A stretch of 51,999 nucleotides of DNA, from NCBI GenBank assembly GCA_001817345.1, contig MHIE01000003.1, positions 29,423 to 81,421 on the forward strand. Reading direction: 5' to 3'. Shown piece by piece: positions 1-51,999 of this stretch. This DNA comes from Candidatus Buchananbacteria bacterium RIFCSPHIGHO2_01_FULL_44_11 (lineage in GTDB: Bacteria > Patescibacteriota > Patescibacteriia > Buchananbacterales > UBA6539). Every line of letters starts with the position of its first letter. Positions within the stretch are counted from its first letter, which is position 1. Under the pieces are notes generated by a model. The model worked only from the letters and a program-made list of their open reading frames with translations, ran no database searches and was not told the DNA's origin. Made by a program: the position numbers and the translations under genes.

Positions 1-159
1 GGTTACCACATCATTAAAGTTGAAGAATTGCTAACTGATGAAGAAAATCAGACAACCCAAGTTAGAGCCAGCCATATTTTAATCAGGGCTTTAGACTTGG
101 AAACTTATTTGGAAGAATTAAAAAAAGAGTCGAATATTTGGCGACTCATAAAAATATAA
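1..159 (+). CDS. C-terminal fragment of parvulin-type (PpiC) peptidyl-prolyl isomerase, 5' end outside window
   Basis: Frame 1 reads GYHIIKVEELLTDEENQTTQVRASHILIRALDLETYLEELKKESNIWRLIKI*; GYHIIK...ASHILI is a parvulin hallmark. Confidence 0.7.
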   Translation, partial: GYHIIKVEELLTDEENQTTQVRASHILIRALDLETYLEELKKESNIWRLIKI

Positions 160-187
160 CCAACTAAGCTACTGTCCGACTGGCCTC

Positions 188-260
188 AGCCACCTCTCGG
201 GCTTGAACCGAGAACCTACGGTTTACGATACCGTTGCTCTACCAATTGAGCTAAGGTGGC
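188..260 (-). tRNA. tRNA-Thr (CGT)
   Basis: Reverse complement GCCACCTTAGCTCAATTGGTAGAGCAACGGTATCGTAAACCGTAGGTTCTCGGTTCAAGCCCGAGAGGTGGCT; full cloverleaf, anticodon loop ATCGTAA. Confidence 0.93.
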
Positions 261-316
261 AAGGTCAGGCGACCGCCGTCGTTATTCTGACCAAAAAAGT
301 GGAAATTTTAGCAAAC

Positions 317-387
317 AGCAGGATACGGGAATCGAACCCGTCTCTCCACCTTGGGAAGGTGGCGTTAAACCGCTTAACTAATCCTGC
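317..387 (-). tRNA. tRNA-Gly (CCC)
   Basis: Reverse complement GCAGGATTAGTTAAGCGGTTTAACGCCACCTTCCCAAGGTGGAGAGACGGGTTCGATTCCCGTATCCTGCT; anticodon loop TTCCCAA. Confidence 0.93.
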
Positions 388-527
388 CCAATTTAAATCC
401 TCGCTGCTAGCAATTATATGATTAGATCATGAAATTGCGTCGCTTGGCTCAAATTAACACAAATGTTAATTTGACTCCTCGCTAGCAATTATAGATTATT
501 AAAGATAAATTATCAAGCTTTGCCACA

Positions 528-1208
528 ATGATTATTTTCAAAAACATTACAAAATTTTACCCTCCCGATACTTTTGCTTTAAAAAACGCCAGTCTCCACA
601 TTAAGCCAAAAGAATTCGTTTCGATTGTCGGCCGCAGCGGCACCGGAAAAACCACGATGGTCAAAATCATGACGGCTGAAGAATCACCAACCGAGGGTCG
701 GGTAATTATCGGCGGCTGGGACATTACTGAAATTAGAATGAGCGAAGTGCCGGTGCTGCGGCGGCAAATCGGCGTAGTTTTTCAAGACTTTAAGCTACTA
801 GGCAAAAAAACAGTTTTTGAAAATATCGCCTTTGCCCTTCAGACCTGCGGCACCAGCCGGCAAAGGATTATTGATATTGTTCCGCAAGTTTTAAAGATTG
901 TTGGCTTGTCCGGCAAAGAAAATCGCTATCCAGTTCAGCTTTCCGGTGGTGAGCAGCAAAGAGTCGCCATTGCCCGATCACTGGTTCATCGGCCAAAAAT
1001 TCTGATCGCCGATGAGCCGACCGGTAATTTGGACTCGATTAACTCCAAAGAAATTATTGACCTATTGGTTAAAATAAATGAATTCGGGACGACGGTATTA
1101 TTGGTAACCCATAATCGAGAAATTGTCAACGCTTTAAATAAAAGAGTAATTACTCTAGATAACGGCAAAATTATCTCTGACCAAAAAAGAGGTAGGTACC
1201 TGCTATGA
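528..1208 (+). CDS. ftsE: Cell division ATP-binding protein FtsE
   Basis: ABC ATPase with GRSGTGKTT Walker A, LSGGEQQRVAIARS signature and ADEPTGNLD Walker B; overlaps ftsX by ATGA. Confidence 0.93.
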   Translation: MIIFKNITKFYPPDTFALKNASLHIKPKEFVSIVGRSGTGKTTMVKIMTAEESPTEGRVIIGGWDITEIRMSEVPVLRRQIGVVFQDFKLLGKKTVFENIAFALQTCGTSRQRIIDIVPQVLKIVGLSGKENRYPVQLSGGEQQRVAIARSLVHRPKILIADEPTGNLDSINSKEIIDLLVKINEFGTTVLLVTHNREIVNALNKRVITLDNGKIISDQKRGRYLL

Positions 1209-2122
1209 GTTTATCATCAATTTATCAAATCATTGTTTTTGCCGGCCAAAGTTTTTGGCGTAACTTTTGGTTATCAATTGTGACCATCACAATCATTGTT
1301 TTGGCTTTACTTTCCATTAATTGTTTGATTATTTTGAACGTCATTACTGACACGGCGGTCAACATTGTCAAAGAAAAAGTTGATGTCAGTGTCTATTTCC
1401 GGCCAGCCGCAACGGAAAACCAAGTTCTAGAAGTCCAAACCTATCTTTCTTCTTTAACCAAGGTTAAAGAGATTAGCTATATTTCCCAGCAACAAGCACT
1501 GCAAAATTTCAGACAAAAACATCAAAGTGATCCGGTCATTATTCAATCCCTCGAAGAACTTGATAAAAATCCGCTGGGCGCCACCCTAATCGTTAAAGCA
1601 AAAAACATTGAGGATTATCCAGAAATCCTTCAGGTGCTGAATAATTCCAAATATAACGAATTGATTTCGGATAAAAATTTTGATGATAACAAAATTTACA
1701 TCGGCAAAATTAAAAAAGTGTCTGATAATATCAACTGGATCGGACTTTTGGCCTCAAGTATTTTTATCTTTATTGCGGTTTTAATTGTCTTTAACACTAT
1801 TCGAGTCGCTATTTACACTCACCAAAAAGAGATAGCGATAATGAAATTGGTTGGCGCCGCCAACTGGTTTATTCGCAGTCCGTTTTTGGTTGAAAGTATT
1901 TTTTATGGTACTATTGCTTGGTTAATTGCCGTCGGCCTGATCTATCCGTTGCTTAATTTGCTGCAGCCGTTTTTGACCAATTTTTTCTTAACTGACAGCT
2001 TTAACATCATCAGTTACTTCAAAGATAATTTCTGGTCGCTTTTTGGCTTGGAATTATTACTGGTTGTTTTCCTGAATATTGTCAGCAGTAGCGTTGCCAT
2101 CAGACGATACCTTAAAGTTTAA
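1205..2122 (+). CDS. ftsX: Cell division protein FtsX
   Basis: Four-TM permease directly downstream of ftsE with FtsX-like extracellular domain. Confidence 0.92.
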   Translation: MSLSSIYQIIVFAGQSFWRNFWLSIVTITIIVLALLSINCLIILNVITDTAVNIVKEKVDVSVYFRPAATENQVLEVQTYLSSLTKVKEISYISQQQALQNFRQKHQSDPVIIQSLEELDKNPLGATLIVKAKNIEDYPEILQVLNNSKYNELISDKNFDDNKIYIGKIKKVSDNINWIGLLASSIFIFIAVLIVFNTIRVAIYTHQKEIAIMKLVGAANWFIRSPFLVESIFYGTIAWLIAVGLIYPLLNLLQPFLTNFFLTDSFNIISYFKDNFWSLFGLELLLVVFLNIVSSSVAIRRYLKV

Positions 2123-2214
2123 TCCACCCTAGCCTAAAAATCATATTTTTGATTGAGTTGACAAATTATCAATTTTTGTCTAAATTGATTAATCGGCCCG
2201 AATCCCGCCTTGCC

Positions 2215-2592
2215 CTCGAGGATCGTCTAATGACAGGACCCCGCGCTAAAGTCCTAATGATATTGTCTAAATTCAGTGCTCGAAAACGCCTTCGGTTTAC
2301 TTATCAAAATAATTTAATTCTTTCCAAAGACTTAGCGCGGGGCAGGCAGCGGTCGGAGCTTGTCCCGCACCAAAACTCGGGGATCGTCTAATGGTAGGAC
2401 AGCGGCCTTTGGAGCCGTCAATCCTGGTTCGAATCCAGGTCCCCGAGTTTTGGTGCGGGGGGGCAGTCAATCCTGGTTCTCCGCCAACCTAAATTTTTTT
2501 GAGGGCGTGCGCCAGAGGCCAGTCAAAGGCGCTGGCAGGCACATCAGCCTCTGGCTGAGATCCGCCTTTGGTGGAGAATCCATGTCCCCGAG
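2215..2592 (+). repeat. tRNA-Gln partial duplicate fragments and inverted repeats surrounding the intact tRNA-Gln
   Basis: 2215-2239 resembles the tRNA 5' part; 2466-2479 matches GTCAATCCTGGTTC; 2576-2592 GAATCCATGTCCCCGAG vs GAATCCAGGTCCCCGAG. Confidence 0.75.
2377..2447 (+). tRNA. tRNA-Gln (TTG)
   Basis: TCGGGGATCGTCTAATGGTAGGACAGCGGCCTTTGGAGCCGTCAATCCTGGTTCGAATCCAGGTCCCCGAG; anticodon loop CTTTGGA. Confidence 0.93.
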
Positions 2593-2644
2593 GTTAGTGA
2601 GGGATAACCGTTAAATTTAAAGTTTAACCAATATTTAAAGTGAT

Positions 2645-3391
2645 ATGGAAATTTTAAATCTCGTCTGGGATCAGTATCTATACATCCCGCTTTTTAATCT
2701 TCTAATTTGGCTCTACCTAAATTTTTCCTTTTTCAACTTGGGTATAGCCGTGATCATTTTAACGATTATTTTAAGAATCGTTCTTCTGCCCTTGTCTTAC
2801 ATGACTGAGAGGGCAAAAATTGTCCGCCAGCAGCTTGACGATAAAGTCGATGAGATAGCCATTGACTTTGCCAATGACCCGGTGAAAAAAAAGCTGGCGA
2901 TCCGGCGGTACTTAAAAACCAAAAGAATCCATCCCTGGGCTAAAACGCTATCCTTGGTCATCCAGGGCCTGGTCTTAGTCTTACTTTATCAGGTCTTTGT
3001 CGGCGGCATTAACAGCCAGGCCAAGCTGCACCTGCTTTATGCCAGTATGGCCCGGCCGGATTTCATCAACACCAATTTTTTGTGGTTTGATATCAGTAAG
3101 ACCAACCTACTTGCCGCCAGCATCGTTGCCGCCTACATCTTTGGCGAAATTTTAATTGAACAATTTGAGAAAAAAAATAAAGAAAAGCAAAATGCCACCC
3201 GGCGGGAGCTGTTTTACATCCTTTTTTTTCCAGCTGGTGTCTTCCTGACTCTGGCCTTGTTGCCGGCCGTTAAATCCATTTTCATTTTGACATCTTTGAT
3301 GTTTTCAACTATAATATCATTAATAACCTTTTCTATCGTTCGGGCAAAAAAGATAGCTAAACCTCAGGGCGATAAAAAGATGAATCATTAA
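2645..3391 (+). CDS. yidC: YidC/Oxa1-family membrane protein insertase
   Basis: Multi-TM protein with LYLNFSFFNLGIAVIILTIILRIVLLPLS start typical of 60KD_IMP/YidC. Confidence 0.8.
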   Translation: MEILNLVWDQYLYIPLFNLLIWLYLNFSFFNLGIAVIILTIILRIVLLPLSYMTERAKIVRQQLDDKVDEIAIDFANDPVKKKLAIRRYLKTKRIHPWAKTLSLVIQGLVLVLLYQVFVGGINSQAKLHLLYASMARPDFINTNFLWFDISKTNLLAASIVAAYIFGEILIEQFEKKNKEKQNATRRELFYILFFPAGVFLTLALLPAVKSIFILTSLMFSTIISLITFSIVRAKKIAKPQGDKKMNH

Positions 3392-3407
3392 TTATTCACT
3401 ATTTTAT

Positions 3408-3980
3408 ATGGCAGAAGGCATAGATAAACTAATGTATTCGTTTGTTGTTGATGACGTCCTCAAAGGATTTTTTATCCATGTCCCGCCGGGTTATGTCGCC
3501 TGCGTCTACGATCTGGGTCGGGGAGTGCTAAAAAAAATCTATAAGCCGGGCCTGCATTTAAAGGTCCCTTTCTGGCAAAGAGCGACCTTGTTCAACACCC
3601 AGACCCTGGAATATAACATCAATAAAAAGTTTAACCCGGACAAGCCAGAACTGTTGGGTGATCTACCGATTACCGCCAACACCGAGGAAGGTAAAAAAAT
3701 AGACATTGAAGGAACGATTTTATTACGCCTAGATTCAGAACAAATACCGGAAATTTGGCAAAGCATCGGCGAAAAATTTGTGGAAAAAATTATTCGGCCG
3801 ACGATTCAAAGCCGAGTCCGGATGATTGCCGCTAAATATAATTTTGACGAAGTCAGTAAAACCAAAAGAAATGAAGTGGAAATAGACGCCAGAAAGGAAC
3901 TGGAAAGAATTCTTTATCCTCGCGGTATTTTTGTTGAAAATGTCTTGTTAAGCGAAATTAACCTTAGCCACGTCAAATAG
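3408..3980 (+). CDS. SPFH/Band 7 (prohibitin-like) domain protein
   Basis: VPPGYVACVYDLGRGVLKKIYKPGLHLKVPF...RIL YPRGIFVENVLLSEI pattern of SPFH proteins. Confidence 0.75.
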   Translation: MAEGIDKLMYSFVVDDVLKGFFIHVPPGYVACVYDLGRGVLKKIYKPGLHLKVPFWQRATLFNTQTLEYNINKKFNPDKPELLGDLPITANTEEGKKIDIEGTILLRLDSEQIPEIWQSIGEKFVEKIIRPTIQSRVRMIAAKYNFDEVSKTKRNEVEIDARKELERILYPRGIFVENVLLSEINLSHVK

Positions 3981-3988
3981 AAAATCAG

Positions 3989-4022
3989 GCTATTCTTGAG
4001 GGCAAAAAAGAATAGCTTTTTT
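3989..4022 (+). terminator. Intrinsic terminator
   Basis: GCTATTCTT-loop-AAGAATAGC followed by T-run. Confidence 0.75.
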
Positions 4023-4125
4023 GTTTCTAAATTTCCGGTTCTAACCCGCAGAATATCATACACAACCAGACTCTTGCCAAAACTAAAAACCCCTGTTAAA
4101 CTAAGACCATCGTATTATATTAATT

Positions 4126-5817
4126 ATGATTTCCGAGCGTAAAAAACTTAAAATCACCTTTCTTGTCATCGTCATTTTGGCCACCACCTCGACTTTTTTA
4201 GTGGCTTCAGAATTCCTGAGTAGCCAGGGGGTAAAAGTCCCTGGGTTTTTGAATAAGCCATTCAGCCTCGGGCTGGATCTTCAAGGTGGCTCTCACTTAC
4301 TTTACCAAGCCGACTTAAGTCAAATTCCAGCCGAAGACCACCAAAGTTCAATTGACGGCGTTAGAGACGTGATTGAAAAAAGAGTCAATGCTTTTGGTAT
4401 TGCCGAACCGGTAATTCAAACAACTAAAAGCGGGGAGAACTGGCGAGTGATTGTTGAACTAGCCGGAATTTTTAACGTTAATGACGCCATTAAAATGATC
4501 GGCGAAACTCCGCTCTTGGAATTCAAAGAGCCAAATCCCGATCCCCAAACAACCCTCACCGATGAACAAAAACAGCAACTGGCAACCTACAACCAGGAAG
4601 CGGAAACAAAGGCGGAAAACGTTTTAAAAGAAGTATTAAAGCCCGAGGCCGATTTTGCCACCCTGGCTAAAGAAAACAGCACCGATCCGGGCAGTAAGGA
4701 CGCCGGCGGTGACTTGGGCTTTTGGCCGCGCGGTCAGCTCGTGCCGGAATTTGAAAAATCATGTTTTGATGAACTCAAGCCGGGTGAAATAACCCAAAAT
4801 TTGGTTCAAAGTGATTTCGGCTATCACATTATCAAAAAAATAGAAGAACAAGGGGCAGGGGACAGTTACCAAGCCCATTGCGCCCATATTCTGATAGGTA
4901 CAAAAGCTGAAGCCGATTTTATCACCGCCGATCAGCAATGGAGTTACACCGGCCTAACCGGTAAACAACTGAAAAAAGCGAGACTGGAATTTAATCCTAA
5001 CACCCAGGAACCGATCGTCTCTCTTGAGTTCGACCAGGAAGGCAGCGATTTATTTGGCCAAATCACCACCAGAAACATCGGCAAACCAGTGGCGATATTT
5101 CTTGACGGCCAACCCATTAGCGTACCGACAGTTCAGGAAGCGATTACCGCCGGGCAAGCCGTCATCAGCGGCAATTTCAACATCCAGGAGGCTAAAACCT
5201 TGGTTCAACGGTTAAACGCCGGCGCTTTGCCAGTGCCGATTCAACTGATTTCTCAGGAGACCGTCGGCGCTTCCCTAGGCAATAAATCAATTCAAGACAG
5301 TCTGCGGGCCGGTTTATTTGGTTTATTAGCCGTAGCGTTATTCATGATTATCTATTACCGTTTGCCCGGAATCGTTTCAGTCTTTGCCTTGGTTATTTAC
5401 GGTCTTTTAGTTTTAGCGATATTTAAAATAATCTCGGTAACTTTAACTCTGGCCGGGATTGCCGGTTTCATTCTATCTATCGGTATGGCCGTGGACGCCA
5501 ATGTTTTAATTTTTGCCCGGCTGAAAGAAGAGCTAAAAAACGGAAAGATTCTCAGCCTGGCAATTAAAGACGGCTTTAAACGAGCCATGCCTTCAATTGT
5601 CGCCAGTAATGTTTCTTCTTTGATCACCTGTTTAATTTTAATGACTTTTTCAACCAGTATTGTTAAGGGTTTTGCCATCACCCTAAGTGTTGGCATATTG
5701 ATATCGATGTTTTCCGCGGTATTTATTACTCGGGTTTTTCTGGAATTACTTCCAACCAATAAACTGGCGTCGCAGCTATGGCTTTTTGGCGTGAGAAAAA
5801 ATAAAATGACGAATTAA
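4126..5817 (+). CDS. secD: Protein translocase subunit SecD with embedded parvulin domain
   Basis: SecD N-term (LGLDLQGGSHLLYQ) and C-terminal MMPL-like TM region (SIGMAVDANVLIF); internal FATLAKENSTDPGSKDAGGDLGFWPRGQLVPEFE...GYHIIK parvulin motif. Confidence 0.93.
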   Translation: MISERKKLKITFLVIVILATTSTFLVASEFLSSQGVKVPGFLNKPFSLGLDLQGGSHLLYQADLSQIPAEDHQSSIDGVRDVIEKRVNAFGIAEPVIQTTKSGENWRVIVELAGIFNVNDAIKMIGETPLLEFKEPNPDPQTTLTDEQKQQLATYNQEAETKAENVLKEVLKPEADFATLAKENSTDPGSKDAGGDLGFWPRGQLVPEFEKSCFDELKPGEITQNLVQSDFGYHIIKKIEEQGAGDSYQAHCAHILIGTKAEADFITADQQWSYTGLTGKQLKKARLEFNPNTQEPIVSLEFDQEGSDLFGQITTRNIGKPVAIFLDGQPISVPTVQEAITAGQAVISGNFNIQEAKTLVQRLNAGALPVPIQLISQETVGASLGNKSIQDSLRAGLFGLLAVALFMIIYYRLPGIVSVFALVIYGLLVLAIFKIISVTLTLAGIAGFILSIGMAVDANVLIFARLKEELKNGKILSLAIKDGFKRAMPSIVASNVSSLITCLILMTFSTSIVKGFAITLSVGILISMFSAVFITRVFLELLPTNKLASQLWLFGVRKNKMTN

Positions 5818-5821
5818 ATTT

Positions 5822-6745
5822 ATGATTGCGATTATTAAAATTAGAAAAATCTGGTACACTTTTTCGGCACTGGCGTTTATTGCTGCTATTGTTGCTACTA
5901 TTCTTTGGGGCTTAAATTTCGGCATTGATTTTACCGGCGGCGGGCTGATGGAAGTTTCTTTTACCGAGCAGCGGCCAACTCATCAAGCAGTGACTGATGC
6001 CCTGGTTTCAATCGGCTTGAATAACACGTCAATCCAGCCGGTCGGCGATCAAGGCCTGATTTTAAGGTTTAAAGACGTTGACGAAGAAACCCATCAAAAA
6101 ATTCTCACGACGTTAGAAGAGGCTTTTGATAAAAACACAGACGGCAGTGATCGAGGCACTTTTGAAGAAAAAAAATTCTCCTCCATCGGACCAATCATGG
6201 GTCAGGAGTTAAAAACAAAAACCATCTGGGCTTTAATTCTGGCAAATATTGCCATTATTATTTACGTCGGCCTGGCCTTCAGAAAAGTATCCCGACCAGT
6301 GGCTTCTTGGAAATACGGCGTTATTGCCGTCATCGCTTTAATCCATGACGTTTTCATCACCGTTGGTTTTTTTGCCTTCTTCGGTCATTTTTACGGCATT
6401 GAAATTAATGCCCCATTTATTGCCGCTCTCTTGACGATCTTGGGCTTTTCAGTCCATGACACGATTGTCGTTTTTGACAGAACCAGAGAAAATTTAACCA
6501 AGCAGCACGGAGAAGACTTTGAGGCCATTGTCGAAAAAAGCGTTAATCAGACTATCACCCGGTCAATCAACACTTCCTTGACGGTGTTATTGACTCTTTT
6601 TTCCATTATGATTTTTGGCGGACCAACCATCAGGGATTTTGTTCTGGCCCTAATCATCGGCGTCACTTTCGGCACCTACTCATCCATCTTTGTCGCCAGC
6701 CCGCTTTTGGTTACCTGGGAAAGATTCAGCGCCAAAAAATCATAG
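5822..6745 (+). CDS. secF: Protein translocase subunit SecF
   Basis: GLNFGIDFTGGGLMEV and GFSVHDTIVVFDRTREN motifs; directly after secD. Confidence 0.95.
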   Translation: MIAIIKIRKIWYTFSALAFIAAIVATILWGLNFGIDFTGGGLMEVSFTEQRPTHQAVTDALVSIGLNNTSIQPVGDQGLILRFKDVDEETHQKILTTLEEAFDKNTDGSDRGTFEEKKFSSIGPIMGQELKTKTIWALILANIAIIIYVGLAFRKVSRPVASWKYGVIAVIALIHDVFITVGFFAFFGHFYGIEINAPFIAALLTILGFSVHDTIVVFDRTRENLTKQHGEDFEAIVEKSVNQTITRSINTSLTVLLTLFSIMIFGGPTIRDFVLALIIGVTFGTYSSIFVASPLLVTWERFSAKKS

Positions 6746-6772
6746 CTTAAAAATTCAAAGTTAGGGGAAGAA

Positions 6773-6803
6773 TAATTAGTTTACAGCTGACTAATTTTTT
6801 ATT
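6773..6803 (+). terminator. Intrinsic terminator after secDF
   Basis: AATTAGT-loop-ACTAATT followed by TTTT. Confidence 0.65.
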
Positions 6804-6907
6804 ATACCTTAAACGACTTGACTAGTTTTGAATTTTATGCTATATTTAAAAAAGTAAGAATGACTTAAGCTAAAAATAGCTTATTTTAGCAAAATTTAAA
6901 TCATGAT

Positions 6908-8071
6908 ATGGCTAACCAAAATTCAATTTTAGACAAAATAATTCAAAGTAAGCAAATGGAAGAAGCGACTCAGTTCAATCCAACCGAGGTAGTTTCTAAT
7001 CTTCTGAGAAACCTCTCAACAAAAGAAAGGGAGATTATCACCAAGCGCTTTGGCCTTTTTGGCAAACCAAAAGAAACTCTGGAACAAATTGGCAAGCAAT
7101 ACCAGATTACCCGGGAAAGAATCAGGCAAATTGAGGTCGGAACAATCAGAAAAATCAAAGAATTTCCGGAATTTTCAATCCAGATTGAGCCAACCGAGCA
7201 CAACGTTATGCATCTACTGGAAAATTACGGCGGGTTTATGGAAGAAAACCACCTGATTGACGAACTTTTGACCTACCCAGATCCTAACCCGATTAACCGT
7301 CAGGCTTCATTGTTTATTCTCGCTAACCTGCTGAATGACAAGTTGGAAAGGATTAAGTCAGACAACGAAGTTTTAATGGGCTGGAAATTGCCGGCCATCT
7401 CTCTTGATACCGTCAGACAAGCAATCAACGAGTTGGTGAGAATAATTGAGGAACAAAATAAATTGCTGCCGACAGAAAAAATAATCAGCGAGTTTAAGCA
7501 AAAAGATTTTTTCCAAAAAAATCAAGAACAAATCGTCAGCGTTAAGCTGGGCACTAGCCAAGGCAACCTAACCGACGAGGAAATTGATAAAATCGTCTTC
7601 TCCTTTTTGAAAATCAGTTACCATATCAATCAAAACATCCTGGGCGAATGGGGTTTGTCTCATTGGCAAACAGTTTCGCCAAAAAGAATGAGCGATAAGG
7701 CCTACTTAGTCTTGCGAAAAACCGGTAAACCGCTGCATTTCACCGAGATTACCGACTTAATCAATCAAACTCAGTTTGACAAAAAAATGGCTTACCCGGC
7801 CACCATCCACAATGAATTAATTTTAGACGATCGCTACGTTTTAGTCGGTCGCGGCATCTATGGCCTGCAAGAGTGGGGTTACAAGACCGGCACGGTCATT
7901 GACGTTATCATTGACATCTTAAAAAGTTCAGATCAACCGCTGAGTAAAGAAGAAATCGTTAAAAAAGTGCTGGAACAAAGAATTGTCAGAAAAAGTACGA
8001 TTTATTTGGCTCTGACCAACAAAGAAAAAATTAAAAAGCTACCGGACGGTAAATATACCCTGAATCAATAA
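6908..8071 (+). CDS. Sigma-70 region 4-like HTH + HARE-HTH domain protein
   Basis: LSTKEREIITKRFGLFGKPKETLEQIGKQYQITRERIRQIEVGTIRKIK is sigma region 4; C-terminal LSDKAYLVLRKTGKPLHFTEIT-like HARE-HTH. No region 2. Confidence 0.75.
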   Translation: MANQNSILDKIIQSKQMEEATQFNPTEVVSNLLRNLSTKEREIITKRFGLFGKPKETLEQIGKQYQITRERIRQIEVGTIRKIKEFPEFSIQIEPTEHNVMHLLENYGGFMEENHLIDELLTYPDPNPINRQASLFILANLLNDKLERIKSDNEVLMGWKLPAISLDTVRQAINELVRIIEEQNKLLPTEKIISEFKQKDFFQKNQEQIVSVKLGTSQGNLTDEEIDKIVFSFLKISYHINQNILGEWGLSHWQTVSPKRMSDKAYLVLRKTGKPLHFTEITDLINQTQFDKKMAYPATIHNELILDDRYVLVGRGIYGLQEWGYKTGTVIDVIIDILKSSDQPLSKEEIVKKVLEQRIVRKSTIYLALTNKEKIKKLPDGKYTLNQ

Positions 8072-8142
8072 ATCCGATTCGACTCTTAACTCCGGCGGCC
8101 GATTTTGGCCGTTTGCGAAAAAAATAAAAATAAAAGATTTCT

Positions 8143-9498
8143 ATGGAGATTGTTATTGATTTCCCTAATTTAAACTCAAACCCACTGGTACTGATGTGGT
8201 GGTTTTTTAGAACTATCGGCTGGATTATTCCGGTCTTTTTCTTTGTTTTGGTATTAATTTTTGGCTGGCAGAGCTATATTCGCAACCACTACCGAACCAA
8301 AAGAAAATATATTTTGCTGGCTATTGATGTACCTAAAGACAATGAGCAAACCCCCAAGGCCGCCGAAAATATTTTTAACCATTTAGCTGGCGCCCATCAG
8401 CCGCTGGAATTCCATGACAAATGGTGGACCGGAGAAATACCCAACAGCTTTTCTTTGGAGATTGTCAGCTTAGGCGGGTATATCCAGTTTATAGTCCACT
8501 TAGTGGAAGAATACCGAGATATGGTTGAAGCGATGATTTACGCCCAATACCCGGACGCAGAAATTACCGAGGTGGAAGATTACACAAAAAAATGGAACAT
8601 CAAATTTCCCAACGAAGAATATAAATTCTGGGGTACGGAACTAAAGCTGAGGGCAAGCGAATTTTACCCAATTAGAACCTACACTGAGTTTGAAGACAAA
8701 GTTTCCAAAGAAGCTTACAAAGATTCAATGGCAGCGATGCTAGAATCAATGACTAGAATCGGTCCCGGCGAAGAAATTTGGGTCCAGTTAGTCATTACAC
8801 CGGCCGACAATGATTGGTATGAAGGCAGTGAATCTGTTATTGATAAAATTATTGGCGCCAAAGGCAAAGAGAAGCATAGTTTATTCAAATCAGCCGCTGA
8901 TTTTGTCGGTTATGTCGCTAATTCAGTGATTAGCACCACCGAAGCCAGCAGTAACCACGGCGGCGAAACGCCAAATCAGATGCTTTATCTGACACCTGGA
9001 AAGAAAGATGTGGTCGCGGCAATCGAAAAAAAAACCAGCAAGGTTGGCTACCACACAAAAATCAGGCTGGTTTATATTGCCGAAAAAGACAAATATAAAA
9101 AACGTATTCCTCACGGTGTTTATGGGGCATTTAAGCAGTTTAATACTTACGACCTAAACTCAATCAAGCCGGATTCTAAAACTTTAACCGGCGGGGTTGT
9201 CTTTTTTAAAAAAACCCGGCTGACCTGGCGGAGTAATAAAATGCTTTATCGCTATAAAAGCCGGGGTCACTGGTTGGAGCCGGGCTATTACGGTAAAGTG
9301 TTTAATACCGAAGAGCTAGCCACTCTTTATCATTTTCCAGTGTCGGCGTCAGTCAAAACGCCGTCAGTTCAAAGAACTGAAAGCAAAAAATCTCAGCCAC
9401 CAATCTCTCTACCGACCGAGGAGTTTCGGGTTGAGCCAGTAGATCAGTTTGAATTAAACACGGCCTCTGCCGCGCCACCCGAAGATCTTCCCACTTAA
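8143..9498 (+). CDS. Membrane-anchored protein paired with conjugation-type ATPase
   Basis: N-terminal TM then large soluble domain; 17 bp upstream of the TraG/VirD4-like ATPase gene. Confidence 0.6.
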   Translation: MEIVIDFPNLNSNPLVLMWWFFRTIGWIIPVFFFVLVLIFGWQSYIRNHYRTKRKYILLAIDVPKDNEQTPKAAENIFNHLAGAHQPLEFHDKWWTGEIPNSFSLEIVSLGGYIQFIVHLVEEYRDMVEAMIYAQYPDAEITEVEDYTKKWNIKFPNEEYKFWGTELKLRASEFYPIRTYTEFEDKVSKEAYKDSMAAMLESMTRIGPGEEIWVQLVITPADNDWYEGSESVIDKIIGAKGKEKHSLFKSAADFVGYVANSVISTTEASSNHGGETPNQMLYLTPGKKDVVAAIEKKTSKVGYHTKIRLVYIAEKDKYKKRIPHGVYGAFKQFNTYDLNSIKPDSKTLTGGVVFFKKTRLTWRSNKMLYRYKSRGHWLEPGYYGKVFNTEELATLYHFPVSASVKTPSVQRTESKKSQPPISLPTEEFRVEPVDQFELNTASAAPPEDLPT

Positions 9499-9515
9499 CC
9501 AAACCAAAAACAAAA

Positions 9516-11345
9516 ATGCCTGAAGAAAAAGAAAATTTGACGGCCAATCCGCCCAAAAAAAATGACATCGTTTTTTTAGCCGAAACCAATTTTCGCAATA
9601 AAAAAACGAAGTTTGGCATTAAAAGTGACGACCGGCGTCGCCACACTTATTTGATTGGTAAAACCGGCATGGGCAAATCAACGGTGATGGAAAACATGAT
9701 TATCCAGGATATTCGCAACGGTAACGGCGTCGCTCTGGTTGACCCTCACGGTGACTTCGCCGAAAATATACTAGATTTTGTCCCATCCAATCGGGTCAAT
9801 GACGTTGTTTATTTGAACCCGGCCGACTTTGAATATCCCATTGCCTTTAACGTCATGGAGTCGGTCTCTCAAGAACACAAACACCTAATTGCCTCGGGCT
9901 TAGTGGGCGTTTTTAAAAAACTCTGGGCTGATTCCTGGGGCCCAAGATTGGAATATGTTTTACGTAACACTATTTTAGCCCTACTGGATTACCCTGGCAG
10001 TACGTTACTGGGCGTCATGCGAGTTTTGGTGGATAAAAGCTACCGGGCCAAAGTCGTAGAAAAAATTAAAGATCCGGTGGTTAAATCGTTTTGGGTTGAA
10101 GAGTATTCTAAATATCCGCAACAGTTTCAAGCCGAAGCCATTGCGCCAATTCAAAACAAAGTCGGCCAATTCCTGTCAACGGCATTGATCAGAAATATTG
10201 TCGGCCAGGTCAAGTCGACGATAGACTTGCGGGATATAATGGATAACCAAAAAATATTAATCATGAACCTGTCCAAGGGTCGAATCGGTGAAGATTCTTC
10301 GGCTCTCCTGGGAGCGATGATGATCACTAAAATTCAATTGGCCGCCATGAGCCGAATTGATACGCCGGAAGAAAAACGAAAAGATTTTTATCTATATGTT
10401 GATGAATTTCAAAATTTTGCCACCGAATCTTTTGCTAATATTTTGTCTGAAGCGCGTAAATACCGCCTGGATTTAATTATCGGCCATCAATATATTGAGC
10501 AGCTGGATGAAACTGTCCAGCCGGCGGTTTTCGGCAACGTTGGTACTATTATGTGTTTTAGGGTCGGTGCGACCGATGCGGAATTTTTGGCCAAAGAATT
10601 TGCCCCTTACTTCACCGAAGAAGACTTGGTCAATTTGGCTAAATATAACATTTACATGAAGCTGATGATTAACGGCGTTGCTTCAAATCCATTTTCCGCC
10701 ACCACTCTACCGCCTTTGAGCACGGCCGACCATCAAACCAGCAATAAAGAAAAAATCATTAAAGTCTCAAGGGAACGTTACAGCAAGCCCCGAGAAGTTG
10801 TTGAAGATAAGATCACCCGCTGGAGCGGCGTGGAAATCAATAAAGCCGGAACCACTGAAAGTCCCAGTCAGCTGGTAAGCAGCAGCGATAGAAAATCAAA
10901 ACCAAGAAAGGGATCGGGCAGTGATGACAGAAAAAAGAATGTCTACACGGCTAATTGCTACGAATGCGGCAAACCGACGGAAGTCACCTTTAAACCAGAC
11001 GGGGTTAGGCCTATATACTGCCAAAGTTGCTTTCAAAAAATCAAAGAAAATCTGATTAGAGGCAAAATAGTGGAAGCAGAGCCGGAAGCAATTAATGAGC
11101 CGGAAATCAGCTTAAGCGAAGCCTTGACCAAAAAACCAGTCACCTTTGGCCAGGAGCTAAAAAAACAAGATCAAGATAGCGAAAACCGAAGGCCCCTTAG
11201 CCCGACACCCCAACCCAGAGCTTTAAACAGTGAAAATCTTCAAGAAAATACCACCAACGCGAGCAATAATCAACAAAACAGGGGAGAGGGCCAAAAAATC
11301 GGCGGGCTTAAAGATTTAAGCCCGGGCGAAGTGGTAAAATTTTAG
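9516..11345 (+). CDS. TraG/VirD4-like (type IV secretion coupling / HerA-type) ATPase with C-terminal zinc ribbon
   Basis: LIGKTGMGKSTVMENMI Walker A, FYLYVDEFQNFATESF Walker B, C-terminal CYECGKP...YCQSC. Confidence 0.85.
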   Translation: MPEEKENLTANPPKKNDIVFLAETNFRNKKTKFGIKSDDRRRHTYLIGKTGMGKSTVMENMIIQDIRNGNGVALVDPHGDFAENILDFVPSNRVNDVVYLNPADFEYPIAFNVMESVSQEHKHLIASGLVGVFKKLWADSWGPRLEYVLRNTILALLDYPGSTLLGVMRVLVDKSYRAKVVEKIKDPVVKSFWVEEYSKYPQQFQAEAIAPIQNKVGQFLSTALIRNIVGQVKSTIDLRDIMDNQKILIMNLSKGRIGEDSSALLGAMMITKIQLAAMSRIDTPEEKRKDFYLYVDEFQNFATESFANILSEARKYRLDLIIGHQYIEQLDETVQPAVFGNVGTIMCFRVGATDAEFLAKEFAPYFTEEDLVNLAKYNIYMKLMINGVASNPFSATTLPPLSTADHQTSNKEKIIKVSRERYSKPREVVEDKITRWSGVEINKAGTTESPSQLVSSSDRKSKPRKGSGSDDRKKNVYTANCYECGKPTEVTFKPDGVRPIYCQSCFQKIKENLIRGKIVEAEPEAINEPEISLSEALTKKPVTFGQELKKQDQDSENRRPLSPTPQPRALNSENLQENTTNASNNQQNRGEGQKIGGLKDLSPGEVVKF

Positions 11346-11478
11346 CTTTTGACATTCCGGCCGGCCTTGGGTAAAATGGAGGCTGGATTATTTTTTTTAT
11401 TTTATGTAATGAAATCCAAACTTTTGCGTCTATTTTAGTGAAAGGTTCAAAATTAATCTTTATTTTTTAAGGTAAATT

Positions 11479-12783
11479 ATGAAAATAGCAATTATTGGTA
11501 CCGGTTACGTCGGCTTAACTACCGGGGTCTGCTTGGCCGATTTAGGACACCAGGTCGTCTGCATTGATCACAATCCAGACAAAGTGGCGAGACTAAAACA
11601 GGGGATATCGCCGATTTTTGAACCGGGAATTGAAGATTTAATTAAAAAAAATCTGAACAAAAATTTAGCCTTTGAAGTGGAAATTGCTCCGGCAGTAAAA
11701 AACTCCGAAGTAATTTTTATTTGCGTTAACACGCCGCCTAAACCCAATGGCCAGGCTGATTTAAAATATATTGAAAAAGCAGCTAGGGAAATCGCCCAAT
11801 TTATGAACAGCGATTATAAAGTCATTGTTGACAAAAGTACGGTGCCGGTCAGGACCGCGGAAAAAGTCAAAGAAACGATTATGGCTTATGCGACCGAAAA
11901 AACGAAATTTGACGTCGTCTCTAACCCGGAATTTCTTCGAGAAGGCAGCGCCATTAAAGACACCTTAAACCCCGATCGGATTGTCATTGGCGTAGACAGT
12001 GACCAAGCCAAAGAAAAAATGCTAGAGGTATATAAACCCTTGATTGAAAAAGAAAATTCCATCGTTAAAATCGTTTCAGTTCGCAGTGCCGAACTGATCA
12101 AGCATGGCGCCAACACCTTCCTGGCGACCAAAATTTCTTTTGCTAACCTCATGGCCGAAACCTGCGAAGCCGCCGGCGCTGACGCCCTGGAAGTTCTGGA
12201 AGCAATCGGTCTGGACAAAAGAATCGGCCACCAATTTCTTAGCCCAGGCATTGGTTTTGGCGGTTCTTGCTTTCCCAAAGACATTGCCGCCTACAAAAAA
12301 ACGCTGGAAATTCTGGGCATCGACTACTCTTTTGTCAGCGCCGTTGAAGAAATCAACCGTCGCGCCCAGGAAAATTTTCTCCATAAAATCGAAAAAGAAC
12401 TGTGGGTTTTAGACGGCAAACAAATCGGAATCTTAGGCCTGGCCTTCAAGCCCAATACCGACGACATCCGCAATGCCCCAGCTCTAAAAATTATTGAAAA
12501 ACTGAAAAATGACGGCGCCAAAATTAAAGTCTATGATCCTCAAGCCATGGCAAACGTTAAAAAACTTTTTTCAGACATTGAATATTGTGACAACCCATAT
12601 CTGGCCGCCCAAGACGCCGAAGCGTTACTGATTTGCACTGAGTGGGACGAGTTTAAGAATTTAGATTTAGCAAAAATCAAAAAAATAATGTTAACACCAG
12701 TTATTTTTGACGGCCGGAACATTTTTAACCCCCAGACAGTCAGAGACATGGGATTCAAGTACTCCGGCATTGGCCGACCCTAG
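11479..12783 (+). CDS. ugd: UDP-glucose 6-dehydrogenase
   Basis: MKIAIIGTGYVGLTTGVCLADLGHQV; GIGFGGSCFPKD active-site motif. Confidence 0.93.
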   Translation: MKIAIIGTGYVGLTTGVCLADLGHQVVCIDHNPDKVARLKQGISPIFEPGIEDLIKKNLNKNLAFEVEIAPAVKNSEVIFICVNTPPKPNGQADLKYIEKAAREIAQFMNSDYKVIVDKSTVPVRTAEKVKETIMAYATEKTKFDVVSNPEFLREGSAIKDTLNPDRIVIGVDSDQAKEKMLEVYKPLIEKENSIVKIVSVRSAELIKHGANTFLATKISFANLMAETCEAAGADALEVLEAIGLDKRIGHQFLSPGIGFGGSCFPKDIAAYKKTLEILGIDYSFVSAVEEINRRAQENFLHKIEKELWVLDGKQIGILGLAFKPNTDDIRNAPALKIIEKLKNDGAKIKVYDPQAMANVKKLFSDIEYCDNPYLAAQDAEALLICTEWDEFKNLDLAKIKKIMLTPVIFDGRNIFNPQTVRDMGFKYSGIGRP

Positions 12784-12811
12784 CTTCCGGAAGATCAAGT
12801 AAAATCTATGG

Positions 12812-12847
12812 ATTAGACCCGAACGTTCAACTCGGGTCTAATTTTTT
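12812..12847 (+). terminator. Intrinsic terminator after ugd
   Basis: TTAGACCCGA-loop-TCGGGTCTAA + TTTTTT. Confidence 0.85.
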
Positions 12848-12887
12848 CACTAAATCACCTAGGCTAAATTGATATCAAGCGGCTGAC

Positions 12888-12915
12888 TTGACAGCCTAAA
12901 AATTTATGCTACAAT
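12888..12915 (+). promoter_or_regulatory. Sigma-70 type promoter for clpB
   Basis: TTGACA - 16 nt - TACAAT immediately upstream of CIRCE. Confidence 0.8.
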
Positions 12916-12919
12916 CAAG

Positions 12920-12946
12920 TTAGCACTCTCAGTACTAGAGTGCTAA
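12920..12946 (+). promoter_or_regulatory. CIRCE operator (HrcA binding site)
   Basis: TTAGCACTC-TCAGTACTA-GAGTGCTAA: exact 9-9-9 CIRCE consensus. Confidence 0.95.
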
Positions 12947-13209
12947 CTCCGTTAAAAACCCAAACAAAATAAATTTTAGACGATCTGACTGCCACAATAA
13001 AGGGTACCCACCGCAGAGCTTGCTCTATGAGTGGTCCCCGTTAGAGTTGACGGCGCAACAGTAATGGTGGAATTTATTAAACTCTAACGGGGCTCACTCG
13101 ATCCGCCTTAGGCGGATACTCGCTCCGTTCGGCAATAAATAATTTTCTCTGATATAATGTATCTAGTCGGCTAATTGGTTTCTAACGGGGCTAATTAAAC
13201 CCACAAAAT

Positions 13210-15819
13210 ATGAACCCACAAAAACTCACTCTTAAAGCCCAGGAGGCACTCCAAAAATCTTTGGAAATTGCCGCGGAAAGGGGTCAGCCAGAAATCACCC
13301 TAACCCATCTGCTCTCGGCCCTCCTGGAGCAGGCGGAGGGAATTATTCCGGCGGTTTTTAAAAAATTGGAAATTGATTTAAACCAGCTGGAAAAACAACT
13401 CTCAGTTAGGCTGGATAAATTGCCTCAGGTCAGCGGCGGCGGGCTGGCCCAACAAATCATGAACCCGGAATTCCAAAAGGTTTTATTCCAGGCGGAAAAA
13501 GAAGCAAAAAAAATCCATGATGAATATATCAGCACGGAGCATTTTTTGCTGGCACTAATTGAAGTACCCTCGGAAATGGCAAGCCTACTTGAATCGCTAG
13601 GCATTAACTACGACAACGTCTTAAAAGTCCTTCAGGAAACCCGCGGCAGCCACCTGATCACCGATCCGGAACCGGAGAGTAAATACCAAGCTTTAGCTAA
13701 ATACGGCATCAACCTGACTCAAGCGGCTAAAGACGGCAAACTGGACCCGATTATCGGCCGCGACCAGGAAATCAGACGCATTATGCAGGTACTGTCGCGC
13801 CGAACCAAAAATAATCCCGTTTTAATCGGCGAACCCGGCACGGGTAAAACCGCTGTGGCTGAAGGTTTGGCTCAAAGAATCACTAGCGGGGATGTGCCGG
13901 AAAGCCTTAAAGGTAAAGAAGTAATTGCCTTAGATATTGGCAGCTTAGTAGCCGGAACAAAATTCCGCGGTGAATTTGAAGACCGACTCAAAGCGGTGCT
14001 CAAAGAAATTGAAGCGGCCGCCGGCCGAGTAATTCTGTTTATTGATGAACTCCATTTGGTAGTCGGCGCCGGCGGCGCTGAAGGCGCGGTAGACGCAGCC
14101 AATATGCTCAAACCGGCCTTAGCTCGGGGTACGCTTCATGCTATTGGCGCTACCACCCTTAAAGAATACCAAAAGTACATTGAAAAAGACGCTGCCTTAG
14201 AACGACGGTTCCAACCGGTCTATGTTGGCGAGCCAAGCATTGAAGACACGATTGCCATCCTTCGTGGAATTAAAGAAAAGTACGAGATCCATCACGGCGT
14301 AAAAATTACCGATTCGGCGATTTTAGCGGCCGCTAACTTATCCTCACGCTACATTACCGACCGCTTTTTGCCGGATAAAGCGATTGACCTGATTGACGAA
14401 GCTAGTTCCGCCTTACGAATGGAAATTGATTCAATGCCAGAGGATTTAGATATCTTAAAAAGAAAAATTACCCAACTCGAGATTGAAAAGCAAGCCTTAA
14501 AAAAAGAAAAAAACAAAACCAGCCTGGAAAAACTCAAGCAGCTGGAAAAACAGCTGGCCGACTTTAAAGAAAAAAGCAATCAAATAGAAATCCAGTGGCG
14601 CAATGAAAAAGATTTGATCAAAAAAATCCAGGATTACAAAAACCAAATCGATCAACTGAAGATCGAGTCCGAGAAGCTGGAAAGAAAAAGCGAACTGGAA
14701 AAAGTGGCGGAAATAAAATACGGCAGAATTCCGGAACTAGAAAAAGCCGTTAAAGAAACCGCCAAAAAACTGGCGACGGTCCAAAAAAATAAAAAAATAT
14801 TGAAAGAAGAAATCAACGAAGAGGATATTGCCGCCGTAGTTTCTCGCTGGACCAGGATTCCGGTGACTAAAATGTTAGGCAGTGAAATCGAAAAATTAGC
14901 CCACCTAGAAGATGAATTGAACAAAAGAGTGGTCGGCCAAGACAAAGCTTTGAAGTCAATTGCCAACGCCGTCCGGCGCTCCCGGGCCGGCATTGCTGAA
15001 ACCGATAAGCCAATCGGATCATTTCTTTTTTTGGGGCCAACCGGCGTAGGCAAAACCGAAACCGCCAAGGCTCTGGCCGAAAACATGTTTAATGACCAAA
15101 AAGCGCTGGTCCGACTGGATATGTCCGAATACATGGAAAAGCACAGCGTTTCAAAAATCATGGGCTCACCGCCCGGTTATATTGGCTACGAAGAAGGCGG
15201 ACAGCTGACCGAAATCATCCGTCGCCGGCCTTATTCGGTAATTTTATTCGATGAAATAGAAAAGGCCCATCCTGACGTCTATAACATTTTACTCCAAATT
15301 TTAGACGATGGTCGGCTGACTGACGCCAAGGGTCGGGTGGTAAACTTTAAAAATGCCATCATTATTATGACCTCCAACTTAGGCAGCGAGGTAATTAAAG
15401 AATACTCACTGGGCTTCACCGACCAAAAAAGGCAGGAGACAATTGACCAAAAAGAGATGACTGAACGGATCACCACGATTCTTAATCAATCATTCAGACC
15501 GGAATTTTTGAATCGGATTGACGAAATTATCGTCTTTTCCGCTCTGCAAAAAGAAGAAATAAAACAAATTGTTAATCTCCAGCTGACAACCGTCAAACAA
15601 AGATTGGGTGAAAAAAATATTCAGATTCAATTCACCGATCGCCTGAAGGATTTTTTGGCCGAAAAGGGTTTTGACCCAATTTACGGCGCCCGGCCCCTGA
15701 AACGGCTGATTCAAAACCAGGTTTTGGATCAATTGGCCATGAAAATTATTGAGGGCAAAATCAAAGAAGATAAAAAAGTAACAATTGACGTGAACAAAGA
15801 AAAGGTGATAATCAATTAA
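13210..15819 (+). CDS. clpB: ATP-dependent chaperone ClpB
   Basis: Clp N-domain, two AAA+ modules ([27 protein letters not shown]) and middle coiled coil. Confidence 0.96.
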
Positions 15820-15826
15820 AGCCAAT

Positions 15827-15866
15827 AAAAAAGTAGAGAGTCCCAACTGGTCGTCTCTACTTTTTT
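15827..15866. terminator. Bidirectional intrinsic terminator
   Basis: AAAAAAGTAGAGA / TCTCTACTTTTTT perfect 13-bp inverted repeat between convergent genes. Confidence 0.85.
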
Positions 15867-15879
15867 ATGGTTGTTTTAA

Positions 15880-16011
15880 TTACATTGCGTTATCATCGCC
15901 GCCTTCGTCGCCGGCAGCTTCTTCTTCGCCTTCGCTTTCTCCACCAACTTCTTCTACGTCTTCGTCATCGTCAGTTGGTTTAGACATCGCGTCATCATCT
16001 TGAAAAATCAT
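15880..16011 (-). CDS. Acidic 43-aa microprotein
   Basis: Reverse strand MIFQDDDAMSKPTDDDEDVEEVGGESEGEEEAAGDEGGDDNAM*; SD AGAGGAGA; own promoter and shared terminator; not in the ORF track. Confidence 0.75.
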   Translation of the reverse strand: MIFQDDDAMSKPTDDDEDVEEVGGESEGEEEAAGDEGGDDNAM

Positions 16012-16109
16012 GTTGATTTCTCCTCTGATTCTGGCTAAATAAGCTTAAAAAACTTTAATCGTCCCTTAAGCAGCTAGCCAAAATTAATTATTAATTATAA
16101 ATCAAATAC

Positions 16110-16138
16110 ATCATAGCAGGCGGAGATATCAGTGTCAA
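16110..16138 (-). promoter_or_regulatory. Promoter of acidic microprotein
   Basis: Reverse strand TTGACA - 17 nt - TATGAT. Confidence 0.75.
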
Positions 16139-16158
16139 GGCGGGTTGTGGACTTTTTG

Positions 16159-16187
16159 TTGACTCTTTCCCTGAATCCGAATAATAT
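16159..16187 (+). promoter_or_regulatory. Promoter of mnmA
   Basis: TTGACT - 17 nt - TAATAT just upstream of mnmA. Confidence 0.65.
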
Positions 16188-16201
16188 ACTATGATAAAAA
16201 T

Positions 16202-17287
16202 ATGGCTAAGACTATTGGAAAGAAAACTAGGGTCTGCATTGCCATGTCCGGCGGGGTTGACTCCTCGGTCGCGGCCGCTTTGCTCAAAAGCCAGGGCTAT
16301 GACTGCATTGGCGCCTTTTTTATTACCTGGACCAAGGACGCCAAAGGTCTAACTAAGTGTCCCTGGGAACAAGACGTTTTTGACGCCCGGCGCGTTTGTG
16401 CTAAATTAGACATCCCGCTTTACGTCTTTAATTTTGAAAAAGATTATAAAAAAAGAGTGGTTGATTATCTTTTTGCGGAATATCGCCAGGGCCGCACGCC
16501 CAATCCAGACATTATGTGTAATAAAGAAATTAAATTTAAGCTTTTTTTAAACAAAGCTAAAGAGATTGGCGCTGATTTTATTGCCACCGGCCATTATGCT
16601 CAGATTAAAAAAAATCAAGGCGGCTATGATCTAGTTAAAGGCAAAGATAAAAATAAAGACCAATCGTATTTTTTGTATACCTTAAATCAAAATCAGCTGA
16701 AGCATACTTTATTTCCGATCGGCCACCTGATAAAACCCCAGGTCCGCCAGCTGGCCAAAAAATTCCGCCTGCCCAACTGGAACAAAAAGGACAGCCAAGG
16801 CATTTGTTTTCTGGGGAAGGTCAAACTGACGGATTTTCTCAAAACAAAGATACCGGTTAAAATCGGCAAAATTGTTGATACCCAAGGCAAGGTGCTGGGC
16901 CAGCACCAGGGCACGGCTTTTTACACCATTGGCCAGCGCCACGGCCTTAATGTCGGCGGGCTAAACGCGCCGTATTATGTGGTTAAAAAAATTAGAAAAA
17001 CCAACACTCTAGTCGTCGGTTTAGACCGGACTAAAGAGTTATTCGCCAAAACTTTGACTGTCGGTAGTCTCAGTTGGGTTAATCAAGCGCCAAAAATTCC
17101 TGGTAATTACCAAGCGAAAATCCGTTACCGCCAGCCGGACCAGAAAGTGAGGATTGCGGCTAAAACCAAAAAAGAAATTAAAGCCGTATTCCCAAAGCCG
17201 CAAAGAGCAGCGGCCCTGGGGCAATCGGTGGTTTTTTACTCCGGCAAAAAGGTTTTGGGTGGGGGCATCATTAATAAAATAAATTGA
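16202..17287 (+). CDS. mnmA: tRNA-specific 2-thiouridylase MnmA
   Basis: AMSGGVDSSVAAALLK PP-loop; NPDIMCNKEIKF; TGHYAQI; QGICFLG. Confidence 0.95.
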   Translation: MAKTIGKKTRVCIAMSGGVDSSVAAALLKSQGYDCIGAFFITWTKDAKGLTKCPWEQDVFDARRVCAKLDIPLYVFNFEKDYKKRVVDYLFAEYRQGRTPNPDIMCNKEIKFKLFLNKAKEIGADFIATGHYAQIKKNQGGYDLVKGKDKNKDQSYFLYTLNQNQLKHTLFPIGHLIKPQVRQLAKKFRLPNWNKKDSQGICFLGKVKLTDFLKTKIPVKIGKIVDTQGKVLGQHQGTAFYTIGQRHGLNVGGLNAPYYVVKKIRKTNTLVVGLDRTKELFAKTLTVGSLSWVNQAPKIPGNYQAKIRYRQPDQKVRIAAKTKKEIKAVFPKPQRAAALGQSVVFYSGKKVLGGGIINKIN

Positions 17288-17312
17288 CATCATTAATAAA
17301 ATCCGCTAGGAT
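17284..17312 (+). promoter_or_regulatory. Promoter of 56-aa small ORF
   Basis: TTGACA - 17 nt - TAGGAT. Confidence 0.65.
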
Positions 17313-17372
17313 AACGAGGCTTTCAAGTAAAGCTAAATGTCAGTTGAATTGATTCTGAAAGGAGAATCTAAC

Positions 17373-17543
17373 ATGAGCACTAATGATGCTCGACTGCCTG
17401 GCGATCCTGGCCAAAGGCTCAACGAAAGACAGACCATACACCTGGTCACCGCCCTGCCCTGGGGTAGCGGCGGCCGGGAAGCCTGGATCAAAGCCCACCC
17501 GGATAAACCGGTGCCCAACACGGTCGGCGAAAAGTCGACGTAA
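17373..17543 (+). CDS. Small hypothetical protein (56 aa)
   Basis: MSTNDARLPGDPGQRLNERQTIHLVTALPWGSGGREAWIKAHPDKPVPNTVGEKST; SD GAAAGGAGA 8 nt upstream of ATG. Confidence 0.65.
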   Translation: MSTNDARLPGDPGQRLNERQTIHLVTALPWGSGGREAWIKAHPDKPVPNTVGEKST

Positions 17544-17585
17544 CCAAACCGACAGCAAAAAACCAAGATGATCTTTCCAAAGACC

Positions 17586-17613
17586 GGTGCCTGGAAAACC
17601 AGGTACTTTTTTT
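17586..17613 (+). terminator. Intrinsic terminator
   Basis: TGCCTGG-AAAA-CCAGGTA + T7. Confidence 0.75.
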
Positions 17614-17649
17614 CTTGCAAAAAATTGCATTTTTGTTATAATACGACGT

Positions 17650-19563
17650 ATGATAACCGCTAAAGAGCTTAAAGAAAAGTATCTGGAATTTTTCAGAAAA
17701 AGGGGACACACAATTGTCGCCTCCGCTTCTTTGATTCCGGAGAATGATCCAACTGTGCTTTTTACCACCGCTGGCATGCATCCATTGGTGCCATACCTGA
17801 CCGGTCAAAAACACCCCGGCGGTAAAAGACTGGCCGATGTCCAAAAATGCATCCGAACCGGCGATATTGACCAAGTCGGTGATTCGGTTCACCTGACATT
17901 TTTTGAAATGCTGGGCAACTGGTCGCTAGGGGATTATTGGAAAAAAGAAGCCATTGTTTGGAGTTTTGAATTCCTGAATCAGGAATTGGGCATACCGGTT
18001 GATAAACTGGCGGTTTCTTGTTTTGCCGGCGACAAAGCCGTGCCAAAAGACGACGAATCCGCTCAAATTTGGCAAAGCGTCGGTTTGCCGAAAGAAAAAA
18101 TATTTTTTTACGGCCGAGATCAAAACTGGTGGGGACCAGCCGGCCAAACCGGCCCCTGCGGCCCAGATACGGAAATGTACTACGACACTGGTAAACCTGA
18201 GTGCGCTAACTGTAAAGCTAATGGTCCAGCCTGCGACTGCCATAAATATGTCGAGATCTGGAACGACGTGTTTATGCAATACAACAAAACGGCTGATGGC
18301 CGCTACGAAGAACTCAGCCAAAAAAACGTTGACACCGGTATGGGCGTGGAACGAACCGTAGCCGTCTTGAATGGTCAGGCTAGCGTCTTTGAGATTGAAA
18401 GCTTTCAACCGATAGTAAATAAAATATTAGAGCTGGCCAAATCCGATAACGAGCGATCGGTCCGGATTATTGCCGACCATCTGCGGGCCGCCACATTCAT
18501 TTTGGGTGATGAAAGGGGAATCGTGCCTTCCAATGTCGAACAGGGTTATGTCCTACGCCGGCTGATTCGCCGCGCTATCCGCTACGGCAAAGAACTCGGT
18601 ATTACCGATATGTTTACTGCCAAAGTTGCTGAGACGATAATTTCTCAGATGAGTAATGATTATCCCGAGCTGCAACAGAATAAAGACTTTATTTTTGAAC
18701 AATTAATCCAGGAGGAGGAAAAATTTAAAATCGCCATTGAAGAAGGGCTAAAGGCGGCCGAAAAAATATTTGCATCGAAAAAACCTATCGATCGCGATAA
18801 GTTTGTAAAAGTCATGCAGCATGAAGGCAAAAAGCGGATTATTCACAGCATCTTCGAAAATAAAAGACAGAATTTACCGTACGACCTTAAAGAATTCGGC
18901 ATTACTAAAGATGAATTTGATAATGCGTCACTTTCCGGCGAAGAAGCTTTCTACTTATATCAGTCGTTTGGGCTACCAATAGAAATGATTTTGGAGTTGG
19001 CCCGTGAAAAAAACATATTTATGTCAAAAACTGTTTTTGAGAATGAAGCTTTAAAGCATCAAGAGCTGTCTCGAAGCTCTACCACTGGCAAATTCAAAGG
19101 CGGACTGGCTGACCACTCCGAAGCGACCACCAGGCTGCACACAGCTAACCACCTCACTTTAGCCGCCTTGCGCCAGATTTTGGGCGATCACGTCTTTCAG
19201 AAGGGTTCAAACATTACGGCCGAACGGCTGCGCTTTGATTTTTCTCACCCCGAAAAAATGACGCCGGAGCAAATCAAAAAAGTTGAAGCTATTGTCAATG
19301 AGCAAATTCAAAAGGCTTTACCAGTCTCTTGGGTGGAAATGCCTTTGGAAAAAGCCAAGGAGCTAAAGGCGATGGGCGTTTTTGAATCAAAATACGGCCA
19401 GATGGTCAAAGTTTACACTATTGGCGACCCCAATCAGCCATTTTCCAGGGAAATTTGCGGCGGACCCCACGTCCAAAACACCAAAGAACTGGGCCATTTC
19501 CAAATCAGCAAAGAGGAGGCGAGCAGCGCCGGCGTCAGGCGAATTAAAGCGGTTTTGGTCTAA
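17650..19563 (+). CDS. alaS: Alanyl-tRNA synthetase, short form without C-terminal extension
   Basis: MITAKELKEKYLEFFRKRGHTIVASASLIP...FTTAGMHPLVPYL; editing domain HTANHL and CGGPHV; ends just after SAGVRRIKAV. Confidence 0.93.
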   Translation: MITAKELKEKYLEFFRKRGHTIVASASLIPENDPTVLFTTAGMHPLVPYLTGQKHPGGKRLADVQKCIRTGDIDQVGDSVHLTFFEMLGNWSLGDYWKKEAIVWSFEFLNQELGIPVDKLAVSCFAGDKAVPKDDESAQIWQSVGLPKEKIFFYGRDQNWWGPAGQTGPCGPDTEMYYDTGKPECANCKANGPACDCHKYVEIWNDVFMQYNKTADGRYEELSQKNVDTGMGVERTVAVLNGQASVFEIESFQPIVNKILELAKSDNERSVRIIADHLRAATFILGDERGIVPSNVEQGYVLRRLIRRAIRYGKELGITDMFTAKVAETIISQMSNDYPELQQNKDFIFEQLIQEEEKFKIAIEEGLKAAEKIFASKKPIDRDKFVKVMQHEGKKRIIHSIFENKRQNLPYDLKEFGITKDEFDNASLSGEEAFYLYQSFGLPIEMILELAREKNIFMSKTVFENEALKHQELSRSSTTGKFKGGLADHSEATTRLHTANHLTLAALRQILGDHVFQKGSNITAERLRFDFSHPEKMTPEQIKKVEAIVNEQIQKALPVSWVEMPLEKAKELKAMGVFESKYGQMVKVYTIGDPNQPFSREICGGPHVQNTKELGHFQISKEEASSAGVRRIKAVLV

Positions 19564-19768
19564 ATTATTGGTTTATCCTGGATTTCAAAAACCGCTCTTG
19601 ACATTATCCACAGTATTATGTAATATAGGTATTGACTATTTACAATAAAAAAACTAAGATATTCTACAGTTGTTAAAAGTAAAAAATAAAACATTTAAGC
19701 CATTTTAAATGAAATTCTAGCAAGGCTTGCTTGCTCAGAATTTTATTTTTTCTCAATATCGTTAGGTT

Positions 19769-20005
19769 ATGGCCCAAAACAAAAATACCTCTCCCAGCAA
19801 AGAATTCATCGAAATCGATGGTGAGGTGACAGAACTATTACCCGCCGCCAGTTTCAAAATCAAATTGGAAAATGGCCACGAAATCCTCGCCCATTTGTCC
19901 GGCCGAATGAGAATGAACCAGATCAGAATTTTGCCTGGCGACAAAGTTAAAGTCCAAATGACCCCTTATGATTTAACCAAAGGGAGAATCACTTATCGTT
20001 ATTAA
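19769..20005 (+). CDS. infA: Translation initiation factor IF-1
   Basis: [66 protein letters not shown]. Confidence 0.96.
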
Positions 20006-20008
20006 AAT

Positions 20009-20122
20009 ATGAAAGTTAGAGCTTCGGTAAAAAAAATGTGCGCCAACTGTAAAGTCGTCCGCCGCAAAAAACGAGTTTATATCATTTGTAAAAATCCTAA
20101 GCATCATCAAAGACAGGGATAA
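20009..20122 (+). CDS. rpmJ: 50S ribosomal protein L36
   Basis: [37 protein letters not shown]; not in ORF track because of size. Confidence 0.96.
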
Positions 20123-20146
20123 TAATTTGTATTGAGTAAAACATTT

Positions 20147-20536
20147 ATGGCTAGAATCGCTGGCATCAACTTACCAAAAGATAAAAGAGTGGAGATTGGT
20201 CTAACCTATATTTTTGGTATTGGTCGCCACTTGTCCGATCAAATTTTAAAACAAGTCCAGATCGACAAAAATAAAAAGGTTCAAGATTTAGACGATCAGG
20301 AAGTCAGCCGACTTCGGGAAATTATTGAAAAAAATTATAAGGTTGAAGGAGAGTTAAAAAGAGAGGTCTTGCTGAATATTAAAAGATTAAAAGAAATCGG
20401 TTCTTACCGCGGCTCTAGGCACGCGAAGAATTTACCAGTCAGAGGCCAAAGAACCAAAACCAACAGCCGAACCGTCAGGGGTAACGTCCGCAAAACCATG
20501 GGTTCCGGCCGCAAACCGACTGCCCAAAAAACCTAA
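20147..20536 (+). CDS. rpsM: 30S ribosomal protein S13
   Basis: [26 protein letters not shown]. Confidence 0.96.
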
Positions 20537-20559
20537 GCCGACTAATCAATAATTTAATT

Positions 20560-21030
20560 ATGGCCGAACCAATTACTCAAAATCCAACCATCGCAAAAGT
20601 CGCCGAAACAAAAGAAGCGACTGCCGTGGCGTCAGAAAAACCCAAAGCCGCCACTACCGGCAAAAAAAATAAAGTTAGAAGGCAGGTAGCGCTTGGTAAC
20701 GCTTATGTTCAAGCGACTTATAATAACACCATCATTTCTTTTACCGATGTCAACGGCGACACGCTCACTCAATGTTCAGCCGGACAAGCTGGTTTCAAAG
20801 GGCCAAAGAAATCAACGCCTTACGCCGCTGGCGTGATTGTTAAAAATGCCGCGGAAAAAGCCAAGGCCTGGGGCTTAAGAGAAGTCAGTGTTTTTGTTAA
20901 AGGTGTGGGTTCGGGCCGAGAAGCGGCAATTCGCGCTATTAGTGCCAACGGCATTAACGTCATCGGCATTAAGGATATCACCCCGATTCCTCACAACGGT
21001 TGCCGCGCACGTAAACCGCGACGTGTCTAA
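20560..21030 (+). CDS. rpsK: 30S ribosomal protein S11
   Basis: AYVQATYNNTIISFTDVNGDTLTQCSAGQAGFKGPKKSTPYAA. Confidence 0.96.
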   Translation: MAEPITQNPTIAKVAETKEATAVASEKPKAATTGKKNKVRRQVALGNAYVQATYNNTIISFTDVNGDTLTQCSAGQAGFKGPKKSTPYAAGVIVKNAAEKAKAWGLREVSVFVKGVGSGREAAIRAISANGINVIGIKDITPIPHNGCRARKPRRV

Positions 21031-21045
21031 ATTACTTAATGATTT

Positions 21046-21648
21046 ATGAAAAAATATACAGCTAAAAATTACCGCCGTCTAGGTCTTAGACGAACCGACT
21101 CGCCCAAGGATCCGACTGCTCGCCGGAATTATCCGCCCGGTATCCATGGACCAAAAGGTCACAAACGTTTAACCCAATACGGCAGTCAAATGGCGGAAAA
21201 GCAAAAAGCCAAAGTGATTTATAATATTTTAGAAAGACAGCTGAAAAAATACTACAACAAAGCGATCAAGCAAAAAGGGGATACCGGAATAATCCTGGGT
21301 CAATTAATTGAAATGCGCTTGGATAACGTTATTTACCGCAGCGGACTGGCCAAAACCCGACCCCAGGCTCGTCAACTGGTCAGCCACGGTTTCTTTTTTG
21401 TTAACAACAAAAAGGTGAATATCCCTTCTTACCAAGTTGCAGTTAAAGACGAAATTACAATCCGGCCGAATAAACTGAAGACAAAAATCATTGAGGAAAT
21501 AAAAAAGAACCTGGAAAAACACGTCTGTCCGACTTGGATTTATTTGGAACCAAAAATGCTGACGGTCAAAATCCTGGAAAAACCAAAAGCCGAAGAAATG
21601 GACCAGCGTTTTAGCACCCGACTCATCGTTGAATTTTATTCCCGATAA
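21046..21648 (+). CDS. rpsD: 30S ribosomal protein S4
   Basis: RRNYPPGIHGPKGHKRLTQYGSQMAEKQK; S4 RNA-binding domain. Confidence 0.95.
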   Translation: MKKYTAKNYRRLGLRRTDSPKDPTARRNYPPGIHGPKGHKRLTQYGSQMAEKQKAKVIYNILERQLKKYYNKAIKQKGDTGIILGQLIEMRLDNVIYRSGLAKTRPQARQLVSHGFFFVNNKKVNIPSYQVAVKDEITIRPNKLKTKIIEEIKKNLEKHVCPTWIYLEPKMLTVKILEKPKAEEMDQRFSTRLIVEFYSR

Positions 21649-21662
21649 TTATTTAAAAATAT

Positions 21663-22538
21663 ATGGAAAATATATCGCTCCCGGCTAAAATTGAATTCAA
21701 GCCAACTGAGAAAAAAAATGAATCGGTGATTATGATTCAACCCTGCCACCCTGGTTTTGGCACAACCCTGGGCAACGCTTTAAGGCGGGTTCTGCTTTCC
21801 TCTTTGCCCGGTGCCGCGGTGACCGCTTTTAAAATCAAAGGTGTCCAGCATGAATTTAGCGCCATTAATAACATCAAAGAAGACGTGGTTCAAATTTCTT
21901 TGAACTTAAAGCAGCTCCGCGTCAAAGTCTACAGCGCTGAACCAGTCAAATTAGTCTTAAAAGCCAAGGGAGAAAAGAAGGCCACCGGTAAAGACATTGA
22001 GCCTAACGCCAGTGTTGAAGTGATTAATAAAGACCTGGTGATCGCCAACTTAACCGGCAAAGACGCCGAGTTAGAAATGGAACTGACCGTCAGCCAGGGC
22101 CGGGGCTACTTGACGGCCGAAAATCAAGACAAGGACGAATTAGAAATCGGCATGATCGCTATTGACTCAATCTTTAGCCCGATCGTTAATGTCGGCTTTA
22201 AAATTGAAAGCGTCCGGGTTGGCCAGATGACTAACTATGAAAATTTGATTTTGACTATTGAGACTGACGGCACAATCAGTCCGGATGACGCTTTAAAACA
22301 AAGTGCCGATATTCTGATAAACCACTTCAATTTTATCCTCAACCAAAATAACAAAACCGCCGATCTCGCCATTGATGACAAAACGTCCGAAGAACTTGAC
22401 GAGGCCAAGCTGGCAGAAAAAGCCGCGAAAAAAGAGGCGAAGAAAAAAGAAAAAGAAGAAAAGGCTAAATTGACGGCCGCGAAAAAAGAGGCGAAGAAAA
22501 AAGAAAAAGAAGAAAAGGCTAAAGAGGAAAAAGAGTAA
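21663..22538 (+). CDS. rpoA: RNA polymerase alpha subunit (NTD plus Lys/Glu repeat tail)
   Basis: HPGFGTTLGNALRRVLLSSLPGAAVTAFKIKGVQHEF; tail (AAKKEAKKKEKEEKAK)x2, no alpha-CTD recognisable. Confidence 0.94.
   Translation: MENISLPAKIEFKPTEKKNESVIMIQPCHPGFGTTLGNALRRVLLSSLPGAAVTAFKIKGVQHEFSAINNIKEDVVQISLNLKQLRVKVYSAEPVKLVLKAKGEKKATGKDIEPNASVEVINKDLVIANLTGKDAELEMELTVSQGRGYLTAENQDKDELEIGMIAIDSIFSPIVNVGFKIESVRVGQMTNYENLILTIETDGTISPDDALKQSADILINHFNFILNQNNKTADLAIDDKTSEELDEAKLAEKAAKKEAKKKEKEEKAKLTAAKKEAKKKEKEEKAKEEKE
22422..22523 (+). repeat. Perfect 48-bp direct repeat (54-bp period) in the 3' end of rpoA
   Basis: GCCGCGAAAAAAGAGGCGAAGAAAAAAGAAAAAGAAGAAAAGGCTAAA at 22422-22469 and 22476-22523. Confidence 0.93.
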
Positions 22539-22547
22539 TCTATTACC

Positions 22548-22898
22548 ATGAGACACCAAAAAAAGGGAAAAACTTTAGACCGTAAAGCCGCCAGCCGCAA
22601 AGCGCTGTTGCGCGGTTTAGCCAATAATTTTATTATTTACGAAAAAATGAAAACCACCAAGGCGAAAGCTAAGGCGGTCAGGCCACTAGTGGAAAAATTG
22701 ATTACTTTAGCTAAAAAAAATGACTTAAACTCCCGCCGAAGATTAATTAAAGTTTTATACCATAAAAAAGCGGTCAGTAAAGCCCTGGAAGTTCTGGGAC
22801 CGCGTTACCTTGAGAGAAAAGGCGGCTACACCCGAATTATCAAAATTGGCCGCCGCGATGGCGACGCCGCCGAGATGGTCCAAATTGAATTTGTTTAA
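22548..22898 (+). CDS. rplQ: 50S ribosomal protein L17
   Basis: MRHQKKGKTLDRKAASRKALLRGLANNFI. Confidence 0.95.
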   Translation: MRHQKKGKTLDRKAASRKALLRGLANNFIIYEKMKTTKAKAKAVRPLVEKLITLAKKNDLNSRRRLIKVLYHKKAVSKALEVLGPRYLERKGGYTRIIKIGRRDGDAAEMVQIEFV

Positions 22899-22900
22899 AT

Positions 22901-23299
22901 ATGATCAAGTTGAAGAATAAAACTAAAAAAATCTCAAAAAAACCGGTTATTAACCGGCAGCATCATAAAATTGACGCCACTAACCTTGCCGTCGGCCGGC
23001 TGGCGACCCAGGTGGCTAGTTTACTGCGGGGCAAAACCAGACCTGATTTTCTACCGCACGTTGACATGGGCGACAATGTCTTGGTGGAAAACATTAAAAA
23101 TTTGAAATTCACCGGCAGAAAACTAGGCCAAAAAGTTTACTACCATCACACCAGCTACCCGGGCGGGCTTAAAACCCAAAAACTGAATGAACTTTTTGCT
23201 AAAAATCCGGCCGAGGTTTTAAAAAAAGCCGTCTGGAACATGCTGCCTAAAAATAAACTCCGGGACAAAATGATTAAAAGATTAACTATCAAAAAATAG
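22901..23299 (+). CDS. rplM: 50S ribosomal protein L13
   Basis: HKIDATNLAVGRLATQVASLLRGKTRPDFLPHVDMGDNV. Confidence 0.93.
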   Translation: MIKLKNKTKKISKKPVINRQHHKIDATNLAVGRLATQVASLLRGKTRPDFLPHVDMGDNVLVENIKNLKFTGRKLGQKVYYHHTSYPGGLKTQKLNELFAKNPAEVLKKAVWNMLPKNKLRDKMIKRLTIKK

Positions 23300-23349
23300 C
23301 TGATTAGGTAACTGCCTACAAGCTACCAGTAATAGCTACAAGCGCAAAT

Positions 23350-23847
23350 ATGGCTAGATCCAAAAAAACTGAGGAAGAAAAAAAAACACCAAAAGCTACG
23401 GTGCCTAAAAAAACCGCTGAACTTGAGAGTAAGCCAGGACAAAAAAAACGGGTTCACTGGACCTATATTTTTGCCGTTGGCCGAAGAAAAAAATCAGTGG
23501 CTCGCGTTCGTCTTCATAAAAACGGCACCGGCAAAATTACTATCAATCAAAAAGATTTTCAACAATACTTTCCAACCCTTGAATTGCAAAGTATCGTCAA
23601 ACAACCACTGGTTGTCACCAGTAAACTCGAAAATTTTGATTTCACCGTTAAAGTAGCCGGCGGCGGCAGTCACGGTCAGGCCGAAGCCTGCCGTCATGGC
23701 ATTGCTCGGGCTTTATTCGCCTTTGATCAGGAATTAAAACCGGCTTTAAAGGCAGAAAAATTACTACGACGCGATCCTCGACGCAAAGAACGAAAAAAAC
23801 CGGGTCTCAAACGAGCGCGGCGGGCACCGCAGTGGTCCAAACGTTAG
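23350..23847 (+). CDS. rpsI: 30S ribosomal protein S9
   Basis: FAVGRRKKSVARVRLHKNGTGKITIN...GLKRARRAPQWSKR, with a ~35-aa basic N-terminal extension. Confidence 0.95.
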   Translation: MARSKKTEEEKKTPKATVPKKTAELESKPGQKKRVHWTYIFAVGRRKKSVARVRLHKNGTGKITINQKDFQQYFPTLELQSIVKQPLVVTSKLENFDFTVKVAGGGSHGQAEACRHGIARALFAFDQELKPALKAEKLLRRDPRRKERKKPGLKRARRAPQWSKR

Positions 23848-23853
23848 ACTTTC

Positions 23854-23879
23854 AAAACGGGGCGATTGCCCCGTTTTTT
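23854..23879 (+). terminator. Intrinsic terminator of ribosomal protein block
   Basis: AAAACGGGGC-GATT-GCCCCGTTTTTT. Confidence 0.9.
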
Positions 23880-23938
23880 GTTTTGACAAAAAAATAGCCG
23901 GGTGAGAAAATGATAGTGACGAAAACTAACTAAAATAT

Positions 23939-24832
23939 ATGAGAAAAATTATCCTGGCCGGCGTTGTCATCTTGCTGGTTATTGCCGGCTTAATCATCGC
24001 CAGAGGCAATGAAGACACCTGGCTTTGCGTTGACGGCCAATGGCTAAAGCATGGCAACCCGACTGCCCCTCAACCCAATACGCCTTGCGCTAAAGCCAAT
24101 ACCACTACACCGCTGGAAAACCAAGAAATTATCGTTGAAACTCCTCAAGCCAACCAAACCGTCAGTAGCCCGATAGAAATTAAGGGTCAGGCGCGCGGCA
24201 ATTGGTATTTTGAAGCTTCATTCCCAATTCAACTGGTTGACGAAAACGGCCAAGAGATTGCCACTGCCATTGCCCAAGCCCAAAGTGACTGGATGACGAC
24301 AAGTTTTGTGCCTTTTGAGTTGAATTTAGATTTTAATGTCCCGACTCTAACGCCGGCAATTTTGATTCTAAAAAAAGACAACCCGTCAGGTTTGCCGGAG
24401 TATGACAAACAAATTGAAATACCCCTTCAACTAACAAAGACGGAAACCACGATTGTTAAGGTATTTTTCAATAATAGCCAGCTGGACCCGGAAGTATCCT
24501 GCAATAAAGTTTTTGGCGTTGAGCGCACTGTCCCAAAAACTCCAGCCGTCGCCCAAGCCGCGCTGACTGAACTGCTTAAAGGCACAACTGAGCAGGAAAA
24601 AACCGAAGGATTTTTTACCAGCATTAACCCGGGCGTAAAAATTCAAAAAATTACCATTGAAAACGGGGTAGCAAAAGTTGATTTTGATCAGCAGCTGGAA
24701 TATGCCATTGGCGGCTCATGCCGCGTGGCCGCGATCAGAGCTCAAATTACTGAGACTTTAAAACAATTTCCTAGTGTTCAGGTGGTAATTATCGCTATTG
24801 ATGGTCGGACTGAAGATATTCTCCAACCTTGA
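23939..24832 (+). CDS. Secreted/lipid-anchored protein with Gmad2 and GerMN domains
   Basis: VETPQANQTVSSPIEIKGQARGNWYFEASFPIQL (Gmad2-like) and VKVFFNNSQLD...LLKGTTEQE...VDFDQQL (GerMN-like). Confidence 0.75.
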   Translation: MRKIILAGVVILLVIAGLIIARGNEDTWLCVDGQWLKHGNPTAPQPNTPCAKANTTTPLENQEIIVETPQANQTVSSPIEIKGQARGNWYFEASFPIQLVDENGQEIATAIAQAQSDWMTTSFVPFELNLDFNVPTLTPAILILKKDNPSGLPEYDKQIEIPLQLTKTETTIVKVFFNNSQLDPEVSCNKVFGVERTVPKTPAVAQAALTELLKGTTEQEKTEGFFTSINPGVKIQKITIENGVAKVDFDQQLEYAIGGSCRVAAIRAQITETLKQFPSVQVVIIAIDGRTEDILQP

Positions 24833-24886
24833 AGTGTCTTGTGTATAAAACTAAAAAAAGGCTTAACCAAGCAAGATAAAAATCTC

Positions 24887-24915
24887 TTGACAAACATTAC
24901 AGAACGGAATAAGAT
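24887..24915 (+). promoter_or_regulatory. Promoter of structured RNA candidate
   Basis: TTGACA - 17 nt - TAAGAT. Confidence 0.7.
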
Positions 24916-24921
24916 TAAGTT

Positions 24922-25134
24922 ATAAAGACTGCGACCGACTGAAGTTTAAATGAAGGGAATAGGGAAAAGAGATATGAGGTTATGGGTGATAGTCCTGGAT
25001 CTTTCGCTGAAGGATTTGGAACCATCACCCAACTAACTTCTTCTCTTCAACAAACAACCCCCCCCCATCCTATATTCTCCCTCCCCTCATGCCTTACGGC
25101 AACTTCTCTCGAAAAAACCTTCGCGGTCTTTTTC
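24922..25134 (+). ncRNA. Candidate structured ncRNA, long imperfect hairpin (6S-like architecture possible)
   Basis: No ORF; promoter upstream; GAAGTT(24941)/AACTTC(25101) closing stem, GGGTGAT(24984)/ATCACCC(25024) apical stem, terminator-like GAAAAAACC-TTCGC-GGTCTTTTTC at 25111-25134. Confidence 0.55.
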
Positions 25135-25203
25135 ATTTGCCTAAAGATTAGGACTTAATTTTAAGGGGTTGGGTTCAGCGGCAAAATTAGGTATAATGAA
25201 GTC

Positions 25204-26634
25204 ATGACCAAAGGCATTCTAGCAAAAAATACGACTTACTTTACCGCCGCTTTAACCGTCCAGAAGATCCTGGCTTTTATTTACTTCTGGTTTATCTCTA
25301 ACGATTTGTTCCCCGGCCAACTGGGCCAGTACGTTTTTGCTTTGTCATTTACCACGTTATTTTCTATTTTGGTCGATTTGGGACTTTCACCGGTCTTGAC
25401 CAGGGAAGCCGCCAAAAATAAAGATCAGGCCAATAATTTTCTTAAAAGCGTCATTGCCTTAAAAATCCCCCTGAGCCTTTTGGCCTTAGCGGCCGCCTGG
25501 CTAGTCATCAACTTGACCGGCAAAGCCGATGAAGTGAAAATTTTAGTCTACCTGGCCAGCTTGATCATGATCCTGGATTCATTCTCTTTGAGTTTCTGGG
25601 TAGTTTTTCGGGCTTTACATAATCTGAAATACGAAAGTATTGCCACTATCCTCGTCCAGATAATTATTTTTGTTTTAGGTTTAACCGCCTTAAAAACTAC
25701 CGGCCAAATCAAACATTTAATCATGGCACTTTTTGTCGCCAGTATTTTCAATTTTTTACTTTCCGCTGGTTTATTGAAAAAAAAATTGAAGTTTTCCCTA
25801 AAACCAAAGTGGGACGCGAAAGTGATTGTTTATTTTTTAAGGATTATCCCGGCCTTTGCTTTGGCGGGAATTTTTGTCAAAATCTACAATACGGCCGATT
25901 CAGTTTTACTCAGTTATTTAGCCTCCGATGAAGCGGTTGGTTTTTTTGCCGTCCCGGCTAAAGTGGTTTATGCTCTCCAACAGATCATCCCAGCGGCGTT
26001 TGCGGCGGTGATTTTCCCAGCCTTCAGTTACTACTATGCCAACGCCAAGGAATTATTGGAACAAACTTTCAACCGAGCCATAAACTATCTACTGATCATC
26101 AGCCTGCCGCTCGCCGCTGGTATTACCGTCTTAGCCCAAACTATTGTCGCGACTGTCTGGCCAAATTATCTGAGCGTTGTGCCAACTTTTATCGTGATGA
26201 CCCTGGCAATTCCTTTTATTTTTTTGGCCTTTCCTACCGGTTATCTACTCAATGCCTGCGACCAGCAAAAAAAAACGACGTTAAACCGCGGTTTAATCAC
26301 CACTTTGGCCGTGGGGTTAAATATTATACTCATTCCTCAATACAGTTTTTTGGGCGCCGGCATCGCTTTTTTAATCACTAATGTGGCTTTATTATTTTTA
26401 GATTTTTTCTGGGTCAGAAAAGTCATCAATCTAAAATCCAGCCGACTGGTTATCGCCCTAGCTAAACCGCTGGGCGCTTCAGCGGTGATGGTAGCAATAT
26501 TAATAACATTCAAAGGATACCTAAACTTGACGATACTAATACCTCTAGGGGTCTTAACTTATTTCTGTACCCTGTATCTAGTCAAAGGGTTGCCGATTGG
26601 CGAAATTAAAAAAGTTTTTAATAGAGGAACTTAA
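25204..26634 (+). CDS. Polysaccharide flippase (Wzx/MATE-like)
   Basis: 12+ TM protein, LFSILVDLGLSPVLTREAAKNKDQANNFL typical of Wzx family; in glycosyltransferase cluster. Confidence 0.85.
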   Translation: MTKGILAKNTTYFTAALTVQKILAFIYFWFISNDLFPGQLGQYVFALSFTTLFSILVDLGLSPVLTREAAKNKDQANNFLKSVIALKIPLSLLALAAAWLVINLTGKADEVKILVYLASLIMILDSFSLSFWVVFRALHNLKYESIATILVQIIIFVLGLTALKTTGQIKHLIMALFVASIFNFLLSAGLLKKKLKFSLKPKWDAKVIVYFLRIIPAFALAGIFVKIYNTADSVLLSYLASDEAVGFFAVPAKVVYALQQIIPAAFAAVIFPAFSYYYANAKELLEQTFNRAINYLLIISLPLAAGITVLAQTIVATVWPNYLSVVPTFIVMTLAIPFIFLAFPTGYLLNACDQQKKTTLNRGLITTLAVGLNIILIPQYSFLGAGIAFLITNVALLFLDFFWVRKVINLKSSRLVIALAKPLGASAVMVAILITFKGYLNLTILIPLGVLTYFCTLYLVKGLPIGEIKKVFNRGT

Positions 26635-26638
26635 AAAG

Positions 26639-27823
26639 ATGCCAACTTTAATCAAAAAAAGTCTACTCATTACCCTTGAGTTCCCGCCGCAGACCGGCGG
26701 GGTAGGCAACTATTACTACAATATCTGCAAAAATTTGCCAGCGGATAAAATTGTCGTCATGGCCCCGGCTGGCGATAAAACCGAACTGTTTGATCGGGAA
26801 CAAAAATTTCCTATCATCCGGCTCAAAAAATTAACGGAAATCAATAGAATCATTAAAGCCGAGGCGGGATTTTTTAGCCGATTGGCTAAAAAATTCAGCT
26901 GGACCGGCTTACTGGGCGACATTAAAAAAATAGTGGTTGAACACAAAATTGAACTGATCCAGGTTGGCCAAATTCTGCCGCTGGGCACGCTGGCCTTAAT
27001 TATGAACAAAAAAACCAAGTTACCATATTTAGTCTATACCCACGGTTTAGACATATTGCTACCCCAGCAGTCTCAACACAAAAAAATAATAATAAAAAAA
27101 ATAATTGCCAAAGCCAAAAACCTCATTGCCAACAGCCAATTTACCGGCGATGAACTAATTAAGCTTGGCGCCGACTCGCAAAAAATCGTCATAGTCAACC
27201 CATGCCCTAATGTTGTTAGCCAAGAAATTTCTGAATGGAAAGTCAATGAAATCAAGGAAGATTATCACCTGAAAGACAAAAAGATTCTTTTAACTGTCGG
27301 CCGGCTGGTCAAAAGAAAAGGTCATGACCTAGTGATTGAAGCCCTGCCTAAAATTCTGGAAAAAGTGCCCGACACGGTTTATTTAATCATTGGCAACGGC
27401 CCCGAACAAAAAAGGCTGGAAACTCTGGCCAACCAAAAAAGTTTGCGCGACCAAGTCCAGTTTTTGACTAACATTACTGACGCCGACTTGCCGGCTTTTT
27501 ACAGCGCCTGCGATGTTTTTGTCATGCCGGCTCGACAAATCGGCCCAGACGTGGAAGGTTTTGGCACGGTTTACTTAGAGGCGAACTTATTCGGCAAACC
27601 AGTCATTGCCGGCCGCAGCGGCGGTATTCCAGAAGCGGTTATTGACCGACAAACTGGCTTATTGGTTGACCCAAAAGACGTAGAAGCCATTGCCGAAGCC
27701 GTGATTAATCTATTGACCAAACCGGAACTCAACGAAAAACTGGGTCTGCAGGGCATGGACCGGGTAATCCAAAACTTTGATTGGCAAAACCAGATAGAAA
27801 AAATTAAAAATATATTGGGTTAA
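26639..27823 (+). CDS. Glycosyltransferase family 4
   Basis: EFPPQTGGVGNYYYN; VGRLVKRKGHDLVIEALPKI; EGFGTVYLEANLFGKPVIAGRSGGIPEAV. Confidence 0.9.
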   Translation: MPTLIKKSLLITLEFPPQTGGVGNYYYNICKNLPADKIVVMAPAGDKTELFDREQKFPIIRLKKLTEINRIIKAEAGFFSRLAKKFSWTGLLGDIKKIVVEHKIELIQVGQILPLGTLALIMNKKTKLPYLVYTHGLDILLPQQSQHKKIIIKKIIAKAKNLIANSQFTGDELIKLGADSQKIVIVNPCPNVVSQEISEWKVNEIKEDYHLKDKKILLTVGRLVKRKGHDLVIEALPKILEKVPDTVYLIIGNGPEQKRLETLANQKSLRDQVQFLTNITDADLPAFYSACDVFVMPARQIGPDVEGFGTVYLEANLFGKPVIAGRSGGIPEAVIDRQTGLLVDPKDVEAIAEAVINLLTKPELNEKLGLQGMDRVIQNFDWQNQIEKIKNILG

Positions 27824-27828
27824 AACTA

Positions 27829-28521
27829 ATGTATATGTCCGAAATTAGCATTGTCGTTCCCGCTTATAACGCCCAAAAAACAATCGCGATTTGCCTGGAT
27901 AGTATTTTTGACCAAACTTTTAAAGATTTTGAAATTATCGTTGTCAACGACGGTTCAACCGATCACACAGAACATATTCTCCAAACCTACCGGGATAAAC
28001 TAAAAATTATCAATCAAAAAAACCGGGGCGCGGCGGCGGCCAGAAATCAGGGCGCGGCGGCGGCCAGCTCGTCTTACATTATTTTCTTTGACGCCGATAT
28101 TATAGCTCAGCCGACTCTGCTGCAAAAAATGCACCAAACACTTTTAAATAACCCGCAGATTTCTTATGCTTATTCGGCTTTTAAATTCGGCTTAAAAACT
28201 TTCCGGCTTTGGCCTTTCGATCCAGCCCGGCTAAAAAAAATGCCTTACATTCACACCACGTCTTTAATCCGCCGCCGGGATTTTCCCGGCTTTGACGAAA
28301 GCCTAAAAAAATTTCAGGACTGGGATTTGTGGCTGACAATGCTAGAAAAAGAACGCATCGGCTGTTTTATTCCTGAGATTTTATTCAGCGTCAGGCCGGG
28401 CGGTGGGATGTCAAAGTGGCTGCCGAAATTTTTTTACCAGCTGCCTTGGTCTAAAAAAATTTCGGCCGTAGAAAGTTACCGCCAGGCCGAAAAAATCATT
28501 AAGCAAAAACATGATTTATGA
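27829..28521 (+). CDS. Glycosyltransferase family 2
   Basis: ISIVVPAYNAQKTIAICLDSIFDQTFKDFEIIVVNDGSTD. Confidence 0.9.
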   Translation: MYMSEISIVVPAYNAQKTIAICLDSIFDQTFKDFEIIVVNDGSTDHTEHILQTYRDKLKIINQKNRGAAAARNQGAAAASSSYIIFFDADIIAQPTLLQKMHQTLLNNPQISYAYSAFKFGLKTFRLWPFDPARLKKMPYIHTTSLIRRRDFPGFDESLKKFQDWDLWLTMLEKERIGCFIPEILFSVRPGGGMSKWLPKFFYQLPWSKKISAVESYRQAEKIIKQKHDL

Positions 28522-28955
28522 GCGTTCAAAACCCGGATTATTTTCAAGTGTCGCTGAAAGTGCTGTTGACGGCTAAAAATAAATGTTTGATTCTCAAAGA
28601 CGTCTCAAAAAGCCGGTACTGGAAAGAAAAATACGATTTACCCGGCGGCCGGATCAATAAAAAAGAAATCGGCCTGGATTTTAGCCAACTAATTAACCGG
28701 GAAGTCCGAGAAGAGCTGGGGACAAAAGTTAGATACAAACTCCGGCACGATCCAGTCGCGCTGTCTAAATGCCGCTATCCAAAAGAACCCAGTAAACTTT
28801 TTATCCTGTTTGAAGCTAAGTATCTGGGCGGCGAAATCAAGATTTCCCCAGAACATTCAGGTTATAAATGGTTTAAAATTACCCGATTCAGCCTCCAAGA
28901 TAACTTCTCGACCGTTTTACAAAAACTCTTAACTAACTACTTAAATTGGAATTAA
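28518..28955 (+). CDS. NUDIX hydrolase
   Basis: GGRINKKEIGLDFSQLINREVREELG Nudix box-like; overlaps upstream GT by ATGA. Confidence 0.75.
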   Translation: MSVQNPDYFQVSLKVLLTAKNKCLILKDVSKSRYWKEKYDLPGGRINKKEIGLDFSQLINREVREELGTKVRYKLRHDPVALSKCRYPKEPSKLFILFEAKYLGGEIKISPEHSGYKWFKITRFSLQDNFSTVLQKLLTNYLNWN

Positions 28956-28961
28956 CCGTTT

Positions 28962-29639
28962 ATGATGCGCTTACAAAAATTTTTAGCCAACGCCGGCATT
29001 ACCTCGCGCCGCAAAGCTGAAACATTGATTCAATCAGGCAAAATTGAAGTTAACGGCTCAATTGTTAGGGACCTGGGCACAAAAATTGATGAGAACAGTG
29101 ATACGGTCAAATTCGCCAATAGAATCGTCAAGCTAGAAAGTGACAAAATTTATATCGCCCTAAACAAACCAACCGGCTACATCAGCAGCACCGATAGCCA
29201 GCAGGGCAAAACAATTCTAGACATAATCAAAGTCAAAAACCGGGTTTACCCGGTCGGCCGGCTGGACAAAGATTCCAGCGGTTTAATTATTTTAACTAAC
29301 GACGGAGAATTCGCTAACCTGATTACCCACGCCCGCTACGGCTGCCAAAAAGAATACTTTGTGACTTTAGATCAAGATTTGCGGTCCGAGCATATTAAAA
29401 TTTTAGAAAAGGGGATGATTTTAGCCGGCCGCAAACTCCAGCCGGTCAGAGTGACAGCCGCTCAGAATAAATCGGCCAGGATGGTTTTGAGTGAAGGCTT
29501 AAACCGGCAAATCCGCCGGATGCTGGGCAAACTCGGCTATACGGTGATAAAATTAAAAAGAATCAAAATCGGCAAGCTGGAATTGGCGGATTTGGAGCCA
29601 GGCCAGTGGCGCCACATCAAACCCGAAAACGTCATCTGA
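28962..29639 (+). CDS. Ribosomal RNA pseudouridine synthase (RsuA/RluB family)
   Basis: S4 domain MRLQKFLANAGITSRRKAETLIQSGKIEVNG; YPVGRLDKDSSGLIILTNDG. Confidence 0.92.
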   Translation: MMRLQKFLANAGITSRRKAETLIQSGKIEVNGSIVRDLGTKIDENSDTVKFANRIVKLESDKIYIALNKPTGYISSTDSQQGKTILDIIKVKNRVYPVGRLDKDSSGLIILTNDGEFANLITHARYGCQKEYFVTLDQDLRSEHIKILEKGMILAGRKLQPVRVTAAQNKSARMVLSEGLNRQIRRMLGKLGYTVIKLKRIKIGKLELADLEPGQWRHIKPENVI

Positions 29640-29664
29640 TTTCTGATTAATATTAATCTGAAGT

Positions 29665-30459
29665 ATGATTGATCTATCAATTGTTATTGTTTCTTGGAAC
29701 GTCAAAAGTCTACTTAAAAAATGTCTTGAATCAATCAAAAGAAACCAGGACAATTTAAAATTGGAAGTTTTTGTTATCGATAACGCCTCCACCGATGGGA
29801 CGGTGGAAATGGCTAAAGAAGATTTTGTTTCAACTAAAAAAACGCTGATTGAATTTGTCGCCAATAAAACTAACGTCGGCTTTGCCGTGGCTAGTAACCA
29901 GGGCATTTTACGCAGTGCCGGCCGCTATGTTTTACTTTTAAACCCAGACACCGAGATTTTGAACAATGCCCTAAAAAAAGCCGTGGACTTTTTGGACCAA
30001 AATCCCCGAGCCGGCGTTTTGGGTTGCCGACACTTAAACCCCGACTGGACGCTCCAACCTTCAGTTAGGCGGCTGCCGAAACTTTGGCCGATTATCCTGA
30101 TTCTGACTAAGCTAGCCAAAATCATCCCAAATTTAAAAAGTCTGAATTACTACTTAGCCAAAGATTTTGACTATAAAGTTAACCAGCCAGCCGAGCAGGT
30201 CGCCGGTTCCTTTTTTATGATTCGGCGCCAAACAATCGAAGAAATCGGCATTTTAGACGAAAACTTTTTTATCTGGTTTGAGGAAGTTGATTTTTGCCAA
30301 CGGGCCTTGGAAGCGAGCTGGCAAATTTGGTACAACCGCGATGCCGAAATTATTCATTACGGCGGTCAAAGCTTCGCTCAGGTAATGTCTTGGAAAAAAC
30401 AATCAATGTTTTGCAAAAGCGCCATCCATTATTTTCAAAAACATGGATTTTTTCACTAA
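29665..30459 (+). CDS. Glycosyltransferase family 2 (rhamnosyltransferase-like)
   Basis: LSIVIVSWNVKSLLKKCLESI...VFVIDNASTDGTVEM; LLNPDTEI. Confidence 0.9.
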   Translation: MIDLSIVIVSWNVKSLLKKCLESIKRNQDNLKLEVFVIDNASTDGTVEMAKEDFVSTKKTLIEFVANKTNVGFAVASNQGILRSAGRYVLLLNPDTEILNNALKKAVDFLDQNPRAGVLGCRHLNPDWTLQPSVRRLPKLWPIILILTKLAKIIPNLKSLNYYLAKDFDYKVNQPAEQVAGSFFMIRRQTIEEIGILDENFFIWFEEVDFCQRALEASWQIWYNRDAEIIHYGGQSFAQVMSWKKQSMFCKSAIHYFQKHGFFH

Positions 30460-31882
30460 AACTTTTTGGCTGACTTTTTTTGGCCTACTCCTGATTGAGC
30501 TAGCCTCCTGGTTAGGCTTTCTGATACCACCATTTAATCAAGCGGTTTTTTTAGTGATTTTGGCCGCAACCGCCGTTCTGAGCTTAATTAAAATTGAATA
30601 CGGCCTTTACGCTGCCTTAACCGAGTTATTTCTCGGTTCGCTTGGCTATTTGTTTTTTTGGGAAATTAACGGCACCAAAATTTCAATCCGGCTGGGAATA
30701 TTTTTAGTAATTTTTGGTGCCGGACTTCTTAAAATTTTAAAAGAAAAAAAATGGCCCTGGCCTAAAAATCAGCTCAGCTATGCCTTTTTATTTTTGGCTC
30801 TGGTGTTTAGCCTTGGCTTAGGTCGGGGGATAAGCCGTAACGATTTTAGTAACGTCTTTTTTGACGTTAACAATTGGTTTTATTTTCTGCTCCTGCCGGT
30901 ATTTTTAATCGCCATTAAAAAAGAAAGTTTAAAAATCATCGGCCAAATTCTTCTGGCGGTAACCAGCTGGCTAAGCCTCAAAACCATTTGCCTGCTGTTT
31001 TTGTTCTCCCAGACTTGGGTTCAGGTTGGGGATAAATTTTACCACTGGTTGCGGGATAGCGGGTTTGGCGAAATCACCTATATCCAAGGCAGCTTGTTTA
31101 GAATTTTTTCCCAGTCCCAGATTTACATCCTGATTGGTTTTATTTTAGCCTTGGGTTTAATTCTAGCCAGTAATCAAATCGCTAAAACCCAAAAAAAATG
31201 GTTCTGGCTTTATCTTTACCTAACCAGCCTAACCTTAATCATTAGTCAATCCCGTAGTTTCTGGCTGGGCGGACTAGCCGGTTTGGTAATTTTAGCTTAT
31301 TTGGTCAAAACCAAGCTAGAGGTTAGATTCAAAAAAATAGCGGCCATAGGCGCTTTAGTGGTAATTATTGTCGCTTCCCATTTATTCACCATTCAATTAA
31401 TCACCGGTAACTTTTCCGGCAACCTAATCAGTGATCGATTTAAAGACTTGGAAAGCCAGGCGGCTGCCAGCAGCCGGCTCAACCAGCTTGAACCTTTGAT
31501 TTCTAACATCGGCCAAAGTCCTTTCTTCGGTTACGGTTTTGGTAAAGAGCTGACTTACCAAAGTAATGACCCGCGGATCCTCCAAAGTCATCCGGGCGGA
31601 CAATACACCACTTACGCCTTTGAATGGGGCTACCTGGATATTATTTTAAAAATTGGCATCTTAGGTTTAGCGGCCTATCTTTATTTAATCGGCGTCGTCG
31701 CTTATCAAATATTAAAAAAATTTCGAATTTCTAATTTTGAATTTCGAAATTATTACGTGGGTTTACTGGCCGGCTTAGCCGGCTTATTGGTGGTTAATAT
31801 TTTTTCGCCTTATTTGAATCATCCGCTGGGAATAGGCTATCTGCTCTTACTGGCCAGCTTGGCCAGCCTTGATAACGCTTAA
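30443..31882 (+). CDS. O-antigen ligase/polymerase-like membrane protein
   Basis: Multi-TM; SRSFWLGGLAGLVIL and YGFGKEL...HPGGQYTTYAFEWGYLDIILKIG typical of Wzy_C family. Confidence 0.8.
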   Translation: MDFFTKTFWLTFFGLLLIELASWLGFLIPPFNQAVFLVILAATAVLSLIKIEYGLYAALTELFLGSLGYLFFWEINGTKISIRLGIFLVIFGAGLLKILKEKKWPWPKNQLSYAFLFLALVFSLGLGRGISRNDFSNVFFDVNNWFYFLLLPVFLIAIKKESLKIIGQILLAVTSWLSLKTICLLFLFSQTWVQVGDKFYHWLRDSGFGEITYIQGSLFRIFSQSQIYILIGFILALGLILASNQIAKTQKKWFWLYLYLTSLTLIISQSRSFWLGGLAGLVILAYLVKTKLEVRFKKIAAIGALVVIIVASHLFTIQLITGNFSGNLISDRFKDLESQAAASSRLNQLEPLISNIGQSPFFGYGFGKELTYQSNDPRILQSHPGGQYTTYAFEWGYLDIILKIGILGLAAYLYLIGVVAYQILKKFRISNFEFRNYYVGLLAGLAGLLVVNIFSPYLNHPLGIGYLLLLASLASLDNA

Positions 31883-32823
31883 CCTAAAACCTGGTTCACT
31901 ATATTGCTATACCCCCGCAAAAAGTCGGAAGCGGAAACTTCATTTTTACCTTCCAGCTGGAGCCGCTCAAGCTTAATTGCCCCGGTTTGGCAGGCAACGG
32001 CTAACTGCCCGCCTGCATCGATAAATACCGTACCTGAGGCTAAGTTGGCCTTAAAATCAGCCTCTAAAACGCTCAAATTTGCGATTTTAAGCCTTTTACC
32101 TTGCCACTGGGTATAAACCCCGGGCCAGGGACAAAAGGCCCGGAATTGCCGAGATATTTCCAAGGCGGTTTTTTGCCAATTAACTAGGCCATCGTCGCGT
32201 TTAATGATTTTAGTCAAAGTCGCTTGAGATTCAATTTGAGCCTGGGGCTTTAAGCTTTGATTAATAATTTGGGGTAAAGTTGAAAGCAGTAAGTCAGCAC
32301 CCACCACTGCCAAACGCTGATGCAAAGTCTGATTGGTGTCTATTGGTAAAATCACTATTTTTTTTTGAATAAAAACCGGACCGTGGTCCATTTTTCTATC
32401 CAGTTGCATGACACTAACGCCAGTTTCAGTTTCTCCGTTTAAAATTGCAGTCTGGACTGGAGAAGGTCCGCGATACATTGGGAGCAGGGAAGGGTGGACA
32501 TTAATAAAGCCGAACTTGGGAATGCTTAAGACTTTAGGGCTGATCATTTTGCCGTAAGCAACCAAAAGGCAAATGTCCGGCTGAGATTGAGTTAAAATTT
32601 CGTAAAGCTCGTCTTGGATCTTTGGCTGAGCCACGGCTAAGCCATGTTCCAGCGCCAGTAGTTTAACCGGCGGCGGCTGCAACTGCTGTTTTCGGCCGGC
32701 CGGCTCATCCGGCTGGGTAATGACTAAAACAGGCTTGTAGTCGCTGTCAACTAAAGCCTGCAAAAATGGCCGGGCAAATTCCGGCGTGCCAAGAAAGATT
32801 ATTTTTGGCTGAATCTCAAGCAT
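31879..32823 (-). CDS. fmt: Methionyl-tRNA formyltransferase
   Basis: IIFLGTPEFARPFLQAL; INVHPSLLPMYRGPSPVQTAILNGETETGVSVMQLDRKMDHGP. Confidence 0.95.
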   Translation of the reverse strand: MLEIQPKIIFLGTPEFARPFLQALVDSDYKPVLVITQPDEPAGRKQQLQPPPVKLLALEHGLAVAQPKIQDELYEILTQSQPDICLLVAYGKMISPKVLSIPKFGFINVHPSLLPMYRGPSPVQTAILNGETETGVSVMQLDRKMDHGPVFIQKKIVILPIDTNQTLHQRLAVVGADLLLSTLPQIINQSLKPQAQIESQATLTKIIKRDDGLVNWQKTALEISRQFRAFCPWPGVYTQWQGKRLKIANLSVLEADFKANLASGTVFIDAGGQLAVACQTGAIKLERLQLEGKNEVSASDFLRGYSNIVNQVLG

Positions 32824-32905
32824 AATTTGAATTATGAATATTGAATTATGAATTAAGAATCAAAGCTAATATTCCCTAATTCTTGATTCATAATTCCTAA
32901 TTCTA
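32824..32905. repeat. AT-rich inverted repeat (AATTATGAATT family) between fmt and def
   Basis: aatttgaattatgaatattgaattatgaattaagaatc / ctaattcttgattcataattcctaattc. Confidence 0.65.
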
Positions 32906-33394
32906 ATCCCTCTGCCGATCACGTGGCGGGCCGCCGTAAATCTTTTTTGTCCGATCGATAAACAGAATACCGTTGATGTGGTCAACTTCGTGCTGAATGA
33001 CCCGGGCAAAAAAGCCCTTAGCGGTAAAAGATATTTTTTTGCCTTGCTGATTGTAAGCGGAAACTTTAATTTTAGTTAACCTTTTTACCAAGCCAAATTT
33101 GTCGGGAACGCTTAAGCAACCTTCTTCGCCTTCATTTTTCAGCCAAGATTTGCTTGTAATCTGAGGGTTGATTAAAACTAAAATGCCGTCCTGAGTTTCA
33201 ATCAAAGCCAGCTGCAATAATTTACCGACCTGGACGGCCGCCAAACCCACACCATTATTCGCCTTCATGGTTTGCTCCATATCACTAATCAATTGCTGAA
33301 TTTCAGGTTGAGTTATTTTGGCCACGGCAATCGGCTGAGATTTTTGATGCAGTAAAGGACTGGGCAGAATTGTCAGCGGTAAAACTTTAGCCAT
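32903..33394 (-). CDS. def: Peptide deformylase
   Basis: GVGLAAVQVGK; EEGCLSVPD; QHEVDHINGILFID. Confidence 0.95.
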   Translation of the reverse strand: MAKVLPLTILPSPLLHQKSQPIAVAKITQPEIQQLISDMEQTMKANNGVGLAAVQVGKLLQLALIETQDGILVLINPQITSKSWLKNEGEEGCLSVPDKFGLVKRLTKIKVSAYNQQGKKISFTAKGFFARVIQHEVDHINGILFIDRTKKIYGGPPRDRQRD

Positions 33395-33505
33395 AAAATT
33401 ACACCAATATTATATCACAATTTCCGGTTTCTGACTTTGCTCGACGATTAAAACAGGAATTAACAATTATAGATGTAAATTGAGCTATTGTCAACCCAAA
33501 AAAAT

Positions 33506-33534
33506 TTGACTTTAAAATGCTGAGGTGATAAAAA
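33506..33534 (+). promoter_or_regulatory. Promoter of small membrane protein
   Basis: TTGACT - 17 nt - TAAAAA. Confidence 0.6.
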
Positions 33535-33577
33535 TAAGCTATCACTATTGGGAGGTGTGCCATGAAAGGAGGCAACC

Positions 33578-33880
33578 ATGGCAAATCACCAGAAAGCCGA
33601 CAATGTCCAAATCTGGACAGTTCTGCTGGTACTGGCCTTGGTTTCATTGTTCACTATCGGTTTGACACTTTGCTCAGCCGAACTGCCGTATCATTACCTA
33701 CTGATTGGCAGGATCCTGCTGGCGCTACCCGTTATCTGGCTGGTTACCGGCTTTGTCTGTATCGGCCGAGACACTGGCTGGAATGTATTTAACTGGCAGA
33801 GTTTCGATTTCTACTTTGTCCTCTGGATAGTGCCAATACTGTTTCTCTTACTTTTTATGAGTAAAGAAAAGGAAGAGTAG
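33578..33880 (+). CDS. Small membrane protein (100 aa)
   Basis: SD AAAGGAGG 6-8 nt before ATG; three hydrophobic segments. Confidence 0.65.
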   Translation: MANHQKADNVQIWTVLLVLALVSLFTIGLTLCSAELPYHYLLIGRILLALPVIWLVTGFVCIGRDTGWNVFNWQSFDFYFVLWIVPILFLLLFMSKEKEE

Positions 33881-33934
33881 AAAAACAACGCCACCAAGGG
33901 GATAAAAATTCCAAAACGTCAAACCAATCTGCTT

Positions 33935-33961
33935 AAGACGGGAATTTCCCGTCTTTTTTTT
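33935..33961 (+). terminator. Intrinsic terminator
   Basis: AAGACGGGA-ATT-TCCCGTCTTTTTTTT. Confidence 0.85.
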
Positions 33962-34014
33962 CTTGGTCTAAATTGCTATAATCTATAATACAGAAAAGTA
34001 TTGACCAAAAAACT

Positions 34015-34290
34015 ATGCCTATAGACAAAGGTTTTGAATCGTTCAAAGACATTCTGGAAAACAAAGTGACTAAAAAAGCGCCAGCCTACCCCTGGCAGGA
34101 TTTGGCTTTGGCGATTATTGACGAATTGGCGGTGCCCGGCTACAAACGCAACAGCGTATTTTTGGTCTGTAAACAGCACCCCCGGGCGTTTGTGGAAAAA
34201 TGCCTTAATGATACTAAAGAGCTTTGCCAAACAGACGAGAAGTGGAAATACTTTTTCAAGCTGGCGGCAAAAAGTGACGCCGCTAAATAA
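34015..34290 (+). CDS. Conserved-looking hypothetical protein (91 aa)
   Basis: Open frame with no overlapping better ORF: MPIDKGFESFKDILENKVTKKAPAYPWQDLALAIIDELAVPGYKRNSVFLVCK. Confidence 0.6.
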   Translation: MPIDKGFESFKDILENKVTKKAPAYPWQDLALAIIDELAVPGYKRNSVFLVCKQHPRAFVEKCLNDTKELCQTDEKWKYFFKLAAKSDAAK

Positions 34291-34328
34291 GACTCGCAAA
34301 AACCGAGCTGGCCTTTCGGCCGGATTTT

Positions 34329-35348
34329 TTAATTATCCAAGGGCGCGCTGACCGGATCGCCAATGACATAATTGATAAAAAATGTCGGTGGAATGTCATC
34401 AATATATTTACTCCAGTTAGCGCCGTACATACTGACCGCGATTTCCGGACTGGTCACCCAGCGTAAGACCCCGCCCTGGTCAACGACGTAAGTTTTCGGA
34501 TCAGTTTCAATTTTAACCATCCGGCTGCCCGGCCGGTAAGTGACATTGCCGCCCAAAGGAATTTGGCTCATGATTGCTTCACCTAAAACCGTGACGTTAG
34601 AAAAATCCGGGTACCAAGAAGCGTAAACTTGGCTGGTCGGGAAAACATAACGCCTGGAATCCGCCCCGCAAAAATAAACTGACTTGGAGTCAGGCAGTTT
34701 GATTAAAGAACCAGCGGCGCATAAAGCTTTTCTGCTTGGATCAACCGTCAGGCCCTTGTCGTGATTAATTGTCGGCGCGCGCAATTTCGCCGCTGCCGGA
34801 TCAAAGGTGCCGCTTATAGTGGACTGCTTCAAAGATGGGTAAGGGTCAATCGCGACGCCAGATGGCGTCCGAATTTCAAAATGCAGATGCGAAGTTGTGC
34901 CTTCAGCATTGCCGCTGTCACCAACCCAGCCGACCAGTTGCCCCCGAATCACCGGAGTGCCGCGCTTAATTGTTCCAGGGAAAGCGTAGAGGCTGCCACC
35001 CAGGCCGTCATCAGTGCCGGGCGTGTCGTTATTAATATGCAAATAGCGGTAACTGTAGCCGTCCGCATCCCGAATAAAAACGCCAAAGCCCCAATCGCGC
35101 TCTTCAAAAGTTATCAACTGAACCGTGCCGTCCACGGCGGAAACTAAGGGCGTCATTTTGGCGGCAAAAATATCCACGCCTTCATGAATCCGGCCGCCGG
35201 AGCGCGGATCACCGAAACTGGTGGAATAATTATTTTCTCCGGCCACGGGAAACTCAATGTCGCGGATAATTGTTTCCGCGGCGCTGAGGGGCAGCGGCAG
35301 ACACAGCAGAGTTAAAAAAAATACGGTTAAAATCTTTCTAATAGCCAT
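34329..35348 (-). CDS. M23 peptidase with C-terminal surface-repeat domain
   Basis: Signal peptide; GRIHEGVDIFAAK...TSHLHFEIRTP M23 motifs; C-term RMVKIETDPKTYVVDQGGVLRWVTSPEIA. Confidence 0.87.
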   Translation of the reverse strand: MAIRKILTVFFLTLLCLPLPLSAAETIIRDIEFPVAGENNYSTSFGDPRSGGRIHEGVDIFAAKMTPLVSAVDGTVQLITFEERDWGFGVFIRDADGYSYRYLHINNDTPGTDDGLGGSLYAFPGTIKRGTPVIRGQLVGWVGDSGNAEGTTSHLHFEIRTPSGVAIDPYPSLKQSTISGTFDPAAAKLRAPTINHDKGLTVDPSRKALCAAGSLIKLPDSKSVYFCGADSRRYVFPTSQVYASWYPDFSNVTVLGEAIMSQIPLGGNVTYRPGSRMVKIETDPKTYVVDQGGVLRWVTSPEIAVSMYGANWSKYIDDIPPTFFINYVIGDPVSAPLDN

Positions 35349-35405
35349 ATATTTGCATTATAGCATAAAATCCCTCGTGAGGCGATCTTTATTTTGGCTA
35401 AAACA

Positions 35406-35434
35406 TTGACAATTTCTCTAAAATTAGCTAAGGT
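35406..35434 (+). promoter_or_regulatory. Promoter of galK
   Basis: TTGACA - 17 nt - TAAGGT. Confidence 0.65.
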
Positions 35435-35514
35435 GCAACCGCTGACAAACAGGCTCAACTGCCTTTTTGCCTATAGCGAAAAATGTATTCATCTCATTTC
35501 TCAAGGAGGGCAAA

Positions 35515-36678
35515 ATGAGAACGCTTCATCCCCGAGCCCGCGTTATTGAAGCTTTCCGGCGGACCTACGGCGCGAAACCAGAATTTCTCGTTCGGGCGCC
35601 GGGCCGGGTCAATTTGATCGGCGAACACATCGATTACAACGGCGGCCACGTTTTGCCCATGGCGATTGACTTTGGCATCTGGATCGCCTTGCGGCCGCGA
35701 CCCGACGACCAAGTTCATGTTATGTCGCTGGATTTTGAAGACAGCGACGTCTTTATCCTGAGCGACCTGGAAAAAGGCGAACCCGGCTGGATTGAGTACC
35801 TCAAAGGAGTGGCCTGGGCATTGCAAGCTAGCGGCCGGCGGTTGTGCGGCTGGGAGGGGACTATCGCCGGTAACGTGCCGATTGGCGCCGGACTCAGCTC
35901 TTCAGCCGCACTGGAGATCGCCACGATGTGAGCATTTCTGGCCGCGGCCAAGCAAACCGATAACCTCGATCCAAAGCTTTTGGCGGTTTACGCCCAGCAA
36001 GCCGAAAACCAATGGGTGGGCGTCAAGTGCGGTGTTATGGACCAGATGATTTCTGCTCTTGGCCAGCCGGGACATGCCCTGCTGATCGATTGCCACCCAA
36101 CGCTTGAAACTAGGTTGGTGCCGCTGCCGCAAGGAATCACCGTTGTCATCATGGACACGACAAAACGCCGCGAGCTAAAAGGTTCAAACTACAACGAACG
36201 CCGGGAAAGCTGCGAGCTGGCTGCCAAGCAACTCGGCGTCAAATTGCTCTGCGACCTTAACCTGACTGATTTCATGGCTCAGAGAGGCAGCATCAAGTCC
36301 GGCATGGTTTTCAAACGGGCACTTCACGTCATCGGCGAAAACGACCGTACCCTCAAAGCGGCCCAAGCTTTAACCGCCGGCGACACGGTCATATGCGGCC
36401 ACCTGATGAGCCAAAGCCACACCAGCCTGCGTGACGACTTTGAAGTTTCGTGTCCGGAGTTGGATGCGATGGTCCAAGCGGCCCAAAGCCATGCGGCCTG
36501 CTTAGGCGCGCGGATGACCGGCGCGGGTTTCGGCGGCTGCGCCGTGGCGTTGGTAGCTAATGACGGACTGCGTGATTTTATGCAGACCGTTTCAAACAAA
36601 TACTACCAGGTCACTAGGCTCGAGCCTAATCTGTATGCCTGCCAAGCGTCAGCCGGCGTGACCGTGGAAGCACTGTAA
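35515..36678 (+). pseudogene. galK: Galactokinase with in-frame TGA (35929-35931)
   Basis: RAPGRVNLIGEHIDYNGGHVLPMAI ... GAGLSSSAALEIATM*AFLAAAKQ ... VGVKCGVMDQM ... GARMTGAGFGGCAVAL; same frame on both sides of the TGA; SD AAGGAGGG. Confidence 0.85.
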
Positions 36679-36718
36679 TCAATCAGGCTTCGTTCTTTAC
36701 CAAACATTAATCTGCTCT

Positions 36719-36741
36719 GAGACCATGTGGTCTCTTTTTTT
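36719..36741 (+). terminator. Intrinsic terminator of galK
   Basis: GAGACC-ATGT-GGTCTC + T7. Confidence 0.85.
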
Positions 36742-36748
36742 AGCAAAC

Positions 36749-36775
36749 AAAAAATCGCCCCGAGGGCGATTTTTT
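36749..36775 (-). terminator. Intrinsic terminator of cold-shock gene
   Basis: AAAAAATCGCCC-CGAG-GGCGATTTTTT. Confidence 0.8.
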
Positions 36776-36797
36776 GAAAAACTCTTAATAGAACATC

Positions 36798-36998
36798 TTA
36801 GACTTTCTTAAGGTTGATAGCGGCTGGGCCCCGATCGCCTTGTTCAACTTCAAAAGTAACCGTATCGCCTTCTTTAAGATCCTCAAAATTGACCCCGTCG
36901 AGTTTGGCGCTACTGAAGAATACATCTTTTTCAACGCCTTCTTGGCCGATAAAACCAAATTTTCTTTCAGCCACGATTTTTTTTATGATTCCTTGCAT
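36798..36998 (-). CDS. Cold-shock protein (CspA family)
   Basis: MQGIIKKIVAERKFGFIGQEGVEKDVFFSSAKLDGVNFEDLKEGDTVTFEVEQGDRGPAAINLKKV. Confidence 0.94.
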   Translation of the reverse strand: MQGIIKKIVAERKFGFIGQEGVEKDVFFSSAKLDGVNFEDLKEGDTVTFEVEQGDRGPAAINLKKV

Positions 36999-37153
36999 AA
37001 TTGATTTATGAATAAAATAAATTAACTTGCAATAGCAATTAGAAATTCGACTAAATTTCCAAATTAACTATATTCCGTAGCCTTACAGAAATAATATTTC
37101 AGTAAGCTCCGGAACCTTTAAGAAGAAAAGGTTGCTCTACCTTCTTAAGGTAG
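36999..37153 (-). promoter_or_regulatory. Long structured 5' leader of cold-shock gene
   Basis: ~155 nt between predicted start site and ATG; contains CTACCTT-CTT-AAGGTAG and competing AACCTT/AAGGTT pairings. Confidence 0.6.
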
Positions 37154-37160
37154 CAACGTA

Positions 37161-37189
37161 ATACTATCACAAGCTCTTTTTAGTGTCAA
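37161..37189 (-). promoter_or_regulatory. Promoter of cold-shock gene
   Basis: Reverse strand TTGACA - 17 nt - TAGTAT. Confidence 0.7.
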
Positions 37190-37253
37190 TGTAAAACGAT
37201 TAAAAAACCGCCCCTGAGGCGATTTTGAGAAAACGGCAGTAATCTGAAAAAAA

Positions 37254-37472
37254 CTAAAGTTGGAAAAACTTTAGCAACTCATAAACTAGAATAGCCGGCC
37301 AGACTATAGCTTTCAGAATGCCCAGTGCTCCGAGCCCAAACGTGTCAGCCTGGCCAAGATAATAAACCGCGGCGCCAATTAGCCCCAAGCCATAAACCGC
37401 GCTCGCAGTCCCGTCGGACTTGCCGTGGCAACACCATTTTTTCTTCTCAGGGGATAAATCTTGGTCAGTCAT
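37254..37472 (-). CDS. Small membrane protein (72 aa)
   Basis: MTDQDLSPEKKKWCCHGKSDGTASAVYGLGLIGAAVYYLG...; 5 bp upstream of next minus gene's end. Confidence 0.65.
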   Translation of the reverse strand: MTDQDLSPEKKKWCCHGKSDGTASAVYGLGLIGAAVYYLGQADTFGLGALGILKAIVWPAILVYELLKFFQL

Positions 37473-37477
37473 ATTAT

Positions 37478-38275
37478 TTATTGAAACTTAAAGTTAACCA
37501 CCGCATAACCGACACCGAACGGACCTTCGTAAGATAAGACCTCCGGCACGACGTTGATAGTATCAATTATGCCCAGTAAAACAATAATGGAACGTAAGCC
37601 GCATTCCGACGCTTCACCGATCAACTTGGGATCAAGGTTTAAAATGCCCTGAATGTCTTTTTTAGCAATCAAATCAACCAACTTTTTATCAAACTCCGCC
37701 CCTTTGGCTGAATAGCCGGCCGGTGTGTCTTTAGTCAATTTGTGCGACAAGTCACCGGAGGCGATCACGCCATAGCGCTTATCCAGCCGCGAGAGCTGCT
37801 GATATAAAAATTGACCGAATTTAAAATGCTCGCTATAACTTAGAGCGCAAGGCGTAATGGGAATAATCGGCAAATCCTTGAGATGCTGGAGTAAATAATA
37901 AAGCGGCACGGCCGAACCGTGGTCAATTTCCGGTTCACTAGTTAAAACAATCGGCACCACCTTGTTAGTTTCGTCGCCAGCCCGGATTTCTTGAATTGAC
38001 AGATAGTCACTTTTGAATTTTAACGATAAAGAAAAATCGCCAAACTCTTTAAAGCTAGCGTTGTAGTCGGCACTCAAATTAATGCTGAAAGAATCTTCTA
38101 AAATTTTACCGTGGGGCGAAATCACCAACAAACTATCGGGCTTAGCCGCGTAAAGTTCTTTTTCCAAAGTCTCCAGCGCCGGCTTAGTTTCAGCCAGTTT
38201 GGTTAAATTTTCTTTGCCAATTTCTGGAATTAAAACCGGCGGATGGGGACTGATGCCGGCAAATACTAAAGGCAT
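37478..38275 (-). CDS. AmmeMemoRadiSam system protein B / LigB-type class III extradiol dioxygenase fold protein
   Basis: FAGISPHPPVLIPEIG; LLVISPHG; HGSAVPLYYL; VIASGDLSHKLTKDTPAGYS. Confidence 0.85.
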   Translation of the reverse strand: MPLVFAGISPHPPVLIPEIGKENLTKLAETKPALETLEKELYAAKPDSLLVISPHGKILEDSFSINLSADYNASFKEFGDFSLSLKFKSDYLSIQEIRAGDETNKVVPIVLTSEPEIDHGSAVPLYYLLQHLKDLPIIPITPCALSYSEHFKFGQFLYQQLSRLDKRYGVIASGDLSHKLTKDTPAGYSAKGAEFDKKLVDLIAKKDIQGILNLDPKLIGEASECGLRSIIVLLGIIDTINVVPEVLSYEGPFGVGYAVVNFKFQ

Positions 38276-38280
38276 ATAGT

Positions 38281-38480
38281 TTAATTTCTAATTTCTCCCG
38301 CTACTTAAATCTTTAATGTGATAAAGAAAGCGGGATCCCGCCGGAGGCGGTGATAAGTCCTAATTTCTAAATAAATTCCAAATTCTAAATCCCAATGTCT
38401 TAAACGGTTTGGGGTTTGGATAATTTAAACATTATAATTTGTTTAGGATTTCGATATTAGGGTTTAGGATTTATTACTCT
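38281..38480. repeat. AT-rich inverted repeat (AAATTCTAAATCC family)
   Basis: ctaaataaattccaaattctaaatccc ... ggatttcgatattagggtttaggattt. Confidence 0.65.
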
Positions 38481-39817
38481 TACTCTATATCAGCGCCCAG
38501 CGGATGAATCGCCACGGCTTGAGGCGTAGTAGTAATTATATTATCCCATTTGTAGCTGAACCTGTCAAAAGCGGCTTCGGTTTTTAGCCAGCGCCTCTCG
38601 CCGTTAGAAATAACGTAAACTTTGGCATCGTCATTGGCCCGAATCAACTCACCGTCTTTGAATTTGACCGGCAAACCGCCCAGATAAGCATCAAGGATTT
38701 CCGGGCTGACCGCAGTTAAAACTTTACCGCTGAAATTAGCTTTCATGATTTCTCTAGAATAGATCGGGTACTTGATGCCGTTTTCCACAAAATAAACCCC
38801 GCCGCTTTGGTTATCCTGGAGCAAAGCACCGGTCGGATAAGTGCTTTCTAAAGTGATTTCTTGACCCATAATATAACCGGCTAAGTCAGCTTCTACTACC
38901 GGCTCAACTTCTTCATAATTAAAACCGATTTGACGGAAAACTTCCGGGGTGGTGATGTGGCGCAATTCATCATTAACTAACAAATAAATTTTGCCGTTCG
39001 GGGTGGCTAAAAGCGAATAGTTGTGAAATTTGATTGACGGACCGACTTCGTATTTTTCTAAATCGGTTTGGGAGACGGTTAAAATTTTTCTGGGATCAAA
39101 CCGGGAAAGTAAAACGCCCCAGGAGGTAATCAGTCGCCGGCCGCCGTATTGAACCAGCCAAACGCCCGGACTACCCGGCGCTTTAAGCAGTGAACCGTCC
39201 GGATAATCTTTGGCCCAATAATCCAGCCAAATTTTGGAAAAGCGGCTGTTGCCCGAATAGTGCGGCGTGTAATTATATAAAGACGCCGTGGCTTGATTGA
39301 CCGGCGCGATGATAAAGCCGTCAATTTCATATTGCTGTCCAGCTTGGTAAGTCCAGTCATGAGGGTTATCCAGGTACTGCCGGAATTGCCAGGCCGCGCC
39401 GTCAACTTGTTTGCCAAAATGCAAAGTGGAAACGTTGCAAGAACCGTCATCCGGACAGCGGTAACCCATGGCCCGGTCAAGCTGTTTTTGGCTGGGAAAA
39501 ATATTGCCAACCAAGCTCTGCTCTTTTTGCAGAGTGGCTAAAATCACTTTGGGATTAATTTTACTTTCCTGGGCCGCCTGCCAGATAATCTGCGAGGCCT
39601 TAACCACTTTACCCTGGTAGTCTTCCAAATACAGGGGAGCTAGGCCGCTATTTTGTTCTGTCAAAAACCGCTGAATCCCGACTAAAGACAAGGAATCATA
39701 GTCAGTCATCTCTTCGTCGGTAATGATAAAATGGGGATTAAAATAATACTCTGCCTTAACCGATAAAGGCGTCAGTAAAAAGCTGAAAATAATTAATAAA
39801 ACGACTATTTTTTTCAT
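38480..39817 (-). CDS. Secreted glucosaminidase/lytic-transglycosylase-like protein with surface-repeat C-terminus
   Basis: Signal peptide; QAAQESKINPKVILATLQKEQSLVG lysozyme-like; repeated xGxxYxVxxGxxRxI modules. Confidence 0.65.
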   Translation of the reverse strand: MKKIVVLLIIFSFLLTPLSVKAEYYFNPHFIITDEEMTDYDSLSLVGIQRFLTEQNSGLAPLYLEDYQGKVVKASQIIWQAAQESKINPKVILATLQKEQSLVGNIFPSQKQLDRAMGYRCPDDGSCNVSTLHFGKQVDGAAWQFRQYLDNPHDWTYQAGQQYEIDGFIIAPVNQATASLYNYTPHYSGNSRFSKIWLDYWAKDYPDGSLLKAPGSPGVWLVQYGGRRLITSWGVLLSRFDPRKILTVSQTDLEKYEVGPSIKFHNYSLLATPNGKIYLLVNDELRHITTPEVFRQIGFNYEEVEPVVEADLAGYIMGQEITLESTYPTGALLQDNQSGGVYFVENGIKYPIYSREIMKANFSGKVLTAVSPEILDAYLGGLPVKFKDGELIRANDDAKVYVISNGERRWLKTEAAFDRFSYKWDNIITTTPQAVAIHPLGADIE

Positions 39818-39870
39818 ATTAGCTTTAGTTGATTATAACATTTTTAATTGGTATAATTCAATCAGACCGT

Positions 39871-40425
39871 ATGAAAAATCGAGCTTTTATCGCCATTAAT
39901 CTGCCGCTGGAAATAAAAGCTAAGTTCGAAGAGCTTATCAGTCAACTTAAAGCCAGAAATTCCAGTCCTTTTTTAAGCTTTGTTAGGCCGGAAGGCGTTC
40001 ACCTGACCTTGCATTTTTTGGGCGAAATCGGACCGGAAACGACTAAGGCGATCAAAATTAGCCTAGCTGAGATGGTAAAAAATTTTTCTGGTTTTACCTT
40101 CACGCCGGTCACGATCTCGGCTTTTCCCGACTTGAGACGGCCGCGAGTCATCTTTTTATCTTTAAAGACCGATCAACTGACTGAACTAATGACACTTCAA
40201 AAGAGACTCGGCCAAAAGCTGAAAGCGATCGGTATTGTCACCGACGAGCGGCCTTGGCAGCCGCATTTGACCCTGGCGCGGGTTAAAGGGCCGGTTAATT
40301 TAAACGCCGAAGGCATAGAAATACCATCGGAAACCTTTATCACCAAAAGCGTAGAACTGATGTCAAGCGAGCTCAAACCAACCAGTGTCAAATATAGCGT
40401 TCTAGCCAGCTACCATTTGAAATAA
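39871..40425 (+). CDS. thpR: RNA 2',3'-cyclic phosphodiesterase (2'-5' RNA ligase family)
   Basis: RAFIAINLPLEIKAKFEE; HLTLHFLGEI and HLTLARVK HxTx motifs. Confidence 0.9.
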   Translation: MKNRAFIAINLPLEIKAKFEELISQLKARNSSPFLSFVRPEGVHLTLHFLGEIGPETTKAIKISLAEMVKNFSGFTFTPVTISAFPDLRRPRVIFLSLKTDQLTELMTLQKRLGQKLKAIGIVTDERPWQPHLTLARVKGPVNLNAEGIEIPSETFITKSVELMSSELKPTSVKYSVLASYHLK

Positions 40426-40439
40426 ACTCGAAGCACTAA

Positions 40440-40560
40440 ATTCGAAATCCTAAATAAATTCAAATAACCAAAATCTAAATAATAAAAAACATTCCAAGTT
40501 TTGGAAATTATAATTTAGATATTGTTTCGGATTTAGATATTCGGATTTAGAATTTACTAA
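40440..40560. repeat. AT-rich inverted repeat (AAATTCGAAATCC family)
   Basis: actaaattcgaaatcctaaataaattc ... ggatttagatattcggatttagaattt. Confidence 0.7.
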
Positions 40561-40563
40561 GAT

Positions 40564-40707
40564 ATGCGCGAACATTCTTCCCGTCGCTATAATAAAAGTA
40601 AGGTCACCCGCTTTCGGACCAAAAGCAGTTTTAAAGCGGATAACCCGCAGCGGGTGCAGCGGCTGAAATATAGCCAGCCTCTGCCCCGGCCCAAAAAACT
40701 AATTTAA
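40564..40707 (+). CDS. Basic 47-aa microprotein
   Basis: MREHSSRRYNKSKVTRFRTKSSFKADNPQRVQRLKYSQPLPRPKKLI*; between thpR and next gene, not in ORF track. Confidence 0.55.
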   Translation: MREHSSRRYNKSKVTRFRTKSSFKADNPQRVQRLKYSQPLPRPKKLI

Positions 40708-40716
40708 TTTTTAACT

Positions 40717-41502
40717 ATGGATAAGGTTGAAATTCTAGGCGTTAAAATTGACAACTTGTCTTTGCAGGAAGTTTTGGAAAAAGTCGGCAATTTTTTAGAA
40801 TCAAAAAACAAATACTTTATTGTCACCGCCAATCCGGAATTTTTAGTCGCCGCTAAAAAAGACAAAAACTTTAAAGACATTTTAAACTACGCCGACATCG
40901 CCGTGGCTGACGGCGTGGGTCTGGTTTACGCCGCTAAATTTTTAGGTCATAAGCTCCAAAGAATCACCGGCGTTGATTTGTTCGGTTACCTGTGCGAGCT
41001 GGCCGAAAAAACTGACACGCCAGTTTACCTTTTGGGAGCGGGGGAGGGAGTGGCTCAACAAACCGCCGAAGTGTTAAAACAAAATTTTCCTAATTTGAAA
41101 ATTGTCGGAGCGGAAAGTGGCGGGCTGATTTTAAGTAACGGCGAGACACAAACCGCCAATGGCAACGCCGAGATTATCAACCGGATCAATTTAGCCAAAC
41201 CTAAAATCCTTTTTGTCGCCTTGGGCCAGGTCAAACAAGAAAAATGGATTTTTAAACATCTGGACCAACTCAGTTCGGTTAAAGTCGCGGTCGGCGTGGG
41301 CGGCACCTTTGATTTTGTCGCCGGCACGGTTGCCCGAGCGCCGGAACTGATGAGAAACTTAGGCCTGGAATGGCTTTATCGGCTGATTCAAGAACCCGGC
41401 CGGGCCAAAAGAATTTTTAACGCCACAGTTATTTTTTCTTTCAGCGTCTTAAAAAATAAAGTAATTAATAAAATAAAAAAAACCAATGCCGCAGAAGGTT
41501 AA
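40717..41502 (+). CDS. WecG/TagA/CpsF family glycosyltransferase
   Basis: VTANPEFLVAAKKD; ADGVGLVYAAKFLG; VGGTFDFVAGTVARAPELMRNLGLEWLYRLIQEP. Confidence 0.93.
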   Translation: MDKVEILGVKIDNLSLQEVLEKVGNFLESKNKYFIVTANPEFLVAAKKDKNFKDILNYADIAVADGVGLVYAAKFLGHKLQRITGVDLFGYLCELAEKTDTPVYLLGAGEGVAQQTAEVLKQNFPNLKIVGAESGGLILSNGETQTANGNAEIINRINLAKPKILFVALGQVKQEKWIFKHLDQLSSVKVAVGVGGTFDFVAGTVARAPELMRNLGLEWLYRLIQEPGRAKRIFNATVIFSFSVLKNKVINKIKKTNAAEG

Positions 41503-42922
41503 AACCCGCTTTGCCCCCAGTCCGACCGGCTTTTTGCACGTCGGCGGACTACGCACCGCTTTATATGCCTATTTATTCGCCAAAAAAAATAAAGGCGAAT
41601 TTTTACTGCGGATTGAAGACACTGACCAAGAAAGGCAAGTGACCGGCGCCGTAGAAAATCTGCAAAAGGTCCTGCTTTTGTTTGACCTGAAATGGGACAA
41701 TAAAACCCTGGTCATTCAGTCCGAAAGGCTGGAACACTATCAAAAGGCGGCGCAGCAGCTGATTAGTGCCGGCCAAGCCTATTACTGTTTTTGCTCTAAA
41801 GAAAGACTGGACCAAGTCCGCCAAATTCAGCAGACTAGAGGCGTACCGCCAATGTATGACGGTCACTGCCGACACTTGAACCCGGATGAAATAAAAAATC
41901 AGCTGGCCGAAAAAGAACCTTACGTCATCCGCTTGGCCGTGCCCAAAACCGGCCAGACTAAATTCACCGATTTAATTAGGGGCAAAGTTATTTTTGACAA
42001 CCAATTAATTGACGACCAAGTGATTTTAAAGTCAGACGGCTTTCCGACTTATCACCTGGCGTCAGTGGTTGACGACAACGCCATGGCGATCAGCCACGTC
42101 ATCAGAGGCGAAGAATGGCTACCGTCAACACCCAAACACATTTTGCTTTATCAGGCCCTGGGCTGGACGCCTCCGGAATTTGCCCATCTACCGCTTTTGC
42201 TGAACCCAGACAAATCAAAACTGTCGAAGAGACAGGGTGATGTCGCGGTTGAAGATTACCTGAAAAAAGGTTACCTCAAAGAAGCGTTGCTCAATTTTAT
42301 TTTATTCCTGGGCTGGAATCCAAAAACCGACCAGGAAATTTTCAGCTTTGAAGAGATGGTTAAAGTCTTTGACCTGACTAAAGTTAATAAATCCGGTGCG
42401 GTGTTTGACACCCAAAAATTGGACTGGCTCAACGGCCACTATATCCGTCAAAAACCGTTAGGGGAGTTGACCAAACTCTGTCAAGGGTTTTTTCAACAAG
42501 CGGGTGTGGAAAAGTCTGTGGAAGAATTGGAGCCAATAGTCGCCACCGAGAAAAACCGCATTAAAAAGCTTGAAGATATCGTAGAAGCGACCAAATTCTT
42601 CTTTATCCAGCCCGAATACGAACCCGCGCTTTTACTCTGGAAAGACCTAACCAGCCAGCAAGCGGGTGAAAATTTAAAACTGCTGGGGAAAAAATTAAAC
42701 GAACTGCCGGCCAAAGATTTTGAGCAAAAAATTCTTGAGGATAAAATTATGGCTTTCCTGAAAGAAACCGGGAAAGGGACTGGGGAAATGCTTTGGCCGA
42801 TGCGGGTAGCATTGTCGGGTCAAAAAAATTCGCCCGGGCCGTTTGAAATCGCCAGCGCTTTAGGCAAGGCCGAATCAAATCTAAGAATAAAAAAAGCCAT
42901 TGCTCTCCTTGAAAAAAAGTAA
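41486..42922 (+). CDS. gltX: Glutamyl-tRNA synthetase
   Basis: RFAPSPTGFLHVGGLRTALYAYLFAKK; DKSKLSKRQGDVAV (KLSKR). Confidence 0.96.
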   Translation: MPQKVKTRFAPSPTGFLHVGGLRTALYAYLFAKKNKGEFLLRIEDTDQERQVTGAVENLQKVLLLFDLKWDNKTLVIQSERLEHYQKAAQQLISAGQAYYCFCSKERLDQVRQIQQTRGVPPMYDGHCRHLNPDEIKNQLAEKEPYVIRLAVPKTGQTKFTDLIRGKVIFDNQLIDDQVILKSDGFPTYHLASVVDDNAMAISHVIRGEEWLPSTPKHILLYQALGWTPPEFAHLPLLLNPDKSKLSKRQGDVAVEDYLKKGYLKEALLNFILFLGWNPKTDQEIFSFEEMVKVFDLTKVNKSGAVFDTQKLDWLNGHYIRQKPLGELTKLCQGFFQQAGVEKSVEELEPIVATEKNRIKKLEDIVEATKFFFIQPEYEPALLLWKDLTSQQAGENLKLLGKKLNELPAKDFEQKILEDKIMAFLKETGKGTGEMLWPMRVALSGQKNSPGPFEIASALGKAESNLRIKKAIALLEKK

Positions 42923-42944
42923 AAAAAGTGATATACTGAGAGTA

Positions 42945-44204
42945 ATGTCAAGAATAAACCAAAAACAAAAAACAAAAAAAATTATTCTGCCGGTTTTAAC
43001 CATTGCTGGCCTGATTTTGGCTAGTTTTTTTATTCTAGAATTAAACCCGGTTTCGGCCGAAGACCAAGTCCAGGAGCTTAATTCTGAAATCCAGGATAAG
43101 CAACAAGAGATTGACACCTTGCAAAAAGAAATCGATGCTTACCAAGAGCAGATCCAAATCAAACAAAAAGAATCTAAAAGCTTAAAAAACCAGCTGGCAA
43201 TTTTAGAAAACCAAATTGCTAAAATTGAACTGGATATTGAAGCCACCGGTAAAAAAATTGAACAAGCCAATTTAGAAATTCAAAATCTAAACCTGCAAAT
43301 CCAGGACAAAGAAGCGGAAATCAAAAACCAAAAAACTAAACTGTCAGAGTATATCCGGCTGATTGCCCAAAACGACCAGGTCAGCTACTTAGAGGTAATG
43401 CTTAATAACGATTCTTTTTCTGAATTTTTTGATTACATCAAGTACATTGAAGATATTCACGGAGATCTGAACAAAAACCTCAGCGAATTGAAAACTGCCC
43501 GGCAAGAACTGGAAATTCAAAAATCAAACCTGGAGGACAAGAAAAAACAAGAGGAAACTTTAAAAGACGATTTACTGAAACAAAAAGCAGATTTATCGGA
43601 AAAAACTTCCGCCCAAGGATTGCTGCTGGTCCAAAACCGCCTGACGGAAAGACAATACCAAGGCAATCTCTATCAGCTTCAACTGGAACAACAACAGATC
43701 AATTCCGAAATCGCCACCCTGGAAAAAACCGTTCGGGAAGAACTAGAACAGCGAGAGAAAGCCGAACGCTTCCAAGATTTCGGCCCGGCTCGGCTGAGCT
43801 GGCCGGTCAGTCCCGCTCGTGGCATAAGCGCGCTTTTCCACGATCCGGATTATCCTTTCCGCTACATTTTTGAACATCCGGCCATTGACATCCGGGCCGG
43901 TCAGGGCACGACGATTAAAGCGGCCGAAGGCGGCTACGTCGCTAAGGTTCAGTTCCGCGGCGACAAAAGTTACGCTTACATTATGTTAATTCATAATGAT
44001 GGTCTCTCCACAGTTTACGGCCACGTTTCCGGCGTCAGCGTTAAAACCGACGAATACGTCAGCAAAGGTCAGACGATCGGTAAAAGTGGGGGACTGCCCG
44101 GCAGCATCGGCTCAGGTAATTTGTCCACCGGCCCTCATCTTCACTTTGAAGTCCGGCTCAACGGCATTCCGGTTAATCCGCTGGAATACCTGCCGGCATT
44201 TTAG
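42945..44204 (+). CDS. M23 peptidase with N-terminal coiled coil (EnvC-like)
   Basis: Signal/TM, long coiled coil, EHPAIDIRAGQGTTIKAAEGG...TGPHLHFEVRLNG. Confidence 0.9.
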   Translation: MSRINQKQKTKKIILPVLTIAGLILASFFILELNPVSAEDQVQELNSEIQDKQQEIDTLQKEIDAYQEQIQIKQKESKSLKNQLAILENQIAKIELDIEATGKKIEQANLEIQNLNLQIQDKEAEIKNQKTKLSEYIRLIAQNDQVSYLEVMLNNDSFSEFFDYIKYIEDIHGDLNKNLSELKTARQELEIQKSNLEDKKKQEETLKDDLLKQKADLSEKTSAQGLLLVQNRLTERQYQGNLYQLQLEQQQINSEIATLEKTVREELEQREKAERFQDFGPARLSWPVSPARGISALFHDPDYPFRYIFEHPAIDIRAGQGTTIKAAEGGYVAKVQFRGDKSYAYIMLIHNDGLSTVYGHVSGVSVKTDEYVSKGQTIGKSGGLPGSIGSGNLSTGPHLHFEVRLNGIPVNPLEYLPAF

Positions 44205-44214
44205 TTAAGTTACT

Positions 44215-44646
44215 ATGGTGATTAAAAAAAGAAAAAGTAACAACGATTTAAACGATCTATTGGCCGTTTCTTTTTTTGCCCTGATCGCTTTACTCGCTTA
44301 CGACAAAGACAAAAACCCGGCGGAAATTATCGGCTCTATTGTTTCGGCCTCTTTTATTATTCTGATTATCATCAGCCTAGTGGTTGTCGCCTTACTGTTT
44401 CTTAGATCAGACAAAAACTTAAGATACCGCGGCGAAGAAAAAACTAAAGCCGAGACCCAATTTGTTGACCTGGAATGGGGTCAGGCCTTAAAACACGATT
44501 TGTTGACTTATTTTATTCCCGTCTTAATTTTGAGCCTGCCGATTTTAGCCGGCCAGGTGCCTGATTTTATTGACTTTTTCCAGGCTTTAACCGTATTTTT
44601 ATCTTTGGTTTACTTAAAAATGCTTTATTGGCAAAGAATTTTTTAA
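44215..44646 (+). CDS. Small membrane protein
   Basis: TM segments; C-term QALKHDLLTYFIPVLILSLPILAGQVPDFIDFFQALTVFLSLVYLKMLYW. Confidence 0.7.
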   Translation: MVIKKRKSNNDLNDLLAVSFFALIALLAYDKDKNPAEIIGSIVSASFIILIIISLVVVALLFLRSDKNLRYRGEEKTKAETQFVDLEWGQALKHDLLTYFIPVLILSLPILAGQVPDFIDFFQALTVFLSLVYLKMLYWQRIF

Positions 44647-44651
44647 TTCCT

Positions 44652-44945
44652 ATGGGTCCGATCAAAATAACCTTTCTGACTATTCTGGTTTTGATGGTTG
44701 CCGGTACCGCGGTCTGGCTGAAAAATAAAATCAGAATTATCCAGTATCAGACTGGGCAACTTTCCGCCTCGGCGACGGACTTGCATTGGCGTAAATCTCT
44801 AAAGCATACCTTGATCATGTATCTGGGGCCGGCCCTGATTCTATTTATGCCTTTTATTCTGGCCCAGAAGCCCAATCTGATTGATGTTGGCCAGGCCGCT
44901 ATCGCTTATTTAGCTTTAAACTACTTAAAAAATATTTATCAGTAG
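44652..44945 (+). CDS. Small membrane protein, paralogue of upstream gene
   Basis: KSLKHTLIMYLGPALILFMPFILAQKPNLIDVGQAAIAYLALNYLKNIYQ aligns with the upstream protein C-terminus. Confidence 0.7.
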   Translation: MGPIKITFLTILVLMVAGTAVWLKNKIRIIQYQTGQLSASATDLHWRKSLKHTLIMYLGPALILFMPFILAQKPNLIDVGQAAIAYLALNYLKNIYQ

Positions 44946-44986
44946 CGGTGGATAACTGGTCTTGACCGGTTTATTTTTTTATTTTA

Positions 44987-45010
44987 ATATTTAGATAGTT
45001 GTCTAAATAT
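44987..45010. promoter_or_regulatory. Palindromic operator candidate for the ArsR-family regulator
   Basis: ATATTTAGA-TAGTTG-TCTAAATAT, followed by another CTAAATAT. Confidence 0.6.
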
Positions 45011-45047
45011 CTAAATATTCTACCGTTAATCACTAAAAAGAGGGGAT

Positions 45048-45323
45048 ATGCTACTCAATAAAACATGGGACGCCTTAGCCGACCCGACCCGGCGAAAAAT
45101 CCTGGAGCTGCTCAAAAAAAAGGATTTGTCAGTCCAAGAAATCGCCTTAAATTTTGAAATGACCTTGCCGTCACTGTCTCATCATTTGTCCGTTTTAAAA
45201 AATGCCAATCTAGTCACCAGTCTCAGGCGGGGACAGCAAATCATTTATTCGCTTAATCTCAGTGTCTTTGAAGAAGTGGCCAAGGATTTATACGACTTTT
45301 TTAACAAAGCTAAAAAAAGATAA
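45048..45323 (+). CDS. ArsR/SdpR-family transcriptional regulator
   Basis: WDALADPTRRKILELLKKKDLSVQEIALNFEMTLPSLSHHLSVLKNANLVTSLRRGQQIIYSLN. Confidence 0.9.
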   Translation: MLLNKTWDALADPTRRKILELLKKKDLSVQEIALNFEMTLPSLSHHLSVLKNANLVTSLRRGQQIIYSLNLSVFEEVAKDLYDFFNKAKKR

Positions 45324-45327
45324 AAAT

Positions 45328-46026
45328 ATGACCAGCCCAGTCAAACCAACTTTTAAAACCGAGGTTTTACCGCTCAGCCTGATTGCCTTGTCAGTGGTTG
45401 CCAGTTTTTATTTTTATGCCAATTTTCCCGACCAGGTGCCGATTCACTGGAATTACCAGGGAGAAATTGACGACTATGCCAGCAAAGAATTCGGCGCTTT
45501 CTTTTTTCCCGCTTTAATTTTAGGCATTTACCTGATGTTTTTATTCATTCCGTTTCTTGACCCCAAAAAAGAGCGCTATCAGGATTTTCGCAAGGCTTAC
45601 CATGTTTTCAAAGCGGCGATTATTATTTTCATGGTTTTAATTTATGGCTACACCGGCTTAGCCGGTTTGGGTTACGACATTCCGATCGCCACGGTTATCC
45701 CGTCAGCCGTCGGCATTTTATGTATCATCATCGGCAATTACCTGGGCAAAATAAAAACCAACTGGTTTATGGGTATTCGCACGCCCTGGACTTTATCTAA
45801 TGACGAAGTCTGGAATAAAACCAACCGGCTGGGCGGCAAAATGTTTATTGTCATGGGTTTAATCATGGTTTTTGCCCCGCTGCTCCAAATGAATAGCGAG
45901 ATTTTCTGGTGGATTTTTATCGTCAGCATCGCCGTTGTCGCCATTATTCCCATTGTTTATTCCTATATTTTATATCGAAAAATTGAAAAAAATACCTCAA
46001 ATCAGCCAAAAAACGACCAGCCATAG
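45328..46026 (+). CDS. SdpI/YhfL-like (DUF1648) membrane protein
   Basis: FPDQVPIHWNYQGEIDDYASKEFGAFFFPAL; TNWFMGIRTPWTLSNDEVWNKTNRLGGK. Confidence 0.88.
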   Translation: MTSPVKPTFKTEVLPLSLIALSVVASFYFYANFPDQVPIHWNYQGEIDDYASKEFGAFFFPALILGIYLMFLFIPFLDPKKERYQDFRKAYHVFKAAIIIFMVLIYGYTGLAGLGYDIPIATVIPSAVGILCIIIGNYLGKIKTNWFMGIRTPWTLSNDEVWNKTNRLGGKMFIVMGLIMVFAPLLQMNSEIFWWIFIVSIAVVAIIPIVYSYILYRKIEKNTSNQPKNDQP

Positions 46027-46031
46027 GACTA

Positions 46032-46060
46032 TTGACAAAATGAAGATTTTGGTATATACT
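46032..46060 (+). promoter_or_regulatory. Promoter of secreted orphan
   Basis: TTGACA - 17 nt - TATACT. Confidence 0.7.
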
Positions 46061-46238
46061 ACCATAATATTCAGCTAAAATACGCTAGAATACAAAAATT
46101 ACCGAGCTGGATAGAAAGGAGGAAAGCCAGCTCTTTTCACAAGACGCTACTGCGAAGTAGCAAGGGGAATACTTTTTTAGGAGTTAATTTAACTTCTAAA
46201 CAAAGGCAGTAATCCTTTGAGCCAAGAGGAGAGTCATC

Positions 46239-46778
46239 ATGCATCGAACCCGACTGTGTACCTTGGCCATTATGGCCCTTATTGCATTCACGACGAATTC
46301 CGCAACGACCACGGCGCGCGGCGCGACGACCGACGTCGGCATGACGACCCAACATTTGATCATCGGGTCCACCGACTCCGCCCGGCCCGGCACCGCTTCG
46401 ACTCACATGACCGCCTACGACGGCCTGACCCTGGCGTTCGGCACCGATGCCGAGAAGACGTATACCCACGTCAACAATTATGCCACGGCCGGCCAGACCA
46501 AGATCGACGATTACTTCATGTTCTCGACCGCGCCCGACTCCGGGCGAACCTACCAGATGACCGGCGCCATTATGACACCAACCGCGCTGGCCGTCGTTAC
46601 CGACAACCAGAACCTCTACCAATGGACCGGCGGTGACCGCGCCTGGGTGATCGCAACGGCCCGCATGACCGAATTGATCGCTCAACAGGAGCATTTTTCC
46701 GCCTTGGCCACGAGCCAATACGCCGTGTCCACCGGCACCTGCGTCGCCACCCCGACGCGACTCCCGCTCCGATGCTGA
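46239..46778 (+). CDS. Secreted Thr-rich orphan protein
   Basis: SD AAGAGGAGAG before ATG; signal-peptide-like MHRTRLCTLAIMALIAFTTNSATTTARG; GC-rich. Confidence 0.6.
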   Translation: MHRTRLCTLAIMALIAFTTNSATTTARGATTDVGMTTQHLIIGSTDSARPGTASTHMTAYDGLTLAFGTDAEKTYTHVNNYATAGQTKIDDYFMFSTAPDSGRTYQMTGAIMTPTALAVVTDNQNLYQWTGGDRAWVIATARMTELIAQQEHFSALATSQYAVSTGTCVATPTRLPLRC

Positions 46779-46853
46779 CTGAATGAAGCATTATCCTCTC
46801 CGTCCCCGCTCACGCCATTAGTTAACGCCAAAGCGTTAACCTGACCTTAATCC

Positions 46854-46893
46854 GAGACGGACCTTACCCCCAAAGGCCCGTCTCTTTCTTTTT
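46854..46893 (+). terminator. Intrinsic terminator
   Basis: GAGACGG-loop-CCGTCTC + CTTT-rich tail. Confidence 0.8.
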
Positions 46894-47044
46894 ATTATTT
46901 TTCCCCTCCTTTTTAAGGAGGGGCTAGGCCTGCTTGCCGAAGCCAACGATTTTAGTGAGTTCGGCGCAGGCAAGGGTGGTTTATTAACCCCTCCTAACCT
47001 CCCCTTGAAAAGGGGAGGAATTTTAACTTAATATTTTAACACCA

Positions 47045-47632
47045 AAAAAGAAAAGACTCGGGATTCGAGTCTTTTGCAAGGTGCGAAGAAGATGGCCGCC
47101 GATGACTTAATTTCTGCTTTAGAGCAGGAAATTAAGTAATTCGGAAGTCAGCCGGATGACGGCGGCGGCAATCTCCAAGGTGAGCAAGTTCGCTACCAAT
47201 TCCTTATGATGTCTTAAGCTCCGCGGTTTGCTGATAAAGTCCATATGGTTTTGACTTAATAATAGCGGAGGGTAAGACCGCCAGGGGACTAGCCTGGGGG
47301 TAGCGAGTTAACTCGCCTGTTGTCCTCCTTTAACTACCGACTGGAATCGGCAGCTAGAGAAGGGCAACATTTTAGTTTTCAATGACCAAGCGGTAATCTT
47401 TGTCTCGGCCTAAAGAAGACGGCCGGCCGGTCAGGATATTACAATTTTTAGAAAGGCTGGGGAAAGCGCAGATACGCTTCCCCTAAGTGCAACGGCAGAA
47501 GAGAGCTCAATTGACCGTGGCTGGCCAGTTAGACGAACGGTGACCATTTTTCTTTCTAGCCACAAAACGACCGCGGTCGTAACCGCGGTTGATGGCTCAA
47601 TTGAATTGTCTGGTTTTAGTATAACACAACCC
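47045..47632 (-). ncRNA. Candidate large structured non-coding RNA (orientation from terminator)
   Basis: No credible ORF; many hairpins (GGGGAAGCG/CGCTTTCCCC; ACTTAATTTC-CTGCT/AGCAG-AAATTAAGT; GCCGCCG/CGGCGGC; GCGAGTTAACTCGC); terminator-like AAAAGACTCG-AATCC-CGAGTCTTTTCTTTTTT on minus strand; TATACT at 47618-47623. Confidence 0.4.
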
Positions 47633-47806
47633 CGGTTACATCTTCTGCCTGTTGTCAAACAGCATAGACGTGCCAGTTTGTGTTTATATTGTTTTGTTTT
47701 AGCGAATATTTTTAAATTTAGCTTATCTAACCTGCCTACCGATGAAGACGAAGAATCGCTGGAAAAGTTACAGCCCCAAAAACGGCTAATTGATAACAGT
47801 TAAATT

Positions 47807-48757
47807 TCAGTCTTTTTTTAAGGGATGAAATTTACCATGGGTTTCTTCGGCGTATCTGTCCGAAGCGTGGACATAACGGGTGGTGGTGTCCAGTGACTCG
47901 TGGCCCAATAAAATTTGGATCGCCGCCGGATTGGCGCCGTTTTCGGCTAAATAAGTCGCAAAACCGTGGCGCAGGCCGTGAGCCGAAATCGGAATGTTGA
48001 TTTTTAGTTTCTCCCGGTAAAACTTAATTCGTTCTTGCAAATAATTAGTCGAAATCCGTCGTTTATATGCGGCTTTATCATTAGCGTTACTACCGCGATA
48101 GGGAATAAACAGCGCCTGCAAATTATCAGTCCGGTGTTTCAGGTAACTATTGAGATGATTGAACGCCCGGGGTGTCATATAGACAAAACGCTGCTTTTTG
48201 CCTTTACCTTGGATAAAAATCCGACCGGTATGATCAATGTGGGCCCGATTCAGACTTAGCAACTCGGAAATACGCATGCCAGTTGAGAAAAGCATTTCCA
48301 GCATCGCTCGGTTTCGATCGGCCACCGCTTTATTATTTTCCAGAACGCTGGGTGATTCGATCAGTTTCACCAGTTCATCCATTTCAGCGACGTGAGCGTG
48401 CTTGCGTTCGGTTTTGACCAATTTAACTGCTTCGGGCGGAATTGGTGTTTTAATATCCATTTCAATCAAATACTTTAAATACGAACGTAAACTGGATAAA
48501 AAACGGTTTAAGGAATAGCTTTGCAGTTTTTTATGAGTCACTTGATCTTCGGCGGTTTTCCGGTCAATGGAATTTAAATAAGCTTTGTAGCGGTTAATCG
48601 CCTGCTTATCAACCTTAGAAAAGGGGATAGCCGTCTCTGTAAGGAAATTTTCAAAAACTTTCAAATCCCGTTCATAATTATAAACAGTTTCATCGGAATA
48701 ATGTTTATCCAAAAGATGCTGATGAAAACTGGCAAGGTAAGGTAAATTCATACTCAA
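47807..48757 (-). CDS. Tyrosine recombinase/integrase (XerC/D-like) 1
   Basis: STGMRISELLSL, HGLRHGFATYLAENG, LLGHESLDTTTRYVH catalytic R-HxxR-H-Y. ATG start probably 48751. Confidence 0.93.
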   Translation of the reverse strand: MSMNLPYLASFHQHLLDKHYSDETVYNYERDLKVFENFLTETAIPFSKVDKQAINRYKAYLNSIDRKTAEDQVTHKKLQSYSLNRFLSSLRSYLKYLIEMDIKTPIPPEAVKLVKTERKHAHVAEMDELVKLIESPSVLENNKAVADRNRAMLEMLFSTGMRISELLSLNRAHIDHTGRIFIQGKGKKQRFVYMTPRAFNHLNSYLKHRTDNLQALFIPYRGSNANDKAAYKRRISTNYLQERIKFYREKLKINIPISAHGLRHGFATYLAENGANPAAIQILLGHESLDTTTRYVHASDRYAEETHGKFHPLKKD

Positions 48758-49263
48758 AATGTTTCAAATTCAAGTAAAGTGCGCTCAGCCGGAATGCATA
48801 GAAAAATACAGTTCTTCATTGTCGAAAGATTAATCCACATCTTATAGATTGATACCGTCCCAACTTCGACATACAAGTCTTTTTTACCGTCATAAAATAC
48901 CCCCAAGTCGGCACGACCGTTATTTAAAATTGGTTCAGTTGTTACATCAAAACCCTGTGTCGTAAAATATGTATCAATCATATTCATCATACCCTGATGC
49001 CATTCTTTACCATGCTTATGCTTGGTATCACCCAATTTCGAAGATTCTCCCCAGAAATTAGCTTTGTAATTATCCAATTTACGTGCTTTAATTTTTCCAC
49101 TAACAATCATTAAAGCAATCTGTCGATAAGCAAATTCATCACAATGCTGACAACTATCACGACTACCCCACGAAGCAATAAGTTTTTTTAACCAGCTAAT
49201 TTCATCCGAAATCTTTTTTTCGACAATATGCCAAGGTAAATCTGTTCGTCTAACTTGATTCAT
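48754..49263 (-). CDS. Putative PD-(D/E)XK-like protein of unknown function
   Basis: GRADLGVFYDGKKDLYVEVGTVS resembles the D...ExG core of nuclease-fold proteins; CxxC in SCQHCDEF. Assignment by eye only. Confidence 0.45.
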   Translation of the reverse strand: MNQVRRTDLPWHIVEKKISDEISWLKKLIASWGSRDSCQHCDEFAYRQIALMIVSGKIKARKLDNYKANFWGESSKLGDTKHKHGKEWHQGMMNMIDTYFTTQGFDVTTEPILNNGRADLGVFYDGKKDLYVEVGTVSIYKMWINLSTMKNCIFLCIPAERTLLEFETF

Positions 49264-49275
49264 TTCAATAGCTAA

Positions 49276-49764
49276 TTAAATTAATCTAAATAAAAAAAAT
49301 AAAACTAGGATAGAGCCAGAAACATACAAAAAGTTAATGAGATGAAAAATTGGATCACTAGCTTTGGGTTCTTTTTTGGTAATCTTTTTGTAGTCATTTG
49401 CCTCTGTTCCATCCAATTGTTCCCCTTGCTGAACTTTATAAAAAAAATAATATTTTCGTTTTAATTGAGACAATTCAAGAGATGAAATATACCAAAAATA
49501 TAATGGTATCGCAACAAAATTAATTGAAATCATTGCAAGTCCAACCAAAGCGAAATTTGAGACAGTGGTTATAAATTTTTGAACAACTAAAGTTATGATG
49601 CCCACCGCCTGAACTGTGCTAGTTGTATAAACTGAAATTAGAAACTTACGCCGCATATTGAGAGATTTCAAACCTATGTCGGCAATATCAGCAATATTTT
49701 TTTCAAGATTCTCATGATTAAAAGTATATAATTTATTGTTCATATAGTTTAGTACTTCTTTCAA
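49276..49764 (-). CDS. Small membrane protein with paired TM segments (SLATT-like topology?)
   Basis: Two hydrophobic pairs flanking a charged linker (LSQLKRKYYFFYKVQQGEQLDG), third TM at C-term. Confidence 0.5.
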   Translation of the reverse strand: MKEVLNYMNNKLYTFNHENLEKNIADIADIGLKSLNMRRKFLISVYTTSTVQAVGIITLVVQKFITTVSNFALVGLAMISINFVAIPLYFWYISSLELSQLKRKYYFFYKVQQGEQLDGTEANDYKKITKKEPKASDPIFHLINFLYVSGSILVLFFLFRLI

Positions 49765-49778
49765 CCAATTACAAAAAA

Positions 49779-50750
49779 TTATTTTTTTAATTTCCTGCCA
49801 CTGTGAAAAGCCCGATGGACATCCCGCAAATGCTGGCTGGTGACATGCGTATAAATCTGTGTTGTCACAATATTGCGATGACCCAAAAATTCCTGAATGG
49901 TGCGCAAATCAACACCCTGCTCAAGCAGATCGGTGGCATAAGAATGTCGCAGCGTGTGCGGCGTTGTACTGATAGGTAAACCAGCAATTTTAACGTAGTC
50001 TTTGATTAAACGCTCCACCGAGCGTGTTGTCAACCGTTTCGTCTCGGCCTTTTTATCTTTGCGAAAATTTACAAACAATGCTGGATCAAAGTCTTTTCTA
50101 AGACTCAAATAGCGGTCAAGCGCCTCAAGTGCCCGTGGGGAGAAGTAAACGGTCCGGGTGTAGCCTCCTTTACCGGTAATGGGTAATTCTAAATCAGTGA
50201 CACCTCTTTTTTTGATATATTCAATATTAATTTGGTCTCGATTTAAAGCCACCAATTCACCAACACGCATTCCGGTACTAAATAATACTTCCAAAATTGC
50301 TCCGTCACGTAGATCAATAATTGTTTTTCCGGCAGGGGATAGGAGTAGGCGCTCGACCTGATCAATACTTAAAAAAGAGACTTTTTTGACACTTTTTTCA
50401 CGAACCAAAATTATTTTATCTGCCGGCAAAGCGACGATGTCCTTTGCGGCAAAGTATGTTAAAAGTGCTCGCAAAGCAATTAAATAATAATTTTGAGTCG
50501 TTTTTTTTAAATATCGTCCGTCCTTAGGGCTTTTGCTACGGGATAGAAAGAGGCGATAGCGATAAATGTGCTCACTAGTTAACTCGTGAGGTTTAAGGTT
50601 ATCCAAGCCTTCTTTAATTAGCCAATCGGTAAAACGTTTTAAAAATCGCCCATAATTCTCAACGCTGTTCGAAGACAACCCTTTAACAACATCACTATAA
50701 TCCAAAAAGTCCGTAATATGCTTTACTAGAGGAGTAGCAGATTTATTCAT
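49779..50750 (-). CDS. Tyrosine recombinase/integrase (XerC/D-like) 2
   Basis: STGMRVGELVALN, TPHTLRHSYATDLLEQG, FLGHRNIVTTQIYTHV. Confidence 0.93.
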   Translation of the reverse strand: MNKSATPLVKHITDFLDYSDVVKGLSSNSVENYGRFLKRFTDWLIKEGLDNLKPHELTSEHIYRYRLFLSRSKSPKDGRYLKKTTQNYYLIALRALLTYFAAKDIVALPADKIILVREKSVKKVSFLSIDQVERLLLSPAGKTIIDLRDGAILEVLFSTGMRVGELVALNRDQINIEYIKKRGVTDLELPITGKGGYTRTVYFSPRALEALDRYLSLRKDFDPALFVNFRKDKKAETKRLTTRSVERLIKDYVKIAGLPISTTPHTLRHSYATDLLEQGVDLRTIQEFLGHRNIVTTQIYTHVTSQHLRDVHRAFHSGRKLKK

Positions 50751-50787
50751 ATACGTCTATTAACCTATATTATGCGACATTACTATT

Positions 50788-50816
50788 ATTTTATAAAACA
50801 GCCCAAAATCAGTCAA
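50788..50816 (-). promoter_or_regulatory. Promoter of the recombinase operon
   Basis: Reverse strand TTGACT - 17 nt - TAAAAT. Confidence 0.6.
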
Positions 50817-50822
50817 CTGGAC

Positions 50823-51674
50823 TTATCCACATAAAGCCTGAATTTCTGATTCCAGACGAATTAATTTATTGCCCTCTAGACCCAAGCGCTTGAATTGATT
50901 CTGATAATTAAGCAGGTCTTTGCATAAAACCACACCTTGGCTTAAAAAATAGCGTTTCTGATCGTTATTTAAGGTCACTAGACTAGTCAACGGGTATAAA
51001 CCTTCAGCTTCGACAAAATTCTGCAAACTTGAGCCGGCCGGATAATCCCAGCTGGTAACTTTAACCCCGGCGCAAAGACCGTATTTTCTGACTTCACTGG
51101 TGACTTTGGTGTTAGTGACAAGCCAGCTTTGCAATTCCCCGCTTTGGGGCTTAGCCCCGATTTTACGTTTTGCGACCCATGCGTTATTAATATCCATGAA
51201 CCGAGCATGGGTGTATAAAATGTCTTTACTGCCGGTTTTAGCACCCGGTCTGACATGGAATTTACATTCAACGATGGCGTGGATGTTTTCTGCCGGAATT
51301 TCCGCGACGACGTCAATTTCATGGCTTAAACAGCGGCCCTGGAAAATCTGATTAATCTGAACCTGGTAACCTTGTTTTTCCAATAAAGCGGCAAAATATT
51401 TCTCAAACGGAAAGCCGCTTGGCCCCAAAGCCATAATCGCCCGCTTCAAATTATACCGAGCGGCATAATGAGCGCCGCTGGCTTTCAGCAAACTAAAAGC
51501 CAGCCGATAAATAGTAGATGTACTCATACCCGGCCGGACCTCTTTTTTGATTTGGTTTAGAATTCCTTCAATCGCTTGAGCCTTGGCCCCGGATTTTTTC
51601 AAAGAATGCCTTAATTTATCCAAAGAAAAAAGTTCCCGTTCCCCCGCTGCCTTGGTAATATAAATATTTTTCAT
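50823..51674 (-). CDS. ATP-cone domain fused to restriction-endonuclease-like (PD-(D/E)XK) domain
   Basis: N-term KAAGERELFSLDKLRHSLKKSGAKAQAIEGILNQIKKEVRPGMSTSTIYRLAFSLL (ATP-cone); HEIDVVAEIPAENIHAIVECKFH = D...ExK. Confidence 0.8.
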   Translation of the reverse strand: MKNIYITKAAGERELFSLDKLRHSLKKSGAKAQAIEGILNQIKKEVRPGMSTSTIYRLAFSLLKASGAHYAARYNLKRAIMALGPSGFPFEKYFAALLEKQGYQVQINQIFQGRCLSHEIDVVAEIPAENIHAIVECKFHVRPGAKTGSKDILYTHARFMDINNAWVAKRKIGAKPQSGELQSWLVTNTKVTSEVRKYGLCAGVKVTSWDYPAGSSLQNFVEAEGLYPLTSLVTLNNDQKRYFLSQGVVLCKDLLNYQNQFKRLGLEGNKLIRLESEIQALCG

Positions 51675-51713
51675 AAAATTTTGCTTAATTTAGCTAAATT
51701 CATCGACAAATTA

Positions 51714-51742
51714 TTGACATAAATTTTAAAAAATGATATAAT
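51714..51742 (+). promoter_or_regulatory. Perfect consensus sigma-70 promoter
   Basis: TTGACA - 17 nt - TATAAT. Confidence 0.85.
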
Positions 51743-51801
51743 CATTTGTTACTCTCAAAAACCAACCCAACATTACTTTAAGCCTTGAAAGGAGACGTAA
51801 C

Positions 51802-51999
51802 ATGCTGTTCTACCTGCTGATCGGACTGGTGGCCATCGGCCTGCTCGTCAACCTGCTGTGCCGGCTCAACGATCGGCACAACTCGTGGCTGGTCGAAATG
51901 AATACCAGACACGACAAGGAGTGGGCTGAGCTGCGCTGGCAGAAGGAGTGCTGGAAATTGTACCAACGGCTTCAGGCCGAAGGTCTGATTTCCAACGGC
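51802..51999 (+). CDS. Small membrane-anchored protein, 3' end outside window
   Basis: MLFYLLIGLVAIGLLVNLLCRLNDRHNSWLVEMNTRHDKEWAELRWQKECWKLYQRLQAEGLISNG...; SD GAAAGGAGA. Confidence 0.65.
   Translation, partial: MLFYLLIGLVAIGLLVNLLCRLNDRHNSWLVEMNTRHDKEWAELRWQKECWKLYQRLQAEGLISNG

Follow-up and report, generated by a model that had tools for sequence, protein, structure and literature searches.

The Xer/dif system, by which chromosome dimers are resolved, is considered to be stable housekeeping machinery in which recombinase and site co-evolve. The other class of genes relevant here, free-standing homing endonucleases, converts neighbouring alleles. Xer systems with a single recombinase are known as XerS/difSL in streptococci, XerH/difH in epsilon-proteobacteria and XerL/dif in Legionellales (PMC5357621; PMC9765430), and XerL shows that divergent Xer systems had been overlooked (PMC9765430). 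A possible co-existence of XerCD and XerS in one genome has been proposed as an evolutionary intermediate (PMC3025954), and mobile elements that exploit Xer have been described as IMEX (PMC5357621). For homing, one account includes free-standing endonucleases and intronless homing in T4-like phages (PMC2988022), and another names PD-(D/E)XK among the recognised homing families (PMC6083498).

The patescibacterial loci described here resemble those of XerS, XerH and XerL in that one Xer recombinase is accompanied by its own dif site, there near the terminus and here at a terminus-like position, and XerS/difSL also in that the site is immediately beside the gene (PMC5357621). Unlike in these systems, the locus switches between two specificities, each of a gene plus its site, within genera; at least 14 changes were counted, and genes for endonucleases have repeatedly lodged beside xer, either just behind the gene or, in several cases, between the site and the coding sequence. 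The sites also differ from difSL in having a 6-bp centre and 11-bp arms, as classical dif has. As in the proposed XerCD/XerS co-existence (PMC3025954), two resolution systems can occur in one genome, but in that case each recombinase gene has a locus of its own, whereas here both lie in one operon with a nuclease gene between them. A small nuclease gene by a conserved gene, its sporadic occurrence, its decaying copies and a proposed conversion of the flanks recall the free-standing homing endonucleases of T4-like phages; unlike in the phages, the setting is a cellular chromosome, the neighbour is a resolution recombinase and cleavage is a prediction. dif sites and Xer are involved as in IMEX, but neither a second dif site nor an excisable site-bounded unit was found. 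If the homing reading is true, the joint replacement of a recombinase and an essential chromosomal site becomes testable. In addition, predicted resolution sites are supplied for Patescibacteria, for which no report of dif sites, nor of xer-linked endonucleases, was found in the open-access literature.

The operon and its dif-like site

The window, i.e., the whole stretch of 51,999 nucleotides that was analysed, comes from “Candidatus Buchananbacteria bacterium RIFCSPHIGHO2_01_FULL_44_11” and contains the four minus-strand genes that an initial annotation had listed as a compact operon (Table 1). Their coordinates were confirmed, with gaps of 14 and 12 bp followed by a 4-bp overlap. Both outer genes match Phage_integrase (E 1e-36 and 1e-31) as well as the XerC and XerD models, the latter with scores below the equivalog cut-offs; the catalytic residues R, K, HxxRH, H and Y are intact in both, and, as annotated, the two clearly differ from each other (~32% identity). 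The promoter assigned to the head of the operon is present as a consensus match, and between it and the start of rec2 lies a 28-bp dif-like site which had previously escaped notice. Scored with a PWM built from other rec2-type genomes, this site reaches 37.1 bits, compared to 4.3 for the next independent site in the window; it has 17 of 22 arm matches and ends 2 bp before the rec2 start codon.

Searches of Pfam, NCBIfam, PHROGs and PADLOC gave no significant family for the two inner genes, mem and nuc. For mem the open reading frame holds, but the ATG at 49743 is a more likely start than the TTG at 49764. The AT-richness ascribed to both genes is real in the window (GC 0.406 for rec2, 0.290 for mem, 0.355 for nuc and 0.424 for rec1), but a higher AT content of nuc than of its xer gene is not consistent across five related loci. 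mem was found only in the window genome: viral contigs, phages and plasmids contain no relatives, there is no fold match, and among 55 genomes only two marginal matches were obtained (E 0.003), with stop codons inside. It is not a conserved part of the locus and would represent a private addition to the operon. The ATP-cone/Mrr-like gene upstream is absent from all other xer loci fetched and is, therefore, probably not part of the module.

On the other side, ArsR and SdpI-like genes separate the M23-type peptidase from the xer genes. The 1.8 kb that separate rec1 from the SdpI-like gene (46026-47806) contain no convincing gene; they include a stretch that exceeds 60% GC against a background of 43%, as well as sequence that looks structured near 47100-47450, with no match in Rfam or in the loci of the other genomes. 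The Rfam scan of the window gave three tRNAs and nothing else.

Table 1. Features of the operon and its surroundings (positions in the window).
Feature	Position	Strand	Basis or remark
Sigma-70-like promoter TTGACT-17-TAAAAT	50788..50816	(-)	Operon head; consensus match only
dif2-like Xer site ATGTCGCATAA-TATAGG-TTAATAGACGT	50753..50780	(-)	PWM and arm matches
rec2, Xer-type tyrosine recombinase, 323 aa	49779..50750	(-)	ORF, profile matches; same locus in most close relatives
mem, small helical membrane protein, 155 aa from ATG	49276..49743	(-)	162 aa if TTG 49764
nuc, predicted PD-(D/E)XK endonuclease, 169 aa (GRADLG...YVEVGTVSIYK)	48754..49263	(-)	Model, fold and motif
rec1, second Xer-type tyrosine recombinase, 316 aa	47807..48757	(-)	Alternative ATG start 48751
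ATP-cone and Mrr-like nuclease-domain protein, upstream neighbour	50823..51674	(-)	Domain matches
M23-type peptidase, convergent	42900..44204	(+)	Conserved xer neighbour in many relatives

Alternative recombinase types at one position

The distribution of the recombinases was determined in 381 genomes of one Patescibacteria class, including the window genome (G000, an assembly of 30 contigs that is 78% complete). Close relatives of rec1 (57-75% identity) occur in 55 of these genomes, G000 counted, and close relatives of rec2 (mostly 47-64% identity) in 71. Nearly every genome of the class carries just one type; both types together would be expected in ~10 genomes and were found in two (Fisher p 0.0011), i.e., G000 and a member of the Komeilibacteria (G341). 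In the latter nuc also lies between the two recombinases, so that the gene order of the window recurs there as rec2-nuc-rec1, without mem.

Both types share one position in most loci with enough context (ftsQ-xer-M23): upstream of xer are genes which we take, from our own reading of the sequences, to be ftsQ with ddl, serS and lysS, and downstream a presumed convergent M23 peptidase and gltX. The types are mixed within single genera (g69, g86, g92 and g176), and a tree of the four flanking genes from 74 loci contains at least 14 type changes. In one same-genus pair, with rec2 in G203 and rec1 in G216, the DNA is ~86-92% identical over 9 kb and differs solely in xer and the dif region upstream of it; homology ends ~150-210 bp before the xer start and is back 10 to 24 bp after the stop. 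In the tree of the recombinases, rec1 of G000 clusters with its family (G005), as rec1 of G341 does with its genus. The rec2 of G000 clusters with that of G009, a genome of the same order in which rec2 occupies this position as the sole recombinase, next to SdpI and ArsR genes.

Each type is directly preceded by a 28-bp site of its own, laid out as dif with two 11-bp arms around a 6-bp centre. That of rec1-type genes, dif1, reads ACTGAGTATAA-N6-TTACACTCAGT (in full form ACTGAGTATAA-TAtCtC-TTACACTCAgT), and that of rec2-type genes, dif2, reads ACTTCGCATAA-N6-TTAAGCGAAGT (in full form ACTTCGCATAA-TgTAGA-TTAAtcGAcgT). At a threshold of at least 16 of the 22 arm positions (the 99th percentile of shuffled sequence being ~15), all 50 of the rec1-only loci that were scored have dif1; of 44 rec2-only loci, 31 have dif2 and 13 have no site above the threshold with this consensus. 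In a genome-wide scan allowing one mismatch, nearly all rec1-only genomes with a match have a single dif1, located next to xer, and none of 23 rec2-only genomes has one; the same scan did not find it in G341 or in the 78% complete assembly of G000. Within the window there is a single strong dif2, and looser look-alikes lie on contigs C15 and C19 of that assembly.

Over 97 loci, the mean GC skew changes from ~+0.1 to ~-0.05 at xer, to which gene strand bias contributes, and genes run towards xer from both sides (419:36 and 77:364). By its skew and the flip in gene direction at the level of the locus, which are partly confounded by gene strand, the position is terminus-like.

Judged from these sequence comparisons, xer alleles together with their dif sites replace each other at one terminus-like position, and the four-gene block is a Xer/dif-type locus, with chromosome-dimer resolution as its predicted role, rather than an ordinary cargo-carrying element. 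The recombinases had initially been described as a bracket around cargo; they are, instead, two alternative Xer/dif-type recombinases of a conserved locus.

Separately, a 20-bp identical sequence (about GTATTAATGTATTAACACA) was noticed downstream of both xer types in one genus, twice in one locus; its copies lie at positions 2540-2559 and 5976-5995 of locus L189 and 7009-7028 of locus L163.

Nuclease genes beside xer

The initial description of the 169-aa protein as nuclease-like is supported by its AlphaFold2 model (pLDDT 82, pTM 0.76), in which helices and strands follow the PD-(D/E)XK order, and by its fold matches, mostly weak. The top Foldseek matches are mainly of the PD-(D/E)XK type (Bax1, EcoRV and R2 endonuclease), with the homing enzyme I-Ssp6803I lower; the best match to a solved structure is weak (E 0.008), and a viral PD-(D/E)XK nuclease matches with E 5e-4. 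A comparison with PDB sequences gave nothing meaningful. D119, E133 and K141 are invariant in the nuc family, and the canonical catalytic K after E133 is replaced by G (EVG); K141 may stand in for it. nuc is predicted to encode a PD-(D/E)XK nuclease, its activity being a prediction because of this replacement.

The gene is present in 3 of the 381 class genomes, a fourth match being marginal (E 0.005), and in 1 of 380 genomes of the phylum. It was not found in plasmid, phage and viral-contig collections. A profile scan of 84,980 species genomes yielded six loci, in all of which nuc lies directly 3' of a xer gene: five behind rec2-type genes (in Komeilibacteria, i.e., G341, Gribaldobacteria, Staskawiczbacteria, one further bacterium and the patescibacterium G278, where a fragment of a decayed nuc remains) and one, in Nealsonbacteria, behind a rec1-type gene that has dif1. 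In the window it is one gene away from its upstream xer gene, with mem between. The nuc-linked rec2 genes are not a single clade in the tree. The initial annotation had reasoned that the two recombinases occurring in relatives with no link to the inner genes would speak against its reading; relatives do carry one or the other recombinase without the inner genes, but nuc always occurs with a xer gene. The block was rightly seen as a genuine, unusual composite, and, because the nuc family was found only beside xer genes, it is more than chance. nuc is a sporadic gene lodged at a conserved position, for which alleles without it and alleles with a decayed copy also occur, as is the case for free-standing homing endonucleases.

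Other endonuclease genes occur in the same neighbourhood. The interval from dif1 to rec1 contains an HNH gene in four genomes (G005, G232, G326 and G367), with Pfam E-values of 1e-10 to 1e-14, the decayed remains of one in G323 and, in G125, a gene of the LAGLIDADG type. A further LAGLIDADG gene, with E 5.5e-14, comes after nuc in the locus of Staskawiczbacteria. Pfam matches to HNH or LAGLIDADG were obtained for 5 of 53 unlabelled ORFs next to xer, and neither is among the families listed for 89 non-adjacent control ORFs of the same loci. Since a motif scan for endonucleases was devised after these matches had been seen, this Pfam control alone is taken as evidence; its list ends at 25 families, so that single matches among the control ORFs could be hidden. 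In G007 and G339, a PD-(D/E)XK-like protein is encoded directly behind xer. These related proteins (L069 8739-9365 and L221 5788-6369), behind xer genes of different types, have the motif PD...ECG(N/D)T...DK and probably form another xer-linked nuclease family. Their motif aligns with that of nuc, but the profile comparison was not significant (probability 4%) and they are, therefore, kept as separate PD-(D/E)XK-like candidates.

It seems to us reasonably likely that the xer-dif cassettes are alternative alleles, on which homing-type endonucleases ride and whose replacement these may drive. nuc would be a free-standing homing-type endonuclease living beside xer genes and cutting those xer alleles that lack it; repair from the donor copy would then copy in nuc, the linked recombinase and its site together. 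The HNH and LAGLIDADG genes between dif1 and rec1 would have invaded this spot independently. Most swapped xer loci have no endonuclease gene today, and ordinary homologous recombination, not a nuclease, may move the cassettes. A bolder version, which we put forward tentatively, is that the xer/dif region is a gene-drive-like target: at least three unrelated endonuclease classes (PD-(D/E)XK, HNH and LAGLIDADG) would recognise it and drive repeated replacement of recombinase plus site, with the window as a double-allele intermediate. The side-by-side recombinase versions and the selfish-looking nuclease suggest that a core cell-division gene has repeatedly been swapped out.

It is rather unlikely that, with the xer alleles alternating as above, nuc has an accessory function in Xer recombination, e.g., the cutting of stalled junctions or the regulation of xer, and is not a selfish gene. 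Its place directly behind xer genes of both recombinase types, often with a gap of a few bases or an overlap, would suit such a role, and Holliday-junction resolvases are among its viral fold matches. However, an accessory would hardly be so rare, decayed in G278, linked to rec2 genes from more than one clade and matched by unrelated endonuclease families in the same neighbourhood of other genomes.

The two double loci

An empty site in a close relative, for which the initial annotation had advised a search, was found for G341. G302, of the same genus as G341, has dif1-rec1 and no nuc, and the identity of 82-87% between the two is lost just after ftsQ and regained ~31 codons into rec1. The non-homologous segment of G341 consists of dif2-rec2-nuc and a divergent 5' end of rec1, that of G302 of dif1, the promoter and its own 5' end of rec1. 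By this comparison, G341 gained dif2-rec2-nuc, lost dif1 and kept rec1; the donor probably already had the rec2-nuc-rec1 trio, because the junction is inside rec1, the 5' end of which came along. A decay of rec1 in the double genomes was considered and is not supported: in G341, the dN/dS relative to G302 is 0.05 (0.048 beyond the first ~31 codons), i.e., the gene is under purifying selection, with the insertion undated. Its longer branch in the tree is partly due to the first ~31 codons. Since it is under purifying selection in G341, rec1 may still have a job.

For the window, we infer a Xer/dif locus caught with two normally alternative xer alleles. rec2 and its site would be the working resolvase and rec1 the older, displaced resident, as the closest sampled relative of rec1, from the same family, has dif1-HNH-rec1. 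We regard it as improbable that rec2 and rec1 instead work jointly, in the manner of XerC and XerD, on the one asymmetric site, nuc and mem being passengers. Such a pair would agree with two intact genes that share an operon and keep their order in two distantly related genomes, and with the asymmetry of the site and the selection on rec1 in G341, but almost all relatives keep one recombinase with its own, often palindromic site, and the right arm of the window site is, by inspection, nearer to dif2 (8/11) than to dif1 (5/11).

The proposal that had been made initially, i.e., a mobile element, integrative or a tyrosine-recombinase transposon, with membrane and nuclease cargo of a possible defence or toxin type, is very unlikely. 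The distribution is patchy, the inner genes are AT-rich in the window and there are two recombinases; however, no flanking repeats and no second core or dif site bound an element, the block is not in the phage, plasmid or viral collections, and orthologues of each recombinase occupy the corresponding chromosomal position in many genomes. The idea of a new mobile-element chassis can, therefore, largely be set aside, as can that of a defence or toxin cargo, no gene having a PADLOC match and mem not being conserved. That two alleles from a mixed population were wrongly fused during assembly is barely credible even with 30 contigs and 78% completeness, as an independent Komeilibacteria assembly has the same rec2-nuc-rec1 order, rec1 groups with its own family and the junctions of 14, 12 and -4 bp look like those of a normal operon.

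Further xer-like sequences lie elsewhere in these genomes. A more distant xer type occurs in other relatives at a separate rpsO-pnp position. G000 has a third xer-like gene (L092, C6:39205-40047) in the context rpsO-NYN-pnp, with an in-frame TAA; the same rpsO-NYN-pnp position is the site of a xer gene in several other relatives. The dif2-like sequences at C15:4958-4981 (L090) and C19:37400-37423 of G000 have 19 identical bases in common (TTCGCATAATACTAGTTAG), and one of them adjoins another tyrosine recombinase gene; the pair could possibly represent the attachment sites of a separate Xer-like element.
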